From Pseudomonadota bacterium (lineage in GTDB: Bacteria > Pseudomonadota > Gammaproteobacteria > Burkholderiales > Sulfuriferulaceae): a stretch of 44,187 nucleotides of DNA. The translations under genes were made by a program, and so were the position numbers. How positions within the stretch are numbered: the first letter of the stretch is position 1; each line of letters starts with the position of its first letter. The notes under the pieces are model-generated. The model saw only the letters and a program-made list of their open reading frames with translations. It did no database searches and had not been told where the DNA came from. Positions 1 through 44,187 of this stretch are shown one piece after another. The stretch covers positions 1-44,187 of the forward strand of contig JAJYHV010000042.1 in NCBI GenBank assembly GCA_021790515.1, in the 5' to 3' direction.

Positions 1-27
1 ATACATTTTACGAAGTCATGGAGATGC

Positions 28-56
28 AAAAACCGATGCGCTGCTTGTCCGCATCA
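28..56 (-). terminator. Rho-independent terminator of the lipoyl/thioredoxin operon
   Basis: On the minus strand a perfect 6-bp stem (GATGCG at 50-55 pairing with CGCATC at 35-40, 9-nt loop) is followed two bases later by TTTTT. The stem begins inside the stop codon of the thioredoxin-fusion gene, so transcription of the operon very likely ends here. Confidence 0.7.
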
Positions 57-755
57 GGGATGAACCCGCAATATAATACCATCCTGTTTGACCGGTTTTG
101 GCCACAGCACCGGCCACAAGCGCCAGGCAAAGATGCATAATGATAACCAGACCAATGTGCCGCCGACGATAATCAGTGCATGAATCGCCAGCATGAAGCC
201 CGCGACGTATCCCCACAAACCCAAATTGACCAGCGCCATTTGTAACCATGGCCAGTATCCCATGCGTATGGGTTGCACGGTGAATCGTGGCAGCATGTGG
301 GCGCCGAGGCCATAGGCGAGCATCAGCAAAAAACCGATGGTCATCAAATGCAAGGCCACTGGCCGTGTGGGACCGTCTGACAGCAAACTGCCCTGAATGA
401 CCAATCCCAATCCAGCCAGCGTAAGATAAATGACGGCCAGCACGGCAAACCAGCGGTTGTCTTCCGACATCAGAATACCGGCATTTTGCCCCTGACTCGC
501 CGTGCGTGTCGGAGCTTGGCTGACCCATTCCCGCGCTTGGGCGATGGTTGGTATCCCCAAACCACGCAATTCGCCATCGATCACCAGCGCCGGGACGGTT
601 TTGATGCGCAGGCGGCTGATCAACTCCCGACCTTCCGGTTGTGTCGCGTCGACGACTGCATAATCCACCTGTTTTTCTGTCGCCACTTGTTGCCAGACCT
701 GTTCGGCCTGCCTGCACGACTGGCACCAGGCAGACACCAATAATTCGACTTTCAT
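54..755 (-). CDS. Thioredoxin-like domain fused to a four-helix COX1-like membrane domain
   Basis: The protein has 233 aa. Residues 1-90 form a thioredoxin-like fold with a CQSC redox motif (11-14) and a cis-proline region (KTVPALVIDG). Four predicted membrane helices follow (about 101-124, 132-158, 166-188 and 191-216). Helices 2-3 carry two spaced histidines (LHLMTIGF and AHMLPRF) matching the product of 1257-1652 and the short proteins often annotated as cbb3-type oxidase subunit I-like. The full oxidase core is absent, so it is not an oxidase; haem binding by the two histidines is inference. GGGAG lies before the ATG. It is the last gene of a three-gene operon, 50 bp after the lipoyl-protein gene. 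A role in thiol/disulfide exchange coupled to a membrane electron carrier is a guess from the domain pairing. Confidence 0.75.
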   Translation of the reverse strand: MKVELLVSAWCQSCRQAEQVWQQVATEKQVDYAVVDATQPEGRELISRLRIKTVPALVIDGELRGLGIPTIAQAREWVSQAPTRTASQGQNAGILMSEDNRWFAVLAVIYLTLAGLGLVIQGSLLSDGPTRPVALHLMTIGFLLMLAYGLGAHMLPRFTVQPIRMGYWPWLQMALVNLGLWGYVAGFMLAIHALIIVGGTLVWLSLCIFAWRLWPVLWPKPVKQDGIILRVHP

Positions 756-805
756 ATCAACTCCCGAGTATTTGATTTGATCCGGGCTTCATAAAAAAAT
801 CCGGG

Positions 806-1252
806 TCAATCCTGACAGCGCATACACTGCACATCATAACGTTCTATCCATTTTTTCAGTGCATCTTGTGCCGCTTGCCCTGTCCACAGATGTTGCAATG
901 CTGCCTGGGCATCGTCCGGGCGTAATTGCACCAGCCAGGCATCGTGGTAAGGGTCGATATTGATCAGATTCGGGTTGGCCAGTACGGCTTCGTTACGAGC
1001 GACAATGGTGCCGGGACAGGGTGCAGGGATACCCCCTGCCCATTTGCCCGATTCGATGCGCGCCATCGGTTTTTTTTGTGCGCGCCATGTGCCCGGCTCT
1101 TTTATCCAGACATACTGGACTTTTCCCGACATGGTTTGCGCGGGATCAGTCAATCCGATGGTGAACAACCCGTTTTCTTCCGGTCGTACCCAGACATAAT
1201 CCAGGTCGTAATACAAATCGTCCGGTAATTCACAGCCACGAAATTCTCCCAT
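806..1252 (-). CDS. GcvH-like lipoyl carrier protein
   Basis: The protein has 148 aa with the H-protein/lipoyl fold. The lipoylation site is K70 in IESGKWAGGIPAP, in the place of the ESxKA motif of glycine-cleavage GcvH. The ESGKW form is, from memory, typical of GcvH-like proteins of sulfur oxidisers, relatives of the LbpA carrier of the sHdr pathway, rather than of true GcvH. No gcvT or gcvP is adjacent. The C-terminus ends in an unusual CxxC (CMRC, 143-146). The start ATG lies 4 bp after the stop of the upstream membrane-protein gene, with GGAG ahead of it, so translation is probably coupled. A thioredoxin-fusion gene follows, suggesting that the dithiolane of lipoate and the thioredoxin CxxC are redox partners (inference). 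The family is secure; the function is not known. Confidence 0.8.
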   Translation of the reverse strand: MGEFRGCELPDDLYYDLDYVWVRPEENGLFTIGLTDPAQTMSGKVQYVWIKEPGTWRAQKKPMARIESGKWAGGIPAPCPGTIVARNEAVLANPNLINIDPYHDAWLVQLRPDDAQAALQHLWTGQAAQDALKKWIERYDVQCMRCQD

Positions 1253-1256
1253 GATA

Positions 1257-1652
1257 TCAACTCCACGGTCCTTTTGGTTTGACAGTCAATATAATGTTGG
1301 CTGCAAACAGTGCAATGCCGATATAAGATAGCGTCCCACCCAGTAATACCAGCCAGTTCGTCAGCATCAACCAGCCGACAATCATCAAAGGTAATCCTGC
1401 GTTGGCAAAATACAGTTGCCAGGTTGCCATACGTTCTGAATACAAGGTTTTGCCGGAAAAGCGGGGCAACACGTGCAGGGCAATGCCATATATCATCATC
1501 AGAATGAACCCCAACAACATGATGTGGCCATGTATACGCGGCACATTGCCCGGAATCAGTCCGGGGTCGGCCAGAAATGTCAATGCGATGCCGCCGCCCA
1601 ATAATCCGTAAGCCAGCCCGATTGTGATGAACCATCGGTTACGTTTATGCAT
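1257..1652 (-). CDS. Short COX1-like four-helix membrane protein
   Basis: The protein has 131 aa, almost all in four hydrophobic helices (about 8-28, 39-65, 76-96 and 101-123). The motif RIHGHIMLLGF then ALHVLPRFSGK resembles one haem-ligand helix pair of haem-copper oxidase/NnrS-type proteins and recurs in the C-terminal half of the product of 54-755. At this length it cannot be a complete oxidase; it may bind haem or quinol, or act as a membrane anchor. It is the first gene of the operon, with AAGGAG before the ATG and a class II FNR/Dnr promoter about 25 bp upstream. No specific function is established. Confidence 0.7.
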   Translation of the reverse strand: MHKRNRWFITIGLAYGLLGGGIALTFLADPGLIPGNVPRIHGHIMLLGFILMMIYGIALHVLPRFSGKTLYSERMATWQLYFANAGLPLMIVGWLMLTNWLVLLGGTLSYIGIALFAANIILTVKPKGPWS

Positions 1653-1682
1653 GAAAGTGGCTCCTTGTGTTACGATGCTTCC

Positions 1683-1688
1683 ATTATA
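1683..1688 (-). promoter_or_regulatory. -10 element of the lipoyl/thioredoxin operon promoter
   Basis: The minus strand reads TATAAT, predicting transcription start near 1676. The centre of the FNR/Dnr box at 1712-1725 then lies about 42 bp upstream, the spacing of class II FNR-activated promoters. ATTATAAT is itself palindromic, so a + strand -10 for the regulator gene is also possible. Confidence 0.6.
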
Positions 1689-1711
1689 ATACCGACACAG
1701 GATGCGCTGCC

Positions 1712-1725
1712 TTGATATAGATCAA
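1712..1725. promoter_or_regulatory. Perfect FNR/Dnr box TTGAT-N4-ATCAA
   Basis: TTGATATAGATCAA matches the FNR/Dnr consensus exactly and lies between a Dnr-type regulator gene (+) and the divergent lipoyl/thioredoxin operon (-). Its spacing to the minus-strand -10 favours activation of that operon. Autoregulation of the regulator gene is also possible. Confidence 0.8.
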
Positions 1726-1772
1726 TTGGCTATATCAATTGGCTATATCAATTAGCCATATCAATTTGCCGA
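1721..1772 (+). repeat. Four tandem 13-bp repeats upstream of the dnr-like gene
   Basis: Two identical units of ATCAATTGGCTAT (1721-1733, 1734-1746) are followed by two diverged units, ATCAATTAGCCAT (1747-1759) and ATCAATTTGCCGA (1760-1772), and a partial ATCAATGAG that runs into the start codon at 1782. The first unit shares ATCAA with the FNR/Dnr box. Confidence 0.9.
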
Positions 1773-1781
1773 ATCAATGAG

Positions 1782-2507
1782 ATGAAACAGCCCGAATCAA
1801 ACATTGCTGCAAAATCTGCCATCAAAACAGGCTCGAAAATCGCGCTCGATACCAGCCAGTTCCGCTTGGCTCCTCTATTTCGGGATATCGAACACGCCAC
1901 GTTGGCCGATATCGCCACTCATGCCAGATGGCGTGACATTGATGCCGGAAAAACGCTTTTTTCACAAGGTGACGCGGGTAAACATTTTTTTCTGGTCAAG
2001 TCCGGCGCTGTCAAATTGTATCTGTTGTCTGAAAATGGACAGGAACATACGCTGGAAATCATCGGTCGTGAGCGTACATTTGCTGAAGCGGTGATGTTCA
2101 TGGGCGGCAATTATCCGGTCTATGCCAGTGCCTTGGAAAACAGTCGCTTGATTGCATTTGATTCCACCCATTTTCGTCGTTTGTTGCAAGATAACCCGCG
2201 CCTGTGTTTGAGCCTGCTCGCTGCCATGAGTCGGCAATTACACGCGCTGGTGGCCGATATCGATCGCATCAGCCTGCAAAGTGGTACCCAACGCTTGACG
2301 CAATATTTGCTTGCCCAACCTGCACACACGCATGATAACCGCCGTGTGTTACAATTACCGGCCAGCAAACAGGCCATCGCATCGTTGCTGGATATTCGCC
2401 CGGAAACCTTGTCACGCATTTTTTCCAGATTGACCGAAGAAGGCTTGCTGCAGGTTGAAGGCGATACGGTTACCATTTTGGCCGTCAACCGACTGAATCA
2501 GATGTAA
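1782..2507 (+). CDS. dnr: Crp/Fnr-family regulator, Dnr-like
   Basis: The protein has 241 aa: a cyclic-nucleotide-type sensor domain (about 30-150), a dimerisation helix and a C-terminal winged helix-turn-helix. The recognition helix contains E208, S211 and R212 (ETLSR), the E-SR signature of FNR/Dnr proteins that read TTGAT. The N-terminus lacks the cysteine cluster that holds the 4Fe-4S centre in true FNR, so a haem/NO-sensing Dnr type is likelier than an oxygen-sensing FNR. A perfect TTGAT-N4-ATCAA site lies in its own upstream region. The stop overlaps the next ATG (TAATG), so the NicO-like gene is probably co-translated. The family is certain; the NO ligand is inferred. Confidence 0.8.
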   Translation: MKQPESNIAAKSAIKTGSKIALDTSQFRLAPLFRDIEHATLADIATHARWRDIDAGKTLFSQGDAGKHFFLVKSGAVKLYLLSENGQEHTLEIIGRERTFAEAVMFMGGNYPVYASALENSRLIAFDSTHFRRLLQDNPRLCLSLLAAMSRQLHALVADIDRISLQSGTQRLTQYLLAQPAHTHDNRRVLQLPASKQAIASLLDIRPETLSRIFSRLTEEGLLQVEGDTVTILAVNRLNQM

Positions 2508-3349
2508 TGCTCAATATCCATGTTTTACTCAACCCTGCACACCCGGATACCGGCGTCGCTCTATTGACAGCGCTCCTGTTGGGGTTGGTGCATGGGGTAG
2601 TTCCTGACGAACACACCTGGCCGATTACATTCAGTTATGCCATGGGCAGCTATTCTACGCGCCGAGGTTTGTTTGCCGGACTGCTGTTTTCCCTGACCTT
2701 TACCCTGCAGCGTGCCATTGCCTGCGAATTGGCCTGGTATGGCCTGTCGCACTGGATGCAGAATGATAACCTGAACCGTATCTTGCTCATCATTATCGGG
2801 GTATTAATGACCGCGGGTAGCGGGTTGATGCAAGAAAAAGAAAAAGAAACATCACATCGTCACCCTGTTCTGGATGGCTTGACCAGCAGCATGCCTGCAT
2901 TACATGGCTTCATTGCCGGATGGGGTTTTGGTGCTTTTGCGCTGATTTTGTATACCACGCTGGCGCCTGCAATGCCAAGTGCAGCCTGGGGCTGGTTGCC
3001 GGGCGCGCTGTTTGGTCTGGGTACTGCTATCGTTCAGGCAACGGCAGGTGCTTTTTTTGGTCATCTGGCTGCGAGCAGGAAACTCTCGACGAAAGACCTG
3101 CGCAGTCTTGCCTTGTTTACTGCTGCCCGAACCCTGCGCTTTGGCGGCATTGCTTATGTGGCAGCCGGATTATCCAGTATCCTGTGGCCGGAATTGGCGC
3201 ACTGGCAATTGAATACGCATATTCCCATATATGGCATCGACCATTTGGATATTCCGCTCATTATTGCCATTACAGGGGTAGCCATTGTCGGGCTGGGCAG
3301 TTTTTTTTTCCGCCTGCGCCAACTCTCGTCCCTGCCCCACTCCCAATAA
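2507..3349 (+). CDS. NicO/TauE-like polytopic membrane protein
   Basis: The protein has 280 aa with about six or seven hydrophobic segments. The first helix contains HGVVPDEH (29-36), close to the HX4DH metal-binding signature of nickel/cobalt exporters of the NicO/RcnA type, and a second histidine-bearing helix occurs in the other half (ALHGFIAGWGFGAF). A sequence YGIDHLDIP lies near the C-terminus. A metal transporter or a cytochrome-biogenesis-like copper/heme exporter are both possible. It overlaps the regulator gene by one base. The transposon begins 21 bp after its stop, so any native downstream terminator or genes have been displaced. Confidence 0.55.
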   Translation: MLNIHVLLNPAHPDTGVALLTALLLGLVHGVVPDEHTWPITFSYAMGSYSTRRGLFAGLLFSLTFTLQRAIACELAWYGLSHWMQNDNLNRILLIIIGVLMTAGSGLMQEKEKETSHRHPVLDGLTSSMPALHGFIAGWGFGAFALILYTTLAPAMPSAAWGWLPGALFGLGTAIVQATAGAFFGHLAASRKLSTKDLRSLALFTAARTLRFGGIAYVAAGLSSILWPELAHWQLNTHIPIYGIDHLDIPLIIAITGVAIVGLGSFFFRLRQLSSLPHSQ

Positions 3350-3370
3350 ATCAATGCCAGCCCCCTGCTT

Positions 3371-3408
3371 GGGGTAGACCCAACAGTCGTGTCACCAGCC
3401 GCCATCTG
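3371..3408 (+). repeat. Left 38-bp terminal inverted repeat of the transposon
   Basis: It starts GGGGTAGACCCAACAGTCGT and ends GCCGCCATCTG. It pairs with 9084-9121 with three mismatches, two of them in the last three inner bases. The GGGG start and 38-bp length are typical of Tn3-family ends. Confidence 0.9.
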
Positions 3409-3469
3409 CGGTTAGGCGCGGGCCGACCGCGTCGCGATACTGCTGTAGGTATTGCCTCAAAGTATATTG

Positions 3470-3505
3470 CGAGTGATAATTACTCGTATTTGAATACTAT
3501 CACTC
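3470..3505 (+). promoter_or_regulatory. Operator-like palindromes upstream of the NRAMP gene
   Basis: CGAGTGATAATTACTCG (3470-3486) is a near-perfect 17-bp palindrome. GTATTTGAATAC (3486-3497) is a second. GAGTGATA (3471-3478) pairs exactly with TATCACTC (3498-3505) across both. The AT-rich block ends 6 bp before the ATG at 3512. It fits a metal-responsive repressor site (Fur/MntR/DtxR class), but no regulator is encoded in the element. Confidence 0.5.
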
Positions 3506-3511
3506 ACGACT

Positions 3512-4753
3512 ATGACAGCCTTGACTCTACCCGCCCGAACTCGCTGGGCGCAATTTCTGGCCGTTGCTGGTCCGGGGATCGTCGTGATGTTCGCGGATAC
3601 CGATGCCGGAAGCATCATGACGGCCGCACAAAGTGGCGCGCAATGGGGCTATCGCCTGCTCCTAATACAGCTCATCCTCGTTCCGGTGTTGTTCCTCGTG
3701 CAGGAACTCACCGTGCGCTTGGGCGTCGTGACGGGGAAGGGACATGGCGACCTGATCAGACAGTATTTCGGCACAGGCTGGGCTTGGCTGTCGGTTGGCA
3801 CTTTGCTAATCGCCTGCGTCGGCGCGCTGCTGTCCGAGCTGGGCGGCTTGGCCGGCGTTGGCATCATGTACGGCATACCCGCTTGGCTCACCATGGTCGT
3901 GGTCGTGCTGGGACTCTCGGTCATGGTCTACACGGGTTCCTACCTTTCTGTCGAACGCATCGCCATGGCGCTAGGCGCTTTTGAACTGGTCTTTGCTTGG
4001 GTGGCTTGGCACGCCCATCCCGACTCGGACGCCATAGCAGCGACGGTGCTGAAGCTACCCTTGGCCGACAAGAATTATCTGTTCCTGATCGCGGCGAATA
4101 TCGGCGCGGTGATCATGCCCTGGATGGTGTTCTACCAGCAGTCTGCTGTGGTCGAGAAGGGGCTCGTCATTGAGGATTTGCCTGCGGCGCGTTGGGATAC
4201 CGCAGTGGGTGCAGTCGTCACGCAAGTGATCATGGCAGCGGTCTTGATCGTCACGGCGGCAACATTGGGCAAGGTGGGTAGTCAAACGCCGCTCGACACC
4301 GTGCAGCAAATTGCCGACGCGATCACGCCGTACCTCGGCGAACGCGCAGGCCGGCTGTTGTTTGGCATGGGCATGGTAGGCGCATCGCTGGTTGCGGCCA
4401 TCGTCGTGACCTTAACCGCCGCGCGTGCGCTCGGAGAAGTCATGGGTTATCACCACTCGCTGGAGCACACGCCGCGCGAGGCTCCGTGGTTCTATGCGGT
4501 CTACACGATTGCGCTGATTGTTGCAGCCCTGACGGTGGCATCGGGCGCCAACCTGGTATCGTTGGGTGTCGGCGTCCAAGTCATGAATGCGCTGCTTTTG
4601 CCGGTCGTGCTGGGCTTTCTTTTCCTGCTTGCCAAGCGGCTGCCGGAACCCTACCGCCTGAAAGGTGCCTACTCGTGGCTGGTCGGTATCGTCATCGCTG
4701 CCACGGTTCTGCTGGGCGTCTACGCAGGTATTGCCGGCCTTGTTGCCGGCTGA
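3512..4753 (+). CDS. NRAMP-family divalent metal transporter with non-canonical metal site
   Basis: The protein has 413 aa and about 11 membrane helices of the LeuT-like NRAMP fold. The TM1 metal-site motif, normally DPGN, reads DTDAGS (29-34), and the TM6 motif, normally MPH, reads MPWMVFYQQSA (202-212). The intracellular signature GVVTGKGHGDLI (71-82) is retained. Changes at both ligand positions are reminiscent of NRAMP-related clades with altered metal selectivity, so manganese import should not be assumed. It is the first gene inside the transposon with a palindromic operator-like region just upstream. Base composition differs from the flanking host genes, consistent with transfer. Confidence 0.8.
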   Translation: MTALTLPARTRWAQFLAVAGPGIVVMFADTDAGSIMTAAQSGAQWGYRLLLIQLILVPVLFLVQELTVRLGVVTGKGHGDLIRQYFGTGWAWLSVGTLLIACVGALLSELGGLAGVGIMYGIPAWLTMVVVVLGLSVMVYTGSYLSVERIAMALGAFELVFAWVAWHAHPDSDAIAATVLKLPLADKNYLFLIAANIGAVIMPWMVFYQQSAVVEKGLVIEDLPAARWDTAVGAVVTQVIMAAVLIVTAATLGKVGSQTPLDTVQQIADAITPYLGERAGRLLFGMGMVGASLVAAIVVTLTAARALGEVMGYHHSLEHTPREAPWFYAVYTIALIVAALTVASGANLVSLGVGVQVMNALLLPVVLGFLFLLAKRLPEPYRLKGAYSWLVGIVIAATVLLGVYAGIAGLVAG

Positions 4754-4795
4754 GATGCACTGGATTACCCTGTCACTGAGATGTCAGGTAGGCGC

Positions 4796-5263
4796 TTAAG
4801 TTGGTTCCCTGTTCCATTGCTCCCCGGACCTCGGTATCCAGGTCGCGCGCAGATGGACTTCCCCATGCCGGAACTTGTCCAGCATGCGCAGCACGGTCAC
4901 GTTGACGGCCAACGATGCGAGCGAGAATGCCATCATGGCCGGCCCCAGCGGTTCACTGCCAATAAAGCCACGGCGCACCACGTCGAGCACGATGCCTACG
5001 CCGAGAACCAGCAGCAGCGATCCACTCCAACGCGCCGCATTGCGCTTGAAGACCGCTCCATGCGACACCGCCAGCAGTGCGAGTGCGTAGGCCGAAGCAT
5101 CGGCCAGCATGTCGAGCGCGTCCGCCATCAGCCCGCTCGACTGCGCCCACAAACCGGCGGCTGTGCCGATGACGAACATCGCCGCGTTGAGACCCAGCGC
5201 TATCCGCAGCGTGGCGCGCTCTCCTTCGGACTGCACCGATACGTTGGAGCATTCACAAGCCAT
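4796..5263 (-). pseudogene. CDF-type cation efflux transporter, C-terminally truncated
   Basis: The reading frame has 155 aa. Residues 20-140 match the first four helices of small cation-diffusion-facilitator proteins, including LMADALDMLADASAYALALL, where the transport aspartates lie. At HLRATWI the family sequence should continue into helix 5 with its HxxxD site. Here it is replaced by a short unrelated tail (PRSGEQWNREPT), so helices 5-6 and any C-terminal domain are missing. It is convergent with the NRAMP gene, 42 bp away. The pair may be remnants of a metal-homeostasis module. The N-terminus has CEC (residues 3-5), seen in some metal-binding efflux proteins. Confidence 0.65.
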
Positions 5264-5354
5264 CGTTATTCCTTATTGGGGATGTAAGCCGAAACCGCCG
5301 AGAATTCCGTCACTCGCTGACAGTGGGAGTGAAGCTGCGATTTGCGACACTGCC

Positions 5355-5392
5355 AGCGTAGAAGGCCCAACACTCGTGTCGGCTGCCATCTG
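5355..5392 (+). repeat. Internal degenerate copy of the transposon terminal repeat
   Basis: CCCAACACTCGTGTC (5366-5380) matches 14/15 bases of the left end and GGCTGCCATCTG (5381-5392) matches 10/12 after a 3-nt gap; GTAGA also occurs at 5358-5362. It has the same orientation as the left end but lacks the GGGG start. It lies directly beyond the stop of the TA-associated gene. Confidence 0.55.
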
Positions 5393-5394
5393 AA

Positions 5395-5744
5395 TCATTC
5401 GATTTCATCACGGTCGGCGTAGGACAAGCTCTCAGGGTACAACGTGGTCAACTGGGACAATGTTTCCTGGACTTGCTCAAGCGCCGTCATCATGCCAAGA
5501 ACCCGATCTTCCAGATCGACCGCGAGGTCGAACAGATCGGCCACCTGGCCTGATTGAAGACGGCCATCGCCAGTTGGTGCAGTTTCAGCAGGTCGTCGCG
5601 CAGTTGCGGCGGTGCCCCATCCTCGTTGTCGTTCAAGTCACTACGCAACTCGTCCATGGCATCAACCGCGCGTAGCAGCGCCGTGGTGTCAAAGTTCTCG
5701 GGCGATAGCTCGTCCCATTCGTCGTCGGTGATGTTGGCTGCCAT
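5395..5744 (-). pseudogene. Third gene of the RelE/XRE operon, frameshifted
   Basis: The intact start gives MAANITDDEWDELSPENFDT and runs to AVFNQ. The frame then changes at about 5548-5552. A one-base shift restores a plausible continuation (QVADLFDLAVDLEDRVLGMM, ending in YADRDEIE) and stops at 5395, for about 116 residues. Unshifted, the product is 84 aa with an unrelated tail ending at 5490. It is acidic and helical, with no signal peptide or membrane helix. It starts 5 bp after the antitoxin stop. I recognise it only as a small companion of Tn3-borne RelE/XRE modules; its role is unknown. A sequencing error could produce the same picture. Confidence 0.6.
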
Positions 5745-5749
5745 AAATC

Positions 5750-6073
5750 TTACGCGGCAAACACGACAGCGATATGTCCGACTGAAGCCGAACGGCGCGC
5801 CGGGCCGACAACGATTTGTACATCACGGCCAAGCCGGGCCAGACAATCAAGCATTTTCGCTTCACTGATCCCGCGAAACTGACCGCGCAGCACCTTGGAT
5901 AGCTTGGATTGAGGAATGCCAAGAACATCGGCGGCCCGCTGTTGGCTCCATTTGCGGCCTTTGATGATCTCGCCGATCTTGGTCGCAAGCTGCGCCTTGA
6001 CCATCATTTCCTCGGCATCGGCAAAGCCTAAATCGGCGTAGACGTTGCCGGAACCTTCTTCAATTTCGATCAT
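5750..6073 (-). CDS. XRE-family antitoxin (HigA/Ata-like)
   Basis: The protein has 107 aa. It has a helix-turn-helix with KWSQQRAADVLGIPQSKLSK at about residues 41-60, the layout of antitoxins paired with RelE/Gp49-type toxins. The start MIEIEEGS is chosen because its ATG overlaps the toxin stop (ATGA) and a purine-rich stretch (AAAGGAGA) lies just upstream; a longer in-frame extension to 6181 runs back through the toxin gene. Toxin-first order is usual for this class. The partner toxin has lost its N-terminus, so the antitoxin is effectively an orphan unless it represses another operon. Confidence 0.75.
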   Translation of the reverse strand: MIEIEEGSGNVYADLGFADAEEMMVKAQLATKIGEIIKGRKWSQQRAADVLGIPQSKLSKVLRGQFRGISEAKMLDCLARLGRDVQIVVGPARRSASVGHIAVVFAA

Positions 6074-6330
6074 TTCGTTTCTCCTTTGGCGTGCCCTTCT
6101 GCTGCTTTCAATCGTTCCCGAATCAAGTCCATGTCTGGTTTTGGTGTCGCGATGCCATGCGTCGATTTCTTCTGAAAGCAATGCAGCACATAAACCGTAT
6201 CACCGAATTTGACGGTATAGATAGCACGGAACGTGCTACTGCCCGAATCTTCGATGACTTCAAGAATACCTGCCGAACCGAAACCCTTTAACGGCTTGGC
6301 CTGTTCATGCTTCTTGCCGACGCTAAGGCT
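6070..6330 (-). pseudogene. RelE/Gp49-like toxin, 5' end missing
   Basis: The frame ending at 6070 encodes KPLKGFGSAGILEVIEDSGS, then STFRAIYTVKFGDTVYVLHC and FQKKSTHGIATPKPDMDLI, the core of the Tad/HigB-type RNase toxins found in Tn3 elements. Upstream it hits TAG at 6331-6333, and the sequence beyond bears no resemblance to the expected first 40 or so residues. No start codon precedes the conserved core. It overlaps the antitoxin start (ATGA). Loss of the N-terminus should inactivate it. The break point (about 6330) is also where the divergent MNT/HEPN region begins, suggesting a recombination joint. Confidence 0.65.
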
Positions 6331-6428
6331 CTAATACGACTTCTCGCAAACGAGGGATTTTGAGAGGCCACACCAGACCACCAACGTGACACGGGAAATC
6401 AAGGCGTTGCGATTCTCGAAAATAGTTC

Positions 6429-6457
6429 TTGAAATGTTATTCTCAATCGCATACCAT
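6429..6457 (+). promoter_or_regulatory. Sigma-70 promoter for the MNT/HEPN operon
   Basis: TTGAAA (6429-6434), a 17-bp spacer and TACCAT (6452-6457) precede the MNT gene start at 6488, with AAAGGA upstream of the ATG. The block 6331-6428 between the broken toxin and this promoter holds no recognisable gene. Confidence 0.5.
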
Positions 6458-6487
6458 TTCAACGAGTTTCGATAAGAAAGGACACTC

Positions 6488-6778
6488 ATGCGACCGTCCG
6501 TTGTGCTCGACATGAAGCGAAGTGCAGTGCGCGAAGCGGTGAACCGCTTTCGCACGGCGAACCCGCGCGTCTTCGGTTCGGTGCTGCATGGCACCGACCG
6601 GGATGGCAGCGACCTTGATCTGTTGGTTGATGCGCTGCCTGGTGCTACGTTATTGGACTTGGGCGGTCTGCAAGACGATCTGGAATCCCTGCTCGGAATT
6701 CACGTTGATTTGCTGACACCCGGCGACTTGCCGCCGAAGTTCCGGGCCAAGGTGCTTGCGGAGGCGCAGCCGGTATGA
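6488..6778 (+). CDS. mntA: MNT-domain nucleotidyltransferase antitoxin
   Basis: The protein has 96 aa with the minimal nucleotidyltransferase signature: FGSVLHGTDRDGSDLDLLVD (29-48), in which G30-S31 and the D42/D44 pair form the NTP/metal site. In characterised HepT-MntA systems the antitoxin adds AMP to a tyrosine of the HEPN toxin. All visible catalytic residues are present, so this copy looks functional. Its stop overlaps the start of the HEPN gene (ATGA at 6775). It has its own promoter facing away from the broken RelE/XRE operon. Confidence 0.85.
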   Translation: MRPSVVLDMKRSAVREAVNRFRTANPRVFGSVLHGTDRDGSDLDLLVDALPGATLLDLGGLQDDLESLLGIHVDLLTPGDLPPKFRAKVLAEAQPV

Positions 6779-7161
6779 CTGAGAACCGTCTTCCTGATTA
6801 CATCGATCACATACAGCAGGCCGCAGCGGATGTGTGCAGCTTCGTGGAAGGGTTGGCCAAGGACGACTTCCTGGCCGACAAGCGCACCCAGCAGGCCGTC
6901 ATCATGAGCATCATCATCATCGGCGAAGCCGCCACGAAGGTGATGGAGGGCTATGCCGTGTTCACGCAGGCGCACCCCGAGGTGCCGTGGCGCAACATGC
7001 GCGGCATGCGCAACCGAATGGCCCACGGCTATTTCGACATCGACCTCAATGTGGTGTGGGAGACGGCACAGGAATGGCTGCCGGAGTTGCTGAAGCAACT
7101 GCCTGCCGTGCGTCAGAATGCCGGCGATGAAGATCAGAATGGGGATGGGGTGGAGCCGTGA
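6775..7161 (+). CDS. hepT: HEPN-domain toxin (HepT-like RNase)
   Basis: The protein has 128 aa and is all-helical. The HEPN active-site motif Rx4H followed by a tyrosine is present as RNRMAHGY (79-86), the arrangement in which Tyr is the AMPylation target in HepT proteins. Length and domain match the DUF86 family. It overlaps the MNT antitoxin by 4 bp upstream and a lipoprotein metallopeptidase gene downstream (TGATG at 7159-7163). Intact coding suggests a live addiction module stabilising the transposon. Confidence 0.85.
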   Translation: MTENRLPDYIDHIQQAAADVCSFVEGLAKDDFLADKRTQQAVIMSIIIIGEAATKVMEGYAVFTQAHPEVPWRNMRGMRNRMAHGYFDIDLNVVWETAQEWLPELLKQLPAVRQNAGDEDQNGDGVEP

Positions 7162-7970
7162 TGAATGTAGTAAGGAAAATATTGAGATCAGGCCTTCTCA
7201 GGATCATTCTTTTGTCGTTCGCCGCAAGTCTCGCTAGCGGATGCAGCGTCATCCAAGGAGGAAAACTGCTTGCGCCAGAAAGCTTTGGTCTGGAACAAGT
7301 GACGCCAAACATCTACGTCGAATCCGGAGCAGACGAAGCGATGCGTTCGCAGTTGCGCGAAGCGACGAATAGAGCAGAAAACGCTATACGTATGGCATAT
7401 GGGAGTGTCAATTCACACCCAGTAGTCTATGCTTGTATCACCGAGCATTGCTTTGAATCTTTTGGAGGCAGAACCGCTATCGCCAAGGTATATGGCGATA
7501 GCATATTGCTGTCTCCACGAGGATTGAATTGGCATTTCATCGCACATGAATGGTCGCATGCTGAATTGCGCTCGCGCCTAACATTCAGCGCTTGGTTGCA
7601 TCTCCCCCAATGGTTCGACGAGGGACTTGCAGTCGCGATAAGCGAAGCTCCAGAGCATTCCGAAGCCTACTATCAATCGATGATTACCTCCAATATCCCT
7701 CATCCGACAACCGAAGAACTGCATTCCCTCAAGTCTTTGAGGGAATGGCTTGCCGCTATTCACAAATATGGCGATGACAAGGATGCTGAACGCAGAGCCA
7801 AGGGCGAGCAGGAAACCCACATTCTTTATGCAATGGCCGGTCATGCAGTACGCCCGTGGCTCGCAAAAGCGGGGAAGGATGGGTTGCTCACCGTGATAGC
7901 AAGGTTGAATGCCGGTGAAGATTTCAATCCTGCATGGATAGATAACGATGTAGCAGGCGGGACTCAGTGA
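7161..7970 (+). CDS. Lipoprotein zinc metallopeptidase, peptidase MA-like
   Basis: The protein has 269 aa from the ATG that overlaps the HEPN stop; a GTG one codon earlier is also possible. The N-terminal hydrophobic segment ends in LASGC, so Cys28 is probably lipidated. HEWSH (129-133) is the HExxH zinc motif, and WFDEGLAVA (about 151-159) supplies the downstream glutamate, as in the peptidase MA/gluzincin group (HExxH...WxxEG). The active-site residues are intact. The substrate is unknown. Its translational coupling to a HEPN/MNT pair is unusual; it may be a third component or merely a cargo gene. Confidence 0.65.
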   Translation: MNVVRKILRSGLLRIILLSFAASLASGCSVIQGGKLLAPESFGLEQVTPNIYVESGADEAMRSQLREATNRAENAIRMAYGSVNSHPVVYACITEHCFESFGGRTAIAKVYGDSILLSPRGLNWHFIAHEWSHAELRSRLTFSAWLHLPQWFDEGLAVAISEAPEHSEAYYQSMITSNIPHPTTEELHSLKSLREWLAAIHKYGDDKDAERRAKGEQETHILYAMAGHAVRPWLAKAGKDGLLTVIARLNAGEDFNPAWIDNDVAGGTQ

Positions 7971-7995
7971 AGAACACCTTTGACGATCGTAAGCC

Positions 7996-8553
7996 ATGTT
8001 GATTGGTTATGCCCGTGTGTCGACGCAGGATCAAAACCTTGAGTTGCAGCGCGAAGCCCTGACCAAAGCCGGGTGCCAGAAGGTCTTTGAAGACAAGGTG
8101 AGTGGTACGCGGGCCGACCGCCCCGGTCTGGCCAAGGCACAGGAAATGCTGCGCGAGGGCGACACCCTTGTGGTCTGGAAGCTGGATCGTCTGGGCCGCA
8201 GCGTCAAGCAACTGGTCGATCTGATTGGCGAGTTGCACAAGCAGGGCGTCCAGTTCAAGAGCTTGACCGATGCCATCGACACCGGCACGCCCTCTGGCCG
8301 ATTCTTCTTCCACGTCATGGCTAGCCTCGCCGAAATGGAGCGTGAGCTGATCGTTGAGCGCACTCGCGCCGGGCTGGATGTCGCCCGGCAGCTTGGTCGC
8401 AAGGGTGGACGCAAGCCAAAAATGACTGAAAGCAAGATCGAATCCGCCAAGAAGCTGCTGGCCAGCGGCGTGCCAGCCAAGGACGTGGCCAAGAACCTCG
8501 GCGTGTCCGTTCCCACGTTGTACCGCTGGGTTCCGGCTTCTGCGCACGCTTAG
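7996..8553 (+). CDS. tnpR: Serine resolvase/invertase of Tn3 type
   Basis: The protein has 185 aa. The catalytic serine is S9 in GYARVSTQDQNLELQ, with the conserved DRLGRS segment near residue 60 and a C-terminal helix-turn-helix (KDVAKNLGVSVPTLYRW). It resolves cointegrates at a res site. Its stop codon lies inside the Tn21-type terminal repeat at 8549-8586, so it probably came with that incoming element and not with the transposase remnant. The 25-bp gap upstream is too short for a complete res site. Confidence 0.85.
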   Translation: MLIGYARVSTQDQNLELQREALTKAGCQKVFEDKVSGTRADRPGLAKAQEMLREGDTLVVWKLDRLGRSVKQLVDLIGELHKQGVQFKSLTDAIDTGTPSGRFFFHVMASLAEMERELIVERTRAGLDVARQLGRKGGRKPKMTESKIESAKKLLASGVPAKDVAKNLGVSVPTLYRWVPASAHA

Positions 8554-8586
8554 CGTACTTTAAATTCCGTTTTCTGAGACGACCCC
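8549..8586 (-). repeat. Tn21-type 38-bp terminal repeat, unpaired
   Basis: On the minus strand it begins GGGGTCGTCTCAGAAAACGG, the well-known end of Tn21/Tn501-group elements, and ends CGCTAAG. It differs from the 3371/9121 repeats. It lies between the resolvase and the transposase fragment with GGGG facing the fragment. No partner repeat is found inside the transposon. Confidence 0.85.
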
Positions 8587-9081
8587 TATGACCAGATGGT
8601 CAAGTACGCTATGGCGCTACGCTTGGGCACGGCGGAAACCGAAGCCATCCTGCGGCGCTTCACCAAGAAGAACGTGCAGCACCCGACCTACAAGGCGTTC
8701 GCCGAATTGGGCAAGGCGATCAAGACCATCTTCCTGTGCCGTTATCTGCACGACGAAGCGTTGCGCCGGGAAATCAACGAAGGGTTGAACGTGGTCGAGC
8801 AATGGAACGGCGCGACCGACTTCGTGTTCTTCGCCCGCAGGGGCGAGATGGCGAGCAACCGCCGCGAGGATCATGAGGTCAGTATGCTCGCGCTGCACCT
8901 GATCCAGAACTGCATGGTCTACATCAACACACTGATGATTCAGAAGGTGCTGGCCCAGCCGCACTGGCAAGGCAGGTTCACGCCGCGCGACTACGCCGCC
9001 CTGACGCCGCTGATCTGGGAACACGTCAATCCGTACGGACGGTTCGACCTCGACATGAACACCTGGCTCGACCTGCCGTAG
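8587..9081 (+). pseudogene. tnpA: Tn3-family transposase, C-terminal fragment
   Basis: The open frame begins with [20 protein letters not shown] directly at the boundary of the Tn21-type repeat and runs to the normal C-terminus ([19 protein letters not shown]), close to the right inverted repeat as in intact Tn3 elements. About 165 of the roughly 1000 family residues remain. The first ATG is 8596. The conserved NRREDHE segment carries the final part of the DDE domain, but the earlier aspartates are lost. Inactive. The abrupt start shows that insertion or recombination of another Tn3 element removed the 5' part. Confidence 0.9.
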
Positions 9082-9083
9082 CC

Positions 9084-9121
9084 GAAATGGCGGCTGGTGA
9101 CACGACTATTGGGTCTACCCC
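9084..9121 (-). repeat. Right 38-bp terminal inverted repeat of the transposon
   Basis: It is the complement of the left repeat with 35/38 identity and begins two bases after the transposase stop. The next five bases, TACTT, resemble the TGCTT on the left flank. Confidence 0.9.
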
Positions 9122-9123
9122 TA

Positions 9124-9151
9124 CTTGAAATTTCGTGCCGGCATCCCAATT
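9124..9151 (+). promoter_or_regulatory. Heat-shock (sigma-32) promoter of htpG
   Basis: CTTGAAA (9124-9130), 13 bp, then TCCCAATT (9144-9151) fits the sigma-32 pattern CTTGAA-N13/14-CCCCATNT. The -35 overlaps the five-base target duplication of the transposon, which ends at 9121. Confidence 0.65.
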
Positions 9152-9195
9152 TTCCGCACATCTTTCATTGATGTACTACCTGGAGTCTGAACCAC

Positions 9196-11097
9196 ATGAA
9201 TGCAACAGCACAAAAAGAAACCCTGGGATTTCAAACCGAAGTCAAACAACTCTTGCAACTGATGATTCATTCGCTGTATAGCAACAAGGAAATTTTCCTG
9301 CGTGAACTCATCTCGAATGCGTCAGACGCTGGCGATAAGCTTCGTTTCGAAGCATTGGCCGACAATGCGTTGTGGGAAAATGACAGCGAACTGAAAATTC
9401 GCGTTGCTTACGACAAGGAAGCCGGTACCATTACCATCGCTGACAATGGCATTGGCATGACACGTCAGGAAGTCATCGACAACATTGGTACGATTGCCCG
9501 CTCCGGGACCCGACAGTTCTTTGAGAGTCTGTCCGGCGACAAAGCGCAAGACAGCAATCTGATTGGTCAATTCGGCGTTGGTTTTTACTCGGCTTTTCTG
9601 GTAGCGGATAAAGTGACTTTGACCACTCGCCGCGCCGGACTGGGCGCCGAACATGGCGTGCGCTGGGAATCCAGCGGTGAAGGTGATTACACGCTGGAAA
9701 ATATCGATCGCCCCGCACGGGGTACCGAAGTTGTGTTGCACCTGCGTGCTGACAACGAAGCCTTGCTGAGCAGCCATCGTATCCAGTCCATTATTCGCAA
9801 ATATTCTGACCACATCACGCTGCCTATCGTGATGAAAAAAGAAGAATGGGATGCGGACAAGCAGGAAACCGTGGTCAAGGATGAAGATGAAACCATCAAT
9901 CAGGCATCGGCGTTGTGGGCACGCGCTCGCAATGAAATCTCGCAGGAACAATACGACGAATTTTATAAACACATTTCCCATGATTATGAAGCACCACTGG
10001 CACATGTGCATGCCAAAGTGGAAGGCAAACAGGAATATACCCAATTGCTGTACGTCCCTGCCCGCGCGCCGTTTGATTTGTGGGATCGTGAACAGCGTCA
10101 CGGCATCAAATTGTATGTGCGACGTGTGTTTATCATGGATGATGCAAAACAGTTGATGCCGGTGTATCTGCGTTTTGTGCGTGGCGTCATCGACTCCAAT
10201 GATTTACCGCTGAATGTATCGCGCGAAATCTTGCAGGAAAGCCGTGACATCGACGCGATTCGTGCCGGTTCGGTCAAAAAAGTGCTGGGCATGCTGGAAG
10301 ACTTGGCACAAAACCAGACTGAAAAATTCACCACATTCTGGAAAGAGTTTGGTCAGGTGCTCAAGGAAGGCGTCGGCGAGGATTACAGCAACAAAGAACG
10401 CATCGCCAAACTGCTGCGTTTCGCCTCGACTCACAGCGACACAGCCGATCAGAACGTGACATTGAGCGATTATGTCGCGCGCATGAAAGAAGGCCAGGAC
10501 AAGATTTATTATGTCACCGCCGAGACTTTTGCGGCAGCCAAGAGCAGCCCGCATCTGGAATTTTTCCGTGCCAAGGGCGTGGAAGTCCTGCTTTTGTCTG
10601 ATCGGGTAGATGAATGGATGCTGTCTTACCTGACCGAGTTTGACGGCAAACCGTTGCAATCGGTAGCCAAGGGCGCACTTGATCTGGACAAACTGGCTGA
10701 CGAAGCAGAAAAAGAAGAACAGGCGCAACAGGCCGATGCGCACAAACCTTTGGTTGAGCGCATTAAAACGACATTGGGCGAGCAAGTCAAGGATGTACGC
10801 ATTACGCACCGCCTGACGACTTCCCCGGCCTGTCTGGTCGCCGATGAACACGACATTTCCGGCAATCTGGAACGCATGCTCAAAGCAGCGGGACAAAAGG
10901 GGCCTGGCAGCAAACCCATTCTGGAAATCAATGTCAAACATCCGCTCTTGCAGCGGTTGGAAGCGCAAGGCGATGACGCGCGCTTTGCCGATTTGAGCCA
11001 CATTTTGTTTGATCAGGCATTGTTGGCCGAAGGCGGGCAACTCGAAGATCCTGCCGGGTTCGTACAACGGCTGAATGCGGTATGGCTGAGTGCCTGA
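9196..11097 (+). CDS. htpG: Chaperone HtpG (bacterial Hsp90)
   Basis: The protein has 633 aa, the usual length. The GHKL ATPase domain shows [20 protein letters not shown] (about 30-49), ADNGIGM (about 82-88) and [15 protein letters not shown] (about 123-137). The middle and C-terminal dimerisation domains are complete. It is a cytosolic ATP-dependent chaperone active under heat and other stress. GGAG precedes the ATG. The apparent sigma-32 promoter starts only 3 bp beyond the transposon end. It is convergent with recX. Confidence 0.97.
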
Positions 11098-11109
11098 GTC
11101 CGATAATGT

Positions 11110-11144
11110 CCCGTGTATCTGCCATCCCCTGTTCGCACGGGATG
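11110..11144. terminator. Possible hairpin between htpG and recX
   Basis: CCCGTG (11110-11115) pairs with CACGGG (11136-11141), and CATCCC (11123-11128) alternatively with GGGATG (11139-11144). There is no clear U-run on either strand, so termination here is only plausible. Confidence 0.3.
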
Positions 11145-11167
11145 TGTAAAATGCGGGCAATGCGCGG

Positions 11168-11647
11168 TCAGACTTCGTCCGTCAGGGCGAGGTCTGATCT
11201 CAACAGCCTTTTGATAGTATCAGCGTCAAAACCGCGCGACCATAAATATCGCCATTGCCGCGCCTGATCTACCGTATTTTTCGGCAAGGCAGTGAACTTT
11301 TTTTGCCAGACTTGGCGCGCCCGTTCGTATTCCGTGTCACGCAGGGCCGCGTCAGCGTCGAGCAGCAGACTTTCCGCGATACCTTTTGTCCGCAATTCGT
11401 GCAGAATTTTCTGACGGCCGTAACGCGGTTGCCGAACGTGCACCAATGCCTCGACATACCGCGCATCAGACAACAATCCTTCGGATTCCAGATCATTCAA
11501 CAATGTCTGTAGCAGCGAATTGTCTGTCGTATCGGTCGTCAGTTTTTGTGCCAACTCCTGGCGACTGTATTCGCGACGCGACAAGGCGCGCAGTGCCTGT
11601 TCGCGCAATGTGGCAACATCATCAGACGATTTCGCTGACTGAATCAT
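11168..11647 (-). CDS. recX: Regulatory protein RecX
   Basis: The protein has 159 aa from MIQSAKSS. It has three-helix repeats typical of RecX, with [19 protein letters not shown] as the characteristic first repeat. It modulates RecA filament assembly. Its start lies inside the 3' end of recA (26-bp overlap), consistent with co-translation. It is the last gene of the rib-recA operon and convergent with htpG. Confidence 0.92.
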
Positions 11648-12662
11648 CGGATGATACGGCCATGCCATGTACGCCAAGGGCTGCGCGTACCTTGTTTTCT
11701 ATTTCACGCGCTACTGCAGGATGTTCACGTAAGTACTCGCGAGCATTATCTTTTCCTTGGCCGATTTTTTCGCCATTGTAAGCGTACCAGGCGCCAGACT
11801 TATCGATAAATTTTGCGTTGACGCCCAACTCGATAATTTCCCCTTCACGTGAAATACCCTCGCCGTACAGGATATCAAATTCGGCCTGCTTGAATGGTGG
11901 GGCGACCTTGTTTTTGACAACTTTGACTTTGGTTTCCGAACCGATGATTTCCTCACCTTTTTTAATGGATCCCGTGCGGCGAATATCGAGGCGTACTGAA
12001 GCGTAAAATTTCAGTGCATTGCCACCTGTTGTGGTTTCCGGATTGCCAAACATGACGCCAATCTTCATACGGATCTGATTGATGAAGATAACCAGCGTGT
12101 TGGTGCGTTTGATGTTGCCGGTGAGTTTGCGCAGCGCCTGACTCATCAGTCGCGCTTGCAACCCCATGTGTGAATCACCCATTTCGCCTTCGATTTCTGC
12201 CTTTGGCGTCAGTGCGGCGACCGAGTCGATGACCACGATATCCACCGAACCGGAGCGTACCAGCATATCAGCGATTTCCAACGCCTGTTCACCCGTATCT
12301 GGCTGCGAAATCAACAGATCCGATGTGTTGACCCCCAGTTTTTGTGCATACTGCGGATCAAGCGCATGCTCAGCGTCGATGAATGCAGCTGTGCCGCCCA
12401 TTTTCTGCATCTCGGCAATCACTTGTAACGTGAGCGTCGTTTTACCAGAGGATTCCGGACCATAAATTTCAACCACTCGACCTCGTGGCAACCCGCCCAC
12501 GCCCAACGCAATATCCAGACCGAGCGAACCGGTTGATACCACCTGAATGTCGTTGACGACCTCACCATCGCCGAGGCGCATGATGGAACCTTTGCCAAAA
12601 GCCTTTTCAATTTGCGCCAGAGCTGCTGCCAATGCCTTGCTTCTATTTTCATCCATCATCAT
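11622..12662 (-). CDS. recA: Recombinase RecA
   Basis: The protein has 346 aa from the first of three consecutive Met codons. An in-frame extension to 12719 adds 19 residues that no RecA carries. Walker [10 protein letters not shown] (68-76) and the DNA-binding loop regions are present ([34 protein letters not shown]). Catalyses homologous strand exchange and LexA co-cleavage. It is downstream of pncC and overlaps recX. I saw no clear LexA box in the 54-bp gap, so it may rely on the operon promoter or on one within pncC. Confidence 0.97.
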
Positions 12663-12715
12663 TTTTGTTTCCCGTTCTTTGAAGTTTTGCGCAACGTCAA
12701 ATCCGAAGCGCACCA

Positions 12716-13210
12716 TCATGACAATAATTCAATCAAACCGCGTAACGCTGCTGCCACCGCACGTGCGCGGACTTCTTCCCGGTCACCGGGGAAACGACAG
12801 GTCGTCTGCAATGCCGTGCCATCATCCAGCAACCAGCCAATACAGACCAGACCAACCGGCTTTTCTGCTGTTCCACCACCGGGACCGGCCACACCGGAAA
12901 TTGCCAGTGCGATGTTGGCTTCACTGCACTCCATGGCGCCATGTGCCATTTCACGCACCACAGGTTCGGATACAGCGCCGTGAGTATTGAGTGTATCAGC
13001 CAATACACCCAACAGCACCTGCTTCATTGCGTTGCTGTATGTAATCAGGCCGCCAATATACCAGGCTGAGCTACCAGGGATATCGGTCAGCACCTTGCCA
13101 ACCCAGCCTCCGGTGCATGATTCTGCCGTGACCAACATTCGTCCGCCACTCTCCAGCAAAGCCCCTGTCTGCGCTGCCAAAGCAATCAATTCGGATTCTT
13201 CCGGTCGCAT
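12716..13210 (-). CDS. pncC: Nicotinamide-nucleotide amidohydrolase (CinA C-terminal type)
   Basis: The protein has 164 aa. It is a stand-alone CinA C-terminal domain: [20 protein letters not shown] near the N-terminus and [17 protein letters not shown] in the second half are signature segments. It deamidates NMN to nicotinic acid mononucleotide, recycling pyridine nucleotide by-products. The usual proteobacterial location before recA is kept. GGGGT precedes the ATG; a GTG one codon earlier is possible. Confidence 0.93.
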
Positions 13211-13214
13211 CACC

Positions 13215-13715
13215 CTACCCCTTTATCATCATTGTTCCGCGCAGAATAACGATGACATACACTGCGGCCAACACATCATCCAGCATGACGCCAAATCCGC
13301 CTTTGACATGGCGGTCGGCCTGACGAATCGGCCACGGTTTCCAGATATCGAATAGCCGGAACAATACAAAAGCGGCTAACCACCAATTCCACCGTTGCGG
13401 CACACAGGCCAATATCAACCAGCAAGCGGCGATTTCATCCCATACGATGCCGCCATAATCTGCTTCACCCAGCGCACGCCCTGTCTTGTCACATACCCAT
13501 ATCCCCAACAATTGGGCCGCCAGCAACACCACAATCAGCCAAGGTAACGAGAAATACGCCAGTGTCAGGGCATACAGTGGAAAGGCCAGCAAACTACCGA
13601 CTGTACCCGGTGCCACCGGAGATAAACCGCTACCAAAACCGAACGCTACCCAATAGGCAGGATGTTGCCGCAAAAAGCGCCAATTTGCTTGCATCGGCAA
13701 GGTGTTATCGTTCAT
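13215..13715 (-). CDS. pgpA: Phosphatidylglycerophosphatase A
   Basis: The protein has 166 aa, a PgpA-family membrane protein with FGSGLSPVAPGTVGSLLAFP near the N-terminus and DDVLAAVYV near the end. Dephosphorylates phosphatidylglycerol phosphate in the inner membrane. The ATG overlaps the thiL stop (TAATG). It follows thiL as in many proteobacteria. Confidence 0.93.
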   Translation of the reverse strand: MNDNTLPMQANWRFLRQHPAYWVAFGFGSGLSPVAPGTVGSLLAFPLYALTLAYFSLPWLIVVLLAAQLLGIWVCDKTGRALGEADYGGIVWDEIAACWLILACVPQRWNWWLAAFVLFRLFDIWKPWPIRQADRHVKGGFGVMLDDVLAAVYVIVILRGTMMIKG

Positions 13716-14695
13716 TATTCAGCCATGTTATCTGCATCGGGCTGAAAGTGGTCATAACCGGCTTTTTTCAACAGGACAGGCTGCCCGCTGCCATCCAGCA
13801 CCCGAAGACCCGTTCCGGCTTCAATGCGGCCGATGGCAGTCAACGGCAAGCGTAAACGATTGCTTAACGCCATGATGGCTTGCGTGGCTGATTCCGGAGC
13901 AGTAAAACAAAGCTCATAATCGTCACCACCTGCCAGCACGTATGACCAGAAATCGGCCTCTTCACTCAAATGACTGGCGGCGGCACTGACTGGGATGTGC
14001 GCTGTTTCAATGGTTGCTGCCACGCCGGATGCAGCGAGCAAATGCCCTATGTCTGCCAGCAGGCCATCTGACAGATCAATGGCGCTATGTGCCAAATTGC
14101 GTAAAGCCAATCCCAATTCTACACGTGGTTCTGGTACGTTCAGACGCAATAACAATGTTTGCAGTACCTTGTCCGCAACAGAAATATCCTGCCGTTGTCC
14201 TGCCAGCGCCAAAGCCGCGTCACCCAATTCGCCCGACACCCAGATAATATCGCCCACTTGCGCACCACTGCGCCGTAAAGCTTGCTGCATTGGCACTTCG
14301 CCCATGATGGTCAGTGTCATGCCAAGGGAACCCCGTGTGGTGTCTCCACCGACCAGATCAATGTTATATTGGTCGGCGCACTGGTACATGCCGGAAGAAA
14401 ACTGCATCAACCATTCATCATCAGCATTCGGTAATGTGAGTGCCAGCAGCACCCAGCGTGGTTTGGCGCCCATGGCGGCCAGGTCGGACAGATTGACAGC
14501 CAGTGCTTTCCAACCTAGCTGGGCAGGGTCTGTTTCCAGCGTGAAATGTACGCCGGCAACCAAGGTGTCACTGGATACGGCCAGACATTGGCCTTCACTG
14601 GGTTGCAACAGAGCAGCATCATCACCAATGCCCAAGATGGCGGAACGCGCGGGTCGGGAGAAATATTTTCGTATCAATTCGAATTCAGCGGTCAT
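13715..14695 (-). CDS. thiL: Thiamine-monophosphate kinase
   Basis: The protein has 326 aa. AIR-synthase/ThiL fold with the Mg-ATP site GIGDDAALL (about 22-30), then the VGGDTTRG loop and the C-terminal AGGDDYELCFT. Phosphorylates thiamine monophosphate to the pyrophosphate cofactor. It overlaps nusB by 4 bp (ATGA) and pgpA by one base, in the classic ribH-nusB-thiL-pgpA order. Confidence 0.95.
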   Translation of the reverse strand: MTAEFELIRKYFSRPARSAILGIGDDAALLQPSEGQCLAVSSDTLVAGVHFTLETDPAQLGWKALAVNLSDLAAMGAKPRWVLLALTLPNADDEWLMQFSSGMYQCADQYNIDLVGGDTTRGSLGMTLTIMGEVPMQQALRRSGAQVGDIIWVSGELGDAALALAGQRQDISVADKVLQTLLLRLNVPEPRVELGLALRNLAHSAIDLSDGLLADIGHLLAASGVAATIETAHIPVSAAASHLSEEADFWSYVLAGGDDYELCFTAPESATQAIMALSNRLRLPLTAIGRIEAGTGLRVLDGSGQPVLLKKAGYDHFQPDADNMAE

Positions 14696-15192
14696 GATGC
14701 ACGCTCCTTTTTATTCGTCTTGTTGCCCGCTTTGACGGAAGAACCGACAGGTTCCTTGCGATCCGTTTTTTGTGATTGAATTTCTGTGCTGCGCAGTTCG
14801 ATAGCCAATTTATCCATGACGCCATTGACGAATTTATGGCCATCAGCGCCACCAAAAGTTTTGGCCAGTTCGACGGATTCATTGATAATAACCCGATAAG
14901 GGGTTTCTGGCGCGTGCATCAGTTCTTGCGTGCCGAGCAGCAAAATGGCATGTTCAACCGGACTCAACCCCGACAAAGGGCGCGCGGTATAGCGTGCTAT
15001 TTTTTCATCCAGCGCATCCATCGACCCGACAATTCCGGACAACAATTCCTGGCACCAGTCGGCGTCGATGGAGGCAACTGCCTCGTGGTCGCGCAATTGC
15101 AGCAGTAGTTGTGGTAATGGTTGTTGATTGAGCAAATATTGATAAACAGCCTGAAGCACCCATTCACGGGTCCGGTGTCGATTGATGCTCAT
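14692..15192 (-). CDS. nusB: Transcription antitermination factor NusB
   Basis: The protein has 166 aa. It has the all-helical NusB fold with [16 protein letters not shown] at the start and [24 protein letters not shown] near the C-terminus shortened here to its key part [18 protein letters not shown]. It has a basic C-terminal tail of about 20 residues beyond the core. Binds boxA RNA with S10 for rRNA antitermination. It overlaps ribH and thiL by ATGA junctions. Confidence 0.95.
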
Positions 15193-15701
15193 GATTTTCC
15201 CATCAGATTCGCCATTTCAATGGCGCATAATGCTGCTTCTGCCCCTTTGTGTGCCATGCGAGTGTATGCCTGATCATCGGTTTCTGTCGTCAGTACCGCA
15301 TTGGCAATCGGTATGCCGGTATCGAGTTGTACACGCATGATGCCACTGGCCATCTCATTGGCGACGATTTCAAAGTGATAAGTATCTCCGCGGATCACCG
15401 CTCCCATGGCGACCAGCGCATCGAACGTGCCATTTTGTGCCATGCGGCGGGCAGCGAGCGGGATTTCCAGCGCGCCTGGTACGGTAACCAGCAGCAGGTT
15501 CTCGCGTTTCACACCTTGCTTGAGCAGGGTTTCCACGCATGCCGCCAACAGTCCGTCTCCAATATCGCGATTGAAACGGCTCAACAGAAGTCCGATGCGC
15601 AATTTGCTGCCATCCAGCGAAGTGTCGAGTTCAGTTACGCCCTCAAAGCTGTTGGCGGTGCGACGTGCCGCCATCCAGGTGTCAATGGTCGACGTCGTCA
15701 T
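15189..15701 (-). CDS. ribH: 6,7-dimethyl-8-ribityllumazine synthase
   Basis: The protein has 170 aa. [14 protein letters not shown] and [20 protein letters not shown] are family hallmarks; the histidine in DTYHFE is the catalytic one. Condenses the ribitylamino-uracil with dihydroxybutanone phosphate. The start ATG lies within the last codons of ribBA and is preceded by GGAGG. An extra 7-residue upstream extension is possible but less likely. Confidence 0.95.
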
Positions 15702-16776
15702 AACCCAATACCTCCAATCCAAAGCCTGTCAGTGACGGCATTTTGCGTGGCATGGCCAACAAGCGCATTTTGCCAACGCCAAGATCGCGTAGAATCTGCG
15801 CACCCGTGCCATACGTACGGGCATCCCATTTTACTGTCATTCCTGATTGCTGTTTTGGCAATGCATGTGTCGCCAGCGCATCCGCCGATTCCATTTTATG
15901 CAGCAATACGACCACACCTTGACCGGAAGCGGCAATCTTTTGCAATGCACGGCCAACGCTGAATGTGTGCGCTGCGCTGTCGAGTTCCAGCACGTCCATC
16001 AGCGAAACCGGTTCATGCACCCGTACCAATGTGGGTTGATCGGCCTGAATGCTACCCTTGACCAACGCCAGATGCGTTGCGCCGGTGACGGTTTCGCGAT
16101 ATACCACCAGATTGAAATCGCCAAACGGCGTGGTTATCGGCCGTTCGCCTACCCGTGACACCAGACTGTCATGTTGGCTGCGGTAATGAATCAGGTCAGC
16201 AATCGCGCCAATTTTGAAGCCATGTGTTTTGGCATATGGAATCAGGTCGGGCAAACGGGCCATTTCGCCATCATCACGCATGATTTCACAAATGACCGCT
16301 GCAGGTTCCAGTCCTGCCATGGCAGCCAGATCGCAACCTGCTTCAGTATGTCCGGCACGCGTCAGCACACCACCCGGCTGGGCGCGCAAAGGAAAAATGT
16401 GTCCCGGTTGAATGATGTCGTCCGGGCGGGCATGCCTGGCCACCGCCATCTGAATGGTGCGGGCCCGATCAGCCGCCGAGATACCGGTCGTCACCCCCGT
16501 GGCCGCTTCAATGGAAACAGTAAAAGCGGTATTGTGGGGGGTCTGGTTGTCGCTGACCATCTGTCGTAAACCAAGTTGGCGGCAACGTTCATCAGTCAAA
16601 GTAAGACAAATCAGGCCCCGCGCATTCGTCACCATGAAGTTGATGGCCTCCGGTGTCACAAATTCTGCCGCCATCAACAAATCGCCCTCGTTTTCCCGGT
16701 CTTCTTCGTCGACCAGTATCACCATTTTACCGGCCTTGATATCGGTAATGATGTCTTCAATTGGGCTTAATTGCAT
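15682..16776 (-). CDS. ribBA: 3,4-dihydroxy-2-butanone-4-phosphate synthase with degenerate GTP cyclohydrolase II domain
   Basis: The protein has 364 aa. The RibB half (1-200) is complete with [10 protein letters not shown] (23-32) and [10 protein letters not shown]. The C-terminal RibA-like half keeps the fold, but where active enzymes have three zinc cysteines (the SxRCDC region) it reads [20 protein letters not shown], with no cysteines. It should therefore supply only RibB activity; GTP cyclohydrolase II must be encoded elsewhere. This degenerate fusion is common in proteobacteria. It is downstream of ribE with a 36-bp gap and GGA before the ATG. Confidence 0.92.
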
Positions 16777-16812
16777 GTATCTGTTCCTTTTTATGGTGAT
16801 GATAGCGGTGCT

Positions 16813-17406
16813 TTACTGACGGTGATATTGCAAAATACGTTCCGCGTAGCGCGCCAGCATATCCACCTCCAGATTTACGCCATCACCCACATGCAAGCCA
16901 TTGAGACTGGTTTGCGCCAATGTGTGTGGAATGAGGTTGATGCCAAGCTCGGCGTCGCGCACCCAATTGACCGTCAGGCTCACCCCATTGACGGCTATCG
17001 AGCCTTTTTCCGCCAGATACGGCGCCAGTGTTTGTGGGGCGCGAATTACAAGTTCCTTGCAATCGCCAGCATCTTCGAATCGCCATACTTCACCCACGCC
17101 ATCGACATGTCCGGATACGAGATGACCACCCAGACGGTCTTCCAATCGCATGGCTTTTTCGAGGTTGATGGTCATGCCGGAAGAAAAACCAGTCGTGCAA
17201 CGTAAGGTTTCAGCCGAAATATCGACTTCAAAACCGTGCTCGTCGTGCGCAATGACTGTCAGACACACACCCTGACAGGCAATCGAATCGCCGATGGCGA
17301 CATCAGACAGGTCGAGGTCACCGGCCACCATGCGAGCACGAATGTCTTCTCCCCTGGATTCAATGCCAGCCACCCTGCCAACTGCTTGAATGATACCTGT
17401 AAACAT
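16813..17406 (-). CDS. ribE: Riboflavin synthase alpha chain
   Basis: The protein has 197 aa from [10 protein letters not shown]; upstream in-frame residues overlap yebC and are not conserved. It has two lumazine-binding repeats, the second around [12 protein letters not shown], with the conserved GVSLTVN late in the chain. Dismutates two lumazines to riboflavin. GGAGTAA precedes the ATG 4 bp downstream of the yebC stop. No ribD and no FMN riboswitch are visible here. Confidence 0.94.
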
Positions 17407-17410
17407 GGGA

Positions 17411-18142
17411 TTACTCCGGTAAATCAAGTACGGCGGACGTGTACACTTCCTGCACGTCATCCAGCACTTCCAATGCATCGAGCAATTTTTGCATTTTTAG
17501 TGCGTCCTCTTCTGCCAGCACGATCTCATTTTGTGGCTTCATACCGGTTTCGGCAAATTCTGCCTTGAACCCGGCCGATTCCAGTGCTTGCCGGACAGTG
17601 GACATGGCATACGGTGGCGTGATGACTTCGATACTGCCATCATCCTGCGTCAGGATGTCATCAGCGCCTGCTTCCAGCGCTGCTTCCATCAACGCATCTT
17701 CTGCCGTTCCGGGCGCAAACAGCAATTGTCCGCAATGCACGAACTGGAATGCCACGCAGCCATCCGTTCCCATATTGCCGCCATACTTGCTGAATGCGTG
17801 CCGCACATCCGCGACAGTGCGGACTTTGTTGTCCGTGAGACAATCGACCATCACGGCAGCGCCGCCGATACCATAACCTTCATAGCGAATTTCTTCATAA
17901 TTGACTGCGTCCAGTTCGCCACAGCCGCGCTTGATGGCGCGCTCGATGGTATCTTTAGGCATGTTGTTGTCATATGCTTTGTCCATCGCCAGCCGCAAGC
18001 GTGGATTCGTCCCGACATCACCGCCGCCCAATTTGGCCGCCACCGTGATTTCCTTGATGAGTCGAGTGAAAATTTTGCCGCGTTTGGCGTCAGTTGCCGC
18101 TTTTTTATGCTTGATGTTTGCCCATTTGCTATGTCCAGCCAT
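17411..18142 (-). CDS. yebC: YebC/PmpR family protein
   Basis: The protein has 243 aa from [20 protein letters not shown], the invariant YebC N-terminus, preceded by AGAGGG; an open extension to 18319 is non-coding. The family was long treated as transcriptional regulators and more recently linked to translation of proline-rich stretches. It heads the ribE-ribBA-ribH-nusB-thiL-pgpA-pncC-recA-recX series. All genes in it are close-spaced, so a promoter probably lies in 18143-18227. Confidence 0.94.
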
Positions 18143-18227
18143 TACACCCTCTAGCGTTGACCGAAAAACGCCCATTGTACCACCGACCAGCGGCCAATCG
18201 CTTGGCTTTTCGCCAAAATACACGGTA

Positions 18228-18611
18228 TCAGCGCTCCAGTTCAAATCCCTCTGCCGACCAGCATTCCAGCCCGCCTGCCAGCGAATAAATCTGCTCAAAT
18301 CCCATTTGTTGCAATGCATGTACCGCCAGTGCCGAACGACCTCCTGATGTGCAGCACATCAATACCTTCTGCTGATGGGCAATACTCAGTTGCGGGTGTC
18401 GGTAATGGGTACTGGCATCGGCCGCAGCTTCAATGACGCCCCGTGGAATATTGATTGCGCCTGGTAAATGCCCCTGCGCAAACTCATCGGGTTCGCGCAC
18501 ATCCACCACCAGTATACCGCCCTCTGCCAATGCGTCATGCGCACTCTCGGCATCCAGTTCCTTGATATTTGCCCTTGCTTCTTTTATAAAGCATCCGAAG
18601 CGTTTCGCCAT
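18228..18611 (-). CDS. Single-domain rhodanese-like protein
   Basis: The protein has 127 aa from [10 protein letters not shown]. The rhodanese core runs [20 protein letters not shown] to [12 protein letters not shown], with catalytic Cys87 in the loop CTSGGRS, next to Cys86. Sulfur-transfer or thiol-sensing in the cytoplasm is likely; substrates are unknown. AAGAAGG lies 8 bp before the ATG. A TATAAT overlaps the start codon, so it cannot be the -10 for this start. It is divergent from uvrD. Confidence 0.85.
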
Positions 18612-18673
18612 TATAATACCCTTCTTTTGACAAGACAGAACGCGCTCCAACCGGCGCGTCAAGACAGTGTATC

Positions 18674-20905
18674 ATGCACAATCTGCTCGATGGCCTCAAC
18701 CCACGGCAACATGCTGCCGTCACTTTACCCCACACCTCAGCACTCATTCTGGCCGGCGCCGGCTGCGGTAAGACGCGGGTACTGACTGCCCGCATTGCGT
18801 GGTTGCTAAAAAACGGCAAGGCATCCAGCAGCCAGATTTTCGCGGTAACCTTTACCAACAAAGCAGCCAAAGAAATGCTCACCCGTCTGTCCGCATTGTT
18901 GCCAGGCATGCCACACGCCATTTGGGTGGGGACTTTTCACGGCCTGGCCAATCGGCTGTTACGCAGTCACCATCAGGAAGCGGGGTTGCCCCGCCTGTTC
19001 CAGATTCTGGACAGCGCGGATCAATTATCCGCCATCAAACGCCTGCTCAAGTCATTGAATGCCGACACGGATCGCTTTGATGCCAAAAAGGTTCAATTAT
19101 TTATCAACCAACAAAAAGAACAGGGTTTACGCGCCCACCACATGGCGGCCGATGACCCGTGGACACGCAAAATGGCGGAATTCTACGCCGCTTATGATGC
19201 ACAATGCGCTCGTGAAAATGTCGTTGATTTTGCGGAATTATTGTTGCGTAGCCACGAATTGCTGCAACACCATCCAGCACTGCGTGAACATTATCAGCAA
19301 CGCTTCCGGCATATTCTTATTGATGAATTTCAGGATACCAACCGCCTGCAATACCGCTGGCTAAAACAATTTGCCGGTAGCGATACGGCTTTGATGGCCG
19401 TGGGAGACGATGATCAATCCATTTATGCCTTTCGTGGCGCACACAGTGGCAACATGCACGAGTTCCAGCGTGATTACGCTGGCGACAACCTGATTCGCTT
19501 GGAACAGAATTATCGCAGCCAAGGCAATATTCTGGATGCGGCGAATGCCCTGATCAGCCAAAATTCTGGCCGTATGGGAAAAAACCTGTGGACAGACGCT
19601 GGCGCTGGTGAACCGTTATACCTGTACGCCGCTGACAACGATCAGGATGAAGCGCGTTTTATTGCCGACAAAGCCGCACACTTGCAACAACAAGGTCACT
19701 TGTTTGGCGAAATGGCCATTTTATACCGCTCAAATGCACAATCCCGCATCCTTGAACACACTCTGTTCAGTGCAGGCATTCCTTATCGTGTGTATGGCGG
19801 CCTGCGTTTTTTTGACCGACAGGAAATTCGTCATGCCATGGCCTATTTGCGCCTGCTGGTCAATCCCGATGACGACAACGCTTTCTTACGCGTCGTGAAT
19901 TTCCCTACCCGGGGTATTGGTGCGCGCACACTGGAGCTGATTGATGCCGAGGCACAAGCAAATGGTAGCAGCCTGTGGCAAGTTGCCCGTCGCGCTGCCG
20001 GCAAACCCGGAAAAGGTATGGCTGGTTTTGTGCAACTGATTGAACAATTACAGACAGAAACCGAACTGATGTCCCTGCCCGATACCATTGCCCATATCCT
20101 GAATGCCAGCGGCCTGGCGGCCCATTACCAACAGGAAAAGGAAGGGCAGGATCGATTGGACAACCTGCAGGAGCTCATTAACGCTGCCAGCGTTTTTTTA
20201 CAGGACAACGCCGAATCGGCTGTCGCCCCGGCGTCCGGATCGGTTTCTGAATCGGCGTCCGGATCAGCGTCCGGATCGGCATTGGCAGATTTTTTGGCGC
20301 ATGCAGCACTCGAAGCCGGGCATCAGAATGAGCAAACCAATGACGCAGTACAACTCATGACGGTGCATGCTGCCAAAGGATTGGAATTCCGCACCGTGTT
20401 TCTGAGCGGTCTCGAAGAAGGTTTGTTCCCGAATGAGCAAGCGCTGTCTGGAAGCAAGGGCATTGAAGAAGAGCGCCGTCTGATGTATGTGGCAATTACC
20501 CGCGCCCGTGAACATCTGTTCCTCAGTTATGCGCACACACGTTTGTTGCACGGGCAAACCCGTTATGGCATTCCTTCACGGTTTTTAAGTGAAATACCTG
20601 CCAGTCTCATGCAATCAGAAAAAACAAAAAACAATATTTATCAATCAACAAAAAATGAATTTTCACCTAAGATATCAACATCTGGCGGGAGTCTGTCCGG
20701 CACAAGCCGACCTGATACGGGCGCGTTCAATACCGCAAGTGCAAACTGGCGGTCTGGCATGAACGTGCGTCATCCAAAATTTGGGCTTGGCGTCATCATG
20801 CAACTCGAAGGACGTGGTGACGATGCCCGTGCACAAGTCAATTTTGGTGCTGTCCATGGCGTCAAATGGCTGGCATTGGCCTATGCCCGGCTGGAGCCTG
20901 TATGA
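18674..20905 (+). CDS. uvrD: DNA helicase II (UvrD)
   Basis: The protein has 743 aa, an SF1A helicase. The Walker A is AGAGCGKT (27-34), with Cys where Ser is usual. VTFTNKAAKEM (Ia), DEFQDTN (II), GDDDQSIYAFRGA (III), QNYRSQGNIL (IV) and VAITRAREHLFLSYA (VI) are all present. Unwinds 3'-5' in mismatch and excision repair. A Ser/Gly/Ala-rich insert around 515-535, coded by 12-bp repeats, sits in the 2B region before DFLAHAALE. The C-terminal KFGLGVIMQLEGRGDDARAQ matches the UvrD tail. The stop overlaps murJ (ATGA). Confidence 0.95.
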   Translation: MHNLLDGLNPRQHAAVTLPHTSALILAGAGCGKTRVLTARIAWLLKNGKASSSQIFAVTFTNKAAKEMLTRLSALLPGMPHAIWVGTFHGLANRLLRSHHQEAGLPRLFQILDSADQLSAIKRLLKSLNADTDRFDAKKVQLFINQQKEQGLRAHHMAADDPWTRKMAEFYAAYDAQCARENVVDFAELLLRSHELLQHHPALREHYQQRFRHILIDEFQDTNRLQYRWLKQFAGSDTALMAVGDDDQSIYAFRGAHSGNMHEFQRDYAGDNLIRLEQNYRSQGNILDAANALISQNSGRMGKNLWTDAGAGEPLYLYAADNDQDEARFIADKAAHLQQQGHLFGEMAILYRSNAQSRILEHTLFSAGIPYRVYGGLRFFDRQEIRHAMAYLRLLVNPDDDNAFLRVVNFPTRGIGARTLELIDAEAQANGSSLWQVARRAAGKPGKGMAGFVQLIEQLQTETELMSLPDTIAHILNASGLAAHYQQEKEGQDRLDNLQELINAASVFLQDNAESAVAPASGSVSESASGSASGSALADFLAHAALEAGHQNEQTNDAVQLMTVHAAKGLEFRTVFLSGLEEGLFPNEQALSGSKGIEEERRLMYVAITRAREHLFLSYAHTRLLHGQTRYGIPSRFLSEIPASLMQSEKTKNNIYQSTKNEFSPKISTSGGSLSGTSRPDTGAFNTASANWRSGMNVRHPKFGLGVIMQLEGRGDDARAQVNFGAVHGVKWLALAYARLEPV
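20231..20278 (+). repeat. In-frame 12-bp tandem repeats within uvrD
   Basis: Units GCGTCCGGATCG (20231-20242), a diverged GTTTCTGAATCG (20243-20254), GCGTCCGGATCA (20255-20266) and GCGTCCGGATCG (20267-20278) encode Ala/Val-Ser-Gly/Glu-Ser blocks. Copy number can change without shifting the frame. Confidence 0.9.
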
Positions 20906-22440
20906 ATTTATTGCATACACTGGCCAAGATCAGCAGCCTGACCCTGGTGTCACGCATTTTTGGCTTTGTGCGTGACACAATCGTTGCACGCACCTTTGGT
21001 GCCGGTATCTATACCGACGCCTTTTTTATCGCACTGAAAATCCCCAATCTGTTGCGCCGGTTGTTTGCCGAAGGCGCCTTTTCACAAGCGTTTGTCCCTA
21101 TTCTGGCCGAATACAAAAATCGCCGTGGACAGGAAGAAACCAGATTGCTGATTGATCACGCCGCCAGTCTGCTATTTCTGGCGCTGATTATTATCACCAT
21201 TCTGGGCATTCTTGCTGCACCAGCCATCGTCTGGTTGAGCGCGCCCGGATTTGCCGATGAACCGCAAAAATTCGCCATCACCGTACGTATGCTGCGCATT
21301 ACCTTTCCCTATATTCTGTTTATCGCCCTTGTTTCACTGGCTGGCGGCATTCTGAATACCTGGAGCAATTTTGCTGTACCTGCCTTCACGCCCGTATTGT
21401 TTAATCTGTCGCTGATTGCAGCCGCCTTGTTGCTCGCCCCGTATTGTCATCCGCCAGCCATGGCGCTGGCCTGGGGTGTGCTATTGGGCGGTATTTTACA
21501 ACTGGCTTGGCAACTGCCGTTTTTACGCCGGCTTAAACTGCTGCCACACTGGCGCCCGACACGGCATGATGATGGTATCAGGCGCATCCTGCGCCAAATG
21601 GGGCCTGCTATCTTTGGCGTTTCCATCAGCCAGATTTCTTTGCTTATCAATACGATATTTGCCTCTTTTCTGGCCACCGGCAGCGTGTCCTGGCTATATT
21701 ACGCCGATCGGTTAATGGAATTTCCCACCGGCATTCTGGGGGTGGCGTTAGGAACCATTTTGCTGCCCAGTCTATCCAAACACTACGCCGACAATGATGT
21801 CGTGCAATATTCGGAACTGCTTGACTGGGGGTTGAGACTCACCCTGATGCTCGCGTTGCCTGCCGCTGTCGGCCTTGCTGTGCTGGCATTACCGCTTATC
21901 AGCACCCTGTTTTTATATGGTCATTTCAAAGTGTACGATGTTTGGATGACCAGACAGGCACTCGTCGCCTACAGCATTGGATTACTGGGATTAATCATGG
22001 TCAAGATTCTTGCCCCCGGCTTTTATGCCCGCCAAAACATCAAAACGCCGGTCAAAATCGCGCTGATGACGCTCGCCGCCACACAAATTATGAATTTGCT
22101 GTTCATCGCTCCCTTGCAACATGCCGGTCTGGCGCTAGCCATCGGGCTTGGCGCCTGCCTGAATGCCGGTGTGTTGCTCTGGCAATTGCGCCGCCAGCGC
22201 ATTTATTCTCCGTTACCGGGATGGCCTGCCTTCATGCTAAAAATCATTCTGGCCAGCAATCTGATGGCATGGACGCTGGTTGCAGCCAGCGGGCATGACA
22301 GCGATTGGCTGACCGGTCACTTTTCTACCCGAATTTTACATTTGTGTTTGCTGCTTGTCCTGGCGGTTACGGTATACTTCGCCAGCTTGCGTATCATGGG
22401 CATTCGTGTAAAAACGTTCTTGCGGCATGCGGCAGGCTGA
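20902..22440 (+). CDS. murJ: Lipid II flippase MurJ (MviN)
   Basis: The protein has 512 aa and about 14 membrane helices of the MOP superfamily. The N-terminal SRIFGFVRDTIVARTFGAG and the FAEGAFSQAFVPILAEY loop are diagnostic. Flips lipid II across the inner membrane for peptidoglycan synthesis. The start MNLLHTLAK overlaps the uvrD stop; an upstream start at 20866 lies inside uvrD and is rejected. Confidence 0.96.
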   Translation: MNLLHTLAKISSLTLVSRIFGFVRDTIVARTFGAGIYTDAFFIALKIPNLLRRLFAEGAFSQAFVPILAEYKNRRGQEETRLLIDHAASLLFLALIIITILGILAAPAIVWLSAPGFADEPQKFAITVRMLRITFPYILFIALVSLAGGILNTWSNFAVPAFTPVLFNLSLIAAALLLAPYCHPPAMALAWGVLLGGILQLAWQLPFLRRLKLLPHWRPTRHDDGIRRILRQMGPAIFGVSISQISLLINTIFASFLATGSVSWLYYADRLMEFPTGILGVALGTILLPSLSKHYADNDVVQYSELLDWGLRLTLMLALPAAVGLAVLALPLISTLFLYGHFKVYDVWMTRQALVAYSIGLLGLIMVKILAPGFYARQNIKTPVKIALMTLAATQIMNLLFIAPLQHAGLALAIGLGACLNAGVLLWQLRRQRIYSPLPGWPAFMLKIILASNLMAWTLVAASGHDSDWLTGHFSTRILHLCLLLVLAVTVYFASLRIMGIRVKTFLRHAAG

Positions 22441-22461
22441 TTGAAGCGAACATTCGAACGC

Positions 22462-22493
22462 AATATCTGAACCGAATATCTGAACCGAATATC
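22462..22493 (+). repeat. 13-bp tandem repeat directly before the ppx start codon
   Basis: AATATCTGAACCG occurs at 22462-22474 and 22475-22487, followed by AATATC (22488-22493) and then the ATG at 22494. It occupies the place where a Shine-Dalgarno would be expected. Confidence 0.9.
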
Positions 22494-24050
22494 ATGGAAG
22501 AATACAATATACTGGCTGCTGTCGATTTAGGTTCCAACAGTTTCAAATTACAGATTGCCCGTGTACTTGACGATCAACTGTATCCACTTGATGCGTTGAA
22601 AGAACCTGTCCGACTGACTGCTGGCATCGGTGCCGATCAACGGCTGGATGCTGCGTCACAAACCCGCGCATTGGCTTGTCTTGGGCGTTTTGCCGAGCGC
22701 CTGCGCGGATTGCCGCAGGGAGCTGTGCGCTGTGTTGGTACCAGTGCCTTGCGTGTGGCGGAAAATACGCCCGAATTTCTGGCTCTGGCCGAAGCAACAC
22801 TGGGCTATCCGATTGAAATCATTGCAGGACGAGAAGAAGCACGATTGGTGTACATTGGCGTTGTACACAGCCTGCCAAAATCAGAACAGAGTCGGCTGAT
22901 TATCGACATTGGCGGTGGCTCAACCGAATGTGTCATCGGTGCCGGCATGACGCCACTGATTACCGAAAGTCTGCATTTAGGTTGTGTGCATTACACACAA
23001 CGCTTCTTTCCGGACGGGAGCATTAATACACACAATCTGGCGCAAGCCGAAATTGCTGCCCGCACTCAGGCGCAGAGCATCGCGGCCAATTATCGCGGCA
23101 AATGGCAAGTTGCTATCGGTTCCAGCGGCAGCGCGCGCATCATCAGCGACATTCTGGTGCAAAATGGTTGGGCGCAAGAAGGAATTACTCGCGACGGCCT
23201 GCAACGTTTGCGTGAAACGATGCTGGCCTGTGGTCACCAAAACCGATTGGATTTTCCCGGTATGAAATTTGACCGGAAGCCGGTTTTTGCCGGTGGTTTT
23301 GCCATCATGAACGGCATATTTGCCGAATTTGACATTGATTCCATGACCGTGGCGGACGGTGCGCTACGCGAAGGCGTTCTATATGATTTATTGGGGCGTT
23401 TTCATCACCAGGACATGCGTAATGCCACTGTCAATCAATACATGCGGCGTTACCACGTGGACGGGCAACAGGCCAATCGAGTGACAAAACTGGCCGGACA
23501 CCTGTTTGCACAGGCCAGTCAACAGATGGATTTGCCGGCAAATATTCTGGAAGAATATGCCAGTTACCTCGATTGGGCAGCAAAACTGCACGAGGTCGGA
23601 TTGTCGATAGCCCATTCTGGTTACCACAAACATGGCGCGTATATTCTCGCCCATGCCGATATGCCAGGATTTTCGCAAAAAAATCAAACACAATTGTCCA
23701 TGCTGGTAAATCTGCAACGTGGCGGCTCCGAAAAACTGCGCGGCCTGAATTTCGGTTCTCCCGTCCATGCCATGAGTTTGAGCTTGCGTCTGGCGGTATT
23801 GTTATGCCGCAACCGGGCAACACCATCCATTCACCCACTGGTTTTTTCTTTTGACCGTGAAAACAGCGACCTTGGTTTGCCACATGACTGGCTGACAGCA
23901 AATCCATTGTCACATGCCGCATTACAGGAAGAGTGCCGTCAGTGGCGGCAAGTCGGGTATCGATTGCATTTGTACGCCAACGAAGAAGGTATCGATACCA
24001 TTTTGCAAGACACCGGGCGAACCGGTTGGATCAGGAGGAAAAAGACATGA
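22494..24050 (+). CDS. ppx: Exopolyphosphatase / guanosine pentaphosphatase (Ppx/GppA)
   Basis: The protein has 518 aa from MEEYNILAAVDLGSNSFKLQ. ASKHA phosphatase core: AVDLGSNSFK (about 9-18), IDIGGGSTE (about 145-153), SSGSARI and the ADGALREGVLYDL signature near residue 300, with the C-terminal HD-like helical domain complete. Hydrolyses terminal polyphosphate and possibly pppGpp. The start is taken at the conserved N-terminus; no strong ribosome site is seen because the 13-bp repeat abuts it. The stop overlaps the cytochrome b561 ATG (ATGA). Confidence 0.93.
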   Translation: MEEYNILAAVDLGSNSFKLQIARVLDDQLYPLDALKEPVRLTAGIGADQRLDAASQTRALACLGRFAERLRGLPQGAVRCVGTSALRVAENTPEFLALAEATLGYPIEIIAGREEARLVYIGVVHSLPKSEQSRLIIDIGGGSTECVIGAGMTPLITESLHLGCVHYTQRFFPDGSINTHNLAQAEIAARTQAQSIAANYRGKWQVAIGSSGSARIISDILVQNGWAQEGITRDGLQRLRETMLACGHQNRLDFPGMKFDRKPVFAGGFAIMNGIFAEFDIDSMTVADGALREGVLYDLLGRFHHQDMRNATVNQYMRRYHVDGQQANRVTKLAGHLFAQASQQMDLPANILEEYASYLDWAAKLHEVGLSIAHSGYHKHGAYILAHADMPGFSQKNQTQLSMLVNLQRGGSEKLRGLNFGSPVHAMSLSLRLAVLLCRNRATPSIHPLVFSFDRENSDLGLPHDWLTANPLSHAALQEECRQWRQVGYRLHLYANEEGIDTILQDTGRTGWIRRKKT

Positions 24051-24757
24051 TATCCATGCCAAATCATGCTGATGTACCTTCACGTATCAAGATATGGGAT
24101 GTCCCTACCCGCCTGTTTCACTGGACGTTGCTCATCGCCTGCACCATTGCATGGCTGACGGCCACCCGCTTCAACACCATATCCACCATGCGTTGGCATT
24201 TGCTTGCGGGTTATGTGACGCTGGCATTGTTACTGTTTCGGCTGTTGTGGGGAATATGGGGTAGTCGCAACAACCATTTTGTTTATTTATGGCAGGAAGC
24301 GGCCAACATTCCGGGTTATCTGCCTACGCTGTTCCAGCGTCACAGCCATTACCGCATCGGACACAATCCGCTTGGCAGCCTGGCTGTCATGCTGTTGCTG
24401 CTGGCTGTTGCCAGCGTCACTGTCACAGGGTTGTTTACTAATGACGCAGTCTCGACAGCGGGACCATGGGCACATTGGGTCAGCGATGCAAGCAGCGAAA
24501 CGTTGTCTGCCTGGCATGCCGAGAGCTTTGATATCCTGGCGGCACTGGTTGTGCTGCACGTGGGCGCAATTCTGTTTTATCGTTTTTTCAAATACGATGA
24601 TCTGTTATCACCCATGATTACCGGCGACAAACCGCTACCGCCAGAGACAAAAACCATGCCGGAACGCGTGCAGATGGCCAGCAACTTGCGCGCGCTGATT
24701 TTTTTGTTGTTGGCCGCCAGCGTCACCACACTGATTGCTTTCACGCCCGGGCAATGA
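24047..24757 (+). CDS. Cytochrome b561-type di-haem membrane protein
   Basis: The protein has 236 aa with IWDVPTRLFHWTLL near the N-terminus, the signature of cytochrome b561/hydrogenase-type b subunits. Helices bear histidines in FHWTLL, MRWHLLAGYV, AWHAES and VLHVGAILFYR, enough for two haems. Transfers electrons between quinol and a periplasmic partner. AGGAGG (24033-24038) precedes the ATG, which overlaps the ppx stop. The convergent cytochrome c gene at 25074 is a likely partner, as b561/class II cytochrome c pairs are common. Confidence 0.88.
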   Translation: MISMPNHADVPSRIKIWDVPTRLFHWTLLIACTIAWLTATRFNTISTMRWHLLAGYVTLALLLFRLLWGIWGSRNNHFVYLWQEAANIPGYLPTLFQRHSHYRIGHNPLGSLAVMLLLLAVASVTVTGLFTNDAVSTAGPWAHWVSDASSETLSAWHAESFDILAALVVLHVGAILFYRFFKYDDLLSPMITGDKPLPPETKTMPERVQMASNLRALIFLLLAASVTTLIAFTPGQ

Positions 24758-24815
24758 AGGAAGCATTGATTTGTTTCGTCATGAACCGGATGGCGAGAAT
24801 GGATTGATGTGGCTC

Positions 24816-25061
24816 CTAGCGTTGCATGTCTGGCAACCCTGCCTGTTGCGAAATGACATGCATCATTTGTGCGTTGCTGTCCGGTTCGTCGAGCAACCAT
24901 GACAGCAAGGATGACGACGCCATGGATGCCGCCGTTGCCAAGACCAGAATCATGATGGAGCGGGCAATGCCGGTAGGGATGTCCTGCGCATCAAAAAAAC
25001 GCCGTAATCCCCATGTTGCGGCAAAAAAAACCAACGTAGAAACAATCAGATCGATCAGCAT
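24816..25061 (-). CDS. Small two-helix membrane protein, unknown
   Basis: The protein has 81 aa. Two hydrophobic segments (about 3-20 and 34-59) flank the basic GLRRFFDAQDIP loop, and a polar C-terminus follows. I do not recognise a family. It starts 12 bp after the stop of the cytochrome c gene on the same strand and probably shares its transcript. Confidence 0.5.
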   Translation of the reverse strand: MLIDLIVSTLVFFAATWGLRRFFDAQDIPTGIARSIMILVLATAASMASSSLLSWLLDEPDSNAQMMHVISQQAGLPDMQR

Positions 25062-25073
25062 GAAGCAAAATGG

Positions 25074-25565
25074 CTACCGTGGTGGGCCACGAAATTCCTG
25101 GTGACATGACTTGCAACTGCTTTCCACCGCATGAAACGCTGGACGAATTGCCTCCATATTGTTGGTTGCCGCCTGCGTATGTAACGTGGTCACAGCCGAG
25201 ATGAATTTCTGTTGCGCTGCTTTGAATTCATCCGGTTTGCTCCATACGGTATTCTTGACACGGCTCGGCGAATACACGCTGCCAGGAGTAAAATACGGCC
25301 ATGGTTGTGTAGAAAGCGTTTGCAATTTAGTGGCGTACTGCAAGAACTCTGCAGCATCATAGTCTTTGTTACCACGTACCATGCGCCCCATGGGTTCCAG
25401 GGTGCGCAATATCTGTTTGAAGATAGCCTCGCGTTTGGTCACCGGTTGTCCCGGGTGTGTGTCTTTTTTCTGCCCGCACCCGGTGAGCCCCAATACCATC
25501 AACCCTGCCAGCAGCCATCCCGCCAAGGATGGTATCGTGTCATGCCATCGTTCTGATTTTACCAT
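25074..25565 (-). CDS. Lipoprotein class II cytochrome c (c556/c' type)
   Basis: The protein has 163 aa. A hydrophobic leader ends LGLTGC, a lipobox, so it is likely membrane-anchored in the periplasm. A four-helix region follows and a single haem site CKSCH (151-155) lies near the C-terminus, the position seen in cytochromes c' and c556. Electron carrier, probably for the convergent cytochrome b561. The start is uncertain: an ATG at 25574 or a TTG at 25589 would lengthen it slightly. Confidence 0.8.
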   Translation of the reverse strand: MVKSERWHDTIPSLAGWLLAGLMVLGLTGCGQKKDTHPGQPVTKREAIFKQILRTLEPMGRMVRGNKDYDAAEFLQYATKLQTLSTQPWPYFTPGSVYSPSRVKNTVWSKPDEFKAAQQKFISAVTTLHTQAATNNMEAIRPAFHAVESSCKSCHQEFRGPPR

Positions 25566-25959
25566 TATTACCATCCTGTCAAATTTCAACTGTTACCATC
25601 CACACGTCATACACGCCATGCACACCACGCACGTCATATTGACACGTCATATTCATGCTACGGTAAAAGTGCAGAAGCTATCACAGAAGCGCTTATCATG
25701 CCAACAATCTCTGACGCTGACCTGACATGCAGAATCCAACGCGCTAATTCTGCCAGTCTGCAGTCGCAATCACACGGTAACAAATCAGTCACGCCATAAA
25801 TCCGGCATGTGGCACAGCTCTTGTGAAAACAGCATCTTGCCCATACATTCCTGGGTGCGACGTCAAACTACCACGCAAGTTGTGCGCAAGTTACGGCAAA
25901 TGCCAGTAAAATATCGCCGATTACGGTACAATTGAGATTATTGAGCCAAAGGAGTCATC
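25566..25959. other. 394-bp intergenic region
   Basis: It holds no credible gene or tRNA. It contains a 13-bp tandem duplication (25630-25655), an 11-bp near-duplication of CGCAAGTTGTG (25874-25895) and, near the right end, the probable fmdB promoter (TACAAT at 25927-25932) and AAGGAG ribosome site. The promoter of the minus-strand cytochrome c gene presumably also lies here. Confidence 0.6.
25630..25655 (+). repeat. 13-bp tandem duplication
   Basis: CACGTCATATTGA (25630-25642) is followed by CACGTCATATTCA (25643-25655), 12/13 identical, between the cytochrome c and fmdB genes. Confidence 0.85.
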
Positions 25960-26205
25960 ATGCCTATTTATGTCTACAAATGTGAACATTGTGGTTTTAC
26001 ACAGGATGTCATGCAAAAAATGAGCGACGCCCCGCTCACCGCTTGTCCGCAATGCGGACAACAATCGTTCAGCAAACAGATCTCTGCTGCGGGTTTTCAA
26101 CTGAAAGGCAGCGGTTACTATGCCACCGATTTCAAGAATCCGCCAGCCGCTCCTGCGGCTGCTCCCGCTTGCGGGACCGGTAACTGCCCTGCCTGCGTCA
26201 ATTAA
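25960..26205 (+). CDS. fmdB: FmdB-family zinc-ribbon protein
   Basis: The protein has 81 aa with MPIYVYKCEHCG and TACPQCG giving C8/C11 and C29/C32 for one zinc. A second Cys-rich tail, CGTGNCPAC, follows an Ala/Pro linker. The role is unknown. It heads the fmdB-DUF502-aspS cluster widespread in betaproteobacteria. AAGGAG precedes the ATG. Confidence 0.9.
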   Translation: MPIYVYKCEHCGFTQDVMQKMSDAPLTACPQCGQQSFSKQISAAGFQLKGSGYYATDFKNPPAAPAAAPACGTGNCPACVN

Positions 26206-26219
26206 ACCGGCCAGACTGG

Positions 26220-26849
26220 ATGAAACGTTACTTTATCACCGGGCTTTTGCTCTGGGTGCCGCTTGGCATTACGCTTTATGCGTTAAACCTGATTATTTCC
26301 ACACTGGATCAAAGTCTGCTTCTGTTACCGCCCACATGGCGACCGGAAGCCTGGCTGGGTGTCAAAATACCGGGACTGGGTGTGGTGTTGATGCTGCTCG
26401 TCATCCTTCTCAGCGGGATCGTCACCACCAACGTCCTGGGTCAGCGCCTGCTACAGGCGTGGGAAGGGTTAATGGGACGCATCCCGGTAGTAAAGTCGAT
26501 TTATTCCAGTGTCAAGCAGGTTTCCGATTCACTGTTGTCCGGCAATGGCAATGCATTCCGAAAAGTACTGCTGGTACACTACCCGCATCCGGACAGTTGG
26601 TCACTCGCCTTCCAGACCAATCTGCCAACAGAAATCGAAACCCGGCTGGATGAAGATCATATTGCCGTTTTCATTCCAACCACACCAAGTCCGGTCAATG
26701 GTTTTTATTTCTTCGTCAGAAAAGAGCAAACCATCGAGCTTGACATGAGCGTAGATACCGCCTTCAAGTACATTGTTTCCATGGGCGTCGCCAGTGCATC
26801 CGATCATGTACAATCCGCCTCAAATTTACATTCCATCACCACTTCCTGA
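26220..26849 (+). CDS. DUF502 family membrane protein
   Basis: The protein has 209 aa with two N-terminal helices (about 3-24 and 56-80) and a soluble domain containing GRIPVVKSIYSSVKQVSDSL, the family's marker. Function unknown. It starts 14 bp after fmdB and ends 11 bp before aspS, so it is one operon with them. Confidence 0.88.
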   Translation: MKRYFITGLLLWVPLGITLYALNLIISTLDQSLLLLPPTWRPEAWLGVKIPGLGVVLMLLVILLSGIVTTNVLGQRLLQAWEGLMGRIPVVKSIYSSVKQVSDSLLSGNGNAFRKVLLVHYPHPDSWSLAFQTNLPTEIETRLDEDHIAVFIPTTPSPVNGFYFFVRKEQTIELDMSVDTAFKYIVSMGVASASDHVQSASNLHSITTS

Positions 26850-26860
26850 AGTAATTTATC

Positions 26861-28612
26861 ATGCGTACTCATTATTGTGGCGCGCTCCATCGCGCGCACC
26901 TCGACCAGATTGTTACCGTTTCCGGCTGGGCACATCGTCGCCGCGATCATGGCGGTGTTATTTTTATTGACTTGCGCGATCGCGAAGGCTTGCTGCAAGT
27001 GGTATGCGATCCCGATCGTGCCGAAACATTTCACATTGCTGAACAGATACGTAGCGAATTTGTACTGAAAATTACCGGCAAAATCCGTCTGCGCCCGGAA
27101 GGCACCTATAATTTACAACTCGCCACGGGCGAAATCGAATTGCTGGCGCACGATATTGAAATTCTCAACCATTCGGCCACACCACCTTTCCAGATTGATG
27201 ATGACAATCTGTCGGAAAACATACGGCTGACTTATCGTTATCTGGATTTACGCCGCGCCAACATGCAGTCCAACATGCGCTTGCGCTACCGTGTCACCAA
27301 AGTATTGCGCGATTATCTGGACGAAAATGGCTTCATGGAAATCGAAACCCCCATGCTGACCCGTTCCACACCCGAAGGTGCCCGCGATTATCTGGTGCCG
27401 TCCCGCGTTCATGCGGGCGAATTTTATGCTTTGCCACAATCGCCACAACTGTTCAAACAACTGCTGATGGTTTCTGGTTTCGATCGTTATTTTCAGATTA
27501 CCAAATGTTTCCGCGACGAAGACTTGCGCGCCGACCGACAACCCGAATTCACCCAGGTTGACATCGAGACCTCATTTCTCGACGAAGAACAAATCATGCA
27601 AATCACCGAACGCATGATTTACCAACTGTTCCAGGGCGTGCTACAAGTCGAATTACCGCAACCCTTTCCACGCATGACCTGGACGGAAGCCATGCATCGC
27701 TACGGCTCAGACAAACCCGACCTGCGCATTGCACTCGAATTGACCGATCTGACCGATCTCATGCGTACCGTCGAATTCAAGGTGTTCCGCGCTGCGGCTG
27801 ACCTGCCAAATGGCAGGGTTGCCGCACTGAAAGTTCCGGGAGGAGCTGCTTTATCGCGCAAAGATATCGACGAACTCACGGAATTCGTCAAAATCTATGG
27901 CGCCAAGGGGTTGGCCTGGATCAAGATCAACGATGTCACGCAAATCAACGAAACCGGTCTGCAATCGCCCATTGTCAAATTCCTGCCGGAAAATGTGTTA
28001 CAGGAAATCCTGCAACGCACGCAAGCAGGCAATGGCGATCTGATTTTCTTTGGCGCCGACAAACAAAAAATCGTCAACGATGCGCTGGGCGCCTTACGTT
28101 TGCGGGTCGGTAAACCTGAAGGAAATTGGCGTCCGCTCTGGGTCATTGATTTTCCCATGTTTGAATACAACGAAGACGAAAAGCGCTGGGATGCCTTGCA
28201 TCACCCTTTCACCGCCCCCAAACTCGGCCACGAACATTTCTTGTCCAGCGATCCCGGCAAAACCTTGTCACGCGCTTACGACATGGTCTTGAACGGATGG
28301 GAAGTCGGCGGCGGTTCGGTGCGTATTCACCAGCCATCCGTACAGGATATCGTCTTTCAGGCACTTGGCATCAGCCCGGAACAAGCGCGTGAAAAATTTG
28401 GCTTCCTGCTCGACGCCCTGCAATATGGCGCACCACCGCATGGCGGTCTTGCCTTTGGACTCGATCGTCTGGTTGCCTTGATGACCGGTGCTGAATCGAT
28501 TCGTGACGTCATCGCCTTCCCGAAAACCCAGCGTGCCAACGACCTCATGGTGCAAGCACCCAACCATGTCGACGAAAAACAACTGCGCGAATTACATATC
28601 AAAATACGTTGA
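26861..28612 (+). CDS. aspS: Aspartyl-tRNA synthetase
   Basis: The protein has 583 aa. Class IIb synthetase: OB-fold anticodon domain ([20 protein letters not shown]), motif 2 [16 protein letters not shown] and motif 3 [13 protein letters not shown] are intact, with the GAD insert between. Charges tRNA-Asp. The starting MRTHYCG is the conserved N-terminus. Confidence 0.97.
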
Positions 28613-28732
28613 CGTCATCAGTCTGGCGGGATGGGTTGCAAGGCGCAATTCGCAGTCAATGATCGACATCCCGAATGATAAAAGATATTCAATCGGCGCG
28701 ATATCTGACTCAGGCCGCATCTCCACGACGCC

Positions 28733-29584
28733 TCACGGGTTGCACCCGTTGCAACGACCCGCGGGCGCCGTCTTCACCAAGCGATCGACTGTTATCTGGT
28801 GACCGCATCGGGTGCAGCGACGGATATCCGCCCGGGCTTCCCGGGTCGGGGCACCGCAATCCTCACAAGGCAGGCCGGGAATGTGTTCTGCGATCTGGAA
28901 TCCTGGCGTGTTGCAGACCGGGCACAGGGTGCAAAGCTTGTGTGCGAGATCCTGTGTGGCCTGGGCAATGATTTCCATGCGCATGGGGTTCATATGGGCG
29001 CGCATGTCGGTTTCCAGGAAGGCGCAGCCATTGTTCGCTTCATCGCAGGCCCAACGGAAGGCATCGCGCAGTGTTTCCCAGTCAGTCATGCCTTTGCGGA
29101 TGCGTGGATCGTCCTCGTGTTGCGGGCGCACCACCAAACCGTGTTGGGGAAAGCCTGCCGTACGGGCGAATGCCTCGGCTTGTTCCCGGTTTGCGGTGAG
29201 CAGATGGGCAAAATTGGTCGCGCCGGAGGCGACGCCAACGACTTCGATGTCCAGCGTATCGTCGATCCAGACGACCATCTCCACGTTCCAGGAAAGCATG
29301 CCGGTGAACGGATCGGGTCCGAAGCTGCCTTCACTGGCGAGTCCGAGAGTCAACTTCGCCAGCTCCATACCGATGCGTGCCTTTTTCCGCGCCGCCTCGA
29401 GTTGCGTGCCCGGACGCGGGGTGTCGCGCGTGAACGTACCCAGCTGGTCAGTATCGAAGCCGCGCACCTGCATCACTTGACAATCGATAGTCGAGGCCAG
29501 CAGAGGAGCGATGACTCTCTCCTTGCCGTGCTGGGTGAGCAGGGCTACGGTTGAGCCCCTGTAAATGGATTGGCTAAAATTCAT
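28733..29584 (-). CDS. DUF6671-like protein downstream of the DAB pump
   Basis: The protein has 283 aa from MNFSQSIYRG, with AGGAG upstream; longer in-frame starts overlap dabA. The first 200 residues have segments such as GLASEGSFGPDPFTGM and LETDMRAHMNPMRM. The C-terminal 70 residues hold zinc-ribbon pairs: CTLCPVC, CEDC, CTRC and CNGC. I recall the family as DUF6671, of unknown function. It begins 54 bp beyond the dabA stop on the same strand, so co-transcription with dabB-dabA is likely. No signal peptide or membrane helix, so cytoplasmic. Confidence 0.65.
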   Translation of the reverse strand: MNFSQSIYRGSTVALLTQHGKERVIAPLLASTIDCQVMQVRGFDTDQLGTFTRDTPRPGTQLEAARKKARIGMELAKLTLGLASEGSFGPDPFTGMLSWNVEMVVWIDDTLDIEVVGVASGATNFAHLLTANREQAEAFARTAGFPQHGLVVRPQHEDDPRIRKGMTDWETLRDAFRWACDEANNGCAFLETDMRAHMNPMRMEIIAQATQDLAHKLCTLCPVCNTPGFQIAEHIPGLPCEDCGAPTREARADIRRCTRCGHQITVDRLVKTAPAGRCNGCNP

Positions 29585-29637
29585 GATTTCGTCGGCTCCT
29601 GACCTGAGGTAAGGTACGCCAGTAATCGTCGGCAATA

Positions 29638-32226
29638 TCATGACACGCATTGCCATTGCTTGTCCGTGTTGCGCTGGTAGATGCGCCCGTGCTCATCGTC
29701 GATTTGAAACAGGTACAGCCACCGGTTTTCGACGAGCTCGCGCACGAGCTCATGTTTGGCAATGATTCGATCGATCTCCGGTTTCGGCGCTTCGAGAAAC
29801 ACGTTCAATCGTAACGGTTCATGCACCCATCGTTCACCATTATGGAGCGACTGTAATGGCAATCCGACGCGTAGATCACCAGCATTTCCCTCCAATACGC
29901 CGATAGAGCCGCCCACGATATTGTGCAAGGCTTTATTGCCGCTACCAAAGCGTTTATTATCGACAACGGATCCGTAATACTGCATATTAATCCAGTTGGC
30001 GACCACCATCGGCGCAGTCATGATGAGCTCCAAAATACCAAAGCCTTCATCTTTGCGCCATTCGTAGTCGTGCAAAAACGACCTTCCGGAAAGATTGATC
30101 CCTATGGTTCTGGAACGGGGCGCGGCAATAAAAGCGGCATTGCCGGCAAGACCCCATTCCGGATAAACCTGCGACCAGTCCCGGCTACGCTCCTGAATCA
30201 GGGCGTCAACAACTTCCGCAGGCGAATCCGGAATGCCGAGCAAAACGGAGCGCTCCATCCGGGCCAATCGCCCTGCCTGCGTGAGCCATTGACGCAATTG
30301 TTGCAAATCTTGTGCGTGCGTTGATTCCAACCCTTCGATATCGAACAAGGACACCTCATCGACTGTCGTATCATGCAAAGCCCCGACAAACCGGGTGTCT
30401 GCCGGTATGTGAATACCCTTTTGCGCAAGTTCTTCGCGCACTTCGGGATCATTCAGCAAAGTAGCGATGATTCGGGCGCTGACTTCACCGGTTTGGCCTG
30501 CACAGGCCCCGCAATCGAGCCCTGTGGCATGCGGATTGTTGACCGTGCTGCTGCCATGCCCGACCAGCAGAACCAATCGCGCAAAATTGCTGGTCATCGA
30601 CATGGCTCTTAATGTCGTTTCCGCCGAAGTGCCACGGTTTTCCAAGGGGATACCGACTATCTGGTTTTCAATCGATTTTTGCCTGGTCTGGGTATTTTTC
30701 GGTTCATGAGAAACCGCCTCCAGGCTCGGAACGAGGCGACCACTGAATTTTTGGTCGATCCCTTTGGTTGCCGGATGAGGCACAGGACGGCTCCATCCGA
30801 AGCTATCTCCAAGCAATTTCGGACCATAAATCAGTCCACTTGATTCGACGAACGAAAAACACGATGAGGGCGAACTCTTGAATGCCTTCCAGTTATCGGC
30901 GCTGTGCAGGCGGCGACGACGGCGACTGATAGCGTTTTCCACTTCCCGGACACTAGCGCCGCGAATATGCTCGTGTCCCCGCCAGCTGGGGGTCAGCAAC
31001 ACTGGCAGATGAATCCGCGGCTTGGATGCTCCCAGTGGGACAAATTCCATGAAAGCGCCGAAAAATCCTGCGAAACCGATTGTTTGCACAGTAGGTGCGA
31101 CCGTTTCAAACGCTCTCCGGTAAACCTCTGATCGCACATCAATGCAGAATGCGGCCTGTACAGCCGGGCGAACCGGGACAGACGTTCTTGCCAACGCCTG
31201 CCGTTCAGGATGGGCAAGTTCCGCAATGATTTTCTTCTGGTAACCGAGTTCAAAAGCCGTTTGCAGGGCAAAATCCAGTTGTGTGCGTTCTTGCGCGCCG
31301 TGTGCCGACGCTTGTTGCAGAGTTAGCCGCCACGCTTTTCCCAGCGCATCGTTCTGTCGCGTGTTCAGCAGGAGCAGTTCCCAGGCAAGGCGGATGGCGA
31401 GCAAGGCGACGATGGAGTCTTCCTGCTCATCAACCAATTCGCGCTCCCAGCGCAGGTAACGTGCCCAGGACGCCCAGCCGCCGATATTCATCAAAGCGGC
31501 AAGCAGGTAATCTTCCAGCATGTCCGCCGGTATGGCGAGCGTATGCACCGCCAGAGCAATTGTGTCTATCGGCAGAGCAGGCAATGCAGCGACTGCTGCC
31601 CTGATACCATACAAACCCATTATCCTGGGGTTCAGGTCGATTCCGGCAAAATGACGCCACGCATCATAAAGGGATTCATTCTGCCATGGCATCGACCAAA
31701 TGGCTTGCCCTTGATCGAAATAGGCGGCGGAAAACTGGCTGATTTGTTCTACGACAAACTTGGTCCATTGGGTGTTGCCTATCTCTTCCAAAACATCCGA
31801 AACGAGCGGGATCGGGGTCGGCAATATGGATGTGTCGTTGACGAGAGCCGTTTCCACCTCTGCAGCGCTCATATTGAGCCCCTGTTGCTTTAGCGCATGT
31901 TCCAGATCGGCCCGGGCAATACGGCCTGTCGAGATTTGCTCGCGGTAATAACGACGCGGCATGACCAGGGAAGATCTGGCCACCCGGCCAAGCGTCGCGT
32001 TCGCCTGTTCAAAGTCCTGATCGCGCAGGCCGAAATAAGGACTGACCGCCACAAAAGCGTCAAGCGGCCAGAGCGGAGCGATTCGCTGGCATACTGATTT
32101 CACCGTAGCTTCAAGCAGAGCTGATGCATGCGCACCACCGATTCTGTCGGTTGCATGATCATCGTTGATGCCGGCATCCATGACACTGGCTGACCACTTC
32201 GAAAGTATGGTCGCCGAGCGGTTCAT
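29638..32226 (-). CDS. dabA: DabA, carbonic-anhydrase-like subunit of the DAB inorganic-carbon pump
   Basis: The protein has 862 aa (DUF2309). The predicted zinc/active-site residues are in place: C361 and D363 in FCIDVRSE, H557 in LLVGHGSS and C572 in GLDCGACAG, matching the Cys/Asp...His/Cys set established in Halothiobacillus DAB2. The complex is thought to hydrate CO2 vectorially to bicarbonate in the cytosol, driven by ion flow through DabB. The start overlaps the dabB stop (ATGA), so stoichiometric translation is likely. Its presence points to CO2 fixation in the host. Confidence 0.93.
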   Translation of the reverse strand: MNRSATILSKWSASVMDAGINDDHATDRIGGAHASALLEATVKSVCQRIAPLWPLDAFVAVSPYFGLRDQDFEQANATLGRVARSSLVMPRRYYREQISTGRIARADLEHALKQQGLNMSAAEVETALVNDTSILPTPIPLVSDVLEEIGNTQWTKFVVEQISQFSAAYFDQGQAIWSMPWQNESLYDAWRHFAGIDLNPRIMGLYGIRAAVAALPALPIDTIALAVHTLAIPADMLEDYLLAALMNIGGWASWARYLRWERELVDEQEDSIVALLAIRLAWELLLLNTRQNDALGKAWRLTLQQASAHGAQERTQLDFALQTAFELGYQKKIIAELAHPERQALARTSVPVRPAVQAAFCIDVRSEVYRRAFETVAPTVQTIGFAGFFGAFMEFVPLGASKPRIHLPVLLTPSWRGHEHIRGASVREVENAISRRRRRLHSADNWKAFKSSPSSCFSFVESSGLIYGPKLLGDSFGWSRPVPHPATKGIDQKFSGRLVPSLEAVSHEPKNTQTRQKSIENQIVGIPLENRGTSAETTLRAMSMTSNFARLVLLVGHGSSTVNNPHATGLDCGACAGQTGEVSARIIATLLNDPEVREELAQKGIHIPADTRFVGALHDTTVDEVSLFDIEGLESTHAQDLQQLRQWLTQAGRLARMERSVLLGIPDSPAEVVDALIQERSRDWSQVYPEWGLAGNAAFIAAPRSRTIGINLSGRSFLHDYEWRKDEGFGILELIMTAPMVVANWINMQYYGSVVDNKRFGSGNKALHNIVGGSIGVLEGNAGDLRVGLPLQSLHNGERWVHEPLRLNVFLEAPKPEIDRIIAKHELVRELVENRWLYLFQIDDEHGRIYQRNTDKQWQCVS

Positions 32227-33851
32227 GATTTGGCTCCTTTTTGTTTGACATATATCGGAAAAACCCGTTGTACCAGCAGCGAAAACGGGATATCGACATA
32301 CAAACCGTTATAAAGATGCACGTAAGCTCGACGCACGAAAGGGTATCTGTCCAGCTCAGGCAAGCTTTGCTGAATCAGCAGAATGCCAAAAAATACCAGC
32401 ATCACCAGCCCGATGAGAACGAACTGGCCGGGGCCGTTGATCAAAGGCATGGCCGGCAAGCTCGTTGCCAGCATGAAATGAAACACGGCATGCAAGCTGA
32501 AATAAGCGGTACAGACCAGCGCACTGAGACCGGCCGCGCGCGCGATGAAAGCCGCTCCCATGCCCGCCTTGAAAGACTGGAGCAATAACTGGGTCATGGC
32601 TACCGCGAGGATTACGCCCAAAGCCAGGAGTGCGGGCTGACCCTTTGGAGTCACACCAAAGGCTGTCCCGACGCCGATCGTTATCAGACCTGCGAAAGCA
32701 AGCACGACGATCCATTGCCAAAACGTGGCCATGGCGTGCGCCGGATGCACGGCTGGTGCGCGGAAAATATCAATGGCGCTGCCCGAAGACAGAAAAGCGT
32801 GCGCTTTGTACAAAGAGTGCGCGACCAAGTGCAGCATTGCCAGACTGTACAGACCAAATCCACATTCCAGCAGCATGAATCCCATCTGGGCAGTGGTACT
32901 CCAGGCCAAAAATACTTTGATGCTGGTTTGGGTCAGCATGACCAGCCCGGCGGCAGCGATCGTGACTAATCCGATGATGACCAGAGCGTTGGAAGCATCA
33001 ACGGCCTGCGACATGATCGGACTCATGCGAATGATCAGGAAAGCGCCGCCATTGACGATGCCAGCATGCAGCAAGGCCGACACAGGCGTGGGAGCCTCCA
33101 TTACCTGAATCAGCCAGCCTTGCAAAGGGAATTGGGCCGTTTTAAGTACGGCGGACACCACAATGAGCCCGCTGGCCCATTTGAGTGAAAGCGGGAACGG
33201 CCCGCTCATTGCTGCCATGGCATGAAACAGCGCATCGAACGTCATCGTGTGCAGGGTAGCGCCAATAAGCAACACGGCTATCAGCAGGCTAAGTTCTCCC
33301 ATCCGGCTGACAATCAATTTTTTACGTGCAGCAAGTACAGCCCCGGCCCGCTCCGGATAAAACATCAGGAGGTGATGCAAGCAAAGGCTAGTAGTCATCC
33401 ATACCAATACGAACATGAGCATATTGCCGGACACGATCAACGTCAGGATGGATGCGAGCGTAAGATTCAGCCAGGTATAAAAACGCCCCTGATGTTTTTC
33501 ACCATGAAGATAGTTGCGTGCGTAACGAGAAACCACGAATCCGACGAAAGAAACAAGACAGAGCATTATCACCGTGACTGTATTGATATAAATGCTCAGA
33601 GCCGCCGCCCCCATGTTTCCAGGCAATGCAAAGGAGAATGGAGTTATCGTCAGAGCTTTTCCGCGAGCGGCATACAATAGTGCGGCAAGCCCTGCGCAAA
33701 AAAAAGACAATCCGGCAACAGCACTACTCATGCGCGCTATACGTCGGGCATGTTTGCCCGCCAGCACACTCCCGAAAAGCCCCATCGCCCAAAGTAGTAA
33801 TGGTACGACAGAGATGAGCACAAGAATGATGGAATTCGGGTTTAATGGCAT
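32223..33851 (-). CDS. dabB: DabB, NuoL-like membrane subunit of the DAB pump
   Basis: The protein has 542 aa and about 14 helices of the NuoL/MrpA proton-translocating type, including the lysine-bearing helix LKTAQFPLQGWLIQVMEAPT and the VSALLHAGIVNGGAFLI helix. It supplies the ion path to DabA. ATG at 33851 is chosen because GGAG lies 7 bp upstream; an in-frame start at 33884 would add 11 residues. No other NADH dehydrogenase genes are adjacent, which excludes complex I. Confidence 0.92.
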   Translation of the reverse strand: MPLNPNSIILVLISVVPLLLWAMGLFGSVLAGKHARRIARMSSAVAGLSFFCAGLAALLYAARGKALTITPFSFALPGNMGAAALSIYINTVTVIMLCLVSFVGFVVSRYARNYLHGEKHQGRFYTWLNLTLASILTLIVSGNMLMFVLVWMTTSLCLHHLLMFYPERAGAVLAARKKLIVSRMGELSLLIAVLLIGATLHTMTFDALFHAMAAMSGPFPLSLKWASGLIVVSAVLKTAQFPLQGWLIQVMEAPTPVSALLHAGIVNGGAFLIIRMSPIMSQAVDASNALVIIGLVTIAAAGLVMLTQTSIKVFLAWSTTAQMGFMLLECGFGLYSLAMLHLVAHSLYKAHAFLSSGSAIDIFRAPAVHPAHAMATFWQWIVVLAFAGLITIGVGTAFGVTPKGQPALLALGVILAVAMTQLLLQSFKAGMGAAFIARAAGLSALVCTAYFSLHAVFHFMLATSLPAMPLINGPGQFVLIGLVMLVFFGILLIQQSLPELDRYPFVRRAYVHLYNGLYVDIPFSLLVQRVFPIYVKQKGAKS

Positions 33852-34029
33852 GACAATCTCCGTATAGGGCATGGTGAGATACACTCAATCGATTCGCCGG
33901 CGCGCACGAAAAGTCGATAGATCCTTGGTATTATGGAGGTACCATTTGTTTAATAAAAGTTAAATATATTTACTTTGATATTTAATCAAAATTTATTATG
34001 CCAGCAATACCCATCCGCTACGTCATCTT
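33852..34029 (-). promoter_or_regulatory. dab operon control region with two AT-rich palindromes
   Basis: A weak -10 CATAAT (33930-33935, minus) with TTTATT 16 bp upstream suggests a start near 33923. Upstream lie AAGTTAAATATATTTACTT (33957-33975), palindromic but for one base, and TTTGAT-N5-ATCAAA (33974-33990). They would sit near -43 and -59, positions typical for a LysR-type activator such as CbbR. No regulator gene is adjacent. Confidence 0.45.
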
Positions 34030-34067
34030 GGGGGCGTCTCAGAAAACGGAATTTAAAGTATATTAGC
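34030..34067 (+). repeat. Solitary Tn3/Tn21-type terminal repeat
   Basis: GGGGGCGTCTCAGAAAACGG begins a 38-bp stretch matching the repeat at 8549-8586 at 32/38 bases (30/31 in the outer part). No transposase or partner end is found near it. It abuts the small repeat element at 34065. Confidence 0.8.
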
Positions 34068-34361
34068 GCTGATTAACTCCTCCACGAGGAGCAAAGCAGG
34101 CCGACTCGCGGTAATCGCGAGTTGGACGACGAAGGTCGCAGCCGGGACGACGATGCCAAGGAGGTCGGCGAAGCGAGCGCACGATTTGGTTGCAACCGCC
34201 ACGTTGGAAGCGTGCAAAACATGCACGGCGGGACGTGGTCTGGCGAGCTTTACCGCATTGCCATTCTTGTCAAGGGTGCCAGCCATTGGCGGCGAATGGC
34301 GCCTTGCACCCCATCCCGCCAGACCGGTGTCGCGACCGTGTGGGAATGAATCAGCGCTTCC
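34065..34361. repeat. Small terminal-inverted-repeat element, copy 1 (MITE-like)
   Basis: It is about 297 bp, opening AGCGCTGATT (34065-34074) and closing with the exact inverse AATCAGCGCT (34349-34358) plus TCC. Internal hairpins: CTCCTC-CAC-GAGGAG (34077-34091), CTCGCG-GTAAT-CGCGAG, and CGTGCA-AAACA-TGCACG. About 210 bp recur at 43911-44120. Short frames on both strands vary between copies without obvious protein constraint, so it is treated as non-coding. It lies between the glycosyltransferase stop and the solitary Tn3 end. Confidence 0.7.
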
Positions 34362-35444
34362 TTAGCGATTTCCCACAGCAATCATCATCACTCTGTCCAC
34401 CGGTGCCGGCTCCGTCAATGCACAAAAAACGAGGTCGGGAGTGATGAGTCGCATACAGGTGTGGTGATCGCACGCCTGTTTGCAATAACAGTTTTTGCAC
34501 GGTAAATCGGCCTGTAGTGCCACCACATTGTCGCCCTGCGGGCGCACGCGATAGGCGTCGGTCGGGCCGCACACCACGGCCATCGGCACAGGGGCAGATG
34601 CCGCAAGATGCGCGGTGCCGGTGTCATTGCCGACCTGATAACACGCGCCTTCTGCCAACGGCACGATATCCAGCACTTCGGTTTGTCCACACAGATTCAC
34701 CACACCCGTACCGGCCATTTCAACGATACGCCGACAATCTTCCAGTTCGTCCTGACTGCCTATCAGTACAACTTTATCCACCCGTTGCCGGTCAATCAAT
34801 AGTCGCGCCAGCGCCGCGTAATTTGCTTCGCCCCAGCGTTTCAGATACCCTGCCGCCTGACAACCCGGGTAAAACAACGCATACCGCCCTGCCTGCAAAT
34901 CTTGTTGTCTGCACAGTTGCGCCACGCGTTCGCGTCTTGCTGCATCGATATGCAATACCGGACGGGGGGTCAGCGTCGGAATGCCCGCTGCACGCAACGC
35001 CATGCGCATCCGCTCGACCGGATTCATCTGCATGGCATGCGGCGGGCCACTGAAATGATATACCCGCGCTGGCGTATTGCCAATCAGATACCGCGTTGCG
35101 TTGCCCGTCAGCTTCAGCAATCGCAGCATCATGCGTGAGCGATCATTGGATTGCAAATCAACAATCAAATCATAATGGTTATGTCGAACGAGCGATACCC
35201 ATTGCCACAATCTTGACCAGCGATGACGACGCGCACGCACATCGAGCGAAATGATGGTCGAAAATCTCGGATCGTCCAGAAACAGTTTATCCCACGGCGG
35301 CAAGGTATGCAGATCGATGCGGGCATGAGGAAACGCTCGATGAATATCCTCCATGATACAACTTGCCATCGCAATATCACCCAGAGCGCTCCATTTGATC
35401 ATCAGGATACGCCGAATGCTGGCATCACGCAGCAGATCCGGCAT
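34362..35444 (-). CDS. Family-9 glycosyltransferase (heptosyltransferase-like)
   Basis: The protein has 360 aa. GT9 fold with MIKWSALGDIAMA at the N-terminus, FYPGCQAAGYLKRWGEANYA and the donor-binding QVGNDTGTAHLAAS. Probably adds a sugar to the lipopolysaccharide core; the sugar cannot be read from sequence. A C-terminal Cys cluster, CKNCYCKQACDHHTCM, resembles that of ADP-heptose transferases. It starts 3 bp after hisG. Its stop codon lies right against the end of the small repeat element. Confidence 0.85.
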   Translation of the reverse strand: MPDLLRDASIRRILMIKWSALGDIAMASCIMEDIHRAFPHARIDLHTLPPWDKLFLDDPRFSTIISLDVRARRHRWSRLWQWVSLVRHNHYDLIVDLQSNDRSRMMLRLLKLTGNATRYLIGNTPARVYHFSGPPHAMQMNPVERMRMALRAAGIPTLTPRPVLHIDAARRERVAQLCRQQDLQAGRYALFYPGCQAAGYLKRWGEANYAALARLLIDRQRVDKVVLIGSQDELEDCRRIVEMAGTGVVNLCGQTEVLDIVPLAEGACYQVGNDTGTAHLAASAPVPMAVVCGPTDAYRVRPQGDNVVALQADLPCKNCYCKQACDHHTCMRLITPDLVFCALTEPAPVDRVMMIAVGNR

Positions 35445-35447
35445 AAG

Positions 35448-36086
35448 TCAGGCTGCCAACGCGCGAGAAAAGCTGTCCAGCACGAGTTGCAATTCTTGCC
35501 TCTTCAGCTTGAGCGCCGCCTGATTCACCACCAGATGCGAGCTGATATCCATGACATCCGCCACCGACACCAGGCCATTCGCCTTGAGTGTACTGCCACT
35601 GCTGACCAAATCAACGATCACATCGGACAATTTGACCAAGGGCGCCAATTCCATCGAACCATACAATTTTATCAAGTCGATGTGCATGCTGCGTTCAGCG
35701 AAAAAATCACGTGCAATCGTCGGGTATTTCGTGGCTACGCGCAACCGCTGACCCAACCGGACCGCACGCGCATAATCAAATGCCGGATGCGCGGCCACCA
35801 TCATCTTGCAGCGGGCAATTTTCAAATCCATCGGTTGATACAAACCTTCCCCGCCATGCTCAATCAACACATCACGTCCGGCCACACCCAGATCTGCTGC
35901 CCCATGCTGCACATATACGGGCACATCGGTCGCGCGCAAAATCAGCAAACGAACATCCGGATGATTGGTATGGATAATCAGTTTACGGGATTTTTCCGGG
36001 TCCTCGCCCGCCACAATGCCCGCTTCCTGCAATAAAGGAACGGTTTCCTGAAAAATACGCCCTTTGGACAATGCAATGGTAATCAT
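35448..36086 (-). CDS. hisG: ATP phosphoribosyltransferase, short form
   Basis: The protein has 212 aa, the short HisG that needs the HisZ regulatory subunit. [12 protein letters not shown] start, [12 protein letters not shown] and the phosphoribosyl-binding [14 protein letters not shown] are present. First step of histidine synthesis. ATG at 36086 follows AAAGGG; a TTG five codons earlier is also open. It follows murA as in many betaproteobacteria, but hisD and the other his genes do not follow. Confidence 0.95.
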
Positions 36087-36096
36087 GTTGTTCCCT

Positions 36097-37612
<1,516 letters not shown>

Positions 37613-37628
37613 ACACATCTCTCCCCAT

Positions 37629-38384
37629 TCAATAACGCAATTTGTAACCACGTTGCAATAATATCAAGCAAATGGCCGACAACGCCAAAAAACATCCGAC
37701 TACCACGGGGAAGCCAACCGACAATGATACATCGCTCTGGCCAAAAAACCCATAGCGAAAGCCATCAATCATATAAAAAATCGGGTTGAACCGAGAGATA
37801 TCCAGCCAAAAAGGAGGCAAGCTGTGAATGGAATAAAATACGCCGGACAAAAAAGTCAGCGGCATGATAAGAAAATTCTGGAAGGCTGCCAATTGATCAA
37901 ACTTCTCTGACCAAATGCCGGCAATAATGCCCAACGCCCCAAGCATTCCACCGCCCAGAATGGCATACGCCAAACTCAGCAAAGGCATGGCAATATGCAC
38001 CGGTGTAAATAGCATCGTGCCAATCAGAACGCTTGCTCCCACGACCAGGCCACGCACCACTGCCGCCAAAAGATAAGCGAGAAAAAATTGCACGTAAGAA
38101 ATAGGTGGCAGCAGCACAAAAACGATATTGCCGGTGATCTTGGACTGAATCAGGCTGGACGAACTGTTGGCAAAGGCGTTTTGCAGCACTGACATCATCA
38201 CCAACCCCGGCACCAGAAAAGCAATATAACCCACACCCGGATATACACTGACATGATGTGACAATGCATGTGAAAAAATCATCAAATACAACAAGGCGGT
38301 AATCATCGGGGCAAGCACGGTCTGAAACGAAACCCGCCAGAAACGCAGTACTTCTTTATTGAACAGGGTTAAAAATCCAATCAT
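37629..38384 (-). CDS. ABC-2 type transporter permease
   Basis: The protein has 251 aa and six helices. Matches the YadH-like permeases, including FLSGVFYSIHSLPPFWLDIS and the C-terminal amphipathic end. The export substrate is unknown. It overlaps the ATPase gene by 4 bp (ATGA). Confidence 0.88.
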   Translation of the reverse strand: MIGFLTLFNKEVLRFWRVSFQTVLAPMITALLYLMIFSHALSHHVSVYPGVGYIAFLVPGLVMMSVLQNAFANSSSSLIQSKITGNIVFVLLPPISYVQFFLAYLLAAVVRGLVVGASVLIGTMLFTPVHIAMPLLSLAYAILGGGMLGALGIIAGIWSEKFDQLAAFQNFLIMPLTFLSGVFYSIHSLPPFWLDISRFNPIFYMIDGFRYGFFGQSDVSLSVGFPVVVGCFLALSAICLILLQRGYKLRY

Positions 38385-39286
38385 GTCCGCTCCATCATCT
38401 GTACAAAAACATCTTCCAGATCAGGACGATGCAAACTGACGTCTTCCAGAGACACACCTGCTGTACGTAAAACACACAACACCTGCTCCAACTCATCAGC
38501 CGAAGCCAGCGCGAGACAATAGCGTGCATTACCCAATGATTTTGCTCGTGACAGCAATTCGGGTGGCAAATGATCCGGATTGACAGCAATATGCAATTCC
38601 AGATCTCCGGCCGCTTTCAACAGGCTCGCGGTATCATCCAGCGCCACCAATTCGCCCAGTTTCAGCATCGCGATCCGTCGGCACAGATGTTGTGCTTCTT
38701 CCAGATAGTGCGTCGTCAGCACGATGGTGTGCCCTGTCTGATTGATTTCACGAATGAACTGCCATAGAGATTGCCGCAGCGCAACATCAACACCGGCTGT
38801 CGGTTCATCCAGAATGATGACCGGCGGCTTGTGCACCAGTGCCTGCGCCACCAGAACCCGACGTTTCATGCCACCTGACAAGGAACGCATGTTGCTGTCG
38901 GCTTTCGATAACAACTCCAGACGAGTCAGGATTTCGTCTATCCAGTCATCATTCCGGCGCAAACCAAAATAGCCGGACTGAATGCGCAAGGTTTCGCGTA
39001 CGGTAAAAAAGGGGTCATACGCCAATTCCTGCGGAACCACCCCCAGATGACGGCGCGCTGCGCGATAATCATGCTGCACGCAATGCCCCATGATCCGTGC
39101 CTCGCCAGTATCCGCTCGCGCCAACCCGGCCAAAATACTGATGAGCGTGGTTTTACCTGCGCCATTAGCGCCCAGCAAAGCAAAAAATTCGCCCTGCTCT
39201 ATGGTCAACGAGACATTTTTCAATGCCTGCAAGCCACCAAAACGCTTTGAGATGCGTTCAACCGAAATGGCAGGTACATTTTTCAT
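38381..39286 (-). CDS. ABC transporter ATP-binding protein
   Basis: The protein has 301 aa with Walker A GANGAGKTT, signature LSGGMKRRV, Walker B VIILDEPTAGVD and the switch histidine in LTTHYLEEA. YadG-like, pairing with the next gene. The start overlaps the mlaB stop (ATGA). Confidence 0.92.
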   Translation of the reverse strand: MKNVPAISVERISKRFGGLQALKNVSLTIEQGEFFALLGANGAGKTTLISILAGLARADTGEARIMGHCVQHDYRAARRHLGVVPQELAYDPFFTVRETLRIQSGYFGLRRNDDWIDEILTRLELLSKADSNMRSLSGGMKRRVLVAQALVHKPPVIILDEPTAGVDVALRQSLWQFIREINQTGHTIVLTTHYLEEAQHLCRRIAMLKLGELVALDDTASLLKAAGDLELHIAVNPDHLPPELLSRAKSLGNARYCLALASADELEQVLCVLRTAGVSLEDVSLHRPDLEDVFVQMMERT

Positions 39287-39561
39287 GAATGGTCGACAAA
39301 AAATCCGTCTACGCCATACAACCTTGCCAACGCCAGTAAATTGGTCGGAAAATCAACATAATGCAACGAAATACCGAGTTTTTTTGCTTCTCGCTGGCAA
39401 GAGAACAGTACTGCCAAGGCACTTGAATCGAGCTGTTGCACGTCAGAAAAATCCAGCACTTGTGCTCCTCCGGCACGCATCGCATCCAGCGCGTGCTCCA
39501 GCACACCGCGCGCTGTACCGACGGTTATTTCGGCAGGCAAATGAAATGTGCCGTCTGTCAT
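39283..39561 (-). CDS. mlaB: STAS-domain protein MlaB
   Basis: The protein has 92 aa from MTDGTFHLPAEITV. STAS core with DFSDVQQLDSSALAVLFSCQ. Cytosolic partner of the MlaF ATPase in the inner-membrane lipid transporter. The first Met after the mlaC stop is chosen; an open extension lies inside mlaC. Confidence 0.85.
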   Translation of the reverse strand: MTDGTFHLPAEITVGTARGVLEHALDAMRAGGAQVLDFSDVQQLDSSALAVLFSCQREAKKLGISLHYVDFPTNLLALARLYGVDGFFVDHS

Positions 39562-39562
39562 G

Positions 39563-40189
39563 TCATTTCTTGGGGGCATCAACATCTTGCTGATTGCGGG
39601 CAGTGAGCGTTCGCAACAAGCCTGCCACTCCTTCCTTATGGATTTCCGAACCAAATGCGCTGCGATAATTGGTGACCAGACTCACGCTATCGATACTCAC
39701 ATCATATACTTTCCATCCAGCCGCTGTTTTTTCCAGACTGTAATCGATGGGAATTGGCTGCGCTCCCGGTTGTTTGACCTGGGTCTGCACCGTCACGTCG
39801 GTACTCTCCGGTGCCATGCTGAATGGTTTGAATTCAATGGTCTGATTGTTAAATGCAGCCAGCGCACCGGCATACGTCCGCACCAGCAAGGTACGGAACT
39901 GCTGCACGAGCTGTTGTTGCTGTTGTGGTGTTGCCTGACGCCAATAACGCCCAATCGCCAGTTGTGTCATTTGTGCAAAATCAAAGTGCGGCAACACCTT
40001 GGCATCAATCATGCTGTAAAGTTTTTGCTTGTCCTGTGCAAATGTCGCCTTATCGCGCTTGAGAATACCGGTGACTTCCATGGTCGTATTCTTGACCAGC
40101 ACGTCGGGAGGAATATCGCTGGCTCTGGCTGAAGAAAACGTCAGCAAAAACAAAAACACATAACTACATCGCAAAAAAACTCGCAGCAT
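39563..40189 (-). CDS. mlaC: Periplasmic phospholipid-binding protein MlaC
   Basis: The protein has 208 aa with a signal peptide ending SSARA-S. The MlaC/Ttg2D fold is recognised from MIDAKVLPHFDFAQMTQLAI and QFRTLLVRTYAGAL. Shuttles phospholipids between the two membranes. A 45-bp gap separates it from the TolC-like gene. Confidence 0.92.
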   Translation of the reverse strand: MLRVFLRCSYVFLFLLTFSSARASDIPPDVLVKNTTMEVTGILKRDKATFAQDKQKLYSMIDAKVLPHFDFAQMTQLAIGRYWRQATPQQQQQLVQQFRTLLVRTYAGALAAFNNQTIEFKPFSMAPESTDVTVQTQVKQPGAQPIPIDYSLEKTAAGWKVYDVSIDSVSLVTNYRSAFGSEIHKEGVAGLLRTLTARNQQDVDAPKK

Positions 40190-40234
40190 GTTCCAATCCT
40201 TTACTCATAAAATCCACTGAAGCCAAAAAGAAAA

Positions 40235-41644
40235 TCAACGATTCTGCCCGGTCACCTTGTTCAGTTCGGCTACATCCAGATCATAATCGGCCACGGTCTG
40301 CAAATACTCTGCCTGAGTCAGCGCATAAGTCTTCAGGGCATCGGCAACCTTATCCGCCTTTTCCAGTCCCGCATTAAAATCCGCCAGTGCGGCAATCATC
40401 CAGCGCCGCCCAGCAGCGGATCCCTTTGCCAGTGCCAGTTGCGACTGATAATCTGCCTGCAAATGGTACCAGGCCTCTGACACCTCGAACGGAATGCCGG
40501 CCTGCGCAAACTGCGCCTTGTCATTCAATGCGTCGAGTTTCGCCTTTTCTTCCGCAATCTGTGCCGGTAACACACTGGCTTCCAGATCCCATTTCACACC
40601 AATGACCGGCGTCAATCCGACATTGTTGAACGGATCATACAGATACGGGTTATTCAACATGGTACGGTTGGATGCATAATTTGCCTCACCAATGATGCCG
40701 GCATAAATGTTCGGGTAAAGGCTGTCTTTTTTAGCCTGCACCAACGCACGCCGCGCTCGCAATCCTGCTTCAAGTTGCATCATTTCCGGGCGGTCAGCCA
40801 CCGCCAATGCCTTGAAATCGGGCAAGGTTCCTTTGGGAAACGGCACGGGAGCAAGACTATCGTCCGCCACTTCCAGATCGGTGTGAGGGTCAACGCCAGT
40901 CAGCAATTTCAATCCAGCCATGCTGATGTTTTCAACGGCAACCGCCTGTATGATATATTTTGACAACATCCCCTGCGCAGCTTGCAGCGCATACAAATCC
41001 GTCTGTTTGGATTGCCCATTGTCGGCAGCAAGATTGCTGTTTACCAGAGAAATCGCATCATTCAAATGCCCCTGCACGTCCTCCAGCAAACGACGCATGT
41101 CGCGTGCGGTCAAATAAGCGTACCACGCCCGTTTGACTTTTTTGATCATTTCCGCCTGGCGCAACAGCACTTCGCCATGCTGCACCTCGATATTCGCCTT
41201 TGCTGCTTCGCTGTATTCAGAAATTTTGCCAAAGGTATACAAGGGCTTGATGACGGCAAACTGCAATGAAGTCCAGTCCGACAAACCATCCGGCAATGGT
41301 CCGTCTGCCCGTGGCGTCGTGCCGCTGTAAGCACCACCCTGATAAAAACCGCCGTGTACGGCGGGCGCGAAACCCTCGAACATGTTGGCATCAAAAATCA
41401 GTCCGCGATGACCTTGCGCCTCTTCCAGCAAAGCCCTGGCTGCTTCGACCAAATCACGCTTTTCCTTGATGCTGGGATCGACATTCATGCACATCTGCAC
41501 GGCCTGATCAAGCGTAATGACCTGCGCTGACGCTATCTGCGGCAATACCCCCAGCGCACAACCTGCAACCAGCATCTGAATTCTTTTCACCATATTTTTC
41601 ATCACACGCCAATCTGGTTTGAATACAGTCCGACGTTTTTTCAT
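40235..41644 (-). CDS. TolC-family outer-membrane protein inside the mla operon
   Basis: The protein has 469 aa with an N-terminal signal peptide (cleavage likely after IASA) and two coiled helical/strand repeats of the outer membrane efflux family, e.g. LQFAVIKPLYTFGK and VIGVKWDLEAS. It forms trimeric channel-tunnels in relatives. It starts in an ATGA overlap with mlaD and has GGGAG before it, so it belongs to the operon. In several betaproteobacteria this slot holds mlaA (vacJ); no mlaA is in the window. A Met at 41602 is an alternative start. Confidence 0.88.
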   Translation of the reverse strand: MKKRRTVFKPDWRVMKNMVKRIQMLVAGCALGVLPQIASAQVITLDQAVQMCMNVDPSIKEKRDLVEAARALLEEAQGHRGLIFDANMFEGFAPAVHGGFYQGGAYSGTTPRADGPLPDGLSDWTSLQFAVIKPLYTFGKISEYSEAAKANIEVQHGEVLLRQAEMIKKVKRAWYAYLTARDMRRLLEDVQGHLNDAISLVNSNLAADNGQSKQTDLYALQAAQGMLSKYIIQAVAVENISMAGLKLLTGVDPHTDLEVADDSLAPVPFPKGTLPDFKALAVADRPEMMQLEAGLRARRALVQAKKDSLYPNIYAGIIGEANYASNRTMLNNPYLYDPFNNVGLTPVIGVKWDLEASVLPAQIAEEKAKLDALNDKAQFAQAGIPFEVSEAWYHLQADYQSQLALAKGSAAGRRWMIAALADFNAGLEKADKVADALKTYALTQAEYLQTVADYDLDVAELNKVTGQNR

Positions 41645-42174
41645 GGTTTCACTCCCGCAGCAGGAACGTTGCCTGGATTGGCTGCGTTGCCCGCATTACC
41701 TTGACTGGAACTATCCGCTGCCTTGTTATACAAAAACTGACTGATCAGGTTTTCCAGCACAACAGCCGACTGGGTAATACGTATCGTGTCACCATTCTTC
41801 AGATTATGGCTATCGCCACCCGCATCAAGTGCCACATACTGTTCACCCAGCAAACCAGACGTCATGATGGAAGCGGATGTATCTTTGGGAAACTGGTATT
41901 TGTCAGACAGGCGAAAATCCACCACTGCCTCAAACGTCTGGTTATCAAAATGAATATCACTCACCCTGCCCACGACGACACCCGCGCTTTTTATCGGCGA
42001 GCGCACCTTGAGGCCACCAATATTGTTAAAACTGGCCTTGACTGTATATGTTTTTCCCTGATCAAAACTGTCGGCGTTACTCACTTTGAGTGCCAGGGTA
42101 AACAACGCCGCCAAACCGATCGCCACAAACACGCCAACCCAGAAATCGAGCAGGGTTCTATCCATGAATGTCAT
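41641..42174 (-). CDS. mlaD: MCE-domain lipid carrier MlaD
   Basis: The protein has 177 aa with one N-terminal helix and an MCE domain: [20 protein letters not shown] and [20 protein letters not shown]. Forms the hexameric periplasmic ring on MlaFE. Ends in an Asn/Gly/Ala-rich tail. It overlaps mlaE and the TolC-like gene. Confidence 0.93.
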
Positions 42175-42959
42175 GCCCCTTTAAACATAAAAGCCGTCAA
42201 CACGAAATCCAGCGCCAGAATCGCCAAAGAAGATGTCACCACCGTTCTTGTCGTCGCGCGTGAAATACCCTCTGCCGTCGGCACTGCATCATACCCTTCA
42301 AACAAGGCAATAAGAGTGATGACAAAACCAAATACAACGCTTTTGATAATGCCATTTACCACATCATCACGAAGATCCACTGCGGACTGCATCTGTGACC
42401 AGAACGCACCATCATCCACACCCAGCAATCGCACACCAATCATGTAGCCGCCATAAATGCCGGTCATGGAAAAAATCGCTGCCAGCAACGGCATGGAAAT
42501 CACCCCACCCCAAAAACGCGGCGCGATGATACGCGCCATCGGATCAACCGCCATCATTTCCATGGCCTGCAATTGCTCCGTCGTCTTCATCAACCCTACC
42601 TCGGCCGTTATCGCCGAACCTGCCCTGCTGGCAAACAACAGAGCCGCCACCACCGGCCCCAGTTCGCGTACCAATGACAGCGCGACCAACACCCCCAATG
42701 ACTCTGCCGAGCCATACGTACGCAAAGTCTGGTAGCCTTGCAAACCCAGCACCATCCCGACAAACAGGCCGGAAACGACAATGATGATCAGCGATAACAC
42801 ACCGCTGGAATAAATCTCGCGCACAATGAGATGAAATCGCCGCCAACTGGTTCCCGAACGCCACAAAATCTGTAACAGAAAGCGGGTAGCGGTACCCAAT
42901 CGAGAGATGCCTTCCAGCGTGGCATGCCCCATCCGTACAAACGGGTTACCGGGTTTCAT
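42171..42959 (-). CDS. mlaE: Lipid-transport ABC permease MlaE
   Basis: The protein has 262 aa (MlaE/YrbE). Signature stretches [20 protein letters not shown] and [17 protein letters not shown]. Inner-membrane permease for phospholipid transport. ATGA overlaps on both sides. Confidence 0.95.
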
Positions 42960-43786
42960 GCCTGCCCCATTCCAGCTTGCCTCATATCGGCAATCCCCAA
43001 ATCCTGCGCATAATCCGATGCGGGATAATGGAAAGGTACCGGGCCATCTTCCTCGGCATGCACGAATTGATGCACAAATGCCTGCTGTGACACCCGAATC
43101 TCTTCCGGCGTTCCTTCTGCTTCTACCTTGCCATTGGACACAAAATACACGTAATCCACAATTTTCAATGACTCTTCAATATCATGCGTCACCAAAATCG
43201 ACGTCAACCCCAACGCATCGTTCAAACGGCGGATCAAATTGCCGATGACCCCCATGGATATGGGATCAAGACCTGTAAATGGTTCGTCATACATCATCAG
43301 CATCGGGTCGAGTGCAATGGCTCGCGCCAACGCAGCGCGTCGCGCCATGCCACCCGATAATTCATAAGGCATTAATCGTTGCGCGCCGCGCAACCCGACT
43401 GCATGCAGCTTCATCAACACCAAATCGTGAATCATCTGCCCGGACAAATCGGTGTGCTCGCGCATCTGAAACGCCACGTTGTCAAATACGGTCAAATCGG
43501 TAAACAGTGCGCCAAACTGAAACAGCATGCCCATTTTGCGCCGCAAACGGTACAGCGCAGTATTGTCCAATTGCGCCACATTTTGCCCGCCAACCAGCAC
43601 TTCCCCCGCATTAGCGCGCAATTGCCCGCCAATCAGACGCAACAAGGTTGTCTTGCCACAACCGCTCCCGCCCATAATCGCCACGACTTTGCCGCGCGGC
43701 ACCTGCATGGAAATCTCCCGCAACACCGATCGGTTGCGGTAAGAAAAACTGACTCGGCGAATATCAACCAGATTTTCAGTGGACAC
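42956..43786 (-). CDS. mlaF: Lipid-transport ABC ATPase MlaF
   Basis: The protein has 276 aa from a GTG giving [14 protein letters not shown], which aligns with the MlaF N-terminus. Walker [10 protein letters not shown], signature ELSGGMARR and Walker B LMMYDEP. A TTG at 43846 is open but would overlap the -35 element of the promoter at 43818-43846, so the GTG is preferred. Heads the long mla-murA-hisG operon. Confidence 0.92.
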
Positions 43787-43817
43787 GGAATAATGATGAG
43801 CAGTAAGAAACGTCCAC

Positions 43818-43846
43818 ATTCTAACGGCATTATCAGCAAATGACAA
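43818..43846 (-). promoter_or_regulatory. Sigma-70 promoter of the mla operon
   Basis: On the minus strand TTGTCA (43841-43846), a 17-bp spacer and TAGAAT (43818-43823) predict a start near 43811, about 25 bp before the mlaF GTG. Confidence 0.6.
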
Positions 43847-43907
43847 ATACTACGCATGTAAACAGTTTCGCCCGTTAATAGTTTTGTCGAGCCCATGGAA
43901 TTGTTGA

Positions 43908-44187
43908 GGAAGCGCTGATTAACTCCTCCACGAGGAGCAAAGCAGACCAAATTGCGATGATCGCGAGACGAACGACGAAGGCCGTAGCCGGGACTACGAT
44001 GCCAAGGAGATTGGCGAAGCGAGTGCGCAATTTGGTTGCAACCGCCACGTTGAAAACGTGCAAAACATGCACGGCGGGACGGGGCTTGGCGGGCGAACTG
44101 CCGCGTTGCACCGCTTGTCAAGGCTATTTCTTGGGTACTGACCCAAGGGAGAATAACCCTTGACTGCCCGTCGCGCCTTGCATTTCA
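43908..44187. repeat. Small terminal-inverted-repeat element, copy 2, cut by the window edge
   Basis: It begins GGAAGCGCTGATT (43908-43920), the exact inverse of the right end of copy 1 (34349-34361). About 210 bp then match copy 1 with scattered changes, including the CTCCTC/GAGGAG and CGTGCA/TGCACG hairpins. The tail after about 44126 diverges, though CTTGTCAAGG and GCGCCTTGCA are shared. The right end lies outside the window. Confidence 0.7.

Follow-up and report, generated by a model that had tools for sequence, protein, structure and literature searches.

Subunit I of the haem-copper oxidases and NO reductases has 12 helices in three arcs, with the ligands of copper or non-haem iron in the middle arc, and the regulator DNR senses NO through haem. 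According to passages of Cao et al. (2018, PMC6067878), the lipoate-binding proteins (LbpA) have as their hallmarks a lysine and a Cys near each end, their genes are described inside or beside hdr-like clusters, and the LbpA proteins of sHdr are proposed to be sulfur-binding carriers. Passages of Rodionov et al. (2005, PMC1274295) give CTTGATnnnnATCAAG as the DNR site of denitrifying Proteobacteria, and the same box as the FNR consensus too. Here, we describe a locus in which a gene for an LbpA-type protein probably stands under NO-responsive control together with genes for a membrane-bound thioredoxin and for relatives of one oxidase arc.

The window, i.e., the whole stretch of 44,187 nucleotides that was analysed, is the entire contig C12 of the host draft genome (2.0 Mb, 96% complete), with window position 1 at contig base 1, and the operon's downstream flank in the host falls beyond the contig. 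ORF calling placed three minus-strand genes at 54..1652, exactly where the first-pass annotation had put them, and confirmed the motifs that it had pointed out, namely ESGKW at K70 and the C-terminal CMRC (143-146) of the GcvH-like protein; the thioredoxin (Trx) domain carries CQSC (Table 1). The gaps are 4 nt between the short COX1-like and GcvH-like genes and 50 nt between the GcvH-like and Trx-COX1-like genes, and the three genes are predicted to form one operon with the regulator gene divergent.

Table 1. Features of the cassette locus, in window coordinates
Feature	Position (nt)	Strand	Basis
Short COX1-like four-helix protein, 131 aa	1257..1652	-	ORF; COX1 Pfam match; CcoN arc match
LbpA-type lipoate-binding protein (LbpA3, our own label), 148 aa	806..1252	-	Pfam GCV_H; tree; alignment of 24
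Predicted lipoylation site: K70 codon, in ESGKW	1043..1045	-	kept in 24/24 aligned rows
C-terminal CMRC (C143, C146) of LbpA3	815..826	-	24/24 aligned rows
Trx-COX1/NnrS-like fusion, 233 aa	54..755	-	ORF; Pfam; AF2 model
Dnr-type Crp/Fnr regulator, 241 aa	1782..2507	+	Pfam; best PDB match DNR 3dkw
DNR/FNR-type box TTGATATAGATCAA in divergent promoter region	1712..1725	.	consensus as in passages of PMC1274295
13-nt tandem repeats with ATCAA half-sites, between box and regulator gene	1721..1778	.	

The GcvH-like protein (Pfam GCV_H, 8e-33) is, judged from its sequence, a third clade of LbpA and not a GcvH. In a tree of 98 sequences, for which the program warned that columns were few and that some joins had long branches and in which groups were named by best query match before tree building, all 38 cassette proteins form a single clade (99/96) that is sister to the sHdr LbpA2 (98/96), with LbpA1 outside and true GcvH far apart (100/100). 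This agrees with the first-pass annotation, which had taken the protein for something other than a glycine-cleavage carrier. The best solved relatives among structure matches are GcvH, and GcvH and LbpA3 have the domain and the lysine in common; LbpA3 differs from GcvH in its separate clade, in ESGKW as against ESVKAAS in the host GcvH, in its extra Cys, and in having no gcvT or gcvP next to it. Like the LbpA1 and LbpA2 of sHdr (passages of PMC6067878 and of Tanabe et al. 2023, PMC10332631), LbpA3 is a GcvH relative with a single lipoyl domain, the conserved lysine (K70, in all 24 aligned rows), a Cys near each end (C7 and C143, both in 24/24 rows), and, as in the sHdr LbpA of the present genomes, ESGKW. 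A further Cys, C146, completes an invariant CMRC, as against one Cys within the last 14 residues of the LbpA1 and LbpA2 paralogues compared. Apart from this invariant C-terminal CxxC, LbpA3 is unlike LbpA1 and LbpA2 in its DNR-type promoter, in its partners, which are a membrane thioredoxin and one-arc proteins, and in its place off the sHdr cluster: in the host, the cassette lies on C12 and the sHdr cluster on C61, in G003 and G004 they share a contig but are widely separated, and in other drafts with both LbpA3 and sHdr LbpA2 they fall on different contigs, which gives no distance. Since the gene lies outside the shdr cluster, we regard LbpA3 as a new subtype, neither LbpA1 nor LbpA2. The lipoyl protein is thus a member of a known family, and so lipoate in sulfur oxidation has a precedent, a point on which the first-pass annotation needs correcting.

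The host encodes four full-length GcvH-like proteins, i.e., one true GcvH, two LbpA in the sHdr cluster, and LbpA3, along with a fifth partial match within a 647-aa frame. The true GcvH, which carries ESVKAAS, is encoded in a gcvT-gcvH-gcvPA set on another contig, so the description of the cassette protein as lacking glycine-cleavage partners holds at the locus but not for the host. Because the sHdr LbpA proteins of these genomes also carry ESGKW, this motif marks the LbpA family in these hosts. The host sHdr cluster, which we recognized by gene order and by family matches that were mostly below the NCBI cut-offs, contains rhodanese, TusA, two HdrC, two HdrB, DsrE, LbpA2, LbpA1, and LipS1, with an HdrA-like gene assigned from sequence reading alone. 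Both sHdr and LipS genes, for which the first-pass annotation had advised looking, are therefore present, the LipS1-like gene being cut by the contig end and below its family cut-off. The host also has cbb3-like and cNOR genes.

The short COX1-like protein matches Pfam COX1 at 3.7e-7 (29.8 bits against a curated cut-off of 34.8), and all 39 short proteins do so at E <= 0.01. HGH (H41, H43) and H60 are invariant in the 39 rows, so that the HxH ligand motif of haem-copper oxidases is there, and a structure model (mean pLDDT 72) has four predicted helices, not the 12 of a three-arc protein. In a search of the PDB, the short-protein profile matched CcoN (3mk7) with a whole-chain E of 3.5e-4 and 0.052 for the best single stretch; matches to the other arcs of this chain were not significant, and NorB matched weakly (0.049). 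In one pairwise profile comparison with the host's CcoN-like protein, the best alignment covered the last arc (E 1.9e-8, probability 95%), with HGH aligned to the HVH of CcoN, the two histidines of which (helix X) we take to ligate the high-spin and low-spin haems in CcoN and NorB. Direct comparisons with host NnrS and NorB were weak (probability 4% and 35%), and the NnrS Pfam domain stayed under its cut-off of 28 bits both in the window short protein (16.2 bits) and in a Trx-less relative at locus L089 (22.6 bits). Foldseek returned no match at E 0.001 for the short-protein model, the hits being generic helical bundles and some oxidases.

The fusion consists of an N-terminal thioredoxin domain (nt about 755-516; Pfam Thioredoxin_3, 2.2e-12) with CQSC at residues 11-14, followed by four helices (residues 98-217), in an AF2 model with a mean pLDDT of 80.8. 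H136 and H153 are kept in 30/30 rows of this family and CxxC in 26/30, the other four rows having no Trx domain. The membrane part had been called COX1-like; Pfam COX1 does not match it, and none of the 30 family members match COX1 at E 0.01, but profile comparison makes it homologous to the short COX1-like protein (E 1.6e-22), of whose HxH pair it keeps only the second His, H136, plus H153. NnrS matches weakly in 18/30 members, and a direct comparison with host NnrS is also weak (probability 20%). The two Foldseek matches of the fusion at E <= 0.001 are GPCR entries (6ibl), which presumably carry a fused thioredoxin, and most of the other matches listed are thioredoxins. Both membrane proteins carry more Lys and Arg at their two termini and in the middle loop than in their remaining two loops, and this charge pattern would place the N-termini, and hence the Trx domain, in the cytoplasm alongside LbpA3.

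From these comparisons, each of the two membrane proteins is best described as a lone arc of four helices, comparable to a third of a haem-copper oxidase. They share with NnrS and with haem-copper oxidases such as CcoN and NorB the four-helix arc with HxH and a further His; they differ in having one arc (131 aa) instead of three and in being split over two proteins, one of them fused to thioredoxin. The pair has no middle arc and therefore presumably no copper or non-haem-iron site, and without an oxidase middle arc these proteins cannot be an ordinary oxidase or NO reductase. The first-pass label of COX1-like membrane modules thus stands as a statement of homology, but the proteins are one-arc relatives of CcoN, NorB, and NnrS rather than oxidases.

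Among solved structures, to which the comparison was confined, the best relative of the regulator is Pseudomonas aeruginosa DNR (3dkw; 6.9e-40, 140 bits), followed by one at 2.3e-28 and 102 bits, so that the regulator is closest to DNR and is accompanied by TTGATnnnnATCAA sites. In the window, 66 nt separate the box centre from the start codon (ATG) of the short COX1-like gene. A single box is not significant by itself, as 26 of 100 window shuffles give at least one match to the looser pattern, and so it is the conservation of the box that constitutes the evidence. Allowing up to two mismatches to TTGATnnnnATCAA, we located a box ahead of the short gene in 41 of 51 loci; of the 33 loci whose regulator is adjacent, 31 have one. 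In 38 of the 41 box-bearing loci, the distance between box centre and ATG is 57-72 nt. A previous set with some redundancy gave such a box in 36 of 44 upstream regions as against 6% of mononucleotide shuffles. The Dnr control that had been proposed for the cassette is strongly supported by this conservation. ATCAA-like half-sites near the box are also visible in a close relative (L074).

Across the host genome, the looser pattern TTGAYNNNNRTCAA occurs at 31 sites compared with 4 for a reversed control, and many of these sites fall within genes. Eight sites have perfect arms, four inside open frames and four before genes, where gene calls are longest open frames and "inside a gene" is accordingly approximate. 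Of the four before genes, one belongs to the cassette operon, one precedes norC of norCB by 70 nt, one falls in the region that separates nnrS from a hemerythrin gene, and the last is 157 nt ahead of a transporter-like gene (L215). With the same box at norCB and at nnrS/hemerythrin, the cassette very likely shares control with NO genes, to judge from these sites, and this common box, which the first-pass annotation did not include, changes the likely role of the cassette. In its Dnr-type regulator, its TTGATnnnnATCAA boxes, and its company of nor and nnrS targets, the cassette resembles the DNR regulon of denitrifiers; unlike the cassette, that regulon as given in passages of PMC1274295 has no lipoyl, thioredoxin, or one-arc COX1-like member, and neither "thioredoxin" nor "glycine cleavage" occurs in the main text of that paper.

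To survey conservation, we used 52 loci, one per cassette, with duplicate genome copies removed, 51 of which have the short gene. The GcvH-like gene adjoins the short gene in 38 of the 51, the Trx domain is found in 45, and the regulator is adjacent in 33 (31 divergent and 2 on the same strand). All 37 loci with an LbpA-type gene that no contig end truncates have the Trx domain too. The expectation of a conserved neighborhood is thereby borne out, and the counts over these loci rule out chance neighborhood. As a unit, however, the three-gene set stands only in part: it is conserved, but the LbpA gene supplements a wider core and is absent in 13/51 loci, including those of the sHdr-LbpA2 genomes G050 and G094, and so the membrane core works without LbpA3. 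The loci fall into grades, namely LbpA3 with Trx, Trx without LbpA3 (Sulfuricella and relatives, G050, and G094), and neither; the four loci with neither (L089, L123, L128, and L130) also have no adjacent regulator and no box. In the host's family, the short COX1-like protein is matched in 16 of 18 genomes, all within one genus, and the GcvH-like gene adjoins the short gene in all 16 (cut by a contig end in G009). A draw from the class gave matches in 12 of 369 genomes, host included, with a GcvH-like gene in 10 of the other 11. At E 1e-30, a search of 398 genomes of the phylum left three, namely the host, G693, where an LbpA2-like protein has HdrB-like and DsrE-like neighbors as read from ORFs, and G986, where the LbpA3 gene follows a hemerythrin gene, a lone thioredoxin gene is divergent, and the 3.4 kb available has no COX1-like gene.

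Our tentative preference is to view the operon as a Dnr (NO)-responsive LbpA-thioredoxin-membrane redox module of sulfur-oxidizing Proteobacteria that would protect or repair lipoyl and persulfide sulfur oxidation. NO would activate Dnr and thus switch on the operon, and LbpA3 would be lipoylated on K70 by the sHdr-type lipoylation enzymes of the host, LbpA proteins of sHdr being lipoylated by sLpl(AB), LipS1, and LipS2. The dihydrolipoyl dithiol of LbpA3, together with its C-terminal CxxC, may then strip NO, oxidation, or sulfane-sulfur adducts off the sHdr thiol carriers, or LbpA3 may instead replace NO-poisoned LbpA. The cytoplasmic thioredoxin domain, seated on the membrane pair of one-arc haem-copper-oxidase/NnrS-like proteins, would reset LbpA3, and the pair could bind a b-type haem close to the periplasmic side and mediate electron transfer between the dithiols and the membrane (quinone or NO). 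The operon would thereby tie lipoyl sulfur chemistry to NO stress. NO induction, lipoylation, haem binding, the direction of electron flow, and the substrate are what we infer here, and the redox relay from a lipoate-bound intermediate to a membrane carrier is a hypothesis. Passages of Seim et al. (2022, PMC9974485) describe, for mammalian systems, lipoic arms modified by NO donors and reactive nitrogen species and lipoyl enzymes inhibited, an effect that DTT partly reverses; this is a precedent for the chemistry, not for the cassette operon. The module reading draws on the LbpA2-sister clade with its LbpA hallmarks, the conserved box and its occurrence at norCB and nnrS/hemerythrin, the hemerythrin genes at cassette loci, the concentration of the cassette in sHdr LbpA2 genomes, and the homology and charge pattern of the membrane proteins. 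Counting against the NO-responsive module are the loci without LbpA3 (13/51), the 9 of 19 cassette genomes of the order with no cNorB match, a cNorB link that reaches p 0.11 among LbpA2 genomes, the perfect-arm site before the transporter-like gene and the many looser sites within genes, the G986 LbpA3 gene with no COX1-like gene in 3.4 kb, and the short protein's want of a significant Foldseek match.

An extension that we consider unlikely is that the two one-arc proteins form a minimal b-haem membrane enzyme of a new kind, which would swap electrons with the lipoyl protein via the fused thioredoxin and use dithiol electrons that stem from sulfur oxidation to reduce NO or S-nitroso/persulfide adducts. 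If so, lipoyl sulfur chemistry would be tied directly to NO removal, and the pair would be a living example of the single arc from which three-arc oxidases may have evolved.

A possible but doubtful alternative is that LbpA3 is a condition-specific carrier of sulfane sulfur to or from sHdr under nitrate respiration or low oxygen, with Trx and the membrane pair supplying or removing electrons and NO acting as the inducing signal only. The company that the cassette keeps would suit such a carrier: among 300 genomes of the order, it occurs in 14 of 20 with sHdr LbpA2 compared with 5 of 280 without, where "cassette" means a short COX1-like match above 140 bits (19 of 35 genomes matching) and the genomes of the cassette, cNorB, and LbpA2 searches are taken as one draw since request and handles agree. 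The sister position of LbpA3 to LbpA2 in the tree and the proposal, in passages of PMC6067878, that sHdr LbpA proteins bind sulfur point the same way. Against this, the LbpA3 gene lies away from the sHdr LbpA2 gene, the same box at hemerythrin, nnrS, and norCB points to NO handling, and a thioredoxin is a better match for reduction than for sulfur transfer. A strict coupling of LbpA3 to sHdr can be rejected, because G050 and G094 have LbpA2 and the cassette without LbpA3, G115, G321, and G322 have an LbpA3 cassette with no LbpA2 match, and six LbpA2 genomes have no cassette; the first two of these comparisons draw on 34 handles, among them five repeats of a genome already counted (G313, G316, G320, G325, and G326). 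As dsrA matches above the family cut-off in 22 of these 34 handles, host included, many hosts with or without LbpA3 also carry dsr genes.

That the regulator senses low oxygen or another signal and not NO, so that the module serves a microaerobic or anaerobic switch, strikes us as quite unlikely. In the order, cNorB was found in 10 of 19 cassette genomes compared with 63 of 281 others (p 0.01) and, when only LbpA2 genomes are counted, in 6 of 14 cassette carriers compared with 0 of 6 non-carriers (p 0.11), in tests that ignore phylogeny and do not count qNOR. Together with the LbpA2 tally, which likewise ignores phylogeny, these numbers suit a tie to sHdr-type sulfur oxidation well and a tie to NO respiration only weakly. 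The 9 of 19 cassette genomes of the order that have no cNorB match at E 1e-40 (qNOR being outside this count) lend themselves to a low-oxygen signal, as does the fact that the box is the FNR consensus as well (passages of PMC1274295); they also exclude a cassette that strictly follows cNOR, and so NO respiration is not required. On the other side stand the greater closeness of the regulator to DNR (140 versus 102 bits) and the presence of the same host box before norCB and between nnrS and the hemerythrin gene, and NO stress without denitrification would fit the cassette distribution.

We give little weight to the idea that the membrane proteins and thioredoxin help to assemble or protect cNOR or cbb3 by inserting haem or copper, LbpA3 acting as accessory reductant. 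The homology to the CcoN arc and the cbb3-like and cNOR genes of the host are in keeping with it, but the same 9 of 19 cassette genomes lack a cNorB match, cbb3 is far commoner than the cassette, and assembly gives no reason for a lipoyl protein. Finally, a stray gcvH paralogue beside unrelated genes has a negligible claim, since what it can cite is the GCV_H Pfam match, while the gene order is kept in many lineages and the separate LbpA clade rules it out as the identity of the protein.

In full-text searches of open-access literature, with hits judged by title and opening of the abstract, we did not find LbpA joined with NO control, thioredoxin, or one-arc oxidase relatives, and the same combination was not found in the portions covered of PMC1274295, PMC10332631, PMC9974485, PMC12423496, PMC12285272, PMC6067878, and PMC6382920. 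The nearest lead, in passages of PMC12423496, is that in Hyphomicrobium the loss of the sulfur-oxidation repressors sHdrR or SoxR lowers denitrification transcripts. With the present locus, the range of the sulfur-oxidation lipoate-binding proteins reaches past the sHdr cluster to an operon that probably responds to NO, in which LbpA is paired with a dedicated thioredoxin and single-arc oxidase relatives. If the NO-responsive module is right, it would join sulfur oxidation to NO stress in a way not yet described, would explain how sHdr sulfur oxidizers facing NO sustain NO-sensitive lipoyl chemistry, and would offer a small system in which thiol-to-haem electron transfer and the modular origin of haem-copper oxidases could be tested.

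The gene 3' of the cassette varies among relatives, being a hemerythrin gene in G003 and, from its sequence, a release-factor-like gene in G010, and hemerythrin genes occur in 14 of the 52 cassette loci. Two loci are irregular in the membrane genes themselves: in G005 (L076), the start of the Trx domain is in a different frame from the rest, possibly by an assembly error, and L159 has one hybrid of both membrane proteins that may be an assembly artefact.

The promoter region of the cassette contains 13-nt tandem repeats with ATCAA half-sites that adjoin the Dnr box, and a similar form of these repeats is present in genome G010. On the other side of the divergent Dnr-type regulator, the end of the regulator gene is overlapped by the gene for a 280-aa membrane protein, whose sole domain match is a weak one to DsbD_2. 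This gene adjoins the regulator in G010 too, and it is found near the regulator in genomes G008 and G011.

Features and their coordinates
Feature	Sequence	Position
Tandem repeats	window	1721-1778
280-aa membrane protein	window	2507-3349
5.75 kb element	window	3371-9121
dabA and dabB-like gene	window	29638-33884
131-aa protein	locus L159	1471-1863
LbpA3 with its hemerythrin and thioredoxin neighbours	locus L160	1495-2730

The window also contains a 5.75 kb element with 35-nt inverted repeats at both ends (97%). Between these repeats are three single genes (Nramp, HTH_37 and a short one of CDF type), a nucleotidyltransferase paired with HepT, a resolvase and a Tn3 transposase of which the 3′ part is present. 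In the close relative G010 (locus L074), the same flanking genes are separated by merely ~0.2 kb. Further along the window, dabA and an adjoining proton-antiporter-type gene (dabB-like) are a pair for inorganic carbon uptake.

In genome G012, the cassette is present twice (L072 and L073), with a Dnr box at one of the two copies and an adjacent regulator at neither. Locus L159 encodes a single protein whose N-terminal half resembles the short COX1-like protein and whose second half resembles the membrane part of the fusion; a search of this locus for LbpA3 and Trx found neither. At L160, from a genome whose relation to the host is listed at phylum level only, a hemerythrin gene is followed by LbpA3, a lone thioredoxin (CPTC) is divergent, and TauE-type and SLAC1-type membrane genes are nearby.
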